Of a stretch of 64,000 nucleotides of DNA, positions 1 through 64,000 are shown in pieces. Origin of the DNA: Pristionchus mayeri (Eukaryota > Nematoda > Chromadorea > Rhabditida > Neodiplogasteridae). Position numbers and translations under genes: made by a program. The DNA lies in assembly GCA_036245805.1 (NCBI GenBank), contig BTRK01000005.1, positions 42,395,216 to 42,459,215 of the forward strand, in the 5' to 3' direction. Each line of letters opens with the position of its first letter. Position 1 is the first letter of the stretch. The notes below the pieces were generated by a model. That model was not told where the DNA came from. It was given only the letters and a program-made list of their open reading frames with translations, and ran no database searches.

Positions 1-684
1 CGAGGCTAAAAGGCTACGCTATACAGTATAGTCGTATCCACTCAGCACCGTCTTCTCATGCGCAATCTCTAATCCCCTGTGGATGACGGTCGTCGATCTC
101 ATCTTTGCTGACGTCGTCGAAAGAGGACACCGTGCGAAGCAATTTGGCAAACGCTAGCGATTTCCTCTTCCACAAAATTGAAAATGGAAAGAAGGAAATT
201 CCGGTGCTTCTGCATAATCCCGTGCGTTACCCTAATTGAGAATAAATTTGCATTTGAATTACCTATTATGTTACAAAATCTCATCCGACAGTGGTTTAGG
301 ACAGTTATTAGGATATTGGAAGTGCCCTAGTAGGAATCCCAAAAATTCTTCGAGCACTATGCAACCTGCGAGTGTGGGTGGCCGGCATGCTGTGTCACCT
401 CCTCCTCCGCCTCCTGAATACTCAATTCCCACCACATCATCCATTGCCATGGGCTACCCCCCCCCCCCCCCCCGCTTTAGCCGCCGCTGTCGCTGGTTGT
501 TTTGACGGCGCCGCTCGAAAAGAGAGAATAGCAATGAAAAGAAGGGGGACGGCTCATGGCATCCGAAGCACTAGCGTTTGGCACTTTTCTATTGAAAAAG
601 TGCGAAATTGGAACGGACAAAGTTCCAATATCGTCAAAATTGGTTGGAGCGAATGGGAGAAAGTAAGGCGCAAGTTCGCACGCA

Positions 685-1210
685 CCCTTGGCCTGCGTTA
701 ACCGACTGTCCTATGAGCTCACTGCTCTTTCTCTTCGTCTCTCGGCCAGTCCCTACTCGGTCCTAGCATGCTACAGAGCGTGCAAACCGAAGAGAGCCGT
801 TCACCATCCATCAAATCGTCCAGAACTACTCCCTAGGGAGAGCCATGCCACGCTGACTGGAAGCAAAGTACGAAGAAGCCGATAGCGGCGATAATGTGGC
901 TTCTCCATTAATCAATATCTTAGCTAGTTTGCTCCATTTTTCAGGGGAAAACACGGAGAGCAAAGCGGAAGAACCACACTTGTTGATAGTTATTGTACTT
1001 GTGTTGATGCGGGAAGTCGTGTGCTGAAGAAGTGATGGTCTCAGTCCTCATCCATCTCATCCTGCCATCACTATCCCCTTGGGGAGGAGCGGACCATGAG
1101 GCGGACTGGACGCATAGTACGAAAACACACCGAGAGCTAATGGGGCTTCTTATCCCTTTATCTCCATCTTAGCCGAGTCCGTTCTTCGAAAACAACCATC
1201 ATAAGAAAAA
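685..1210. repeat. degenerate direct duplication, non-coding
   Basis: Two diverged copies of a block lie side by side. One has 'cctagggagagccatgcc' near 831 and the other has 'ccttggggaggagcggacc' near 1077. Both continue with a tract of the kind gactgga..catagtacgaa and then a 'cttctc/cttctt ... atcttag' tail. Short open frames here lack codon-like continuity across the two copies. The rest of 1-1800 holds a C homopolymer at about 459-472 and a GA-rich stretch at 1500-1760, and I see no gene there. Confidence 0.5.
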
Positions 1211-1814
1211 CTGAAGTCCTATTGGCTATTATTATAATTGTGTACTAGGAACCTGAGAGAAAACGAATTCCCAGTTTCAGCAAAGGGGAAGAATATTCCC
1301 AGAAACTCATTATCTGCGGGTGTGCAGAATGAAACGTGAGGACCGCGAGAATCTCTGCGCTAGTCTAGAACGAGGAGCGAAGTAAGTGGAATGCTTGCAC
1401 CCAGACTTCCCCCCAAGACCCAATAAGGTGTGCACCCAGGGTGCGGCCGGTCCATACTGCTAAGGATACTGAATTACTATAGGAAATAGCGGCGCGCTGA
1501 GTGAGAAGGAGCTGAACAACAAGAATAGGAGAGGAGGAAAAGTAGAAAAAGATGGATGAAAAGCATAGAAAGAGCACGGAGTAAAGTGGGAAAAGCAGTG
1601 AGATGGCAGCGAGAATAGGCAGAGGAATTGGAAGAGAAGAGAGCGTAGATTGACTAGGGAGATTCCTGAAATGAGCGCGGGAGGAAATTGGGCATGAATC
1701 TTGCATGAATCTATTGATTTGGAAAGTAAGAATAGAGGAAGAGAAGAAGCAGGTAATTGGCATTCAAGCAATATTGATAGTTCAGATTAATGAAGGAAGT
1801 TTCTCTAGGATAAA

Positions 1815-2640
1815 TTATAAAGTCGCAAGCGAGAGGGAAATAATGAGCGCTATTAGCGTCAAAGAATTATGCTAAGGAAAATTGTGTTGTAGTAAATTAT
1901 ACACGAGAGCAAGCAATCAAAGCGCTGATGACGCGAATGATATAAACATTTTGTGGCACGCGAAAAAACAGGCAGGATTACAATGGAAGGATTTTTATTG
2001 TATTCTAAGAGAGGCTAGAGAGCAAAATCGCAGCGTTCGTTACGCACGGGATTTGATAATGTGATGGTACACGAAACGCGCAGGTTTAAAAATTCGAGCA
2101 ATCGAACGAAATAAATTCATTTTTACAAACCGGAGAGTGAAACGACGATTAGATTATACTAATTAAACACAAAAAATATAAATGAATAAACGATGAAAAT
2201 ACTAAGAGAAAGCCATAAGCGAGAGGAAACACAAGAGCGCGAGTAGCTGCACTAGTTGCGTCGAGGAGGATAATTTTTTTTTGAAACGGAATCGCAAGAG
2301 CAGCATTGCGCTCATCACGGGGATGATTTGAATATTTTGTGACACAATAGACACGCAGATTTACAATTTAGATTTTTGTATTCTAAGCCAAGTAACATTG
2401 TTGTGCCCTTTACGATGAGGATTTGAGCATGTGATGGTACAAGAAACGCGGAGGTTTAAAAAATACGAGCAAGGCATGGAAAATATTTTTTTCAACAATC
2501 GGTATACTAATTTAACGCAATAATTAGAGATGGGAAGAGGGGAACAAGGAAAGGAACTCCGCAAGCGAGAGAAAAATCACGGGCGGGATTAGCGACAAAA
2601 AATTGAATTTTTCAAGCACGCAGTCACAAGCGTTCCCAGA
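1815..2640. repeat. tandem repeat, about 380-bp unit, about 2.2 copies
   Basis: The phrase 'cgcaagcgagagg' or a close variant recurs near 1825, 2217 and 2560. Each occurrence is followed by a 'gagcgc/gggcgg..attagc' segment and then by 'gatggtacacgaaacgcgcaggttt' type text (2060 and 2435). The units are diverged and contain no sustained reading frame. Confidence 0.55.
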
Positions 2641-4404
2641 AGGGGATGTGTATGCTAACAGGCAGGACAAGATCAGTGCGCTCATTATGCGGAGAATTAG
2701 AGTCTATTGTGGAACAAATACTAAGTTTGAAATTGCAAGAAAATGAATTCAAGAACATTTTTGAAAATGAATTCAAGAACAGCGCACAAGGAGAATGGCG
2801 CCATTTGGCCGAGAAATGTCCATGACATCAGATGTATGAATCAGATCGCGAACAAACACGGCACGAAGTGAAAGAAAACGAGATCAAGATCATGAAAAGA
2901 GTTTCTCCTATTGGACAATTTTCGGTCTTTTCGGGATGTTTTCAATTGCAATAAAAATACTGACAAGCTCATCATTTTACGCAGCTGAAAGCTAGTCGAA
3001 AGACAATGAAAATTTTCCAAATAAGAGATCAATGATCATGGACATTCTGCGATTGCACGGGACGATCAAGGGAATGCGATTAGGAAGTGCAGATCGTAAT
3101 AAATTCCCCTAGATGATCCGATTAATCAATATTCGTAACGCGCACATGGGATCGAAACGGTCTGTCAGAAACGGATTGAAGGAATACATTACACTTGTCC
3201 ATTCACACCATAGTTCGACCACTTATAAAATTCCCAAATATAAAACTAAGTTGATTTTATTGAATTGACAAAACAATTTTTTTTACCGTTGGTGGCGTCG
3301 TTGCCTAATGAGTCCTCTCGTTAACCATCAATATTACGAATATGAGAGGCAGGAATCATGCGGGTGATCGAGCAGAAATTTAATTTTCACAGATCTTTGA
3401 CCACTCACTATCGCCTTCACCGATGCGTGCTTGCTAAAGATAGAGTATGAAACACAAAAAGAACGAGGCTATTGTTCAGCAAAAACTTCGCTTGAAAACC
3501 TCTGGTTACATCGAGTTTTCCCCAACTAAAACTTTAACTTCGCCGAGTAACAGGCGGCGCTCTATACCTATTCCAGAACTTGCAGTGCTTTTGCGCCAAG
3601 TTTGCACAAGGAAATACGATCTTCTAAATAAGAAAGCGCGTACGCGAGCCCAGCTCTAGCCCACAACCACGTCACTATAAACAATCTCAGCCTAGCCGAT
3701 GAGATAAACCGAGAAATAAAGAGAATTTGGGGATCAAATAATCGAGTTAAACGAAAAACGAGGAGTAGGTGACGTCTCTGTTTGCCTGAGGGGGGCACAC
3801 TCTTCTCTCTTTCTGTGCTTCTCTCCATCCCTTCCCTTTATTCTCCCCTCTCTCTCAGACCATCTGTCGCGTTGTCTCACTCGCTCACCCTCTATTTATA
3901 AGCTTTCGTCTGTCTCTCTCAATATCACATGCTCTTCCTCCGTCTGACCCCATAGAATGGATATCAAAGAGAATCGGATTATAACTCGTCAGCTTCAATC
4001 ACAATTCGGGTCATCATCTCCACATTTCTCACACAATCACAACCGTTTTACTTCGAGAGAATGCCTAGAATGGAAAGGCCGTGATATCACTTTTGAATTT
4101 TAGTCGCATCAATTGAAGCTACAATTATAGGCGCGGCAGATACAGCTACTTTCATCGCGCGTAGAAACCAAAATTTGTCAGGTCGATTGATAAAACAGAC
4201 TCGAATAGCAACAATTCTCAATGCGCAATCCTCAAAATCTCACTCCTACTTCTCTTCCCACGCGCTGGGACTAACAACAATGAGCAAGAATAAGAAATGC
4301 GTGCATTGCATGAAAGGGTGTTGCAAACAATGGCGAACCTAAAATGGGAAACTTGCTGTTCAGAGACTAGGCCGCACGTGCATTGGGCAATCGCCTCATT
4401 TCCC
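2641..4404. other. no recognisable gene
   Basis: This AT-rich stretch ends in a CT-rich tract (3770-3940). The longest open frames are under 90 codons, are not joined by plausible splice sites, and show no family motif. I see nothing else to annotate. Confidence 0.5.
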
Positions 4405-4409
4405 ACGCC

Positions 4410-4656
4410 CTCGTGAGTACTGTGAGAATAGAAAGCGTAGCAAGTTGGCGTGCCTCGGTGCACAAAGGAATCAGCAGAAGGGGACGGAACGTTAAATGTA
4501 CGGTAGCTGACTGTCATGCTGTGCCTTGTGTTGTGCGTGCAGGCACAGCACGACAGGCAACTACTGTACATTTAACGTTCCGTTCTCTTCTGCTGATTCC
4601 TTTGTGCACCGAGGCACACCAACTTGCTACGCTTTCTATTCTCACAGTACGAGTGA
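4410..4656. repeat. palindromic foldback, about 105-bp arms
   Basis: The left arm (from 'tactgtgagaatagaaagcg' near 4418) is repeated as its reverse complement in the right arm, which ends near 4650 ('ctttctattctcacagta'). The arms share 'gtgcacaaaggaatcagcag' and 'cgttaaatgta'. The spacer is about 40 bp and contains 'gtgccttgtgttgtgcgtgc'. The arms are nearly identical, so the structure is young or maintained. It could be a foldback MITE or a hairpin-RNA source. No TIR-flanking duplication was obvious. Confidence 0.8.
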
Positions 4657-5454
4657 GCAAGAGCCCCATTTACCACTACTATGAGCTACGACACTTTTAC
4701 TTGTTAATGCCCACAATTGAGCTATTGAAACAGGAACGAATTGAGGAGTGCGGAATTACTCTACACGCTATCTGGCCGATTAGATGAATGATTGAGCAGG
4801 ACTAGAGAGGTCGCAGCTATTCATTTCCTAGTCAAGAGTGCGAGAGGGCAGAGCGCTGAATGCATTACCGTCGAAGGACCTCGTACGGGTTAGAGATCGA
4901 CACGGTGGTGAGAGGGATCGGAGGAGAAGTGGAGAGACGAGAGAGTGTGCGAGTGGGAGAGAGCGCAGACTTGCAAGAAGGGTGAGAGACAATGGAGATT
5001 CAAGAGCGCACAGGCAGTCAGAGAGCAAGGCGAAAAACTGCGCACTACTTCAGCGATCGGCGATACGTGTCAATGACGGGGCAATCTTTTGACTCTCTCA
5101 AATTCGCGTCCTCTTCCACGATGTTAGACAGAGCAATAGAGTATAGCAATAAGAGAGAGTCAGAAAGATACTCCGCAGGCGGCGAACTACAAAGGGAGTA
5201 ATGGTGTGAATTGAGTGGCTCTTATCTAAAGTGGACAAACACCTTGTAAATTGGTATAAAGAGAAGGAGTAATAGTCCAAAGACCAAGTACTGAAATCTG
5301 GTTTCGAACCAATGGAACTGCAGAAGAACTCGGAAAATATACCGAAAAAATTAACTTTATTGAACGAGAGAAAAAACAACCATCTAGTGCTGAAACAAAT
5401 AGAGGTTTTAACAATCAAAAAAATGTAATCATTGCTACTAAAGATTCCATTCGA
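4657..5454. other. GA-rich stretch without recognisable gene
   Basis: 4830-5050 is rich in gaga/gaggg motifs and is open on the plus strand for 84 codons, but the peptide is low complexity (mostly R, E and S) and matches nothing I know. 5055-5450 is AT-rich and shows no feature. Confidence 0.4.
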
Positions 5455-8400
5455 CTACCGTAATCATTCGGCAGGATAACGTGCCGACTCTCCAACTACC
5501 GTAATCTCTCTTCATCCCTGGAAGCTGTGCACGAGATCCGTGTGATCGCCAGACTCCTGCAGCAGCCTGGGAAAATCAAAATTAGGAGTAAATTGTTTTC
5601 ATCGAAGGAAAGTGAGACATACTGCTAACAGGAATGATTTCAGTTTATGAAGGGAATGTGAAGCACAGTTTCACCGATGAGCAAAACTCAAATTTAGAGG
5701 ATAAAATATAACGAGAAAAATTAATCAAACCTCGTTTCTTGCACGAATCCATCGGGAAGACGATCTCGATCTCGAAGACGATCTCGCATCCCTGAATTAT
5801 GAACTTATTACGCTAGTTGAATGTAAATTGAGCCAACAAAACATGTCTAGGCCCGGAGAAAAATAAGTAATTTTTACCGCATCTAGGCATCAGACAGAGT
5901 TCTTACAAAGATCAAATCAAAAAATCTATATCCTCGATAAATTTGATATTAGGGCTGACCATTAGTTCTCCCTCCTTCACCATTCTTCTCCTCGCTCCTC
6001 TCCACGAATCATCCGCAGTTGAGAGAACGAGCACTAATCGATCGGAAGAGGATACCGTATCCTGAAGATTATAGATTGACCCATGAACTTTTCACTACTA
6101 ATGTACATCTACTGATGTTCTTGTTCAGACCTTTTCTCACAATCAAATCTATACTCCTACAGTACTCCCCACTATCCCTCTACCGTAACCTGCAGATTTT
6201 CGATTGTTCTCCCTTCATCCTGGAAGATGTGTACGAGATCCGTGGGATGGCCAGACTCCTGGAGAAGCCTTCGATTGCCAAAGTATGATTAATTATATTT
6301 TTAGACCAGAACAACTGCCAAATAAAATAATCGAAAATACGGTGAAGCACATCATCGTCAGTGAAGAAGATTGAGAAAAATTTAATATGTGGCACAAAAC
6401 CCGCGAACACTGCCAGCCCAAGTGATCTCGGTTTGTGATACGAGTGTGAAGCACAGCTTTACCAGTTATCAAAAAGTTCCAAAATTAGTCACTAAAAACA
6501 AGAAAACAAGGAAAACCTCGCTGCTTCCTGCACGAATCCATCGGGTCGGCACACGAAGACGATCTCACATCACTGAATTAGAATTTTATTACCGTAGTTG
6601 CGTAATAAATTAAGACAGTTATAACATATAGGTCCAACGCTTAATGAGTGATTTTTTGCCGCAGCTGGGACAAAACCAGTACACTGAGTCACATCTTTCA
6701 ACCAAAAAGATAAAGAGTATAACAATATTCAAACTGCTGGTCAGAATCTCATACACCATCAATAATAGCAACTTGCTGAATTGCCGTTGCCAATACCATC
6801 TTTAGAAAAGAGCAATGCGCTAATTCAATCTTCGAAACCCATGTTTCCGCACAACCAACAAATCGATTAACCACAGATATTAAACTGTCACCAAGTTGAA
6901 TCCAGGCATCAGACACCGCTCTTCCCAATAGATCAGTACAATGCGTCGGTATTTTGATAATATCTTTTCATAAAACTAACCGTTAGTTCTCCTAAATTCT
7001 CCTTTGCGATTCTTCCCCTCGCTCCTCTTCACGAATCATCAGTAGCTGAGAGAAAGTGCACCATCGATCGGGAGAGGATACCGTATCCTGAAGATTATCG
7101 ATTGACCAAAGAATATTTCAAAATTATGAACTAATGTACAGCTACAGCTTTTCCGGTCAAGAAAATTGATAATTTGTTGTTTAAGAAAACGAAAAAAAGA
7201 ATAAAACCTCGCTGCTTCCTGCACGAATCCATCGGGCCCGCACACGAAGACCATCTCACATCCCTGAATTATGATCTCTTAGTTGAATATTAATTGAAGA
7301 GGAAAACATGTCTAGGTCCAACACTAAATAAGTGATGTTTGCTGCTGCTGGGAGAACTGGTACACTGAGTTACGATTTATCGATCGAACCCCTTTGGACG
7401 CGTACAAAAACCATACAAAGTACTCGACAGCATCTCATTCACCATTACGAACTAGCAACCTTTTGAATTGATGTTGCTCTCAATCATCTTTAGAATAGAC
7501 CAACATGCTACTCCGGTCAACCACTCTCTCCCTTCGCAACCAACAAATCGATTACCCATTGATGGTGAGCTTCCCCCCATTCACACAGTTTAATATAGGC
7601 ATCAGACAGCGTACGAATAGATCAGGACAATGTGTTGGTTTTTTCTTAGAACTGACCGTCTCCCACGTTACTACCATTTCGCGATTCTTCCCCTCGCTCT
7701 TCTCGACAAATCTTCTGCGGTTGGCGGAACGTGCACCATCGATCGGAAGAGGATACAATATCCTGAAGATTATCGATTGGCCCAAGAACATTTCGATACT
7801 ATCATTTAATGTACAGCTAGTGCTGTTGTTGTTCAGACTCTTTTCCCCAATCGAATCAGTGTTCCTACAGTATTCTTCAATTTTCCCTCTACCGTAACCT
7901 ACAGATTATCGATTGATCTCCCTTCATCCGTGGAAGATGTGAATGGGATCCGTAGGCCTTAATCCAGCTGCAGCCTTAGAAAAATAAAATTAAGATTAAT
8001 TTGTTTGCTTCGAAAGGATGTTCACGGACTATTCTCAGCTGAAGTGATCTCGCTTTATGAAACGAGTGTGAAGCACAGTTTTACCGGTCATAAAAATTCA
8101 AAATTTATTGATAAAGGATAAAAAACAAATAAACCTCGCTGCTTCCTGCACGAATCCATCGAATCCACACAAGAATACGATCTCGCTTCACTGAATTACG
8201 ATATATATTATCTACGAGGAATACAAATTGGGGCAACAAAAATATCGGGGACATACTCTCAATGAGAGATTTTTGCCGCAGCTGGAACAAAACCCGTACA
8301 CTGGGTAGCGATCTTTCAATAAAAAAAGAGAATAAAAAATAGAAAGTGCTCCTCAGGATCTCATTCTCCATCAAGACTACCAACCTGTTGAAATTGCGAT

Positions 8401-9358
8401 GCTCACTATCATCATTAGAATAGAGTAACAAGGTACTTCGATTGTCGACTCCCTTGCCGTTCCCAACAACCAACTAATCGATTACCCATTGATAGTGAGC
8501 TTTCCCCATTCACACATTTGAATCTAGGCATCAGACACCACTCTTCCCAATAGATCAGTACAAAGCGTTGAAATTTTGATCATGTTTCCATAAAACTGAC
8601 TGTTAGGTCTCCCACATCCTCCTTCGCGATTCTTCCCATCGCTCCTCTCCACGAATCATCCGCAGCTGAGAGAACGTGAACCATCGATCGGGAGAGGAAA
8701 CCGTATCCTGCATGTAATCGATTGGCCCAAGCATATTGGATTATCATCCACTAATGTACAGCTATTGCTGTTCTTGTTCAGGCACTTCCTCCCAACTGGA
8801 ATCAATGCTACTACAGTTTCCCTATTTCCCTATATCGTAACCTGGGGCTTGTCGATTGATCTCTCTTCATCCCTGGAAGATGCGCACGAGACCCGTGGGA
8901 TGGCCAGACTCCTGCAGCAGCCTGAAATTCAACATTCAAAGCATTTTTATGTATTTGCAAGAGAAGAAGACCGTTCACTGTCAAGTGAAATGATCAATAC
9001 TTATGAGAACAGTGATATTCACTTCAACATAGAAGCACTAGGTGGCGCAATTTACAATTTTAAAATTATGGTATGCCCATTCCGTAAATCAATCGATATA
9101 TCTACCGTGACTCTCCCATCCTCTCTCCTCGATCACTCCGACATCATCTAATTCAAAATTACGACTAGCAACCTTTTGAATTGCTGTTGCTCACTATCAT
9201 CTTTAAAATAGAGCAGCATGCTACCACGATTCTCCACTCTCTCAATTCAGTACCAAATAATCGACTACCCATTGATAGTGAGTTTTCCCCCAGTCACCCA
9301 GTAAAATCCATGCATCAGCCACCGCTCTTCCCAATAGATCAGCACAATGCGTCGGTAT
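5455..9358. repeat. degenerate tandem array, left part (units about 0.7-1.1 kb)
   Basis: A long text recurs in order. It contains 'aggcatcagac..cgctcttcccaatagatca' (near 5884, 6904, 7593, 8525, 9312), then 'ccataaaactgaccgttag', 'accatcgatcgggagagga', 'gattatcgattg' (twice per unit), 'tggaagatgtgcacgagatcc', 'gagtgtgaagcacagttt' and 'cctgcacgaatccatcggg'. Units are 70-90% alike by eye with internal deletions, so spacing varies. Open frames are short and differ between copies, so I do not call protein genes. The same array resumes at 19331, on the other side of the 10-kb transposon. Confidence 0.85.
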
Positions 9359-9363
9359 GTTGA
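9359..9363. repeat. left target-site duplication GTTGA
   Basis: GTTGA here is matched by GTTGA at 19326-19330, directly outside the inverted repeats. Removing the element and one copy gives '..gcgtcggtatGTTGAtgatatg..ccataaaact'. That is the continuous text seen in uninterrupted array units near 6943, 8570 and 19686. Confidence 0.85.
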
Positions 9364-9853
9364 CACAGCGTGTCAGAGAGATCGAGTTCCTTTGTTCGTC
9401 GCGGCGCTCGAGCAATATCATTTCTGTTCACTTGTTAGAGTGGAGTGGTGAGACTATGAAAAAAGTGCTTTATAATTTCGATGAAACACATGATATAACA
9501 TTGTAAAAATATCAAATATGTAAATGTAAATACATATATCTCTTATTTTACGAGTAAAGAGTCATGCCCACCGTTCTCAACCATGTATTTTTTTTGAATT
9601 TTTTTTGAGCGGATTTTGCGAAATTCTAAAAATTTCTCCACTAAAAATCGAACTCTTCAGAGGGGAATCATGGGGGACCCCACTTGTGGGGTGTTTTCTG
9701 AATCCACATGCGTAGCTCTACAAATGCAACAGACAGATTTTTGATATTGTTTTTAGTATTCGAAAAACGGCCGTGAACGTGCAACCATAGTTGCCCACGC
9801 CGGCGGCGACCCCCATGACCCCCTATTCATGGTTTCGCACTGCTCCCCTCGAT
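9364..9853 (+). repeat. left terminal inverted repeat of the 10-kb element
   Basis: This block is matched in reverse complement by 18841-19325. Shared landmarks include 'ttcgtcgcggcgctcgagca', 'aaagtgctttataatttcg', 'ccccac(t/a)tgtggggt' and 'ttcatggtttcgcactgctc'. A short weaker match continues to about 9880 and corresponds to the far side of the palindrome inserted in the right copy. Confidence 0.85.
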
Positions 9854-10460
9854 TTAGGGACCTCCAAGTAAAATTTTCAACTCGTGGTGTATTTGAAAGT
9901 GCAGTGCACGGGGCTCTTTTCTACTCGCCCGCGAATTCAAATTGCCGTTATAAATTGGTTTTTATTAAATATTTCGATTTCTTCAAGGTGCCCCTATTCG
10001 GTTTTCGGTGAATGGAAAGAACAGATTGGTATGCGACTTATGAAAAATTTTGAAAGGATTCTGTATTTGCAAACATCCTGAATTGCACACTCATTTTAGC
10101 AGACTTTTTGAAAAGAATAGTCTAATGAACGTCTTACAGAGTGCCCCTCCTCAGTTATATCATTAATCGATTCTATAATGCCGAATAAAGAGTTTACGAC
10201 AAAATTGAGAAAATTGATATTTGCAAACCTTGTTTAAAAAATTAATGTAATTTAATGTTTATTTTTTGCCAATTACGGTAGCCTTCGTCGTAGGATACCT
10301 GAAAATGTTACGGTAATTGTTACTATCGACGTTTCTCGTCATTTCATCATTCATTCTCGATTTTTTGCGAGGCAGTTCCAGCTGCAGATCCTCTTTTCCT
10401 TCCTTTGAAGGTATCTTTTTACTGGGTTCGTAGTCATTCTTTGACATTATATCGTCTCAG

Positions 10461-11196
10461 ATGACGTCATTAAAGATTGATAGCGATGGGAATGAAGTTC
10501 TGTTGATCTATTCTAAGGACTCCACATTTTCTAATCACTACCCATCACCATTTGTGGACCCGACAACTAACCAGTACTACAACTGCTCGGAGCAGTATTA
10601 TATGTATGTACATATATGTGCAATGATATTGAGATGAGATAACACTCGTCTTCTAGGCAGAAAAAGGCCTAGTATCATGACGATTTTGAGTCTGCTAGAT
10701 TGATTATGGAGTCAGAATCTCCAGGTCGACAGAAAACTCTCGGCAAGAAAGTAAAAGGATTCGATCAGCCCGGTTAACGTTGCTTGATACTTGCTCAATC
10801 TAAATTGAAATTCAGATGGGATCTTGTTTCTAGAGATGTGATGTACAAAGGCGTCACGATGAAATTTAAACAAAATAGAGGTGCTCTAAGAGAGTTGTTA
10901 TCCACAGGCGATAAAACTCTCCTAGAATGTTCGCCGACTGACAGGAAATGGGGAATTGGTGAAGTTCATTGAACTAAGTCTATTCTAGGGGTGGTTGCAG
11001 GAATGGATAGAGATGATCGTGACGTGATTTACCGTGCTAAGTGGGGCGAAAATTGGATGGGTAAAATTCTGATGAGAGTACGTGATGAGTTAAGAGAGGT
11101 TGGTCAAATTACAATGACCTTGACGAACACTTCCTCTAGCTCTACGATCCGTCTCCTCCAATCTCTCCTTCCAGAGTGTCTCATCAAGCGACAGAG
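10461..11196 (+). pseudogene. NADAR (YbiA-like) domain gene, four exons, decayed
   Basis: Starts at ATG 10461 directly after TCTCAG. Exons are about 10461-10603, 10657-10772, 10816-10958 and 10989-11196. The domain is recognisable throughout: FSNHYPSPF, then YNCSEQYYM, the segment ESPGRQKTLGKKVKGFD, WDLVSRDVM, LRELLSTGDKTLLE, RKWGIG and WMGKILMRVRDELRE. NADAR proteins (E. coli YbiA relatives) are ADP-ribose-related N-glycosidases; that role is family knowledge, not shown here. Two lesions are visible: an in-frame TAG at 10670-10672 inside the conserved QKKA/YHDD stretch, and a one-base phase conflict at the exon 2/3 junction. Skipping to the 'cctag' acceptor at 10672 would avoid the stop but drops the conserved KA. 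The gene lies inside the 10-kb transposon. Confidence 0.75.
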
Positions 11197-11249
11197 GTAA
11201 TTAGTAGTGGGCAAATAATAGTGACTTTTAATGAATCGTATATAGTACA

Positions 11250-11451
11250 CTGCACGTGTTTCTCCATTCGATACGAGTGATTTTCCACCGTTGGAAAAGT
11301 CGAAATCCGATACAGTTGAGGTTCGGCCTGTAGTTATTAAAGAAAGATCTTCTGGTTGGAAAATAGGTAAAATAATTGGTCAAAACCTCTATAGCACTCG
11401 CCCGTGCATCATCCATCATTGACGAGTGGGAAGAAGAAATCCCCTCTCAAG
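11250..11451 (+). CDS. probable downstream exons of the NADAR gene
   Basis: An open stretch ending at donor 11366 encodes a Pro/Ser/Glu-rich linker (PFDTSDFPPLEKSKSDT, later SSGWKIG). It is joined in phase, over a 28-nt gap that is very short for an intron, to an exon at 11395-11451 that encodes SSIIDEWEEEIPSQ. That last motif is the first member of the EWKEE mini-exon series at 11985-12437. The link back to the exon ending at 11196 is one base out of phase in the simplest model, so either the acceptor is misplaced or there is another lesion. The function of the linker is unknown. Confidence 0.4.
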
Positions 11452-11984
11452 GTAAAATGAAATAATAACTATTTCCTGTGATCTAAATGGGAAATGCCTC
11501 TACAGTATTCACTCTTCCCTTCTCCTCATTTTCAATCTTTCGGTCAGCTCTCACCTTCAGAGAGTCAAGTGAGGATGTTGTAACAATAAATATTGAAATG
11601 ATCAGCCATAAATAATCAAATATTCGGTCTACAGTACACATACGCTGTCAAAAATTCTCTGACAAGGCCAGCGTTGAAAAGCACGAAATCACAGAAAAAG
11701 GTAGTGACCTCATACGTATGACATAGCGAAATTTACGTGGGCAACGTGTCTTCAGTGTTTCACCTCGTCGCGATCGACTCTTCTACCCTCTCATTCTATC
11801 TTGAGTACTTCCCGAGACCCAGTGGTACGATAATTTGATGACAAATAAGAATCACATACCGTAGTAAAGCTTAAAAATATCCAGTGTTCGGCTAACCTCT
11901 GGACGGAAGCAAATTCCGCTCCCGAGAGGAAGACTCCATCTAAGGTATCTTCTGGTCTCAAAAAACCCTCCCTCATTGTTTGTA

Positions 11985-12437
11985 CAGTGTTCTCCAATTG
12001 TTCCTTCTCCCCCCTCACTTATCCATTCATCATCTTCCAAGAGTGGAAAGAGATCAACCAAGAAGGTGTAATTTCGAAGAAACTTACCGTAATCTTATTG
12101 TTTCTAAAGCGTTCCCTCATTGCTCCTTCTCTCTCACTTATCCCGACAGCACCTTCCAAGAGTGGAAAGAAGAAGTCACCCAAGAAGGTGTATTTTAAAA
12201 AAATCTTAACGTAATCTCATAGTTTCTACAGTGTTCTCCCATTGCCCCTTCTCCCCTCTCACCCATTCAGGCACCATCATCGAAGAATGGAAAGGAGAAA
12301 CCACCCGAGAAGGTGTAATTTAAAAGAATCTTACCGTAATCCCATTGTTTATACAGTGCTCTCCCATTGCCCCTTCTCCCCTCTCACCCATTCAGGCACC
12401 ATCATCGAAGCATGGAAAGAAGAAGCCATCCCAGAAA
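11985..12437 (+). repeat. 122-bp tandem array of acceptor/mini-exon/donor units
   Basis: Four units begin near 11985, 12107, 12229 and 12353. Each has 'cagtg(t/c)tctccc' and 'ccccttctcccctctcac' as a pyrimidine tract, then a CAG acceptor, a ~40-nt exon and a GGTGTA donor. Exons 12271-12312 and 12396-12437 are 42 nt with phase 1 on both sides, so copies can be added without breaking the frame. They encode TIIEEWKGETTRE and TIIEAWKEEAIPE. Unit 2 has lost its CAG and unit 3 (12150-12187) has a shortened exon that is not a multiple of three, so the array is partly decayed. Confidence 0.65.
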
Positions 12438-12601
12438 GTATTGGGGTGTCCGGAAAATTCGTATAATGCTTCGGAAAAAAGTCAGTTCGCGATCAAATGC
12501 AGTCATTGCGCAATCTGTTTGTCAACAATGTATTGCATCATTCTGAAGTTGAGTAGTGAGAGGATTTAATCAGTCTCCTAGTTGCTACATTGATTCTTGT
12601 G

Positions 12602-13617
12602 ATGGACTCCCATCTCTACCTCCGAGCAGTTTTACTTCATTGCTACCGTCTTGGCCGATCCGTCAAGGAGGCCCACTCTGCCCTGGCCCAGTCGGAAGGA
12701 GCTGACGCCCCGTCCATACCCTTCTGCTATAAGTGGTTCTCCCGCTTCAAGAAAGGGAGTTTGGTCTCGATGATCAACCCCGCTCTGGACGCCCTCCCTC
12801 CCTCGATCAGCCTCTCGTTCTCCGCACACTGAAGCGCAAGCCCATGTCCAGTGTGCGTGAGTTGAAGAAGGATACTGGTACTCCCAGATCAACGGTGTCC
12901 GATATCCTCCATCGATCTGGGAAGAAGCCGAAACTCCCACAAGTGATTCCCCATGACCTCTCCCCCGAACAGCTGAAAAATCGTGTTCAAGTCTGTCGGG
13001 AATTACTCCATCGTAGATCCAATCTTCGATGGGTCAATTCCATCATCGCTACAGATGAGAAGTGGATCACGTACGATAACCCTGTGAGGAGACTGCAATG
13101 GGTGGATGCAGATGAGAAGCCCACGCCCGTCCCGAAGAAGGAAGAGCACGGAAAGAAGGAACTCCTCTGCTTCTTCTTCTCAGTGCTCGGTCTCATCTAC
13201 TGGGAGATCCTCGTCCCTGGCACCAGCATCAATGCCGACCTCTTCTCTGAACAACTGGAAGATGTCGCGATCAGAGTCCCTCCCAGACTCCTGAACCAGG
13301 GCAAAATTCTTCTTCTGATGGACAAAGCTCGCCCACATCGAGCGAAGATGACCCAGAAGAAAATGGACGAGCTGAAGATCGAGAGGATTCCCCATCCACC
13401 GTATTCCCCGGATATCTCCCCATGCGACTACCACTGCTTCCGCTCTCTCTCTGACTTCTGCAAAGGAAAGAAGTTCAAGAATCGAGATGAAGTTGTGAGG
13501 GCTTTCGTGAACTGGGCGGTCTCGAAGAAACCCGCATTCTGGAAGAGAGGAATCGAGACCCTGCCCAATCGCTGGAGGGAGGAAGTGAGAAAGAAGGGGG
13601 CATACATTGGTCACTGA
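12602..13617 (+). pseudogene. mariner transposase, frameshifted
   Basis: The N-terminal part (from ATG 12602) encodes a helix-turn-helix region ending WFSRFKKG. The catalytic part continues in another frame with DDQPRSGRPP. The shift is one base, in the GGG run at 12755-12757. The mariner signature is complete: TDEKW (first Asp), MDKARPH (second Asp) and PHPPYSPDISPCDYH (third Asp). There are exactly 34 residues between the second and third Asp, i.e. D,D34D. Total length is near the usual ~340 aa. The element sits inside the 10-kb transposon, immediately behind the last mini-exon. A likely 5' end is at about 12441, after a TA ('ttggggtgtccggaaaatt'). The 3' end, near 13690, is too diverged to place. 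Confidence 0.9.
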
Positions 13618-13805
13618 GAATTGTAAAGCATTGAATAAAAAATAAAAACAAAAAATTATACAAAAAATTATATCATAAAAATTTTCACAGATTTGCAATC
13701 GTAGCGCTGCTAGAAGAAGTAATCTATCCTCATGGTCTGATAATCAGCTAACATATGGATGGGTTGGCAACATAAATCCCGATAACTTTGAAACATTACT
13801 TTTAG

Positions 13806-16800
13806 CTTCTTCATCTTGACTATCTAGCCTCATCCAATAATGTTCCCCTATCTTCTCTTATTAATAAGTAAGTTCCACGTAACTCCCAATGTTTTCGTAA
13901 ATGTAGGAGTTGTTTCTCTTCCAGTGAGCTCAATTGTAAATCAGCAGAACGAAGAAAAATTTGGAGACTACTGAACAATATCAAGAGTGAGGAACATAGA
14001 AAAAGACAGCTTCGAATGTTCAGTTACAGTTTTTACGATACTCCGATAGAAATTAGTAACATATGCAGTAGCTCAAACTGTTCAACTAAACAACTAGATG
14101 ATACTACTACTCCCTTAGTCAGTCCATCCTCACATGACACACCCAATCTTCCCAATTCATTCCATCATCCCGACTCAGAAGTAACCATAGCTAGTCCTCT
14201 CAGATCATTTACTCCTCTACTCACTTCCCCATCTAACTCACATCAGAAAAGCTCGCTCTCTCCCTCTCCTTTCTCGTACAAATCCCCGCTTAACTCCGAT
14301 GCGCTCACTGCGGGTCCTCCTTCGCGCGAATTACAATCAATTCCACCTGGTTCAAATACTAAAACGAGGCGCCTGCCTCGATTGACATCCGATTTCTCTA
14401 CCCCTCAATCGATGACGAGATTAAAGCAAAATCTCAAACGGGCACGTGATTCCCGAGACAATTTCAAATTAAAATATCATGAGAAAAAGAAGATATGCCT
14501 GTCTCAGGATAATGAGATCGAAACGCTTACCATTTCATTAACTGATTTAGAAAAGAAATACAATTCCACTACTGCGATGCTCACTGAGGCAACGAGAAAA
14601 TGGACAGAATCGGATAAAAAATGGCGCGATGCGCTTAGGAAATTGAGAGAAAAAGAGGAAGAGGGTGCAATGAGACTTGAACCACTTCCTTCTCAAATTA
14701 TTACAAAAATCTGTCGTGCCTACACATTCCCATGTAAGAAAACGATGATTGAGTGTAAACGGTTCGGTGTGAGCGATGAAAATGTAGGCCCCGTTATGCA
14801 AAGTGTTGTGAAAAATCTGCTGAATTAAACCTTGAGTCATATTCCATCGCCAAATATTGTTGCTCGCAGCTCTTTCGTAGGACTTGGTATTGCGCAAGCA
14901 CACACGCGTGCAGTTCTCGCTGAAGCAGTAGCTGATCAGCAGCATGCATATCATGGAGGATCAGTTTCTAGCGATGAGACGGCGAAAAATACTCATAAAC
15001 TGCAAACTTACAGTATTTCACGACGAGGAAAAAATGGCGAGGCAATTTCACACGTTTTGGGAACTCGTCCAGTAGTGTCGAAACATGCACAAACTTCCCT
15101 GGACACATTTTTTCAACTGCTTGACGAAATCGATCGCGCAGCATCGATCTCTTCCACGTGTAAATCATATTTCGAAAAGTTTCGAGATGCCATTATCTGT
15201 TTTCTAAACTCAGCAGTGGGCGATCGAGCTGCAACACAAGCGAAATTCGCAGACTTGATTGAAATATATCGGAGAGATGTTTTGCCTACCGTGATGGAAG
15301 GATGGAGTACAATGACAGCGCAAGAACAAAGATTACACTTACTTTTCATGTCGGTTCCCTGTTTTGTTCATATCACGGCTAGTCTTACCGAACCAATTTG
15401 CGCGGAACTCGCCAAGCAAGAATATGAAATAACGAATAGCAAAGATGCGGGAGATGGAAAAGCCACTGCGCTAGCTGTAATTCGTGAAATGATCCGCCAT
15501 TTCGGCAGGCGTGGCGCTGCCAAGTACGGTACCTACGACGAATATTTATCGTGGTGCGACCATCATGATCTTAAAAGTGTGAAACTTCCATCTCTGAAGG
15601 GGAATAGATTTAATGTCATTCCGGCTGCAGCCACTCAAATCGTAGCAAACAAAGATCAATTCGCGCAGTTCATCGAATATCATAAAATGGACAAGCTCAG
15701 TGATTTGAGGGAAAGTCTGAACCAAGACCTTCCATTTTCTCAGATTCACGTATTGGCTTTATTTGACATCTACTTGACTAGTCCCATCTGGCGCATGTCT
15801 AATGGTAAAATGAATATCTTCGATACCACTAAATTCGTTAGTGAAATACTGGCTTGGGTTGATGAACGCGTAGCGAATCCAATGATGCTATTCACAGGCG
15901 GACCACCTCTCTTGACTGTAGTATCTGTGAATGATAGCCCCTTCTCCCTAGACCGAGAAGCAGCTGCACTTGTGCTAGCGATTAAGCCATCTCAGTTAGC
16001 ACTTGAAGCAGCTAGACGAGCTATGCATGCAGTACATGCATTTCTCACAAGGGTGTACGCGCCTTACTTGCCTGGTGGTCGTTATCACAAGCTCTGTTCA
16101 TCTAATAGTCAATTCGCAACTATGGCTCGTCAAGCATTTGATGCTACTCCATGCAACAACGTTCTTTCGGAGTCAGTTTTCGGCCTAATTGACTATATTA
16201 TTAACAGGGCTCCTAGTATTAGAATTGCGCGTGCCGATTCGGAGGTACTTCTGAGGAAAAACCGTAGCATTGAGTGGTTTAATGAACTCCCCAAGAGTGA
16301 GCAGGAAAACCTGCTCAATGAATGTGTCAAGCGCGGTCCGATTCTCGAAAGAGAAGCGAAAATAGTAGCAAGTCGTATTACCGAAGAGAAATTCGATAAG
16401 CTGAAAGTCACATCAACAAAGGCGATTATGAAAACGGTAAATATTCGAAACGTGTCGGAAAAGCTCGAATATCATCTTTGGAAATGTGGCTTTCTTTCAA
16501 CAAACGACGATCTCGAGGAATACTTGAATCGAGGAGGAAGTGATGAGACCATTCGCACCCTACTTTCTAATCAGCTGAAGCTCAGACAACGCATTCTAAA
16601 ACAGAGCGTTTTCGGAAAACTTTGCTACACAAGTAGTAATAAATACGGCAAACTCCCCCTCGCCGAACTTACTGAAAAGGTGCGAAAAGCAATCGAGATC
16701 GATCCAAAGATCCTTGTCAGTCAATTCTGTGGGGAGGACGTTTGCAATATTATTGGAAGCTACGACCATTATTACAAAGGATCTGTCTACCCTTGCAAGG

Positions 16801-16939
16801 TGCTTGTGTGCCTGAAAGCCACCAAGAAGAAGAAAGGGCTTCCATATGCACTATAGCAATATACATGTGGAAGATGCAGAAAATTTCTCCTAACGGAGAA
16901 GACATTTTCGAAGTGGTGGAATGGTTCAGTAATTTGTAA
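13806..16939 (+). pseudogene. hAT-like putative transposase of the 10-kb element, ~945 codons with one stop and a frameshift
   Basis: Exons are 13806-13867 and 13925 onward, joined by a 57-nt GTAAGT..CAG intron; an earlier exon is likely. One frame stays open from 13925 to 16856 except for a single TAA at 14826-14828. The first part is Ser/Pro-rich and then a basic coiled coil (about 14400-14690). Counting from codon 14832, acidic landmarks are SDET (D48), GDRAAT (D131) and LSESVFG (E447), matching in order and spacing the D..D..(long helical insert)..E of hAT transposases. I recall similar DRAAT/LP..SE.VFG proteins as an uncharacterised, multi-copy family in cnidarians and molluscs, but cannot verify this. 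At 16855 an extra TA appears to shift the frame; the last ~28 codons continue to 16939 (ending VEWFSNL). No identified domain name. Confidence 0.65.
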
Positions 16940-17276
16940 GAGGGCGGATAGCACAACGCGCAAGGAGGCCAGCAATGGGGAAGTGGAAACGAGAAAAGAG
17001 AACGAGGCATCGGGTGGAAATGAGGGCAAATGAATGACTAGAAAGAGGAGTAAGTGAGTTTGAGTGCCTAGGCCGCCTGAATTGTACATATTTCAAAAAT
17101 ATATATCACAGAAGTTTTTTCAAAATTAATAGTTCTACTCTACTAAATTGTTCGAGAAGGTCTCTTACTGCGCACACTTGGTTGTTGTTCGAAGTTATCC
17201 ATTAAGAAGATATACCTAATAAATAGAATTCAATGTCTGACAAGGAAAAGTGACAGTTCAATAGAATACACTAAGC
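16940..17276. other. no gene seen
   Basis: The 3' flank of the putative transposase gene. It is AT-rich after 17080 and I see no motif. It ends in the 8-bp duplication CACTAAGC (17269-17276) of the next element. Confidence 0.4.
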
Positions 17277-17622
17277 GGCACTCCTGCAGAAGCCCAGATC
17301 GGGGTAACAATAGTGGTGTTAGGAGTAGACCCCAGTCCGGTAAGTCGTACCTTGAGACTGCCGAACCCTTAGACATGTTTGTATTGTCGTACTGTTTAGC
17401 CTACACGCGGAGGGAAGCCGCGAACTGACGCTATTTTAGGTTAGGCATCATTCCTGCAGGCGCTATATAGCGACAGGATTGAGCATTTAGGCTAAAACTT
17501 TCTTTAGTATGTCTCAGGGTTCTGCAATCTAAGGTTATGGTTTACCTGCTTGGGCTCTACTCCCGATACCATTAGCCACTACCCCGATCTGTTACCCCGA
17601 TCTGGGCTTCTGCAGGAGTGCC
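17277..17622. mobile_element. 346-bp non-autonomous element, 8-bp target duplication
   Basis: The ends are GGCACTCCTGCAGAAGCCC inward from 17277 and the reverse complement ending at 17622. The match runs ~32 bp, through 'cagatcggggtaac'. CACTAAGC flanks both sides (17269-17276 and 17623-17630). Eight-base duplications are typical of hAT-type elements. There is no open frame inside. It is nested in the 10-kb element. Confidence 0.85.
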
Positions 17623-18208
17623 CACTAAGCCTTGCGTTCATTACTACAATTCGGCAAGAGTTCACCTATAAACAACGAATAGCACCTAAACTAACTAACT
17701 GCATCCAACGTATAACCGTGAATCCTAATTGTCGGTGCAGACATAAGCCATACCATCACCATAAAACGATCCCATGACTTTAAAAGAGTAAAATCATCGA
17801 GGAACACATCACATATTTGGTAAATGACTAGAGAGCTATCTACCAGAGAGCAGTCTATACTACCAGAAAACTCAATTTGTCAATGTAAACCTATATTTTC
17901 CAAACTAAATGTAAAATAAAAAATGGAGTAGTCGAACTAAAACAGAGAGCACCAATGCGAAAAAGTATGGCCCATCGAGAAAGCGTCGACACACCGTACC
18001 ACACGCGACGCGTGAATTTCATGCGGGCAGCCAGCACTACACCACGAGGGGCGGGGCTTAGGGTGACCGCTTCATACTTGCTCAAATTGAAATTGTATGA
18101 AATTTTGCTAACAGCATTCAGATTCAGCATCGCCGATAACCTAATAGCCATGCAAAAAGAATTTTTTGGAATAATTTCACATTTTACTTGGAGGACCCTA
18201 CCCTCGAT

Positions 18209-18842
18209 TTGAGTGGAGCAGTGCGAAACCATGAACCCCGGGTCATGGTCAAAAATAGGTCGGTAGGTCAATGGTAGGTCAAGACCAGGTACCGTACCCA
18301 ATCGATAGTACAGTACCCCCAGATACCGTATACCACTACCGTAACCCGCGATTATCGCAAACTAACTTTATTTTTTAAAAGTCCTGGAACCGTGTCTAAT
18401 CGATTCTACAGTACACAAGTAACTACCGTAACCCAGTTCCTTAGGTCAGACCCAGTTCCTTGGGTCAAACTTTTTTTCTAAAAATGTCAAACATTTTTCT
18501 AAAAATCCTAAATCGAATGCAAAATGATTCTACAGTAATAAGATATACGGTAGGATACTTTGCAAAAATTTATCGATCGATTTTAAATTTTTAGAAAAAT
18601 GTTTGACCCAAGGAACTGGGTTACGGTAGTCACTTGTGTACTGTAGAATCGATTAGACACGGTACCAGGACTTTTAAAAAAATAAAGTTAGTTTGCGATA
18701 ATAGCGGGATACGGTAGTGGTATACGGTATCTGGGGGTACTGTACTATCGATTGGGTACGGTACCTAGTCTTGACCTACCATTGACCTACCAATTGATTT
18801 TTGACCATGACCCGGGGTTCATGGTTTCGCACTGCTCCCCTC
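18209..18842. repeat. ~630-bp near-perfect palindrome inside the right TIR
   Basis: The arms share 'ggagcagtgcgaaaccatga', 'cgatagtacagtaccccca', 'gataccgtataccactaccg' and 'ttacggtag(t/c)..cttgtgtactgta'. The spacer is about 50 bp, around 18530-18570. The outermost arm sequence is also part of the transposon's own TIR (9800-9850, 18846-18890). This suggests either a TIR-internal rearrangement or a foldback insertion. It contains many TACGGTA/TACAGTA words. Confidence 0.8.
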
Positions 18843-19325
18843 AGATCGAGGGGAGCAGTGCGAAACCATGAATAGGGGGTCATGGTTTGAAAACACCTCG
18901 CCGCCAGTGTTGGGCAACTATGCGTGCAACAAAAAGTGCGTTTTCCATGATAACTCAAATACTAAAAACAATATCAAAAATCTGTCTGTTGCAATTGTAG
19001 AGCTACTCATGAGGATTCAGAAAACACCCCACATGTGGGGTCTCCCAAAATTCCCCTCTGAGGAGTTCGATGTTTAGTGTGTAAATTTTCCGAATTTCTC
19101 AAAATCAACTCAAAAAAATTTTTTTTTTAAAATTGAATGGTTGAGAACGGCGAGAATGACTCTTTATTCATATTTGATATTTTTACAATGTTATATCATG
19201 TGTTTCAACGAAATTATAAAGCACTTTTTCCATAGTCTCACCACTCCACTCAAACTAGTGGACAGAAATGAGATTGCTCGAGCGCCGCGACGAACAAAGG
19301 AAATCGATCTCTCTGACACGCTGTG
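18841..19325 (-). repeat. right terminal inverted repeat of the 10-kb element
   Basis: Reverse complement of 9364-9853, with substitutions and small indels. It ends in CGCTGTG at 19325 and is followed by the GTTGA duplication at 19326-19330. Confidence 0.85.
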
Positions 19326-19330
19326 GTTGA

Positions 19331-22300
19331 TGATATGTTTCCATAAAACTAGCAAGTAACTTTCCCTCATTTACCTAGTATAATCTAGGTATCACACATC
19401 GCTCATCAATACAGCAGCATAGATGGGCAGCGATCTTTCAATCGAAAAAAGAGTAAAAATATAGAAAGTCCTTCTCGGGATCTCATTCTCCATCAAGACT
19501 ACCAACCTGTTGAATTACCGCTGCTACCTATCGTCTTTAGAATAGAGAAACAAGCTACTTCGATTGTCAACTCCCTTGCATTTCCCAACAACCAACTAAT
19601 CGATTACCCGTTGGTAGTAAACGCCAATTAACCCAGTAGAATTCAGGCATCAGATACCGCTCTTCCCAATAGATCAGCACAGTGCGTCGGTATTTCGAGC
19701 ATAAATTTCCATAAAACTGAGCGTTAGTTCTTCCACATTCTCCTACGCGATTCTTCCCCTCACTATTCTCCGCGAATCATCAGCAACTGAGAATCAATCG
19801 GGAGAGGATACCGTATCTTGAAGATTATCGATTGATACAAGAACGTTTTACTACTATTAACTAATGCACAGCTACTGCTGTTCTTTTTCAGACTCTTCCT
19901 CCTAACAGGAATCTAAACACCTACAATTCTCCCACTGTTCCTCTATGTAACCTGCAGATTATCGATTGTTCTCCCTTCGTCCTGGAAGATGTGCACGAGA
20001 TCCATGTGATGTCCAGACTCCTGCATCAGCCTGGGGAAGCTACAATTGGGATTAATTTGATTTTTTTAGACCGTCAAATGACAATGAACTGTCAAGCCGG
20101 ACTGATCTCGGTTTATCAAACGAGTGTGAAACACAGTCTCACCGATGAACAAAATTTAAAATTTAGAGGTCAGAACGAGAGAGAAAAGAGTGAAAACTCG
20201 CTGCTTTCTGCACGAATCCATAGACGTCACCATGCGAAGAAGATCTCGCATACCTGAATTAACATTTTTATTATATAAGTTGAATATAAATTGAGGCAGC
20301 AAACATATATATATGTATGCTATTTCTTTTGCGAAATAACGTGGTACAAAATGAAAAATGGAACATTGTTTAATTACGATTAGAATGAACATGTCTTGGC
20401 AAGAGCCCAAGAAGTGAATTTTACTGCAGCTGTAACGAAAACAGTACACTGATTTTGAGTAGCGATCTTACGATCGAATCCTTTTAACCAGTGTAAAATA
20501 TACGTCAAAATGTCATTCGACATAGAGACTACCAAACCGTTGAGTTGCCGCTGCGCACTATTATCTTTAGAACAGAGAAACGTGCTACTTTGATCTTCGG
20601 CTTCCTATACGTGCCCCACAACCACAATACAACAACTCTCTTCTCAACATATGAACACGATATATACATATTTTAGACCATTGTTTTCTTTAAAAAGGGT
20701 TCCCATGAAACAGAATCATGGACTCTCACAACGACTGTACTGCATGCTGAGTACTGTACGGTGGTTTTCGAAAATTCTGCGCATAGCACTATTTGCCTAA
20801 TTCGACTATATTTTTATGTAAATTGCATTAAACTGGATCGCACATTCCGTGTTTTCACAATAAAAATCCATTAAACTCAATAATAAGGAAGAAAACCGAT
20901 GCTAAGCAACGTGGTGTAACGCAGCGTGCATTTCGAAATTCCGTCTTTTCCGAATCCAACGGCCGTTTTCTCAATCAATGGCTTGAATGCCTACAGTATT
21001 TTTTATTTGCCTGCATTTTCAATGTACTTTAGAAATTAATTGTGCAGCTTGTAGGCATTTATTTAACTTGAAACCAAGTGATTTCTGATCGGAAAAGCGC
21101 CCTCTATAACCCCATGGTGCCATTTTGTTGTCGGCGAGACTCGTGGGAACCCTTTTTTAAAACTGACCTATATTTCCCCGAGATTCTCCTTTGCGATTCT
21201 TCAACTCGCTCTTCTCCACGAATTACAAGCAGCTGTGAGGACGTGCATCATCGATCAGGAGACGATATCGTATCCTGAAGACTATCAATTGGCACAATAA
21301 TATTACTTCTCTACTATCAGCAAGCGTCCAACTAATGATGTACTTGATCAGACTGGTCCTCCCAATCGAATCAATGCTTCTACAGTACACCCCCAACCAT
21401 CTACCGGAATATGCACATTATCGATTAATCTCCCTTCATCCTTGGAAGGTATTCAGAAGATCCGTGGAATGGCCAGGCTCCTTTAGCAGCCGGCAGAAAT
21501 CAAAATTAGGATTAGTTTATTTTCTTCCTAGAATACCCCCAGTCGACTGCCAATCGACATGATTTAGGCTTATGAAAATCGAGTGTAGCACAGTTGTAGC
21601 GGTAAATAAAAGTTAGGATTATTTTGTTTTCTTCGGAAGGATGCTAGTGGACTACTATCAGCAGAAATGATTTCGGTTTATAAAAATGGTTGGAAGCACA
21701 GTTTTACCGGGGATCAAAAATTAAAAATTCGCAAAAAAAGAGAAAGGAAGAAACCTCATCCACTATAAATTGATAGAGGACTATCCATTCACAAGCATAT
21801 TCTAAGCATATTCTAAGCATAAGACAGAGTTCTTATATAGATTAAGCAACTATAACTATAATTTTGAACAATGTGATCATAAAACTGACCATTAGTTCTC
21901 CCTCCTTCACGATTCTTCCCCTCGCTCATATCCACGAATCATCTGCAGCTCAGAAAACGTCCACAAATCGATCGGAATAGGATACCGTAACCTGCAGATT
22001 TATCTCCCTTCATCCCTCGAAAATGTGCACCAGCATTCAAATCGGAACTTATTTACTTATTTCCACAAGCTCCTACGGAACATTGGCAATCCAACTAAAC
22101 TAGGATTATGAAAAGAGTGTGAAACACAGCTTAACCGGTGATGAAAAATCACTATTTCTCGTTAAAACGAGAAAAAAGAGTGAAAGAAACCTCGCTGCGT
22201 CGTGCACGAATCCATCGGGCCCACATACGAAGACGATCTCGCATCCTTGAATTACGATTGTTATTATCGTTGTTGAAAATAAACTGATGCAGAAAAATAT

Positions 22301-22950
22301 GCTCCGACGCTCAGTAAACGTTTTTTACAGCAGCTGGGACAAACCCGATTTTTCGTTCGAATCCTTTTGAACGAGTTTTAAAACCAAACACGTGATCGTT
22401 AGAATCCCACCATCAAGACTACCAACCTGCTGAATTTCCGCTTCTCAATACTACCTTTAGAACTGAGAAACGTGCAACTTCGATATTCGAGTTCCTGGAT
22501 GTGACCCTCAACCAACTAATCCACTACCCATTGATAATGAACTTTCCTCATTTACCCAATAACATCTAGGCATCAAATAGCACTCGTCTCAATAGGTCCA
22601 ACCAAAACAAAATGGTATTCCAGATATCTCTAAAGTCATATTCACTTCAACAGAGGAACACTAGGCGACGCTACTAACAATTTAAAAACTAACAATTTAT
22701 GATACGCCCATTCCGTAAATTAATCAATATATCTAATCAACCTCTCCTATCCCTTACTTTTGATAATTATCAACATGGGCTTGATTACAGACTCATCATG
22801 CCTCTCTTCAACTCGTTGATCGGCGAGGGTACGGTAGGTGGTGGGGATACGGTAGCCGTTGAGTACGGTAGACTGGAGAAACCGATCGATCCGATCGGAT
22901 CAGAGATGTGCACGAGATCATCTGCAATAGATAATAGAATTTAAAATGGA
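19331..22950. repeat. degenerate tandem array, right part
   Basis: The array text interrupted at 9358 resumes in the middle of a unit ('tgatatgtttccataaaact'). Further copies of 'aggcatcaga..cgctcttcccaatagatc' (19645), 'gatctcg(c/g)tttat..cgagtgtgaa' (20105, 22100), 'cacgaatccatc/ag' (20210, 22205) and the closing 'cgcccattccgtaaat' (22700, as at 9070) are present. 20640-21060 has no recognisable unit text. The last 150 bp carries several TACGGTA words. No protein gene is called. Confidence 0.8.
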
Positions 22951-23264
22951 AGATTGATAAATATTTTCACGCTTGTCAAATACTAGCTTCACAACTTCTG
23001 TAAATCTGACCAAAAAATCCGCCAGTGATTTTGAACGTCCATCCTAGTCGGGGAAGATATATAATTTTCATATAGTTAAAATCTAGCGCATGAAAAGACG
23101 CCACCTAATAGCCTAATAACCCTACCGCCTATCATTCTCGATAAATTCTTGCTGCGAATCTTTAGATACAGTTTGTTTCCTTCTAACACGGAACAGGATC
23201 ATACCAATACATGCATTGACAGATTCCTTATCGTAGTGTTCAATAACAAACAGAATAATATTTC

Positions 23265-23515
23265 TCATTCCTCACCTCTCTTGAGTCTCTCAATGGCAGG
23301 AGTAACCACTCCATCCTCGTAGATCTTGATGAGAAAGGCTTTCAATAGACCGAAAGATTCCCTTATTCGCACCTGCAATTGAGAAGTTAAGAGCTCGAAA
23401 GCTTTTCTGCACCAGTTCAACTAGGTAAGTGGTTTCTATATAGCACAACTGGAAAAAAACAGCAGGAAAGAGGAAATCGAGCTTCGCGGTTCACCCTGGG
23501 GAATCTGCGTTTCAT
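23265..23515 (-). CDS. small basic protein, about 42 aa, two exons, unidentified
   Basis: Exon 1 is 23495-23515 (ATG at 23515, seven codons, MKRRFPR, donor GTGAAC). Exon 2 is 23265-23372 (acceptor TTGCAG, 36 codons with TGA). Phase 0 is kept across the junction, and AACAG precedes the ATG. Exon 2 encodes an amphipathic-looking stretch (ESFGLLKAFLIKIYEDG) followed by TPAIERLKR. It lies divergently to psf-2, 494 bp away. The short length and basic N-terminus would fit a mitochondrial accessory protein, but I recognise no family. It could also be the 3' end of a longer gene if the true start is elsewhere. Confidence 0.5.
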
Positions 23516-24009
23516 CTGTTCTAAATAGAACAGTTTCTTTTATAGTCACGGTCTAAATATATATTACTTACAACTGAATTATTTTACAAATACGCTCTCT
23601 TCCGTAATTGAGGTATTCCCTAGCTAGGCCTAGCCGATACAACTAGAGAACATTCCCGAGGACACCGGCAGTATAATCGAACACCCAATTTCTACCATAA
23701 ATGAAGTTCACAGTTGAGTTCTGAGTTTAACTGAGGTGCATTATGCAGATCTATCAAAATATAAACGAAAACAATCGTAAAACAACGAAAACTAACAATG
23801 AATGAAGCGGCATGTTCAATTCGCGATCAGTATACTGTGTGGGCATGATCAATACGGTAGCGCATTTTCCCCGAATGGCAGAAAATGGTCCCTTGGCTGG
23901 CGCGAAAGTTTGAAAAGTTCTTTTTTTCTCATTAATTGTTTTTTGTTTTCTCATTAATACTCTTGTAACAATTCACAGGTTTCTATTTATTTGTTCAGCG
24001 ACAATCGGA

Positions 24010-26452
24010 ATGGATGCGGAACAATGCGAGTTCATCGCGGGAGATGCCCGTATCAAGGTTGGCCAGTTATCGTCTGACTCGTAATTTTGCTTGTTCTCTC
24101 GCTTTCTCTAACATGCGAGAGACTTTGCAAACTGTTGTTAGTCAAAGCATTGCTCACAATATAGCTCTCCTCCATTTTAACATCACGGTGTTCAGGTGAA
24201 ATCGCGTTTCAACGAGGGCGTTGTTAGTCTAATAGCTGGCGACATTGGCCCGTTCGAGGCGGGAATGCCTTGCACCGTCCCTCTCTGGCTGGCGGTCGAC
24301 CTGCGCAGAAGACACAAGTGCGAGATTATCGTGAGTTCCACAATAATTTCTTGGAAAATAACTTCCTTTGTTTTAGCCTCCCGAATGGCTGAATGTCGAT
24401 CGACTGAAGGAATTGATAGTCAGTGAGGGAGAGGCGAGCGGACTCGCGCCACTCCCCGAAGCATTCCTCGAAATCGCCCATTTGCTCACACGATACGCAA
24501 AGGAAGACTTGATAGAAGGAGATCAGGTGCACTTTTATTTTCTTGCTCATTTTCCCAATATTCCTACACGGAACTATTAATGCAAGTCCTAACACTAGGG
24601 GTGCAGAAGCGGGTCTTCTCTAGTTTAGGGGGTAAGCCCATTCCTCGCACTCAGACCCCTGGGTCCCTACTCAGGTAGTGGAGAACAGAACAGGCAAGAG
24701 CTACGCAGCTTTCTGTATATATCGCCGGCTTTTAGCCTAAGCGGTAAGCAACGATCGGGTCTCCCCGCTTCGCAGGGAGACCCTATTGTTGCTTACAGGG
24801 CTCCCCGCTTCGCGGGTCGCCGTTATAGGGAAGGAGATATAGATGCGTGCTGTAATGCCAATACTCTCCCATGCAAACAAGTGGTTTACTAGAGCGCGTG
24901 AGTAGTTGTTTACATGCGTGAGCGTCAGAGGGAAGGGGTAAGAAGGGAGAGGCAGGGTGTCAGAGGCGCAGAGGGAAAGTGGGCGAAGTTACCCCCTAAA
25001 CTAGAGAAGTGCCGCAGAAGCACTCTTTTCTTCTCTAGCGCATTCATCAATATTGCTAAATTGGAGTACTCGTTTGACTCCCTTTGTGTTGCATGCTCTC
25101 TCGATTTATCTAACCTACGACAGAATGTAAAAAAAAACTGAGGCCATTGCCCGTGAGTGGCCTCATTTTTTTTCTTTGGGTGATTCACATGCATAGTTTA
25201 TAGCACTAGATTCTCTCTATGTATGCCCTATTTGTCCGTTGTCAATCAATATTAATCTGTTTTAATTTAGATCAAAACACTCGTTCAAGACATCCAGGAT
25301 AAGCGAGAGGCGAAACTGCGTACATCGATGCTCGCCTTTCTCTCCCAGGTACGAGTAGAGCTCGAGAAGTGATTAAAAGTCGATAAGTGAGAAGTTCTCT
25401 TATTTGAAAATTGTTGGTGCCTTGTCAGATATATTTCAGGGGAGCTATATAGCTGATGACCGCTTCTTTAATTAGCGCTCCTGAAACTTGCATGGGAAGG
25501 CAACACAAAATTTCCAATAACATAACCATCGAAACTCCGGGTTTTCAACGCATGATGCGCGCCACTTTGGCGAAGCGGCGCGGTCACGCACTCCTCGTTT
25601 CACATACTCTCTCGTCTTGGATACCCAGAGAGAAAGAGTGAAAACGAGGAGTGCGTGACCCCGCCGCTTCGCAAAAGTGGCGCGCATCCTGCGTTGGTAA
25701 ATCGAAGGGTTATTGTTTAAAAAACTAAAGTTACTTCTCGTATTCGAGGCTGGGCTCGCGGGAAAAAAATGCTATGCGAGTGCCAATTGGGGCCGGATTT
25801 AGGAGTGCCTATTTTTCGGTAGACCTAGGTTTTATGAGCGAACACAGAATGGGCTGAATTAGATATGCCACTAAAACAATGAGAATGAGAATGCGGGGTA
25901 CTGCTTCAAGATTGTGTTCATCTCTATCCGATGTTTTACCGTCGAAAGAAGGGGCTAGAGCGAGTAAGAACGATCTTATTGTTGTAATAGACGATGGGTA
26001 GCCTGGGCGAGTTAGTTAACAGGCGGCCACCCGTAGAGGCTACCTGTCGATTGGCCTTTCTCTGGAGGCTATGGAAAATCCAGGCTTCAGCCAGTCAGAA
26101 ACCTGGATTTTCTAGAGAGCGCAGTCGCTACAAGCGAGAACTACCAATCTATGGGTGGCCGCCTGGTAAGACCTCTTCCTATAGATTAGGAATGCTCTCT
26201 AGAAAAACGAGGCTTAACTGGCTTTAAGTAGATAGAATCGAGTCCAGCTGTGATCTAAGCTTCCTATAATATGGCAATCATATAATGCAAATACTTGGTT
26301 GTTAATGACAATTCATTCAGAGCGAGATGGGTCACGCGCGCATCGACTCCGTGCAGAGACTGGAACTGGCCACGATGAGGGATCCCATTCTTCTGTCGTG
26401 TGAGCACATCGATCGATTAGTTGCCAACGAGCACTCGCTTGCTGAGCAATGA
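24010..26452 (+). CDS. psf-2: GINS complex subunit PSF2
   Basis: PSF2 is one of four GINS subunits, part of the CMG helicase that unwinds DNA at replication forks. Exons: 24010-24057, 24196-24330, 24377-24526, 25271-25348, 26321-26452. All junctions are phase 0 with GT..AG ends; the product is 180 aa, close to the usual ~185. Diagnostic blocks are LIAGDIGPFEAGMPCTVPLW, DLRRRHKC, PPEWLNVDRLKELI, then a helical region ending IKTLVQDIQDKREAKLR. The start was chosen because MDAEQCEFIAG fits the family N-terminus and a TTCAG lies 12 nt upstream (possible trans-splice site). Intron 3 contains a MITE and intron 4 a long hairpin. The gene looks intact. Confidence 0.93.
24596..25030. mobile_element. 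non-autonomous inverted-repeat element in psf-2 intron 3
   Basis: 'cttctctagtttagggggtaa' near 24614 is mirrored by 'ttaccccctaaactagagaag' at 24990-25010. Both flank 'gcagaag' outward. Internally there is a second inverted pair, 'gtaagcaacgatcgggtctccc' against 'ggagaccctattgttgcttac' (24746-24798). The outer limits and target duplication are not certain. Confidence 0.65.
25138..25173 (+). other. perfect stem-loop followed by a T run
   Basis: 'tgaggcca' and 'tggcctca' form a GC-rich stem with an ~11-nt loop, followed by eight T. It looks like a bacterial terminator, but it lies within a worm intron, so I attach no function. Confidence 0.5.
25553..25690. repeat. long hairpin (about 58-bp arms) in psf-2 intron 4
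   Basis: 'gatgcgcgccacttt(t)gcgaagcggcg' and 'gtcacgcactcctcgttt' on the left are matched by 'aaacgaggagtgcgtgac' and 'cgccgcttcgcaaaagtggcg' on the right, with a short loop around 25610-25625. The GC content is well above that of the surrounding intron. It is a candidate foldback MITE or structured RNA. Confidence 0.75.
25990..26225. repeat. imperfect inverted repeat in psf-2 intron 4
   Basis: 'caggcggccacccgtag' near 26020 pairs with 'tatgggtggccgcctgg' near 26150, and 'gaaaatccaggcttc' with 'gaaacctggattttc' inside. There is no open frame of note. Confidence 0.6.
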
Positions 26453-26688
26453 TATGACTCCCTCCTATTTGCATGCAGTGGTCGAAAGTGTAGATTACAA
26501 ATATTGCAAAAAGTGGACACTTTTCTGAAATTTTAAGATGAAATCGTTGAAAATGGGTGATTTTCAACTTTTGCGCTTGTCCGAACTTCAAATACCGGGC
26601 ATGTTAAGTTATTTTGGACCTACTTTTCGATCACTGTTTACATACTCTCCCTCTTTCGCTTTCTTTAACCTTTCAAAATGAGAGTCTG

Positions 26689-26774
26689 CACTAGATTGGA
26701 TGAGAACTATGACGTCACATCGCCTTTTATATATGCAATGCGGCATGATGCCATAGTTCTCATCAGACCTAGTA
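26689..26774. mobile_element. short palindromic MITE, GGTCGGATGAGAACT family
   Basis: The ends are 'cactagattggatgagaact' and 'agttctcatcagacctagt', with TGACGTCA next to the left arm. Relatives lie at 50871-50955, 51330-51418 and 52678-52763, with half copies near 51280 and 59984. Confidence 0.75.
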
Positions 26775-27179
26775 CTAGGAGAGTCAGACCATTGCTCAAC
26801 TTGCTCTCCAATGAACGGTCACTTCCGGATGTTGTATTTTGTGATTATCTAGTCATATGTTGTGATATTCTGTATCTTAGGATCATATCATCCGTGCAAG
26901 TGCACATTTAATTATATTAATGCTGCTAAAAATGATAAAATTTCAATCCGAATTTTTGTTCGATGAGCACGGTATTCTTTGTGATAATAATAATTCAAAT
27001 ATTGATGTTTGTGCTACGTAGGGTTTTAACATCGACGCGCAAAAAATTGGTCAGTTTATAGGAAGTGGCTGCAACATGAAATCGCAGGATTGATTTGAAT
27101 AGCAGGGGATCATCATTTTGATGCAGATTTTGTGAAACATCAACGTTTTTGTTGTCGATGTGCGGTTGCACACCTAACT

Positions 27180-27870
27180 AGGCGGGCTGACTCACGGAGA
27201 CTGTGAGAGGTACGATAGGATTACGATAGACCGCTGATGTGACTTGCCGCTGCCTGGGGACATGTTCTGGCCATTGTATGGTCGGGCGCGAGGATGTTCA
27301 TGCAGAGATGAGCAAGAAGGTGAAAGTTGGTATTATTGATTGGCATTCTTGACTGTGAATTGAGAAGAAATAGGGGATAGTTATTACGTCTTGTGCGATT
27401 TTTGCCAAATTATTCATATCAACAATTCAACTTCTCGCTGCCGACTCCGATATTATCTCAGCTGCAAGGTCACTCGCAATTTCTTCGATGAAACTAGGCG
27501 CAAAAAACGAATAATGCTACAGATGTGACAAAAGCAGCTTGAGACATCAGCAACGTTTCCAAGAGCAGGCTTCAGTAAAAGCTGCTGGAATCCGGTGATC
27601 TTTGATTACTGGAAATAGCTTTGTCTTTGAATATTATTATTAATCCTAAACAGTTTTATCTGTGGCTGAAATTTGTGTTAATGCACTGGTACTAACGGTA
27701 GAATATGGCTGAGAATTTGTTTGTTACAATAGGGGACTCCTCTATGCGGAAGGCTTAGAAACTTGACTTTCAATGCGGGTTCGGAAGGCGGTGGATTACA
27801 AAACATAAAATATTATTTACTATACGCAGTTTCTTGTTTCTGAGATGCTGTATAATCTCAGCTGCGTGTT
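27180..27870 (+). repeat. segmental repeat, copy 1 (partner at 43440-44125)
   Basis: From 'cgggctga(c/t)tcacggagac' through 'gagcaagaaggtgaaag', 'ttgtgaattgagaagaaatag', 'cgctgcc..ctccg(a/g)tattatctcagctg', 'gtggctgaaatttgtgttaatg' and 'caatgcgggttcggaaggcg', the text is collinear with 43440-44125. Both copies carry two members of the 65-bp repeat. No frame is conserved between them. Confidence 0.8.
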
Positions 27871-29080
27871 TATTCTCGCTAGTCTCTTGCATATCGGTTC
27901 ATAAAACAATCATAATCATTTGCTTAATAACAGGCATCTCACGAGCGATTCAGGACAAGTCGGTGATATCATGGTGCAATCTAAAAAAATAATTTGTGGT
28001 TTTAGTTTTAAGATATTGATAGATCACGCTTCTGAGTCCGGTTCTGGGCAATGCGGCTTCGCATCTTAATCAGCGACTGCATCTTTCTGCTGAAATTTCA
28101 GACCCTCACTTTGGAACCTCAGAATATGGGTTCAAAATACTTCAATTGAGCTAAAATTTGGCCCATAGACGCCAATTATGATCTTCTATGAATCCCCTGA
28201 TCGAGTTTATGCACGATCAAAATTTGGCCTCTGAGCAGTTTTCACTCCAAAACTTTAGCAGTTCGTAGTAGAAACAAACCAAACTTTTGCATCTTTTATG
28301 GAATTAAATTCTGCATCGACTTGATTTTCGACATCAGTTGGGCTGGAATTGCCGGATTTATTAAAGAAATGCGAAAAAATATTATCATATCGATGTAGTG
28401 GAACCAAATTAAACATTTTGCTTCTTACTGTTTTAAAAATAATAATTGTTTCATGGGCTCATGTTCACCAGTGCAGCTTCGTCATAAGATATTTCAAGAA
28501 TGTGCGGGATCAGTGGATTGCCTCCATGAGAACAAATAAATTTTCTCCAGTTGTACTAATCGTAACTACCATTCCATCACAATTCAAAATTCTCTAAGAA
28601 AATTATGATAATTATACACACCTTCATCTTCTTTCTCCACTTACTTATTCCTGCAAGAACACCTCTCAGTGGCGCGCGATCTCTTCACCGTTACATCTGA
28701 CGACCATCGTAATCGGAGATTAGTAACCGTCGACCTGGTTATTTTCACCCACACCCTCTTATTAATAATCATTAAATGTGATGTCACCACACCATCCTAG
28801 CATTTCAACAGGAGGTTAAATATTAGGTATACCTGATCCAAAGCGATATTGGTGCCCCTCCCATTTACCAAATCAAGTAACATTTCTGGCGCACCTGATC
28901 ACCTAGAGCTACTCTAATTTTCCGGGCGGTTTTATTTCCATTTTTTTACTTTTCTAGCATTTCTTAATGTGACCAACCAACATCCAAATATTCTAACTCG
29001 AACAAACTACAGACTAAAAATATCCAACATCACATCCCACTCTGTAGTAGTCGACGATCTTGCCCATCATCGACTTCGAT
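27870..29080. other. no recognisable gene
   Basis: AT-rich with short open frames only. 'ggttcaaaatacttcaattgag' and similar text looks like decayed repeats. Nothing can be supported. Confidence 0.4.
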
Positions 29081-29439
29081 GTCGTCTAGCGTTGCATTGC
29101 ACAGATACCTGAAGCATGACGAGAAGATGAGGAATGAATGTTTAGAGAGGTGCAGGATTCATATTTATTTGTTTTTGATCGGTAAAATCTATTGATTGTG
29201 TGTGACCTTGCGGCTGACATAATATCGACAAGCTGCAGCCAGAACCTGCCGGGTTGATGCGAATAAATATTTTTTATCTTGGAGCAATTATGCTCAGGCA
29301 ACTTGAGGCCCAACCGGGATTCATAGTGGTTGAAAGTACGCGATAAATTATGCGTAATGTTTGTCACCATACTTTTTACGCGCCCTGTATATATGAGCCC
29401 AGTTGCCTAAGAGACGGACAATGTCTGGCACAGCAAAAT

Positions 29440-31450
29440 TTCAAAAATTTAGGAAAGGGGGTTCCCGAGGGTGCTGATCATCGTGGTCTACTTCATTTTG
29501 CACCATCTTGATCGGTTGAGCCAGGCTGCATGTGGGCACTACCTCCTTTACAAGTCATATCTCGGGAACCGATTATCGAAAATACTTCAAAATTGCACAG
29601 ACGTCAGATAATAGTAATATGAATCAGTTGCAAGCTAAATTTCAAATTTTGAAATTTTATGCAAATTTAATTTTTTCGATCTCGAATATAAGGTTCGGGG
29701 GAAAAAGCGAACTAGACCGACAGATGCGCCTTGTTCTGGGGATCATTTTTCGGATGCATAGTAGGGTATTATAACTAGGGTTGAATGCGCTACGATTTAT
29801 TTGCAAATGCTTTTGGCTGCTGAGCGCGGCTCTCTTTGAGCGAAAAGAGGGAAATGAGAATATGTTTCAACAAGTTTGATAACGTAATTTGTTATTTTGA
29901 GCTGTTTTCATGATTTAATTTTATAGAATCATTGAAACTCACTTACACGTCATGCAATGAACCAAGCTGAGGGGTAAAACGCAACATAAAATAAATCGTA
30001 GCGCATCCAACCCTAGTTATAATGCCCTACTATGCATCCGAAAAATGATCCCCAGAAGAAGGCGCATCTGCCGGTACAGTTCGCTTTTTCCCCCCGAACC
30101 TTATATTCGAGATCGAACAAATTTCATTTGCATATAATTTCAAAGTTTGAAATTTAGCTTGCATCTGATTCATATTAACTAGCCATTGGCTAACGCCAAC
30201 GGCCAGGTCTTGCAGACGGCACCGTCGCTTTGCGACGGGGTGGCTCGCGACGTCGTCGCGCTTCGCGCGCCGACGCCGCTCGCCAGGACTCGACCGGTCT
30301 CGCGTTCGACCGTTCTCGACCGTTTGACCGTTCTCGCGTTCGAAAGTGACGAAGAATGAAGGGGAGGGAGATAATCCAATTACATGTTCCTGATTTTGTC
30401 GTCGACAAAATATCGCTACCACACAGCAAGTCAACTCAGAAAAAAGGCTCATTTGCGTGGCACAGTGATGTTCGGAACGATCTCGTCCCCCCACTGTGGC
30501 TCATTATCGGCCCAAGAGTCGGTTGGTGGGAATTCGTCCCGAATTCGGAACATATGGTGCAAAATAATATATCGAAATTGCGAAACTTATTTGAATTAAT
30601 TGGTTTGAGCAAACTTTTTAGAAAATCAGAAAACCCCGACCATTATTAGCCGCTGAAACATTCAAAAAGCTGCCTAAACAATCGAACAACAAAAATGGTT
30701 CTTCTGGTGTGACTGAAACACACATTGAAATGCATTGAAATGGGTTCAAAAACGGCAGTTCGACCCATTCAAATTAGAACTCCTCCGAGGAGAGTTAAGC
30801 AATCGAGATCGCGTTTGTGCACAAAATTGCCTAAAGACTTTTCCCACAATTTGTAGTTCTTCGATTTTTCGATTTCGATCTTATTCGGTAGCAGCATTAA
30901 CAAATAGGGCAAAATCAGCCAAAAACAACTGTTTTTGGCACTTCAGAGAGAACTACTCAAAGGAGAGTAAAGCTATTGGCGTGGCGTTTGCGCACAAAGT
31001 TCCGTAAATACTTTTCGCACATTTTGTAATTTTTAGATTTTTCGATTTCGTTCTCGTTAAGTAACTGCGCGCACAAAGTGTCTGAAAAACAGGTTTCGAC
31101 GCCGCTTTTTCCTCTCGTTAATCCGAGAATGACAGGGATCGATTCTGCCACGCAAATGAGCCTTTTTTTCTGAGTTGACTTGCTGTGTACGATCGTATAG
31201 TATTAGATATTATCTAACGTATTTGCAATTTTGAAGCATTTTCAATGATCGGTTCCCGAGATAAGACTTGAAAAGGGGGTAGTGCCCACATGCAGCCTGG
31301 CTCAACCGATCGATATGGTGCAAAATTAAGTAGACCACTATGATTAGCACCCTCGAGAACCCCTTTTCCCAAATTTTCGAAATTTTGCTGTGCCAGACCC
31401 TATTAGACATTGTCCGATTTTTAAACAACCGGCCTCATATATAGGGACCA
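29440..31450. repeat. nested inverted repeats
   Basis: Outer pair: 29460-29590 ('gttgagccaggctgcatgtg', 'tatctcgggaaccgat') against 31215-31400 in reverse. The same text occurs again, directly, at 42535-42690. Inner pair 1: 29618-29800 against 29990-30180, with 'gaatataaggttcggggg' and 'ggatcatttttcggatgca'. Inner pair 2: 'tcaactcagaaaaaaggctc' near 30430 against its complement near 31150-31185. A GC-rich block at 30180-30340 has repeated 'cgttctcgaccg' words. No gene is evident. Confidence 0.7.
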
Positions 31451-31850
31451 CAAGGGGTACAGCCCAAATGAACCTATGTCAGCCTAACTATGCTCAAAAT
31501 GTTTTTGGCCGTTTGTCGATATCTCATCTCTGAATCGCGCTAGAGGTCATAAAGTATGTTAAAATGTGTCAACGGAAAGCGGCAGAAAAGCGAGACGAGG
31601 GAGAAAGGGGCGGAGCCAATTCCGCCGATTCTCCAGTCAAATCGCCAAAAAATTGGGCAGGGCTTCGCCCATTCCCGGATGCGCCTCACCCCCGAAAGGT
31701 TAGACGAGGGGGGGGGGATGCAAGCGCGCTCTTTTGCATGCCCAGCCGCTCTCTACACACGCCGGGGCAGAAACAGGCGAGAAGAGGGTGCCCAGAGTAT
31801 GCATCGGAAAGCCCACAACCATTCTCAAATCGAATTGTTAAATCTTCTTA

Positions 31851-32095
31851 AAGGAGGAGTAAATGCAAACGCGCGCCTGGTTGGAATATGTTTCACCTAG
31901 GGACGCACTCTCTTCAAGTCGCGTGCTATCTTGCCCCTTCCCTGAGCTGTCCCTGATCTGGCTCCCAGCCAACTAGCTATAACTCTGTTCGGAATGGTGA
32001 TATCGATGTGAAAATTTAGGAGCTTCTTATCGTTGTGGAGCTCTAGGCAGTGCATATGATAGCTTCAAAAATTAAATTTTGAGTTTACTCCTCAT
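31851..32095. mobile_element. ~245-bp MITE with GAGGAGTAAA ends
   Basis: Starts 'ggaggagtaaatgc' and ends 'gagtttactcctc'. A diverged copy at about 57960-58200 shares 'aaacgcgcgcc(t/c)ggttg', 'agtcgcgtgct', 'gctcc(c/)agccaacta' type text and 'aacttcttatcgttg'. No coding capacity. Confidence 0.65.
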
Positions 32096-32099
32096 TTAA

Positions 32100-33060
32100 C
32101 AAAGGGCCAAAGGGGGAGCTAAGTGCTTTCACTTTGAGGGATGATTTCGCCTTTTCGCAACCTTTAAGTCGTATGCGGACCTACTCAAACACGAACATGG
32201 ATGTTCCGCCTCAGTTCACTGAGAGATAGAGGGGAGATCTAGATGAATCAGTTTAGAGCGAACGATTTGGTTGAGAATGAAGCTGGTGCTCCCTAAATCT
32301 TTCTTTAGAGAGGAATCGTGCCCGAGCAAAGTGGGCGGAGCTTGCGGTGTCTACTCATATATCTTCAGAACCAGATGTTTGATTAACTATTATTTGTTTT
32401 ATGAAGACGGCGAAAGACAGATTGCGAATGGCTTTGCATCTGAGCTAATATCATCACTTTGAAACGAGAAACTGCCGGATTGATACGAATGAACATTCAA
32501 GTTCTCTTGGACAACAATTTCCGATTATAAATTTGCTCTCAGCCTACTTCAAATGGCACTTACGGAACCCAGAATCGCTTACGGGAACGCCTAACTTTCC
32601 GGCCAAATGCAACTGATACTAATCATTTCGAACAAAAAACCAGCGGCTATTAGTGAAGATCGAAAATGAAATTAAAGCTACAAGGCGGATTTTCGTTACA
32701 ATAGTTCTTCATAATTTGAGCTATTCGTATAGAGTAAATATGCCTCCGGAAGCTGACACTACCAACAAAAATAATACATGACAAGCGAAACCGACTTTGT
32801 AATAGTGAATCCCCAGCAGTACTGTTACAAATATTGAACTAATGTGGCTGTATTCAGAGTTCCGAACTATCAGTTTTATAATTAACCTATACGAGATACA
32901 ATTATTGAAGTCTTCGTGTTCCCCCCATGTCAAGTGTTATCCACGGTGCTCCGAATCACCTAGAACTACTCTAGCGCTCAGGAAGAATTTAATCTTGCTC
33001 ATATAATTTACCATATAGAATTTAGTTACAATCAATGAATGAATGAATCAATCAATCAAT
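32100..33060. other. no recognisable gene
   Basis: AT-rich. It carries one minus-strand copy of the 65-bp repeat (32427-32498). Open frames are short and unrelated. Confidence 0.4.
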
Positions 33061-33169
33061 TTATCTTATCAGGCGGAAAAGCTCAAAAGTTGCGTGGCAT
33101 GGTGGAGGGAGTGTGATGGAGAGGAGGAATAGGAGAGGTCACCCTCCACTGCAGTACGCACCTGAGGGG

Positions 33170-33960
33170 AATGGTGGATGGACTGGCGGAGGTGGAGACG
33201 GAGTGACGGAGTGATGACGGAGTATTTTGAGCTCATTTTGGGAACCTCCAAAGCAAGAATCTGAAATGCAGCAAGCTGCTGCAGCTGAGGCTCGAGATAG
33301 GAAGTCATTCGACTCTGATGACGTCATCAACCGACTGTCTCCTCCACCACCGCTCCATCCACCATTAGCACGCCCCTCGCCGCACTTTTTCATCAATCAG
33401 ATTCGAATTAGGGAAATTGCATATTTTGCTTCAGAAAATCAGCAAATGAACAATTACTTGATGCGGCGCAGAGTTATGCCATCTAGGAACCCTAAAGCAC
33501 CTCTAGGAAGAAAATGGCACTGTATGGTTACAACAGAATTACGTGGTGAAATGAAGATAATTGGGGTTTTTAAAGGCAAATGAGAAGGTGAAAGGATCGT
33601 ATTTCCAATTCCATCCAAGCTATTGAAACCTGGTTGATGCACAAACCCTCCTTATCGAAATTCCAGGAGCTCAAGTTATTTCTTGTGGTATTGAAGGATA
33701 GAGTAGCGCATATCTGATGATGAAGATTTTTTTGCGCATCCAACCCTCGCTTACCAAATTTCCATTACGAGCTATTCAACCGTTCGTGAAACTCAATCCC
33801 TTCTTGTCGTGTTTCGTGACATCCCCCTTGTAGGAGCTCGAGTCTGGTTCCCTCTCTGTTCCATTCGACTCTCCTCTGCTGCCTCCTCTCTGATGACATC
33901 ATCAACCGACTGTCTCTCCGTCTCCTCCACCACCACTACATCCACCATTATCATGCCCTT
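33170..33960. repeat. duplicated 'gatga(c/t)(g/a)tcatcaaccgactg' block
   Basis: 33316-33390 and 33890-33970 share the gatgacgtcatcaaccgactg text, the ctcctccaccacc tract and the tccaccatta segment. A plus-strand frame at 33227-33583 (118 codons) crosses the first copy. It is proline-rich and low complexity, and the second copy does not preserve it, so I treat the region as repeat rather than gene. Confidence 0.5.
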
Positions 33961-34269
33961 GCCGCGCCACTCAACAGTCATAAACTAGGATAATTGTATT
34001 TTTCTACGGAAAATTAGCGATTAGTGGTTGCTGCGCACTGAATGTAGTTTATTAAGGAATAGTTACTTGATTCAGGACGGGCCATGAGTTGCACTGCGGT
34101 GATGAATCGGTTACCATGAACACGTAAATATTTATTCGCATCAACCCGTCAGTTTCTCGCTGCAGGGCGGCGATATTAGCTCAGCTACAATGCCTCAGCT
34201 CAATGAGATCGTGGACAGCGTGTCCTAATCAAAACGATTCTACATATCTATCTGTGCAGTTAGTAGGGT

Positions 34270-36880
34270 TCAATATTCAATATTCAATATTTTATTCAAG
34301 CCTCAGGTCAATAACCTGTTGAAAGGAACGGCCATTCCATTGGATGGGATCTCTTCTGCACTTATTAGCCCATGTTACTCCAAATACTTTGACAAATTCG
34401 TCCCGCCATCTGATTTTTGGGCGTCCAGGAGGTCGCAATCTATCCCACGGTGTCCAATTGAGAATTCTTGTAGTCCATCTATTGTCGTCCAGCGTAGCTA
34501 GTCTCTTCGCCCAATTCCATTTTCTCCGCATCGCTCGTACTCGAATGTCCTCTAAGGGCACCTTCCTACTGAGCCAATCGTTGGTCTTCCGATCAAATCT
34601 AGTCACGCTGGCCATTTTCCTCATCATAGATCTCTGTGCTACAATCAGTCTTTTCCGCTCAGACTTCGTAGTGCTCCAAACTTCACTTCCATAAAGAAAA
34701 CTCGGCTCGATGCACATTCTGAATACTTTTGTCTTGAGCGCCATTGCCACACTTCGACTAGTCATGAATTCTTGAAACTTGTTAAATGATCTCCATGCTG
34801 CACCTATCCTCCTATTCAATTCCAGCTTCAAGTCCTGATCGAATGATAAACGAACACCCAGGTAGATGAATTGATTAACATATTCTAGCGTTTTGCCATC
34901 TATTCGTTGAGGAGTTGGTACTGTATTGCACATCATAACTGTCTTTTTCTGATTGATTTCCAATCCTGCATACTTGCTTTCAGTGCATAATTGACTTAGC
35001 ATGGTTCCAATCTCCTTTGAGCAATGTGAAATTAAGACAATGTCATCCGCGTATCGTAAATGATTCAGTTTCTCTCCATCCACTTCAATTCCACATCCTT
35101 CCCAATTCAGCTTACGGAAAATCTCTTCAACGACTGCATTGAAAAGGTGTGGTGAGATCGGATCCCCTTGTTTGACTCCTCTTTCAATCTCGATAGGAAT
35201 TTTGTCTTGTCCAATTCGCACTGATACTTGGCTTGCATTGTATATGAATCGCAGGGTATTGATTATTTTGGGATGAATACCGTGATTTGAAATAGCTTCC
35301 CACACTTTGTCAAATTCGACGCCATCAAACGCTTTTTTTGTAGTCAATAAACACGAGATATACGGGGAAACGATATTCCTCTGATTTTTGGAGTAATTCT
35401 GTTAGAGTGAAAATATGGTCCGTAGTAGAGAAATTCCTTCGAAATCCCGCTTGCTCTCTGGTCTGATTGTCGGAAAATTGATTCGCAATTCGTGAGTCGA
35501 TTACTGAAGTGAATAACTTGTAGATTATGTTCAACAACGAAATCGGGCGATAGTTCGAAATGTCCAAGACGTTTCCTTTTTTGAATATCAGAGATATTGT
35601 TGCGTCGGATAATTCGTTGGGAACACACTCTTCTAATATCCACTTCTTGAATAGATCTGTGATGGGACGCGTAAGCAATTCCATTCCGCATTTCAACATC
35701 TCTGCTTTAATTCGATCAGGTCCGGGTGCTTTGTCATTCTTCAACTGCACGATTCCTCTTTTGATTTCACTTTCTAAGAATGGTAAGAACTGATCATTAC
35801 ATCGGAAATGTCTCCTTTTTGGCCTTATCGTGCGTTTATACAACTCATTGTAGAATGATTTGACAAGTGAGTGAATCTCCGATTTGTTCTTGGCGACAGT
35901 ACCGTCATTCTTCTCCAACTGGCTGAGTTGAGTCTTGCCTATTTGAGAGGCTTGCAAAGCTCTCTTGGTACTCTTCCCATAATACACGGCTCTCCGCACA
36001 GTCTCCACGTGTCCGCGGTATAAGTCGTCCTTGATGGAGAAACGAAGGGCCTTTCCCGTGAGTGAAAAGTTGATTCTGTTAAGAGGCGTATTTGGGGTGT
36101 ACTTCAGCCTCCTTCTTTCATCAAACAGCTGTTTCGTTCTATTGGAAAATCGTTCATTGCGTGGTTTGGGGATCATACATTGGCCGGCTGTTGCTATGAG
36201 AGTATTTCGCAATCGATCGTAACCATTGAACTCTTTGGAGATTACTGTATAAATTGCGGTTGTGAACAGTTGCTTAGAAAATTCAGTTGGATTTTTCGCT
36301 TTCCGAGGGAAAAACCGGATTGACGAATCAAGCCGGATCTTTGCCATCACCAAACGATGATCAGAAGTAAACTTGAACTTTCCCACTATTTCCACATCGA
36401 GCACACTTGAGAGATCACGGGTCATTATGTAGTCGATTTGATTCCTTGTACTCATATTCGGGGCCATCCAAGTCCATTTTCTGCTTTCTCTCTTCTGGAA
36501 TCGTGTGTTGAGGAGGTGTAATCTTGTCTCAGCACAGAAGTTAATCAGCATCTGTCCTCGTGAGTTCCTCCTTCCTAGTCCATGCCTTCCAATGAACTCT
36601 TCATCCTCGCTCTGCCTCGATCCGACCTTTGCGTTAAAGTCACCCAGCACAACTAATCGCCACTTTCCACGCCCCGGTAGCGGAGCACGACGCGTGGAAG
36701 TAGCAATCAATCCGCTGAGATCATCCAAAAATTGTACATACTCCTGGTCAGAATGTGAGGTTGTCGGAGCGTACGCATTGATGATTCGTAGGCAATGGTT
36801 CGGGAGGTCGAGGTACGATAAGCGATCACTAACTGAGTGGAATGTTGTGTGTAACAGCCAGGCAGTTTCTCGCTACCGAA
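34270..36880 (-). mobile_element. 5'-truncated RTE-like LINE with an (AATATTG)n tail
   Basis: On the minus strand the element runs from about 36880 to a 3' end at ~34270, directly behind the ORF stop at 34292. The tail is three copies of a 7-bp AATATTG-type unit, in keeping with the microsatellite tails of RTE-clade LINEs. The 5' side is cut within the endonuclease region and abuts a 65-bp repeat copy at 36863. No clear target duplication was found. Confidence 0.85.
34292..36860 (-). pseudogene. LINE endonuclease/reverse transcriptase ORF, frameshifted and N-truncated
   Basis: Reading from 36860 downward: an endonuclease part (NAYAPTTSHSDQEYVQFLDD, VVLGDFNAKVG, QIDYIMTRD, TSDHRLV), then the reverse transcriptase (KAPGPDRIKAEML, NYRPISLL, STTDHIF, KQGDPISPHLF, RYADDIVLISH), and a C-terminal region with WNWAKRLA and PGRPKIRWRDEF. 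These order and motifs fit RTE/BovB-type elements. The frame is broken at a run of seven T (plus strand 35333-35339): FIDYKK is followed by AFDGVEF one base out. About 860 codons remain of a usual ~1000; the first ~100 of the endonuclease are missing. Confidence 0.93.
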
Positions 36881-37271
36881 TTGAGCTATAAGCTCAGTTG
36901 GGTCATCCACAACATTATCCTTTAAGGCAACACGAAACAATTAAAAATAAGCCCCACATCTCTCTCTACAGTCAGTTCCCCCTCAGCATTTCCCTCATTC
37001 ATCTTCTGAAGATGGACGAACTCTGGTATCTCTTTACTATTAGTAGCCTAATAAAATGGCCTCTCGGAGTGAGTTACTAGTAGTACACTAATGCCTTGCG
37101 CTATGGAGGAGAGGAGAAGAGTCCCTATTAGTACACGAAAGGGGATCCCTTTTAGTACACGAATTTCTGACCTGCATTTACTATTAGCACACTAATAAAA
37201 TCGCCCTAGCTATTAGTACACTAAATACGACCAGATTGGAGGGTAAAATCACTATTAGTACACTAAAGAGA

Positions 37272-37688
37272 TCAGCCGCCTCGCGATCTGTGTGTGGATG
37301 CGTGCACCTGCGCGCGCTTTTCCGCGCGCCATTGCGAAATTCCCCGTTTCCTTGTTTCGAGTTGGACAATTATCGATTGCTGCTGATTTTGACCTGTTTG
37401 TTTTTTGTTTTTGTTAAGTGATCGATTTCTGGATGGTGTAGCTCTATTTTGCGAGTAGGACGCTTCCACATTGCCGCCCATTTCGTCCAAAACATAGCTT
37501 TGAAAATCCAAGTATTCTTGTAGCGCGTTGAGTGCTTTACTCTTGTCACTCACGTTGCGTGCCCACAATATTTGCCTTACTTTTGAGCCACTCGTGAGGG
37601 AGGCCGAACAAGTTGATGCAAACGGCAGGCCGGCGAGAAGCAAGACTTCCATCATAATGGCTGGTACGCTTTGACTGTATTTCATCAC
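37272..37688 (-). CDS. unidentified 138-codon open frame inside the TIR element
   Basis: Encodes a Ser/Asn/Gln/Arg-rich product with a segment DKSKALNALQEYLDFQSYVLDEMGG and a basic C-terminus. It begins in a plain AT-rich area without a visible splice acceptor. It could be a gag-like or DNA-binding fragment of the surrounding element. I recognise no family, and it may be chance. Confidence 0.25.
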   Translation of the reverse strand: MMKYSQSVPAIMMEVLLLAGLPFASTCSASLTSGSKVRQILWARNVSDKSKALNALQEYLDFQSYVLDEMGGNVEASYSQNRATPSRNRSLNKNKKQTGQNQQQSIIVQLETRKRGISQWRAEKRAQVHASTHRSRGG

Positions 37689-37977
37689 TAAATTTTATTA
37701 AATAATTTAATGTTTCGGTCAGTGCTACTTCTCGAAAGTGCCAATAAGTTGTCAAAATGGAAACTATCGATCGTGATATTAGGGTAGACCATTTGAATGT
37801 AATTAGGCGTGGTCATTATTTTCTATTTTCTCCTGCCTTTACTAATGTACTAATTGTGCCGAAAACGCAGTGCAATTGAAATGTACGCAGTGTAGATAAA
37901 CCGTCATGGTATACTCATTGAAAAGAGACGCATTCCCGTTTGAGTTTTAAAAGTTTATTGTTTAATTTCCAGGTTTT

Positions 37978-39831
37978 ATTCGAGAAGACGGCCACCTGGG
38001 GGTGATCAACCGCGTGGAATGGATGGAAGACTCCCCATCTCCGAACGTGGGTTTATTTTATTACTGGTAATAACAAGTGCCACACAACAAGTGTTGACGT
38101 GCAGTATTTTTTGTGTGTTCCTTTAATTGCTTGTTTGAATTACTTGTTAGAATCATCAGTTCATTTGACTTCTATTTTATCGAAGCGTCCTGAACGCTCG
38201 TTTTGGAGTGTGAAATTCGCACTCCCCGACGACTTCATTCATGGAGTTACCGGTACCTGCCGTTATAGAAGCTCTGATCTTCATACTACATTCCTAAGAG
38301 TGCATTGCGCTGGCGTCGCACTACAACGAGGAAGGTACTGCCAAGTGCTTCTCCCTCATGTCTGCGAGTGTCATCAAGGCACTGACTTTCAAGTTGTGAG
38401 TTGATCGCCTTGAATTCGTGCTCGGACGCCATGCGGTTTTTTCAGGAACGAAGTTAGGAAGAAAAGATCTGATGATATCAGAGTGCTGGTGAAGGAGGCA
38501 GTGAGGGTGGGATGGACTCCACCCTCCTGGTTTGTGATATTATGTCTGACTGTTACGCAATTGCTTCTTTGAGCACTAGTCATGAGGAAGCCCTTCTTCA
38601 CTACGGTATTCTGGACGGAGAAGATCACGATGCAATCGAAACGCCGAGAAGGTAATTTGTCTGCAGATACAGCCAAAAAAAATATTGCAGTACTCGTTCG
38701 GAGGAAGAGCTGCGGACTGGCGTAGCCCTCTCTCCTACTTCTCACTTGAAGAAGAGGAGAGGACCTCGTCGAGGCCCCAGGTATGTTGGGTATCACGGGC
38801 AAAATGCACTCCTTTGCAGGGTCAAGGCATCGAGACTCGACTTCTCGGGCATCGAACCACCCAGTGCATCCGCAGCCCAACCGGAGACAGGGTACGGAAA
38901 ATTTGGGAATAATGCCATCTACGCTAACAGACTTAGAGGGGATTGTGAATTACACGTTTACTTTGGGCCATTATTGCTGGGTGTTTTTTTAAGCAAAACA
39001 TTTAGATTGACTCCCACCATGAGAAACTCGACGATCGGAGTGGAGACATCGCCCATGCCGAGGTATGTGGCAGATTGGGAAATGTGTTAATTACGGTTAT
39101 ATGAGGGTAGGAGATAGGAGGGGAATTTCCTACCATAGGATGGGAAATTTGATATTTCGGGACAAATTTCAGTAGGCTTTACATTACAAATGATTTAGTA
39201 CCGTGGCGGATGATGGGCGCTATCTGGAGAGAGGTGCTCCCTACTCGCCTAATTCGAGGTATGAGGTTGGAAAATGAAAACTATGGTGCTAGACGAAAAA
39301 ATATTTGTTGTTAGAACAATTAGAATCAGTGAGAAAGCAATTAGAAATCCTAGTGTTCTTCGGGAAAATATATCTTTGCAGTTTCTCGGGTCAGCTCACG
39401 GTGCTCGAGCCAGTTGGAGTCTTCCCCGTCTACTCGCAGAGGTACAACACTTTTTTTGGAACCGAAAGCCCAAATATTTCTGTAGATAACTAAGAATTAG
39501 CTAATTTTCATGGTTAGACAATATTGTAATTATTATAGGATTGAATATGATATTACGTATTCAATTTCATATATAAAAAATAGCGTATAATGCTGAAACA
39601 CGATTAATTTTATGTCCTTGAAATTTGAAATTTCATTAATTAATTACTTCTAAAATAGTATTACGTGGTATCGGTGTTTTCCCAATGTGATGAAAGTAAA
39701 CTGTAGGATTGTAATCACTTCCTTCTAATTTTCGTATTTGCAGTGTCAGTGAGTACTCGATGGCCTCCTACCAGCCGCAAAACGCGACCACGGCCTACCC
39801 CACAGGAATGGACAGAGAATATTTAAATCAG
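37978..39831 (+). CDS. unidentified exon-like segments
   Basis: Several acceptor-bounded open pieces have protein-like composition. 37975-38047, after 'tttccag', encodes GHLGVINRVEWMEDSPSPN. 38301-38396 encodes ALASHYNEEGTAKCFSLMSA. One ending at 39061 has DSHHEKLDDRSGDIAHAE. 39744-39831, after 'tttgcag', encodes ASYQPQNATTAYPTGMDREY. I could not join them into one phase-consistent gene and do not recognise a family. They may be exons of the gene continued at 40399, or of the TIR element that encloses them. Confidence 0.3.
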
Positions 39832-40398
39832 TGAGCTGCTCCATCCATCAAGGCTCTCTTCATGGGCGGAGAAGTTCCCATTCTGTGAGCTGAGCTCTGC
39901 TCATCATTATTTCTTCATTGTTGTTCGTTGAAATAATTGTGTCTTTATTTTTTCACTTGTTTCTCGAAGTTATTTGTTGTTGTTTTTTCTGAAACCTTGA
40001 TTCAATAGACTGAACGTTTATTACTCATAGGGTACGGTAGGGAAAATACCACTCGATCTCTATGTTGTTAATGTTCCTTCCAGTATTAAGAGATAAATCA
40101 GGTATCCGGTGAATTCATGCTGATCAAAGAACACGAGAGACGATTTGTCTTACAGTACACCAATCACTATTAGTACACGAAAGCGAGGCCGCCCCAACCC
40201 TCCCATTTCACTATTAGTGCACGAATTCCTCACCTCCTCTCCCTATTAGTACACGAAATGCGGCAAGTCCCTAATAGTACACTAATAAAGTTACTAATCG
40301 AGTACTAGTTCGGTGGCTAATAGTGATTTTATTAGACTACTAATAGTAAAGAGATACCAGAGAAGCCAGAAACGTATACAATATCGGCGTCTTTGCAG

Positions 40399-40494
40399 GT
40401 CAAGTCAGCTAATACGGATGTCCTGCTGGATGATGACTGCCACGCGCGTGACTTCCAGCAGGATCTTAAGAAGATCCTCCACAAGGAACTCCAG
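40399..40494 (+). CDS. 32-codon exon, copy 1 of a duplicated exon
   Basis: Bounded by TTTGCAG and CAG|GTACGA and open in phase 0. It encodes an acidic/charged peptide with LLDDDCHARDFQQDLKKIL. A second copy at 44932-45032 encodes LLDYDYHARDSQQDLKTI, so the sequence has been duplicated while keeping much of its coding sense. The parent protein is unknown. Confidence 0.5.
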
Positions 40495-40999
40495 GTACGA
40501 TGGGATACGGTAGTGGGGGAATCTGACATTCCGAAGTGTGGATTTGAGGTTGATTATTCTTAACGCAGATATCGGAAGATTGTTTTTGACTGCGCTTTCC
40601 CTTTTCTGATATCATACGAGTGAAACCGCAATTTGTCAGATGCCCTCTAGCGACATTGTGCGCATGACTTCGGTGAAACTCTAACTGTTACCATTACAAT
40701 TCGCCTCGTGCCTTCTAGGGTTGACAATAAGATACGAGGTAGCGAGCTCACTACGCCTCTCCCTACTAGAATTGGAAAACCAGGCGAAGAGGGGAGGAGT
40801 GGTAATGACTCGCTACCTATTCGAATCTCCACCTCTAAATTCTTCTAATTTTCGGGGCTTTCTCAGCGAGAAATTGATGCTTTTGCAAAACTAGACGATC
40901 TTCTAATCATTACAAGCATATTTGCTGGTTACGTATCTGTCGTATAGGAATTAGTAATAACCTTTTAGTAATAATTCCTATCACATATTGCATGCATGT

Positions 41000-42300
41000 G
41001 ACCCAGCGCACTTCGTGCGCCCCGAAAAACGCACATACCGTAGTTAGCTAAACAGCGATTCAAATAGTGTTGACGCGCACTAAATATACTCAGCTTATGT
41101 TTATGCAATTGTTGCCTCGCCCTAAGTTGTCAGTTCGCTCTCGCTCTCTCACCCTAGCTGGTTGACGGCTCTTTTGTTGTAGTATTTTCTCCTATTTAAT
41201 TATTCGTGGATAAACGGTTCGTTTATCCGTCCTCTCCCGTCTACGTGGACACCAACAAGGGACAAGGACACAACAGTATCCCTCGAATGAAACCTAGGTT
41301 TGTCTAGTCTTCGCAAGCGATGTCGCCTTCAGTTATTCGATAAAACTCAAACAATGATCTTGAACAGTTCACAACGTTACCTCATAAATTCCGTATTCTC
41401 TCGTTCCTTTGAGTGTGTGGAACGAGGAGTGTCTCGTGCAAAATTGTTGACAACATTGTTGATAATCTAAAGGCCTCGAGTTGATTATTGCGAGCATCCT
41501 CGCAATTTTTTAATCCTGCCCGTGAAACCGAGATCTGCTCAGTGATTAGTAAGGTAATTCCGTCCGCATTTTTGAAGCTAAAAAAATCTGAATGCAGATT
41601 AGGAAAATGACTGATGATGAGCGGACAGCCCGAAAGTCTCACGTCGATAAATACTGAAGATCTACACCCTTGTAGTTCCCATGGCTTTATAAAGAACACA
41701 GTCTCCCAGATGTAAGGTCACCCACAATGTGCCGTGAGCCGCCGAAGTAAAATAAATAAATACAAATCCTATATCTTTTTCTGTTTCCAACCCTCATCCT
41801 CTGCAGAAGGTGAACATGCGAAGGCTAAAACTCATCTCGCGTGATTTATTTTGCCTGAAGGCCAATTGATCGAGCACTCGGATCACATCGAAGTGACTGA
41901 TCTTCAACAATGTGAGTAAGATAAGCATTCCTTAAGCTTGATTAAGCGCTGGGAGGTGTTGATATTATTTTAGAAGACCAGAAGGAAGAGCGTGAAGCCC
42001 ATCTCTGCGGAGAACCACAACGTGTGATCTTTGATCTTTTATCATAACTATGACCACTTCATTTCATAGTCTTGATGAGCTCGTTCCAGGTATTTTTCCG
42101 CTTTGCGGAATGTCTATTTTTCTGGGCATGGAATGAGATGCAATGCGATGCAGATCCCGGGTTTATGAAAACTTTAATTTACCATCAACCCGGCTGTTTA
42201 TCGCTGCTATTCGGTGCTATTAGTTCAGTCGAAATTTCTCGCTTAATGGGACAAGGTTATTTATGATATATGTCCTTTAAATATAACGGAAATCCTTTAT
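41000..42300. other. no assignable gene
   Basis: A few acceptor-like sites with short open pieces (for example after 'cctctgcag' at 41811 and 'attttag' at 41972) have no partner exons I can join. The rest is AT-rich. The 65-bp repeat occurs at 42180. Confidence 0.35.
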
Positions 42301-42340
42301 CTTTTCATGATTTTCTCATGCCTGTCTGCATCCAACGCAG

Positions 42341-42435
42341 CAGTCTTTCGTTGCAGCTGCAGATTGAAGAATACTGCAAGGTAGCAGCCACGTGTCCAAC
42401 GGCCTGCGACTCGTCAGGCAACGCTGCGAGTAAGA
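42341..42435 (+). CDS. possible exon, LQLQIEEYCKVAATCP
   Basis: After 'aacgcag', an open piece encodes LQLQIEEYCKVAATCPTACD. A diverged copy after 'tttgcag' at 45483 encodes LQLQMGEDSGEITATCPS. Together with the duplicated exon at 40399/44932, this suggests that a gene fragment of two or more exons was duplicated about 3-4 kb apart. No function can be assigned. Confidence 0.3.
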
Positions 42436-43439
42436 AGATCTGTGACATTTAAAAATGGAATGGCTGATGTTTCCCAGTTGCTTATGAGCCCGATTCTCTA
42501 AGAGTCGAACAAAATGTAGTACAGCATTTTTACGAAAACTTGTGGAAAGGGGTTCTCGAGGATGCTGAACACAATGGTCAACTTCATTTTGCGTCATCTC
42601 GACCGGTTGAGCCAGGCTGCATGTAGGCACCATCTACATTTTAGCCGATAACTCATGAACCGATTGATGAAACTTCTTCAAAATTGGACAGATGATGGGC
42701 TGGATGACTTGGATTCTAACGATATTGAATTTGCATATAATTTAGGCTCTTATCGTATTGGTCAGTTCTGAAGAAACGTTTTTTAATACTGAAAATAACA
42801 TTTATATTAGAAGAAATTCGGTGTTGCGGAACATTTACTTGATGTTGAATACTGGAAATAAGGATAACTATGAAAACGTAAATATTTATTAGTATTAACC
42901 ATGCAGTTTCTAGCTGCAGCTTGGCGGTATTACCTCAGCTGCGCGACCATTAACAATGTTTCCTTTGACGACACTGCACAACAAATAAAATCATACGATG
43001 AAGTGACGTGCTTTAGTTGCCCTCAACTGAAAGCTGATTATCAATGGTTCCGTGGTTTCGTTTCTTCAAGAAAATAATAAAACAAGCATCTGTCTCTGCC
43101 TACATGCGAATGAGATATTGATATTATTTGTGGGACAAGCTGGGAATTATCGTCCCAAGTTATTTCACTGTTCTGATGTCCCGCTAGTGAAATCGATATC
43201 TGTCTAGCTCTCAGTGGGGGGGGGGGGGGCGTTTTTTGTGCAAAAGCAGCAGCAAACTGAATAAAGAAATGGTCGACGCATCATAATGCTCTTTCAGTAA
43301 ATAATAATATTTGTGTCTCAAATTCAACATTTGAAATTACCCTTATCGATTGAAAATTGTTTTTTTTTATTTTGCCCAAAAAAAATTGTTTTTTTTATTT
43401 CGTACTGATGTTTTCGTTTATTCACATAATTTACACACT

Positions 43440-44125
43440 TAATTTTGCGGGCTGATTCACGGAGACAGTATGTGAGGTACGATAGATCGACTTTGTGATC
43501 TACCGCTGTCCTGCGTTGGGTTCTGGCCATTGGAAATTCTGGTACAAGCGGATTCGTGCAGAGGGGAGCAAGAAGGTGAAGGTGGGTATAATTAATTTAC
43601 GTACTTGATTGTGAATTGAGAAGAAATAGGGTTAGTTCTTACAGCTTGGGCGATTTTGCCACATTCATATCAACCCGTAAATTTCTCGCTGCCAAGCTCC
43701 GGTATTATCTCAGCTGTAAGTTGACCGGCAAATCTCTTCTTTGGGAAATGGGAAAAAAAACGAAAAATTCTGACCTCAATCTTTAGATATATCAAAGCAG
43801 CTGCAAGACATCAGCAACGTTTCGTTCAGCAGGATTCAGGAAAAGCTATAGATCTTCAATTTTTGGAAATTATTTTTTCGCTGAATAATCCTAAACAAAT
43901 TTACTTGTGGCTGAAATTTGTGTTAATGTATTGGCACCAGTAAAATGTGGTCGAAAATGGTTTGTTACAATCGGGTATTCCGCAATAAGGAAGATTTACT
44001 TGAAATATGGCAGAAGTTTAGTTTCAATGCGGGTTCGGAAGGCGTTGGATTAGGAAAAGTAAATATTACTTACTTGGCAGTTTCTCGCTACTGAATTGCG
44101 CTGTTACCTCAGCGTCGAGGTCATT
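43440..44125 (+). repeat. segmental repeat, copy 2 (partner at 27180-27870)
   Basis: Collinear with 27180-27870, as described there. It is about the same length with small indels. A G homopolymer (43207-43219) and T-rich tracts precede it. Confidence 0.8.
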
Positions 44126-44931
44126 CTCAATAGTTGTTTTTTACGTCCTGGTCTGCAAACAATCATAATCTTCTTCTTCGTGACCTTCTGCAGCCAGTAT
44201 TTTTTCAGGCAAAACGATGGGTTATTTGTTGATCGTGAATCATTAAGAATTGCGATTGTTTAATAATCTCAAACACTTGTGCTAGTAGCTGGAATACATT
44301 TTTTATATCAGCTTCAATTGGCAGGAACATTAGGAGTTCCATGACGAGATTTTCTGTTCCGGAAGTGCCACTTGAGGTGGTTTTAGAGAAAATCCCCGAT
44401 CGGAATCAAAGTTGTAGTCGGAAAGAACTTATTTTTTATTCTTTATTCAATATTTATTCGCATAAAACCGGCAGTTTCTCGCCGCAGCTTGCCTATATTA
44501 TCTCAGCCGCAAGAATGATATTAATAATATCGTAATAGAATAATACATATTATGGTTGTGAATTTGTCCAGAACAAAGAAAAACATAATTGATATGGTCG
44601 AGTCTTACGGAGCGGGTCTCTTAAATTTTCCGGAATGATAGCTGATTAAAAAGGCGATTCCGTGTTGCTGAAAAAAATAGTTGAAATAGGGTCAGAGTTT
44701 GAATTGTAATTCGGTTCAAATCGGTGACAAGGCAAATGCTTATTATCATCAACCCGGCAATTTTTCGCTTGAGTTGAGGTATTTTCTTAGCTGCAAGATA
44801 GTTGCAACAATTTGGACTTATCTGTTGTAGTCAGTTATCTCTCTCTGCCCCCCCCCCTCTTGCGTACCCCTCATTCACCTTCTGCATATGTAAGAATGCA
44901 ATATTGGATACAACTGCCGGCACTCATGCAG

Positions 44932-45032
44932 ATCGATTTAAGTCGTCGAACATGGACGACCTGCTCGATTATGACTACCACGCGCGTGATTCCCAGCAGG
45001 ATCTCAAGACGATCCGACATAAGGCACTCAAG
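44932..45032 (+). pseudogene. copy 2 of the duplicated exon, donor lost
   Basis: Homologous to 40399-40494. The acceptor 'catgcag' is kept. The donor, GTACGA in copy 1, reads GGACGG here, and the following 'atacggtag' is shared. The open frame runs on past the old boundary. Probably a dead duplicate. Confidence 0.5.
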
Positions 45033-45611
45033 GGACGGAATGATACGGTAGACTTTAACGCAAACTATGTACATGAGGATGAAATACCGATATTATTTGG
45101 GGGATGGGTAGGAACGATCATCGCAAGCACTGTCGCTATTCGGATATCACACTAAAGAAACCTATATTTCCCAAGTACTTGTTAGCGACTTGATGTCCAC
45201 TTTTCAATGGAAAGTACCCTAGTAGCAGTCGAAATATGCCGAAACGTTAGGTATTCCAGTTGGCGAATTCATGTTATTTGGCAGCATTTAATGAATTACA
45301 ATGCGGTTGGTGCTAATAATAATTCTGTTTTGGTGTTGTAAATATGTATTCGCATCAATCTGTCATTTTCTCGCTGTTACATGATTCTATTAGTTCTGCA
45401 ATGATGTCTCTCACAATATGATCGTGGAACAACAGGAATACATATATAACCTAATCAAAGTTGTTATCATATCTCTCTTTGCAGTCAGCTCACTTCCTCT
45501 GCTGCTGTAGTCTGCTGCAGCTGCAGATGGGAGAAGACAGCGGAGAGATTACAGCAACGTGTCCATCTACCGGTGCCTCCTGTCCAGTTATATTGTCTTT
45601 GTGAACTATTA

Positions 45612-46885
45612 TGACACGGTTCTCCTGTAAAAATGTAGGAAAAGGAAAGCCTTATGCGACAGAAAAAAATAATGATCACCCTTTTCGCAGAAACTACTAA
45701 GACTGACCATAATGAGGGCCCTGAGAAGGCCTATCCACTTAATTTCTCTAAATTTGCATGTCGAAGTACAGAATTGACCTACCGCTTCAAAGGACCGTAT
45801 CTCAGTCAGATTTTGACCTACATCGAGATAATTTTATTCAAACGACTCGTAATTAAGTTCTCTACAAACGACTCAGCTGGCACTTCTCAGGAAAATATCA
45901 TCTTTCACTTGTTTTATGTCAAAATGTGTTTTTGCGATCACTGTATGCTAATTTTCTCGCTCAGTTTTGCGATACTCACGATTTTTATTCTTGATTCGGA
46001 TTCCCCATCCGCAATATGAGGTTGGTAATCTGTTCGTTTTCTTTAGAATCCGGACGTCCTCATTTTCAAACATTTTACGGTTTAGACTGTATCTCGGTTG
46101 CAATTTATGCACATGAACATTCTAGGACTATCATTCGATTCCTTTCCACCTGGTCTACAATAATGACTAAGTGGTCCTTAGCCTTAAACTTAAACGTTTT
46201 TGAGAAATTGCGTTCGCAATGAAGTCAAGGGAGAATGGTGTCTTTGACCGAGTCGAGTTCTGCATTCCTATCAGTGAAACTAATCTCATTATATCTCGAA
46301 AACGGATAAGTTTAAGGCCTAGGACAACTTAGTCATTATTGTAGATCAGATCGAAAGGAATCGAATGATGATCCTAGAATGCTCATTTGTATACATTACA
46401 ACCGAGATAAAGTCTAAACCGTAAAATGTTTGAAAATGAGGACGTCCGGATTCTAAAGAAAACGAACAGAATACCAACCTCATATTGTGGATGGGGAATC
46501 CGAATCAAGAATAAAAATCGTGAGTATCGCAAAACTGAGCGAGAAAATTAGCCTAATGTGATCGCAAAAACACATTTTCACATAAAACAAGTGGAAGATG
46601 ATATTTTCGTGAGAAGTGCCCGCTGAGGCGTTTGTAGAGAACTTCATTACGAGTCGTTTGAAAAAAAAAGCTCGCTGTAGGTCAAAATCTGACTGAGATA
46701 CGGCCCTTTGAAGCGGTAGGTCAATTCTGTAATTCAACATGCAAATTTCGAGAAATGAAATGGATAGGCCTTTTCAGGGCCATCATTATGGCCAGTCTTA
46801 TTAGTTTCTGCGAAAAGGATGATCATGAATTTTTTTCTGTCGCATCGGTTCCTGCATTCTTACAGGAGACCCGTGATGAAATGTT
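45612..46885. repeat. ~1.27-kb foldback with ~550-bp arms
   Basis: Left arm 45612-46215 ('cctgtaaaaatgta', 'aatgatcacccttttcgcag', 'attgacctaccgcttcaaag', 'ggattccccatccgcaatat') is mirrored by the right arm 46285-46885. A third, direct copy of ~100 bp of the left arm (45853-45950) lies at 46962-47062, flanked on both sides by 'taaccgacgagagagtgtgcgga'. Apparent open frames in the arms are shadows of the repeat. Confidence 0.8.
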
Positions 46886-47688
46886 TTTAGCACGAGCAAT
46901 AACATTTGATATTGGCCTTGTATATAATATGACTACCACATCTTAACCGACGAGAGAGTGTGCGGAATTAAGTTCTCTACAAACGACTCAGCTGGCACTT
47001 CTCAGGAAAATATCATCTTTCACTTGTTTTATGTCAAAATGTGTTTTTGCGATCACTGTATGCTAAATCTAACCGACGAGAGAGTGTGCGGAATGAAGGG
47101 ATTTTTGCACAACCCAGGAATACACATTAGAGTAGCGAATAGGGATGGTTTCGCATGGAAAGCATACATCCATTACCAACAATACTTATTTCCATCAAGA
47201 TTGCGGTCTACCTCTCTGCATTTATATCTCTACGCATCTCTGCACGTATCTCACGAGAGCACGCTTCATTTTATTTTGATCTTGCCTACAATGAGCAGAT
47301 TGGAAACACGTCTTACCGCAAAGTGCAACACATCAACACACCATCTTCTAGTTCCAGGCGAAGTTCCAGATAATAAAGCATTATAAATCGTTACATGCAA
47401 ATGTGATTTTTGGGTGAGCCAAGCGCATATCTGAAAATGAAAAAAAATATTCCATTTTTTTTATTTTTCAAATTTGATTTATTGTAATGCCAATCGAAGT
47501 TTCAGAGGATGGACGACACATTTTACCAGGCTAAATGTATTTTCAAGTTTCAATAGCCAAGTCCGACGGATTTGGCGACCAAGTAACAAAGGCTAGGAAC
47601 GGAAAAAAATATCGTCATAAAGCGATAAATTGTTGAATTGGCGGACAGCGCGCATCGGCTTTGGGTGCTGAACGAATAAATGTACTAA

Positions 47689-50600
47689 TTATGAAATGTC
47701 GTAATTAAGCCAAATTTGCTCACGTGGAGGACGCACAGTTGGCCCGTAGTCGGCGCCGTTTCGGAAGCACATATACGCCTGTTTTGTGGAGCACTCCACA
47801 TTAGTCCACTGTCCCTCATGGTTCTTGTCCAACAACATCTGCACACACGAGCCGAACTCCTTGTTGGGAAAGCCTAAAGTGAGAAAGTGCAAATGCATTA
47901 TAATGATGCAATTTTTATTTACCACTTGTCCAGTCCTTGTGAGCAGGGTACGATCCATCTAACCATTCGAGTTCTGAAAATAATTATGCAAATGGTTCAC
48001 TTCTTCGGTTTCTGGCTACCCTCCCCCCACTCTCACATCTTTTCCCCGCAACTCGTTGAGGGGTATGGCCGATATGATGCATACTTAGCATGAAGTGGAC
48101 TAGATGAGGGAGAGGGAGGAGGTCAGCAACCGAAGAAGAACCGAAAATGTGACTAGTGGGATTACTTCCATCAGTGAACTGTCCTCCAATGTGAACCGAT
48201 CCTCTCGCTCCTTCTCGAGTTGCCAATTCAGGGTAAAGCTCCTGAAAGCGAAATAATTGTAAACATGCTTACTTCGTTTGCATTACTATATCTGAGAGTA
48301 AGAAAGCGTGAACAATATTTGACCCGTCCGCGCGCTCTTTGACACATGTGAAAAAACCACAATGATTACTCACATAAGCGCTGTGAATGGATATGAGATG
48401 GCCTCCCTGCTCCTGGCAGGCTGCTTCGGCACTATGCTGATCCAGTGGCTCGGTGTGCATGGACACGCAGCCTCCCTTGTAGGCAGCCTCTCTCGGATTG
48501 CATTCAATCGCTGAGAATTATGCATTTTTTACCCTAAACTTTTTTGCATCAACGTAATATTTTGAAACAACCCTCGCTATCGGTAGAATAAAGAAAACAA
48601 CAACGAAAGAAACGACACAGAAACGACATAGAATTTAGCTCACTCATTGCTTTGACACTGCACAGCCAGCAGACCTCGTCGTATGAGCCGCAATCTTTCA
48701 TGTTAAAATATCAGGTTGGTGCAAATGTTTCGCAACAAGACATTTTGGATATTTTCTTGTGAATGCTTCTCATGTATCAAATACCACTTGGGCATTATTT
48801 GAGCTAGTGTTAGGTCACTGCAATTATTAGTTTAAACCTGATCGATCCAAAGTGATTCAGTAGAAAAACAATGATAAATGAAAATTGTCAAAATTTTAGT
48901 GTTTTTGGGTTTTCAACACAAACCATCGCTAAAACTAAACGAACCCGATACAGCTGCCATCCTTTAGAGAAACTAATCAGTAAGGGTGAATGCTTCCATT
49001 GAACACGTTAAATGAGAGTTTCGGGGCTTCCACGGATAACTAGTGATGCGAAAAAGGCCGATTTCGTCGTTAAAATTTATGGTTCAAAATCATACTCACG
49101 AAATCTATCGAATGGAAAGGTCAATCTTCACCAAATTTCAATTGTAGCTTTCTCATGATATGCACTTCTGACTCTGTTTAATTTGTGACCCAAGCTCTCC
49201 GAACTAAAATTCCTATGAATATGTTCTAAATCTGCCAGACGCAATATCCCATATTTCCGGAATACGTGCCTATTTTTACAAGTTGTTTTATGGCTGATAC
49301 CTATCACTCGCCACAGTTGAATATATGGTCATCATACTTCTGGAAAATGGTGTTGAAGCGGCTCCATTATTGCAGTGCAAAGAGTAGTAATCAAGTGAAA
49401 AGTTCAAAGAAATTGCAATTCTCAAACTTTGAAATGCTCTCTCATTGGTATTACTGATTGATGAGATGCGATGTAGTGTGCGCTATATAGAGCACACATG
49501 TACTAATATTATACAAGAAATCGCATGAGATTTGCTCAATATCGAAGCACGATAGAGCTCGAAAACCTTAATCGAGATTTTGTTGCGAAACTTTTGCACC
49601 AACCTAATAATTTGTGTTAGTATGTCCGTATATCGTTTTTTTAAAGAATTTGATTCAATACCCTCCATTGTGTTTCACTCGGGTTCCTTGGAAAAGACTC
49701 TTGATAAGTAAACTGAGACTTACGGTCACTGCGAACTATGGCGTCATTCCGCCTATGATATATCTAACGCGGTAAATGTGTACGAGTCTCATTCGACGTT
49801 GTGTCGACTTACGGATTCCAAGTGAGAATTCCGTACTGCACGCCATAGCACCGTGTCTTTCCATCATCGTATGGTTCTAGGAAATTGACATTAAGAAGAA
49901 ACACTATTTTATAAACCACCTATCCCGAAGTTCGTGTATGTCACAGGTGACCCGTCGTCCCATCTGCAGTATTTCCCCGTACATCGCAGACCGATGTTTG
50001 TACTGATTCCACCACAGTACCTGTAAAAAAATCAATCAACCAATCAATTTATTAAATCAGGCAGATGCTCAGATGAGTGTGTATTCTTCATAGCCCATAC
50101 CTATGTCTGCAAATTATGGTTCAAAATTCGGATAAGCGTATCTTCAATTATTGTGTCTGTGTGCACAATAAATATGCATAAGAATGCCATTGAAATAATT
50201 TGCATTTTCCAATTTATTATGAACCACTTCGTACCCATTAGCAGTCTGCATGAGCGTTAGGACATTTGCATTTTCCTGCAAAACGACGTTAAAGAAAAAC
50301 GAAATGAAAGTATTGATATCTCTGCAGTTCAATAGATTAGGGTTGCATGACTGAAGACTAAGAAATGGAATACAGAAATGCGCGGGTTTGGGGAAATATA
50401 GGGGTTGGCCATCAAAGTTGTCAAAAGCGATGCATTATGAATACACTGTAAAATAATAACTCGTACTTTGGCAATATGTACTAGGGTTTCAAATTTGAGG
50501 TAATTTATTCTCATCTCCGGGATGTTTCAGGTGCTCTACATAACTCGTGAGCTCACCAGCTGTCTAGCACACCTGCATGAAATTCGAAAAATTACCTGAA

Positions 50601-51171
50601 ATACCCTAATAAGTGCAAACAAATAAAAAAACCTCAGCACTGTGAATGGACGCTAGCATGCCCCCTGTTACTGTAGTAGTTCCAGCATTATTGCATTCAT
50701 TGTCCATTTGATCGTATGACATCGGCGGATAATACTGCCCGATAAAGGTGTTCCAGTACCATTTTATCTGCAATTTTGTGTTAATCTATGTGAAATGTGA
50801 GCAACTATCAATGCACTTGCAATGCTTGCAAACGTGTCATTTTTGACAAAGAACATGTCAATTACCGACAATAGGTTAGATGAGAACTGTGACGTCATGC
50901 CTCATTTGATATATCAAAGGTTACATGACGTCATAGCTCTCATCCGACGCAGTACCCCAAATGAGCAACCGTCTGACTCTCTTCAGTTTTCACGCTCTCT
51001 CATATCTCTGACCGGCGAGAGAGCGTGCAAACTGAAGAGAGTCAGACCATTGCTCACTCCAAATACCTTGAAACAATCTCCCCCGTTTGGCGCCTGAGTA
51101 TATGCACCTGGGCAGGGAGCGCAATTCGAGAAAGTGAATAGAAGCAGAAGCGAGAGAAGGGTGACCGTCAT
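47689..51171 (-). CDS. secreted protein with two C-type lectin domains, 11 exons
   Basis: Exons: 51067-51171, 50633-50767, 50235-50275, 49920-50020, 49813-49876, 48644-48694, 48374-48510, 48287-48334, 48166-48241, 47923-47973, 47689-47873. ATG 51171 follows TTTCAG (likely trans-splice acceptor) and opens a signal peptide (MTVTLLSLLLLFTFSNC). CTLD 1 (exons 2-6) has GGMLASIHSAE, WYW and CYGVQYGILTWNP..DC. CTLD 2 (exons 7-11) has CQEQGGHLISIHSA, LEWLDGSYPAHKDW and QWTNVECSTKQAYMC. The conserved intron after 'IHSA' is phase 0 in both domains. Every junction keeps phase except exon 5/6, which is one base off; an ~900-bp mariner-type element sits in that intron. Likely an extracellular carbohydrate- or pathogen-binding protein; binding is inferred from family only. 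Confidence 0.88.
48711..49607. mobile_element. mariner-type non-autonomous element in lectin intron 5
   Basis: The ends are TCAGGTTGGTGCAAATGTTT inward from 48711 and TTAGGTTGGTGCAAAAGTTT inward from 49607. A TA dinucleotide lies outside each (48709-48710, 49608-49609). Both are close to classical mariner ends (TTAGGTTGGTGCAAAAGT). At 897 bp it is shorter than an autonomous mariner, and I see no transposase motif. Confidence 0.85.
50871..51050. repeat. two palindromic MITEs in lectin intron 1
   Basis: 50871-50955 belongs to the GATGAGAACT..TGACGTCA family (see 26689). 50970-51050 is a palindrome with arms 'tctgactctcttcagttt' and 'gcgagagagcgtgcaaact', related to 60583-60662. The second ends 16 bp from the exon 1 donor. 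Confidence 0.75.
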
Positions 51172-51329
51172 CTGAAATGGTTGCATTAGGTTGTATGCGA
51201 TGACGTCATTTATCAAAACAATGACGTCATGGCGCCTGTGATCTATCAAAGACGATATGATGCAGTTCTCGTCCGACCTACTGCCCAAGTGGCAGTTATC
51301 TTTCGGAAGGGCGAGTTGCGACAAAGCAG

Positions 51330-51418
51330 CACTAGCTCGGATGAGAAATGTGACATCCTGTCACCTTTCATATCTTGACGTCACGGAATGACGTCACAGT
51401 TCTCGTGCGACCTAGTGC
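51330..51418. mobile_element. palindromic MITE upstream of the lectin gene
   Basis: 'cactagctcggatgagaaatg' against 'cagttctcgtgcgacctagtg', with 'tgacgtca' in the right half. A half-related copy lies at 51190-51287, directly behind the lectin start. Both place CRE-like TGACGTCA words in the putative promoter. Confidence 0.7.
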
Positions 51419-52085
51419 CCGAGAAAACAAATTGCATGAATAACGAGCGCTTGACTACCCTGTAGAATGCTAAAGAGCCATGGGCAACGAATAATGTAAA
51501 TGTACAGAAAAGTATCACGGCGATAGCTAGAAGGGCGTATTAACAATGGTAACACTCAAACTATAAAATACGTGGAAATGGCTTCCTTATCTGTGTTTAT
51601 TGCTCTGCCGTTGAAAGCTGTGCTGACATTATAGATTATATAGATTGTGAGATTATAGTCCGGATTAGCACAAAAAGCAACTCTTCCTATCACCTACTCG
51701 CTTCATCACTGATGTTGATCATTAATTCCTAAATATTCACATAAATCATGATAAACAATCAAGTTCACCATGTGGTAAGAGACCATGTGGTTTTTTTTGA
51801 CGCACGATAAGTTTTTTTTGAATAACTTCAAAAGAATAAATTATCAGAATGTGAGGGCCCGATTGTTAACTATAGCCTTTATTCACCCTATTGTATTTGC
51901 GTTTTGCTGTAACTGTAGCTCGATAATCATCGCACATTATCTTCGTTCTAATCGATGTCATCGGGTCTTGATACATTCCTCGGGGATCAGTGGGAGATGT
52001 GCATTCAAGCGCCTATTATACACAACTCGCGATTTGCACGTTTCCAATTTATCAAATAATACAATATAAAATACAACATCATCTG

Positions 52086-55000
52086 TCATGCATGGTGCCC
52101 AATGGAAACCGGGTGAACTGCTCGTGTCGTCGACACTTCAGTCGGTGGGTAAACTGTCGTTGCTAGAATGTTGGCATCTCCTAGCAAAGTCCTCGCGACG
52201 ATGTTCCGAATCAAATTCTTCAGCGCAATTCGGAATCTGGAAGGTCAAATATAGTAACCGACAAATAGTAAAATCTCATTTTTGATTGTTTACATCTTGT
52301 CAATCCTCACTTTGAGTAGGCGAGAATCATGCATATTGGATCGACCACGGGAAAGAACGAGACCATCAAGCCTGAAAATATCATTATTTGAGATTCCAAA
52401 ATACACTAGTACACGTAAACACACAACCATTCATATTGCCACAGCTATGGAACTACGTGCATTGTTGAAGTTATAATGATCGTAAAAGATTAGTGCACTC
52501 GATGGAATTCGACATTTACAACAGTTTACCCAGAACATTTCCGGTGAAGACGAACGGTCGTCCTGTTATGGGTAATCCTATGTTAAGAAAGAAGGGAATC
52601 CCGCAAAGGACGGCGGGTACGGAGAACTGAAGAACCGATTAGCCAGTCCAGGGCGCCAAAACAATACTCTCAGAAGAACTAGGTCGGATGAGAACTATTA
52701 CATCATGCCGCCTTTGCTCTATCAAAGGAGGCATGACGTAATATTTCTCATCTGACCTAGTGCCTTCTCAGCTTACTTGAATAATGAGCGCTCGCAGTAG
52801 CGCCAAATGTAGACGGTGCGATGCCTCGGAGATGTTGCTGATGAGGTATGTATTCATTTTTTTTGTTTGAAATTGTTGCCAAGCACCTTACCTTTTCTTA
52901 ATTTTCCGAATGATGCATATTGAGCAGGCTGCGTTGAAGGCGTACATGAAGGCGGCAACGCCGCCGCAATTAATCGTCGCAAGGATGGAATGCCAATTAA
53001 GCCCGCCGCCAAAGGATGGTGCACGCTGAGAATACCAATGATTAAAACAATTTACGAGACAACAACAAATGCTGGTAGATAAATCGTAAACGAAAATATA
53101 ATAAAATATATCCCCATGCATTATTCTCCAAACTAAACAATTACATATTAATCGGGACTGTATAAAGTATCTTACGACATAGTGGAAGGGGATGAAGTTG
53201 GGCGGTGGATCCGCTGTTAGATCCACGCCGAACTCTCGCATCATAGTGTCCGCAAAGTAGTTCTCGGGAATTTCCGGGCTACAATTTGCATTCAGTTTGT
53301 TTTTGTAAAAGACACTACAATGTGATCCACACGTCGACGAGATTCATGAACAAAATGAGAGTATTCACGCATATTGCGAGGAAAACTCCGAGACCGAAGT
53401 GCGTTCGCAGTACGTCAGGCCTGAATTTGTCCATCTGTGTCCACTTTCGTAACGACTGAGCTAAGCAACTAGGGCTGGAGAAACATCACATCGCTATTTT
53501 CATTTTAACCATTCACTCCACTGGTTGAGTGAAGAACGTGCTTATAATGAAGGGAGTGTGGTACGTTTCACCAACTCTGTGCACATTCTAATATCTGTAT
53601 TCGAAAGGCCCTCTTCAAATATCATACCTCGTCACTGAAAGCAGCTGATAGAAAAAGTGAAATGATACGAGTATGAATGGCTCATAGAAGAGGGATATGT
53701 AGCCTTCAATGAGCCCATATCCAAAAGTCGGTGGAAGGTGCAGAGCGGCATAGGCAAAAACACCGTATCCGTACTCGATGAGGACGAAATTCTCAAAGGG
53801 TAAATATCAGGTTGTCCAGAAAGTAACGCTCGATTTTCAAATTTTCGATTCTAAGATGCCCTGTCTTTTGTTGCCGCCTGATTATCATATTCTTATATAT
53901 GTTCGTTGAATGCATTGATACTCTTTCTATCGCGCATTGGTTCAAACCTGTCCAATTGGTATTGAGGCCACAGGATGAAGTCAAATGTACACCTACGAAG
54001 GGTTGAACTGATTACGTTTCCATGTTGTTTTTTTTCTGATTACGGCCCAGCATTCCATGTATAGCTTTGATAAGGCAAATATTATGTCACATGCGAAAAG
54101 TACTGCATACGGATATTACAAGTCAACATGTGAATATAGTTTGCTGTAAAAGGATTGTTAGAAAATAAACTCATTTGTGAACTTCACCCTACCTGAACAT
54201 CACCAGAAATACTTGTTTTTACCGAGTTTCCGTCACAATATCGATCAAAAATGTAGTAAAACGAAACGTACTTTCTACGTTTAACTTAAAATTGTATTTA
54301 TATGAACATACAACACTTCCAGCAAAATGTGCAACATTCATCAACACAACAACGAAATTTGAACATCGAAACTCGAATATTTCAAAACTTCCTGTTTCCA
54401 GCATTGATGACAAGTCCTAACTTTTTTTCGAAAATTGTTAAAGCAACTCTTTATCTATCCGTAGTCGGCAGGACTAAGTCAGGGGATAGCTCCCTTTTGA
54501 GGAAATTTATTCATTCTCCGAACACCAAAAGTCGAAATTTTGGCAATATTGGCAGTTATTCAACACTACTGATAATCTATGTTCCCTAAGAGTAGAAAAG
54601 GCATGAGTTTAAATATTTCTCTGCGATATGTAGCAACATAGTATATCATGGAGGTGCCCTTATTTAGAAACCAGTCTGGATGAATCTCGAAGCAGGAAAC
54701 GTAATCGCTTGATACGTCTTTCCTCGGCAAGAGTTGAATCCAACGGTGTTTTACTCGAGTTATGTCGAGGTAGGAATGACCTTAGACCTATTTTTGGAGA
54801 GAACTACCAACGGCCTTCTTATTCCGCTATATGAGATTTTACAGCTATTTCCCCCCTCAAAATATGAGAAGCAGAAAATATTTTAAGACAAGTGTGAAAA
54901 TATCACTTTTGATAAAACTTGGATTTTAGGGATATCCAAAAGACATGATACCATTGGAACAAATGCTTATATTGCCCAAGTAAACCCCTAATACATGCTA

Positions 55001-55538
55001 CTGAGATAGCTTGAAATCTTTAAAGAAAAGGATTGTATGCGAGCCCAAACTTCATGTTTCAAATGGAGCGTTACTTTCTGGACAGCCTAATACATTGTTT
55101 CTTCATTCATATTATTAGTAGATTTTCCACCGAGAATTATACACGTTACTTGTTTTATCTCGCCAAAACGATGATATAGTGTGCAAGTTTAAAATAAGAG
55201 ACTTAGATACCCTTACCGGCACTATCAGTGCATGATAGAGGGATATCGCCATATCGACAGCAACGAAAGTGCACAATAGCACCCGATAGTTGCCTAAATT
55301 GCGATTCGAAGGCTGAACTACGAGGAAGATGAGAAAGGAGTTCCAAGTGATTGAGCAGACGGCAAAGGAGTACAGGAAAATCTAAAAAATTTCTTGTTTT
55401 TTCAATAGTTTCAGATTACCGTATCTTCATTTCAAACGCTCTTCTGACCGAATGAGAGAGGGAGAAGGAGCACACGTTTGAAAGTGATCAGTTTAATTAG
55501 ATTCAAACCTGGTGGATCCATAGCGGGAGCTCCGTCAT
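52086..55538 (-). CDS. serpentine (7TM) chemoreceptor, str/srj-like, 10 exons, 355 aa
   Basis: Exons: 55509-55538, 55217-55381, 53628-53791, 53319-53420, 53176-53278, 52892-53025, 52777-52837, 52530-52626, 52311-52371, 52086-52236. All junctions keep frame and the sum is 356 codons including TGA. Features in order: TM1 (IFLYSFAVCSITWNSFLIFL), NRNLGNYRVLLCTF, TM3 region ending FHFFYQLLSVTRPDVLRTHF (the usual RY.. position), TM4 GVFLAICVNTLILF, loop FGVDLTADPPP, TM5, SEASHRLHLALLRALIIQ before TM6, and the end of TM7 FFPVVDPICMILAYS followed by a short tail. This is the layout of nematode str/srj odorant receptors of sensory-neuron cilia. Ligand unknown. Exon 3 has an unusual TTTGAG acceptor beside a mariner-type insertion. 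Confidence 0.92.
52678..52763. mobile_element. palindromic MITE in chemoreceptor intron 7
   Basis: The best-preserved member of the family: 'ctaggtcggatgagaact' against 'tctcatctgacctag', with 'catcatgccgcctttg' mirrored by 'caaaggaggcatgacg' inside. It occupies over half of the intron between exons 7 and 8. Confidence 0.85.
53807..55090. mobile_element. 1.28-kb mariner-type element in chemoreceptor intron 2
   Basis: Ends TCAGGTTGTCCAGAAAGTAA (from 53807) and, in reverse complement, TTAGGCTGTCCAGAAAGTAA (from 55090), flanked by TA at 53805-53806 and 55091-55092. The size equals a full mariner. The interior has only short open frames and no D,D34D motif I can read, so it is decayed or unrelated inside. 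Confidence 0.85.
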
Positions 55539-55559
55539 TGTTGATTGTTGAAAGTTAAA

Positions 55560-56080
55560 GCAAGGTAAAAGTGCAGAAATGCCAAGCAATTTTACAGTCG
55601 TCAAGATACGCTATGCTTGGACTATGAATCCTTCCAGTTGTCCGAAGTGCTTCAAGGGGACGTTATGATTGTAAAAAGGTGGTATAATAGCGGATATTTG
55701 TACTGTGAAGATAAATGCTCAGAAATGCTATGCGTATTCATGCCAAGAACACCTGCGCGCACTCATATTTTCGATGAAATTGAGTTCATTCACGAACATT
55801 GCTAATGATTTTCCACGTAAGAACTAGGGATATAATGCGTCTGACATTTTAAAGATCACCTTCATCATTAAGTTTAATACCATACTCCTTCAATTACTCA
55901 TATTTCCTTTAATGGATTATCCTAATGGACAACAAACGTATCATGAGTCCATTAAAAAACCGTAAAATGCAATGCCTTACATTTTGTCAGCACAATCGTA
56001 TTTAGGACATTCTTTGAATTGGGGCATTAACGTAAAGTTAACATATGTCCTCGTATAAACAACGATAGTAAAGCGATTGA
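55560..56080. other. intergenic, nothing assigned
   Basis: Lies between the chemoreceptor start and the SINE. One 62-codon open frame (55617-55805) has no partner exon and no motif. This is the shared upstream region of the chemoreceptor (-) and the PAN-like gene (+). Confidence 0.4.
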
Positions 56081-56084
56081 CATT

Positions 56085-56385
56085 TGGCGCGGCGGCGCAG
56101 TGGTGGTGTGCCAGACCTTGGATCGAAGGGTCATGAGTTCGACTCCCGCCCGCGTCCACAGATCCACCCAGACCAAGGGGTTAAGAAATGTTGGTAGTGA
56201 TTCAAAAATCACTATAAGGAAATCCCCAACCACGTGCACACAACACGGGCGGTTTGAAGTCTCGCAACAGGCCACTGGTTTTCAGGATAGGACCTAGTTG
56301 CTAATAGACGATGGGGTGGCAGAGACCGCCCTTGCGTGTAATAATGCTTAACACCTTTACCTTTTACCTTTATTTGCAAAATGGT
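56085..56385 (+). mobile_element. tRNA-derived SINE
   Basis: The head resembles a tRNA: 'ggcgcagtggtgg' (A-box-like) and 'gagttcgactcccgc' (B box) about 40 bp apart, closing with 'gcgtcc'. A non-tRNA body of ~190 bp follows, then a simple tail 'acctttaccttttacctttat'. This is the usual layout of a pol III-driven SINE with a LINE-like tail. No clear target duplication was found. Confidence 0.75.
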
Positions 56386-56762
56386 TATCTTCATCAATTC
56401 TAGCCACTGCTTTACATCATGCACAATGAAGGCAGGATCAATAATGCTTCAGAAATTTATCCAGACTTATTGGGAGGGGATTTAGATCTTTTTTGCTCGC
56501 GGCGATGTTAAGACAGCGCAAAATTTCGTTTCAGGCCTACATCAGTCAATAACATAGATTGAGCGCCGAATTGCATTGCCCATGAACATTTCAGTGTGGA
56601 AACAATTGAGCTGATCGTGAACGGAGAGCTTCACTGCGGGCTTACTCATGTTTGCATCAATATTTTTTAAAATTTTATTTCGTACTTGCATGTGCTGTGG
56701 CTGCAGCTTTACACTTTCGCTGTAGATTTGTGTAAAGTCAAATTTGAATCAACTACTAATTT

Positions 56763-59527
56763 GGATGCTGCTATACAGTTGCGGCCAAAACTTGCATTTT
56801 CCTATCGCTTCTCCGAAACATTTATCAAGTGCGTTTACGACTGTGGAAAAATGTGATTTATACGTGGTTTCCTTGCTCTCTGGAAGCCGGGAAGTCAAGG
56901 CGCTGACAGTTATCCCATCCACCTCAGTGGAAGGATCTGGACTTCCACCGTACTACTCCTCATATTGAGCGTAAGTTACTATATGTTTAGTTAGTTCGAA
57001 CATCACCATTACTTCCCTCTCGTTATCTTGATCGCTTCCGCTTGGACTACTATCATTAGTCACTAGAGTGCGGATTCCGTGTGATCGTCTATTATTCTTA
57101 TGCACTTTCGAGCGGTAGAGTAAGAAATGATGAACAAACATTGCACCTTCAGCAAGCGAACTTCACCTTCGGAATGTGCTTCACCGAACAAAAAATTCCG
57201 TCAACCAATGCTCGGAGAGCAATCGTCAAAGCGTCTGAGACTGTTGCAGATATGGATACTTGCAAGGCCAATTGCTGGAATACTGCAAGGAGAGTGCCTT
57301 ACTGATGCCGTGTAAAAAGTAGAATAGAAGAGGACTTATTTGAATTCCCGAACTTTCATATCTCTGCTCACTCAAAAATTTTTAAAAAAAGTTTTGAATT
57401 AACGCCTTGCAGAGCACTTGTCTCGCCTATTCATACAAAAACGCGAAATGTGCTATCCTCGGAGATGAAAGACCATCAGAGAAGTGCACTGTGCCAGACA
57501 AGGAAGAAACGATCGGAATTAAGTCGGCATGTCAAGGCTTGCATACAAATAACTTTATCATACAAGGACACTACGTGAAATGATTATTCGAATATGAAAA
57601 AAGCATTTTTTTGGACGAGCCACAGCTTGGCGAAGCAACGTCAACCAGTGCGCTAACGACGACTTCGGTTCCAGACTGTGAACCACAAATTAAATTATAT
57701 AAAAATATCTAAAAAAAATTGCAGATTACGAACGAATGAAGACTGAGACAAACCCGCAGAACAATTTCCATTGTGAAGATGCGACAAAGACCTGCTACTG
57801 CAATGGTAGAAATGATCTATACGTGCATATGAAAGATGGTTCCTACATGACTGGGACGAAAATTCAGTGATTCAGCAGGCCCAGGTATTGTTCTTGAGGT
57901 GGTATAATCACGAAAATACGCATTTACCTTTGGTGATTGTTACATGTAGTTATCTTAAAGAAGGAGTAAAGCCAAACGCGCGCCCGGTTGAAGTATGTTT
58001 CAATTGGAGGAGAACTCTCTTCCAGTCGCGTGCTCTTTCGCTCATTGCGTGAGCTTTCCCTGATTTGGCTCCCCGCCAACTACCGATAGCTCTGTTCGTA
58101 ATGGAGATATCAATGTGCAAATTTCGGAACTTCTTATCGTTGGGGAGATCTAGGCCGAGCATATGAAAGTTTAAACAATTGAATTTTCCTTTTCCTCATC
58201 ATGTAATGGAAAGTTGGTATCGTATTGGTTTGTTTGCGCTGACAAAAGTCAGAAAAAAGCAAAAGTGGGTTTTAAATTGCCTTTACAGTCGACAGAAAAA
58301 AGTAAGTACCTAGATCTTCTAGGATCTAAGGTATATAATTGAGTCTACTGAATGCTTATTAAACAAGGACAAGGTTGAACTTTTGCGGTGTCATAACCAT
58401 GGCCTAGCTTTGCACAACCATAAGGGATTCTGAAAATTTCACATTAACATCTATATTTTGAACCGAGTTATCATTAGTTGGGAGAGTGTCATTAGCGCTG
58501 ATAGCCCTTGATAGGTCAGGCTATTCACGGGAATTCAAATATCTCGAAGATTTGTCAAGAATCTTGGCGGGAATCGAACCAAATCATCCGATCACATGGC
58601 GGTTGCTTTACGACTGAGCTATCAACAGATAGTGTTCTACCCTCCTAGCTCGCGCTATGACCTACGCAGGGCTAGATCATGGTTATGAAATCGTCAAAAG
58701 TTTAACTTTGACACATTCTTTAAACAGATGCGATTATAGAGAACGTTCTGGCAGATTAGTGGGAATTTTAATAACTACACGTCATTGTTCTTAGCAGGGC
58801 TGGAGAAAACATCAGGTATGCTGCAGTTAATTTATTACTGTTTTAATTTATCTTTGCAGCACATTTAAAACTTATCCGAAAATTACTGAAATTCCCCTGA
58901 AAATTGCAACCCTAATGTGAACATTGAGTGAGGATTCCCTTTTCAGGTCATTTTGGCTTATTTTCGGGTGAGATACTAGCTATAGATCATGAGCACGAGC
59001 AGATATCAAGCGCATCTGTAGCGGATCCGAAAATCTCCCAAAATTGACTGAAAATTGAAACCCGCATATTGAGAACCATTGTGTCTAGGTCGGATGATTA
59101 CTGCTTCCGTATGATAAGCAATAAGAGTACGTTCCCCAGGATGTTAAACGTAGGATGATGCAAACTGCCTGATTGTTAGGGGGGGGGGTTTGATTATCAT
59201 CCTGGGGTGATCCTCTGAATTACTGCGATTTTTTTCTTGCAGATTGCAGTTTCAAAGGCCGAACATTCGACGATACTGCTATAACATATGTGTTCCCTAT
59301 AATAAACGGTCATTTCGCGTAAGTTTACTCTCCATTACAAAGATAAATTTGATGGGAAATATGTTTGCAGAAATAATAAGCCGGTGTGTCCCAACTCGTT
59401 CCAAGGTGCCAAACTAAAAAAGGAGAACCGTCTAGCCATGCATTTTCCAAGTCTACGAGTAGAGAATGACGGATGGAAATCGGATTACGGAGGGCCTTAC
59501 TATATCGACTGCATTATTTGCAAATAA
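56763..59527 (+). CDS. PAN/apple-like domain secreted protein, start uncertain
   Basis: Phase-consistent exons are 57153-57293, 57413-57536, 57725-57805, 59243-59318 and 59371-59527 (stop TAA). The first two encode a PAN-like module: GMCFTEQKIP, DMDTCKANCWNT, STCLAYSYKNAKCAILGDE, with the CxxxC..C spacing of apple domains. Later exons add CEDATKTCYCN, CSFKGRTFDDTAITYVF and a C-terminal GGPYYIDCIICK. The donor after 57536 is GC rather than GT (CAAG|GC). Upstream, 56763-56955 carries open segments in more than one frame (KCVYDCGKM or TTVEKCDLYVV); a first exon or first PAN half is probable but I cannot choose. Such cysteine-rich proteins are usually extracellular. Intron 57806-59242 is filled with repeats. 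Confidence 0.65.
57955..58205. mobile_element. second copy of the GAGGAGTAAA MITE
   Basis: Diverged partner of 31851-32095, located in the large intron of the PAN-like gene. Its right end is eroded ('ttttccttttcctc'). Confidence 0.55.
58558..58628 (-). other. degenerate tRNA-like sequence
   Basis: On the minus strand, 'tagctcagtcg' matches the tRNA A box and 'ggttcgattcccgcc' the B box. The acceptor, anticodon and T stems do not pair properly, so it is not a functional tRNA. It is probably a tRNA pseudogene or a SINE head within the PAN-gene intron. Confidence 0.5.
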
Positions 59528-59772
59528 TTACATGCAAACTATTCCGATTTGCATAGTTCGAATGGAGAGATGCAGCAGCAAATATGTACATTTATCATAA
59601 ACATGCAAATCGTTCATGTAAACAGATTAATCATAAATTTGACCATACAGAAACCACACATGTTCACGATATAGCTCCTATTTAAAGCGAACATGAAACA
59701 TATTTGAAAATGATAAAAAACAATTCCAATAAGAGAACCATATTCACGGGTTGGTGCTTCACAGTGAGCCGT

Positions 59773-60276
59773 TCACTTCTCACAAGCCATGACCTTCATG
59801 AAGCGACAGAATCCATCCACCGATCTGAGGTAGCCATGGGCTCTGCAGTGGGTACATATAAACAAAATAAAAACAGAAAATCGTCTGAGGTCTTTTACAA
59901 AATCAATCACAGCATTCGAAAAGAAAATAAACTTCATCACCACTATGGGTCAGTCACTAATGTGTGGGCATTACACAGTATGGCACTAGGTCGGATGAGA
60001 ACTTTGGCGTCTTGCCTGCCTTTTTTCTGTCTTTGATATACCTTTGACATATCACTGGTCATGGAAAGCAACTATGAATGAGCAAACCTGCAGCATTCAT
60101 CGTGCTCCGCCTTGGTTCTCGGGCAGACTTCATTACATGGTGGAACGAAGTAAGAAGCTCAAAATGGTCATTTAAAACACTTTTCATTTACAAAAAATAA
60201 AGAGAATTGAGTAAATACCAGCATCAACTGCGATGACGGTGACAAAGAGAAGGAAGAAGAGGACCTTGATTGACAT
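59773..60276 (-). CDS. 65-aa secreted cysteine-rich peptide, three exons
   Basis: Exons 60219-60276, 60088-60157 and 59773-59842; all junctions keep frame and the total is 66 codons including TGA. ATG 60276 directly follows TTTTCAG, a probable trans-splice acceptor. Residues 1-19 form a signal peptide (MSIKVLFFLLFVTVIAVDA). The mature part has six cysteines in the order C-x3-C-x10-CC-x11-C-x8-C with a CCRAHGY motif. The pattern suggests a small disulphide-bonded extracellular peptide. I recall CCRAHGY-type patterns in nematode and insect secreted peptides but cannot name the family or the activity. It is convergent with the PAN-like gene, whose stop is only 246 bp away. Confidence 0.82.
59984..60052. 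repeat. half copy of the GGTCGGATGAGAACT MITE in intron 2 of the peptide gene
   Basis: 'cactaggtcggatgagaact' followed by 'ggcgtcttgcctgcc' resembles the left half of 52678-52763. No mirrored right arm is present. Confidence 0.55.
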
Positions 60277-60582
60277 CTGAAAACAATGAATGGAGGTGAA
60301 ATCACCCGAAATTCAGACGAGATCAGTGGATGATGAGCAGCCGATGTCATTCGTTATTTTATACCCGCACATGGTAACCGATCTCTAGCCAGCTCAACTA
60401 ATCTACTTCTCGAATTCGAATAATATCTCTTGTTAGATAAGGTAAAGCATCGATCAGATGTAGAGAAATAGAGAGAGAAAGACATATTATTCAAATTGAT
60501 CGTAATGTTTGTCGTCTCGTTCAAACTGCATGTAAACAGATTTGGGTTCCCCGAAATCGCATTCTCTAACTGTCAGAGCGAT

Positions 60583-60662
60583 GGTCTGACTCTCTTCAGT
60601 TTGCACGCTCTCTCGCCGGTCACAGAGACGAGAGAGCGTGCAAACCGAAGAGAGTCAGACGA
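60583..60662. repeat. palindrome, CTCTCTTCAGTTTGCACGCTC family
   Basis: Arms 'ggtctgactctcttcagttt' and 'cgaagagagtcagac' with 'gcacgctctctcg' mirrored by 'cgagagagcgtgc'. Related to 50970-51050 and, more distantly, to text near 61065-61090. Confidence 0.8.
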
Positions 60663-60930
60663 TTTCTCAACTGTCAGAGCACCGAGAGTTAGACCAAAAC
60701 GGATGGTCTGATACCCGTCGACAACAATTTTCATCCGATTTCGACCAATGAAAGGTAATCCGTGGCCAACACACCGTTGTACCGACTAACTGGAATCGTG
60801 TTTGCCTTCATGCGCCTATATTGAATTATCACGTTCGTGTTACTGTGGTCAGTATGCGTATTGATCACATGTAGCATCTTCTACGAATTGTTGTCAATTA
60901 TCAGGAATGGTTACAAATTAGGGATGGCTT

Positions 60931-61043
60931 CTAGAGTTCGAGAAACTATACAACGCTCTCTTCATTCTACACACTCTCTAGACCGGTCGATCGGCGAGAG
61001 AGTGCGTAGAATGAAGAGAGCGTGGTATCGTTTCTCGAACTCT
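60931..61043. repeat. palindrome, 'tctagagttcgagaaac' arms
   Basis: 'ctagagttcgagaaactata' to the left is mirrored by 'tatcgtttctcgaactctaa' to the right. The inner arms 'cgctctcttcattctac' and 'gtagaatgaagagagcg' relate it to the family at 60583. Confidence 0.8.
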
Positions 61044-61385
61044 AATGGCTTCGCAAGGAATGACTCTCTTCATTATGCGTGCTCTCTCGCCGATCATACG
61101 GACACCAGAACACTTTGAATTAAGGCAGTAATTTCTAGGGTTCTCTTGTTGGAATTGTGTTGTATCATTTTCAGATATGTTTCATGTTCGCTATACATAG
61201 AAGCTATATGAGTGACTATCTGATAGTATTAAGTATGTGCCGTACAACGAAAAATAAAGTCTCAATTTGAAGCTTGTTCTATGGGTAACTTTTCATGTAG
61301 AGTTCGAAAATCTACCTTTGAAAGTCGTATCTCTGACCCCTCATTTCCTGTGTCGCGCTATACCTGGGTGGTCGGTTTTTGTAAC

Positions 61386-64000
61386 TTTTGAACGGCTCAT
61401 CCAAAATCCATAAATGTATAGTGATTCTGAAATATCTCGACGATATAAGCATTTTTACTGTTGGAAGTGAAGAGCTAACTCATCTGTGAAAAAAGTTTAG
61501 GCCATTTTAATTCTCAAAATTGGTGCCTTCACACCTTATCCTATGAATGCCCTATTTTGAACGTGTTCATTGGATTCCACGTGAAAAGTTACCCCTAGGT
61601 TCATCTTTTCGGTCCAAAAGAGCGGGATGCATGGGGCTTCCCATTTCGAGGGAAACGAAGTTATGTAAAATCTCAGTATAAATATGTACTTTTCAGGCAA
61701 ACCATAGTGATTTCAGATCACTATTGAACAAATATTTACATTTCAAGAATGCAGAAGTATGATTACGCTTGAAAATGCGGAGTTTCGCTCATTCTTAAAA
61801 ATCGATTTTTTCATCTTCGAAAAATCGCCATTTTGAACGTTGCTAACTTTAAAAATACAATTGAAATCTCGCAAGTTCAAAGTAATTCGTATAATCTGTG
61901 CCGACCTAAATGAGAAAAAGTTGTATAGAGGCTCCCACATAATGTGATTGTTGAAATATTATTGCAAGAAAATGTGATTTTTTAGCTTCCGTATAAGAAA
62001 TAAATTATCGGCTTGTTTAATCTGTCAGAAATGTGCGAGAAAAGTTGCGTAAAAAGTTGCGTAAAAAGTTCGCGAACTTCTGATTCTCTCCTGTTCGTGT
62101 ACTCTCTCTCTTTCTCTAACCAGGTCGTTGAAAAGTTCACGAACTTTTCGACGAACTATGTTCGAAAATCATACTTTTCTTTTGTTTTACTTATTTTTAT
62201 AAACTATTTTTGCTTTTAACTTATGACTTCTTATAATGGCAACCTTCCCTTAGCTGGAATAGCTTCAGAATACAGCGTAGTGAAAGTAAACAGGGTTGGA
62301 GTATTTTTTTCGAAAATGGGTCACCACTTTCCCCACCCTGTAATGTCAAGCTATTCCATCAGAGGGAAGGTTGTTCTTATAAGCAGTCATAAGTTGAAAG
62401 CAAAAATAATTGATAAAAATAAGTAAAACAAAAGAAAAGTACGAATTTCGAACATAGTTCGTCGAAAAGTTCGTGAACTTTTGATCGACCTGGTTAGAGA
62501 AAGAGAGAGAGCATGCGAAATGGAGAGAATCAGAAGTTCGCGAACTTTTTACGCAACTTTTTCTCGCACATTTCTGACAGATTAAACAGGCCGTATATTT
62601 CGAAAGCATTTTCATAAAATTTTGAGAAATTTTAACGTATTAATATTTTTGAACACGAGTTTTGTCGATTGGAATTGAGCAGAGTGGGTTTTGCGTTTTT
62701 TTACAAATTTCGATTTGCACATGATAACAATTTTGATATTTTTTGGATCGTTGAAATTTGAAATAACGAACACGTTTTCCAATCACATTATATGCCAATA
62801 TTGTTTTAGGTCTGAAATTAGTCGAATCCCCTCGAAAATACATATTGATTTTTCATAAATTATTTTTACGCACTCTCAAAACAGCGTTTCCATGCAATAA
62901 TATTTCAACAATCACAATGTATGGGAGCCTCTATACAACTTTTTCTCATTTAGGTCGGTACATATTATACGAATTACTTTGAACTTGCTTGATTTCAATT
63001 GTATTTTAAAAGTTAGTAACGTTCAAAATGGAGATTTTTCGAAGATGACAAAATCGATTTTTGAGAATGAAAAATTTTTGAGAAAAAAAAAGAACTCCGC
63101 ATTTTCAAGCGTGATCTTACTTCTGCATTCTCGAATGGTAAATATTTGTTCAATAGTGATCTGAAATCACTATGGTTTGCCTGAAAAATACATATTTCCC
63201 TCGAAGTGGGAAACCCCATGCATCCCGCTCTTTTGGACCGAAAAGATGAACCTAGGAGTAATTTTTCACGTGGAATCCAATGAACATGTTCAAAATAGGG
63301 CATTCATAGGATAAGGTGTGAAGGCACCAATTTTGGTGTCCTGGTGAGACGTAACTTTTTTCTCGGAACCATTCATCTAGGAAAATAAATGTTGTAACTG
63401 TATTTTTGGATCTTCTGACTCAGAATCAATCGGCTTGTAACCGCTAAGCGGGAACTCGCAACTCGGAATGAGAGGGTGGGAACTCGACAAGTGAGAAATT
63501 TTTTTTCAGAAACGTTCATCGCGGAACTTTTTCCTGGATTTTATCAAGTCTAATTTGGCTGTTTTCGCAGAGTTATTTTATTGCTAACTATAGAACAGTC
63601 ATTTGGAGGCCTATATTTTAAGGTTTCATTATTAGCGACCGCTCATTTCGATTAGCGTGTTTGGGAATGGTTTAGTGAAAAAAAAGTTCCGAGATGAACA
63701 GTTCCAAAATGAAAGTTCCGAGAAAAAAGTTCCGAAAGTTAAGTTCCAGGCAAAATGGTTCCCAGCGCGAAGTTTCCAATATGAATTGTTATGAAATTAA
63801 TGTTCTGAGAAAAAGGTGCCAGAACTCATGTTCCGGAAAAATAGTTACATCTCACCAGGACACCCCAATTTTGAGAATTCAAATGGCCTAAACTTTTTTC
63901 ACAGATGAGTTAGCTCTTCACTTCCATCAGTAAAAATGCTTATTTCGTCGAGATATTTCAGAATCACTATACATTTATGGATTTTGGATGAGCCGTTCAA
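61386..64000. repeat. very large inverted repeat reaching the window edge
   Basis: Left arm 61386 to about 62270 is mirrored by a right arm from about 62345 to at least 64000. Landmarks include 'gaacggctcatccaaaatcc' against its complement at 63980-63999, 'gttcatcttttcggtccaaa', 'cctctatacaactttttctc' and 'gttcgcgaacttctgattct'. The right arm carries two extra blocks, 62590-62880 and the 530-bp element at 63335. The centre (62270-62345) is unpaired. Repeated 'agttgcgtaaa' and 'cgaacttttcg' words lie near the centre. No gene is evident. Confidence 0.85.
63335..63864. mobile_element. 530-bp non-autonomous element, 8-bp duplication, GTTCC subterminal repeats
   Basis: Ends GGTGTCCTGGTGAGACGTAA inward from 63335 and GGTGTCCTGGTGAGATGTAA inward from 63864. 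CCAATTTT is duplicated at 63327-63334 and 63865-63872. The left arm of the enclosing inverted repeat (61525-61540) is the matching uninterrupted site. 63690-63845 contains about ten variants of 'aaagttcc(g/a)aga'. An 8-bp duplication suggests a hAT-type element. Confidence 0.9.

Follow-up and report, generated by a model that had tools for sequence, protein, structure and literature searches.

A NADAR-bearing DNA transposon, probably inserted within a palindromic MITE of a nematode genome and carrying NADAR as a maintained accessory gene

The DNA analysed here, a 64,000-nucleotide stretch of the nematode Pristionchus mayeri (the window), contains a mobile element within a host repeat array and raises the question of where that element begins and ends. 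A preliminary description treated positions 9364–19325 as one transposon of about 10 kb with terminal inverted repeats (TIRs) of about 490 bp, a 5-bp duplication and a NADAR gene beside its transposase, and likened it to Transib/RAG elements, which have 5-bp duplications and CAC termini. Its observations hold: the terminal 22 bases (20 in that description) are identical in inverted orientation, the arms continue inward to 9853 and 18845 as blocks of 96%, 82%, 89% and 100%, GTTGA flanks both ends and the unfilled site is visible in array units at 6888, 8510 and 19629. The assignment of the mobile element to a nematode is likewise upheld by 465 exact matches to the spliced leader SL1 (control 0). 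The features discussed below are collected in Table 1.

Table 1. Features of the nested elements in the window ('.' where no strand is assigned)
Feature	Position	Strand	Basis or remark
Outer MITE target duplication GTTGA, left	9359..9363	.	read directly; unfilled in array units
Left arm of outer palindromic foldback MITE (CACAGCG end)	9364..9785	.	section common to other MITE copies
Central foldback DNA of MITE, left piece	9786..9854	.	unmatched in 3 MITE copies compared
T 9-bp target duplication CCCTCGATT, left	9846..9854	.	read at T boundary
Transposon T, 8346 bp	9855..18200	+	boundaries common to near-identical copies
NADAR exon 1	10461..10603	+	weak, sub-threshold match to Pfam NADAR (E 0.001); sister-copy model
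NADAR exon 2	10657..10772	+	sister-copy model
NADAR exon 3	10816..10958	+	PF08719 E 6e-15; sister-copy model
NADAR exon 4, end of core domain	11001..11098	+	PF08719 E 3e-6, below score cut-off; sister-copy model
125-bp tandem array, 3.8 copies	11972..12436	+	repeat detected, read in sequence
Mariner inserted in T at a TA; window copy without right end	12441..13665, end approximate	+	PF01359, HTH_48
Transposase frame, first part (stop-to-stop ORF; coiled coil)	13872..14828	+	TAA 14826-14828 closes window copy
Transposase catalytic part, 675 aa	14829..16856	+	motif reading
T 9-bp target duplication CCCTCGATT, right	18201..18209	.	read at T boundary
Central foldback DNA of MITE, right piece	18210..18922	.	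contains palindrome
Right arm of outer MITE	18923..19325, start approximate	.	section common to other MITE copies
Outer MITE target duplication GTTGA, right	19326..19330	.	read directly; unfilled in array units

Copies elsewhere in the genome place the limits of the gene-bearing element, here called T, well inside 9364 and 19325. All three near-identical copies (C5, C3 and C4; DNA blocks mostly 97–99% identical, one 94.7%) start at the equivalent of 9855 and two of them (C5 and C3) end at 18200, while the third (C4:33.17), followed for ∼3.6 kb beyond the break, showed nothing there that matched the right end. The preliminary description had named copies without shared boundaries at 9364/19325 as grounds for giving up its reading, and this is what the near-identical copies showed: they belong to a multi-copy family with both genes, with boundaries at 9855/18200 and 9-bp duplications instead. 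T has short TIRs of the form TAGGG[A/T]CCTCCAAGTAAAAT, and exact 9-bp duplications, different in sequence at each site, flank seven of the 12 T-family copies for which the two ends were read; two of the other five lack a duplication, two have imperfect ones and one, a 61% copy (C5:19.48), has 8 bp. Termini of T copies read TAGGG, except for a left end of TATGG in one 44% copy (C6:27.29), and a distant 5.4-kb relative (L061) has TAGAG termini with an 8-bp duplication. From its sequence, T is a cut-and-paste-type DNA transposon encoding a DDE transposase and, upstream on the same strand, a NADAR gene with predicted splicing. A general preference of T for palindromes was considered and rejected, only two of eight tested copies lying between inverted arms.

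The long inverted arms belong to a different element. The outer ∼420 bp of each arm correspond to a palindromic MITE, inverted pairs of which span ∼800–850 bp elsewhere, and its terminal 26-mer has 138 genome matches with at most three mismatches (reversed control, 0). The 5-bp duplication is exact in three of four further copies read at both ends, and agrees at 4/5 bases in the fourth; a fifth copy, with one end only, was excluded from this count. The outer element is thus short, palindromic, of high copy number and constant in duplication length, as is characteristic of MITEs and foldback elements. Three other copies resume matching the joined MITE at its position 1205 or 1237 (18923 or 18955 in the window), and the palindrome associated with the right foldback piece has arms at 18198–18451 and 18601–18855. 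Two loci with MITE arms ∼6 kb apart were rejected as autonomous partners, having no ORF longer than 145 aa; neither an autonomous partner nor a MITE transposase was found in these two loci, the ones opened among the listed part of the 138 terminal matches.

A single Transib/RAG-like transposon of 10 kb would account for the exact inverted ends, the flanking GTTGA and the empty array sites, but not for the boundaries of the near-identical copies, nor for the absence of any match to the MITE arms in the examined flanks of these copies; the arms form short palindromes elsewhere and the two widely spaced pairs enclose no long ORF. We therefore reject this reading as almost certainly wrong. The comparison with Transib/RAG falls for T, since the long TIRs, the CAC start and the 5-bp duplication are those of the MITE, to which alone the likeness applies; T itself has termini reading TAGGG, flanked by a duplication of 9 bp.

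The order of events would then be as follows. A host repeat array would have received the CAC-ended MITE, with its extra central foldback DNA; T would have inserted into this foldback DNA at the MITE centre, and a mariner would have entered T. The mariner site is empty in one copy of T, C4:33.17, and three other T copies share this mariner although each lies at its own site, so T was still moving once it contained the mariner. We regard this nested anatomy, together with NADAR as a maintained accessory gene of T, as probably correct, and it averts the naming of a false group of long-TIR transposons.

The transposase of T is interrupted in the window, whereas the same frame is open over 1072 aa in the C5:35.8 copy. 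The hAT-like acid motifs mentioned in the preliminary description are present in the catalytic part, which contains D49 (in SDET), D132 (in DRA), C178-x2-H181 and, near the C-terminus, E448 (in ES-x-FG), with ∼266 residues between H181 and E448; in the open C5:35.8 copy E replaces D at the first catalytic position. Transposases of the hAT superfamily have an RNase-H fold with an all-α insertion before the last acid, and their elements have an 8-bp target-site duplication and TIRs beginning YARNG. The termini of T and L061 fit this consensus, 8-bp duplications occur in the 61% copy and in L061, the order D, D, C(2)H, E is that of hAT and ES-x-FG resembles, by eye, a SER-x-FS motif present in two hAT pieces from this genome. 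Against a hAT affiliation, the duplication of T is mostly 9 bp, T carries NADAR, and no hAT dimerization or other hAT Pfam domain was found in nine members (E up to 1, all 22 families) or in 14 members (E up to 10, among the best 25 of 36 families). Profile–profile comparison against hAT pieces from this genome gave an hhalign probability of 0.2% (from thin alignments of one or two partial C-terminal sequences), and none of the transposase places coincided, when compared by eye, with any of 26 hAT-dimer matches. On a tentative reading, to which we give somewhat less than an even chance, T would simply be a hAT family that has a divergent transposase and duplicates 9 bp of target. Mutator/MULE elements have a 9-bp target duplication, in which T agrees with them, but no MULE transposase domain was found in Pfam scans of the T ORFs, in the nine members or among the families listed for the 14. 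More generally, no convincing Pfam or PDB match to the transposase was obtained (PDB sequence matches were weak and mostly to coiled coils); protein database searches with the single sequence or an alignment (∼8000 candidates scored each) gave one match, P0001, and an NCBIfam search with four proteins gave nothing informative. The literature matches listed contained no recognized precedent for a new superfamily or for the duplication length.

The presence of NADAR beside the transposase, as proposed earlier, is confirmed across a clade. Among transposase places with an identity of 37% or more, 22 of 29 have a same-strand NADAR upstream (0.02 expected by chance), against 0 of 27 below 37%, a line set after inspection of the list; the places were drawn from the best 66 of 102 candidates, and a few more distant places also exist. 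Conversely, this one transposon clade accounts for 22 of the 29 places at which NADAR was found in the genome. The seven transposase places lacking NADAR include an intact 1013-aa transposase (C1:7.87), a full-length one with stops (C6:4.1) and five partial ones; NADAR may therefore be dispensable for movement.

Three subfamilies each include a copy with an uninterrupted NADAR core (PF08719 E 1e-42 to 2e-46; 146–159 bits against a curated cut-off of 35.1). These cores are only 46–50% identical to one another and retain splice sites, frame and active-site residues, with pN of 0.35–0.38 against pS of 0.77–0.88 at saturated synonymous sites. The T NADAR aligns with a Phytophthora NADAR (PDB code 8bau; E 2.8e-17), and the equivalents of its catalytic E43 and K50 and of E125, the YbiA-type glutamate (residue assignments as given in PMC11543638), are retained in all three subfamilies; those of D130 and W133 are conserved too. 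Of eight ADP-ribose contacts compared besides E43, K50 and E125, four (positions 79, 84, 86 and 93) vary in at least one subfamily. With open cores, retained catalytic residues and a pN far lower than pS, the T NADAR is, on this comparison, under purifying selection in the three subfamilies examined and a maintained accessory gene. A captured host sequence riding as a useless passenger (transduplication) would find a precedent in Turmoil-1 of C. elegans, whose gene fragments are said to ride along (PMC2572040), and would suit the seven places without NADAR and the broken window copy; the recurrence of NADAR through the clade and the conservation just described make it improbable.

In the window, the T copy is decayed in both its NADAR and transposase genes. 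Its exon model was taken from a sister copy and mapped by eye; relative to the latter, exon 2 is one base shorter and has an in-frame TAG near its start. Further 3′ exons beyond exon 4 are possible. Each unit of the 125-bp array looks, by eye, like one exon plus intron, and the array may represent a basic NADAR tail.

What NADAR might do for T is suggested by its family, whose enzymes are known to remove ADP-ribose from bases of DNA. The Phytophthora enzyme is described as hydrolysing guanine-linked ADP-ribose (PMC11543638). The transposase would mobilize T through its TAGGG ends, while the NADAR enzyme would free guanines of nucleic acid from ADP-ribose by hydrolysis and thereby aid T, most likely by reversing ADP-ribosylation that host enzymes introduce into T DNA (or RNA) during breakage, repair or defence. 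De-ADP-ribosylation is a candidate function that we put forward tentatively, at slightly worse than even. The broader proposal, in which T represents an undescribed nematode group of DDE transposons whose NADAR clade has its own de-ADP-ribosylase for counter-defence or self-repair, is possible but rather doubtful; if true, nematode hosts would mark transposon DNA or RNA with ADP-ribose for restriction or as damage. Action for T at the level of RNA, through trans-splicing or RNA ADP-ribosylation and not on DNA, could draw on SNA-3 as described in PMC11125620, on the many SL1 copies of the host and on the spliced appearance of the T genes; the T gene models, however, have a single NADAR domain only, and we consider this version unlikely. 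What NADARs do physiologically in eukaryotes, and in animals among them, is called unclear in PMC11125620. The clustering of NADAR in one transposon clade and the purifying selection in the three examined point to a role for animal nucleic-acid ADP-ribosylation in conflict or repair, for which T offers a concrete and testable system of animal NADAR function.

None of the open-access literature matches listed described a DNA transposon with a NADAR gene, but related arrangements are known. By profile, the T gene belongs to the same family as the NADARs of the DarT1–NADAR and YarT–YbiA toxin–antitoxin systems and of Phytophthora (PMC11543638; PMC11125620), from which it differs in its variable ADP-ribose contacts (8bau) and in that a scan of seven ORF stretches in T showed no evident ADP-ribosyltransferase, unlike in the toxin–antitoxin systems. 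A Gypsy lineage of Ectocarpus and Tx1 LINEs of oyster are likewise reported as transposable elements that keep a YbiA-type NADAR domain (PMC12477816); these are retrotransposons with NADAR in Pol or ORF1, whereas T is a DNA transposon with a separate spliced gene. Turmoil-1, a Harbinger element, is also a nematode DNA transposon that holds foreign coding sequence, in the form of gene fragments within long ITRs, said to be without purifying selection (PMC2572040); T, in contrast, retains a complete NADAR domain gene that is under selection.

The inverted ends at 9364 and 19325 of the window, described in the preliminary account, are real: the terminal 22 bases are identical, the arms match in blocks of 82–100% to ∼490 bp, one copy of GTTGA lies on either side and the unfilled site is visible in three adjacent units of the host repeat array (window 6000–22000), whose irregularly spaced units provide the yardstick for the empty site. 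However, these arms do not bound the gene-bearing element (T), as near-identical copies of T start at 9855 and, in two of three, end at 18200. The genome (290.8 Mb, 73 contigs) is recognisable as that of a nematode from 465 exact SL1 matches (control, 0). In this genome, the first 491 bp gave at least 72 matches at E values of up to 0.001, the window included, mainly to positions 1–422 and often as inverted pairs spanning ∼800–850 bp, and the terminal 26-mer gave 71 + 67 = 138 matches at up to three mismatches (control, 0). Five other copies were inspected; four displayed both ends, with an exact 5-bp duplication in three (CTAAG, CATTA and CGAAT) and agreement at four of five bases in the fourth. 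The arms belong to a palindromic foldback MITE. Two loci were examined for an autonomous partner of this MITE, and none came to light there.

Without T, the MITE of the window measures 1607 bp. Three other copies match the outer 400–422 bp of its left side and its right side from 18923 or 18955, and the centre has no match in the same three copies. This central foldback DNA is probably a further nested foldback element that was entered by T.

Nested features of the window
Feature	Positions	Remarks
Outer MITE arms	9364–9785 and 18923–19325	CACAGCG ends, 5-bp duplications
Extra foldback DNA at MITE centre, holding T	9786–9854 and 18210–18922	Arms 94–95% complementary
T	9855–18200 (+)	8346 bp; transposase and upstream NADAR gene
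125-bp tandem array in T	11972–12436	Units individually resemble exon–intron pairs that would code for an S/P/K-rich stretch, as judged by eye
Mariner inserted into T at a TA	∼12441–13665	Right end missing in window copy

In the copies at C5:35.8 and C3:40.8 (contig:Mb), similarity to the window begins and ends at the boundaries of T, in DNA blocks of mostly 97–99% identity (one of 94.7%); the C4:33.17 copy has the same left end and is broken off on its right side, with no more match in ∼3.6 kb. Exact 9-bp duplications flank T in the window, C5 and C3 copies (CCCTCGATT, CACGCGTTC and CCAAGGATC, respectively). Ends of the same kind occur in the subfamilies with 61% and 44% transposase identity, with exact 9-bp duplications at C5:31.62, C5:19.97, C4:7.43 and C2:21.58, a duplication agreeing at eight of nine bases at C6:24.80, an imperfect one at C6:27.29, one of 8 bp at C5:19.48 and none at the ends read of the C5:25.0 and C6:26.41 copies. 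Seven of the 12 copies with both ends read therefore carry an exact 9-bp duplication; an end search over 11 copies gave both ends in four, the left only in six and neither in one. L061, distantly related at 26% identity, measures 5406 bp, with TAGAGACCAC at its ends and an 8-bp duplication; clear ends were not found at two other distant loci (L059 and L060). Three copies of T, each at its own site with its own duplication, carry the mariner (window, C5:35.8 and C3:40.8), and in the C4:33.17 copy, which lacks it, the empty TA site is visible. T has therefore moved since acquiring the mariner.

A stretch next to the right end of T (∼18000–18200) is conserved across the 98%, 61% and 44% subfamilies and is perhaps a transposase-binding site; the sequence flanking the C5:25.0 copy on its right contains a similar CACTACACCACGA motif. 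Two 44% copies are located tail to tail at approximately C6:26412245–26428005, with their transposase matches 3.1 kb apart. Their left flanks are identical across the 22 bases compared, so that the pair is probably an inverted duplication.

The transposase gave at least 70 genome matches, merged into at least 56 places, with 66 of 102 candidates scored. It contains the motifs SDET (D49), DRA (D132), C178-x2-H181 and ES-x-FG (E448); across an alignment of 14 rows, E448 does not vary, and conservation of D132, C178 and H181 is at least 90%. The frame is open over 1037 residues in four 44% copies and over 1072 residues in the C5:35.8 copy, yet the first catalytic aspartate of the latter is replaced by glutamate; in the window it is closed by a TAA (14826–14828). 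No convincing match was found in Pfam, NCBIfam or PDB sequences, and P0001, 44% identical, was the sole relative among the ∼8000 candidates scored from a set of 5.8 billion proteins.

The proposal that a NADAR gene is carried beside the transposase is borne out. PF08719 gave 32 matches at 29 places, 22 of which lie 2.4–5.5 kb upstream of a transposase place on the same strand. Conversely, NADAR is found upstream of 22 of the 29 transposase places with at least 37% identity versus none of the 27 below this line, which was chosen after the list had been seen (chance expectation 0.02). The seven places above the line without NADAR comprise C1:7.87, which is intact, C6:4.1, which is full-length with stops, and five partial ones. 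The first of these (C1:7869942–7871993, 61% group) encodes an intact 1013-residue transposase; its DNA matches a sister copy in the transposase half only, with no NADAR match nearby and no convincing TAGGG end pair in a simple scan. Seven NADAR places have no downstream transposase (C5:5176974, C5:24617206, C6:29700059, C6:49474827, C4:21170669, C42:19634 and C1:25090772); C4:21170669 and C42:19634 have identical match patterns and scores. These seven may include host genes resembling SNA-3, a triple NADAR protein of Caenorhabditis elegans.

Gene models with ten predicted GT–AG introns, read by eye, gave stop-free NADAR cores of 167, 168 and 170 residues for one copy per subfamily (n = 3); the 44% model has its own terminal stop and the other two may continue in further 3′ exons. 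The cores are 46–50% identical to one another and are under purifying selection, with pS of 0.77–0.88 and pN of 0.35–0.38, in a range like that of the transposase (pS 0.69–0.78, pN 0.29–0.42, with C1:7.87 representing the 61% group). Their profile scores are 146–159 bits against a cut-off of 35.1, and the 44% protein has two relatives in the database search (45% and 35% identity). The active site is intact: E43, K50, K75, W89, E125, D130 and W133, as numbered in the Phytophthora enzyme, are retained in all three subfamilies; positions 84, 86 and 93 are changed in all three and position 79 in two. According to PMC11543638, mutants of the Escherichia coli C7 equivalents of E125 lack efficient hydrolysis, the K50-equivalent lysine is termed essential, although arginine can substitute in vitro, and at the E43 position a Q mutant is inactive and an A mutant has a minor effect in vitro; none of the mutants tested at these three positions rescued cells from DarT1. 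In the window copy, exon 2 contains a stop codon and is shorter by one base.

T very probably moves by DDE cut-and-paste transposition via its TAGGG ends. Known NADARs hydrolyse guanine-linked ADP-ribose (PMC11543638 and PMC11125620). More tentatively, and somewhat short of an even chance, the NADAR protein might de-ADP-ribosylate guanines in the DNA or RNA of T, which would reverse host ADP-ribosylation made at breaks or as a defence. An action on RNA is a live rival, since PMC11125620 ties SNA-3 to trans-splicing and SL1 copies are numerous in the host genome; we nevertheless consider it unlikely.

Of the hAT-like acid triad first suggested, the likeness stands, in motifs and termini alike, but profile comparison, a thin test, does not connect T to hAT. 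Among the papers listed from the open-access PMC library, none describing a DNA transposon with a NADAR gene was seen; Ectocarpus and oyster retrotransposons are reported to contain NADAR domains (PMC12477816). Turmoil-1 of C. elegans carries gene fragments that are said to be without purifying selection (PMC2572040), unlike the NADAR gene of T, which is under selection.
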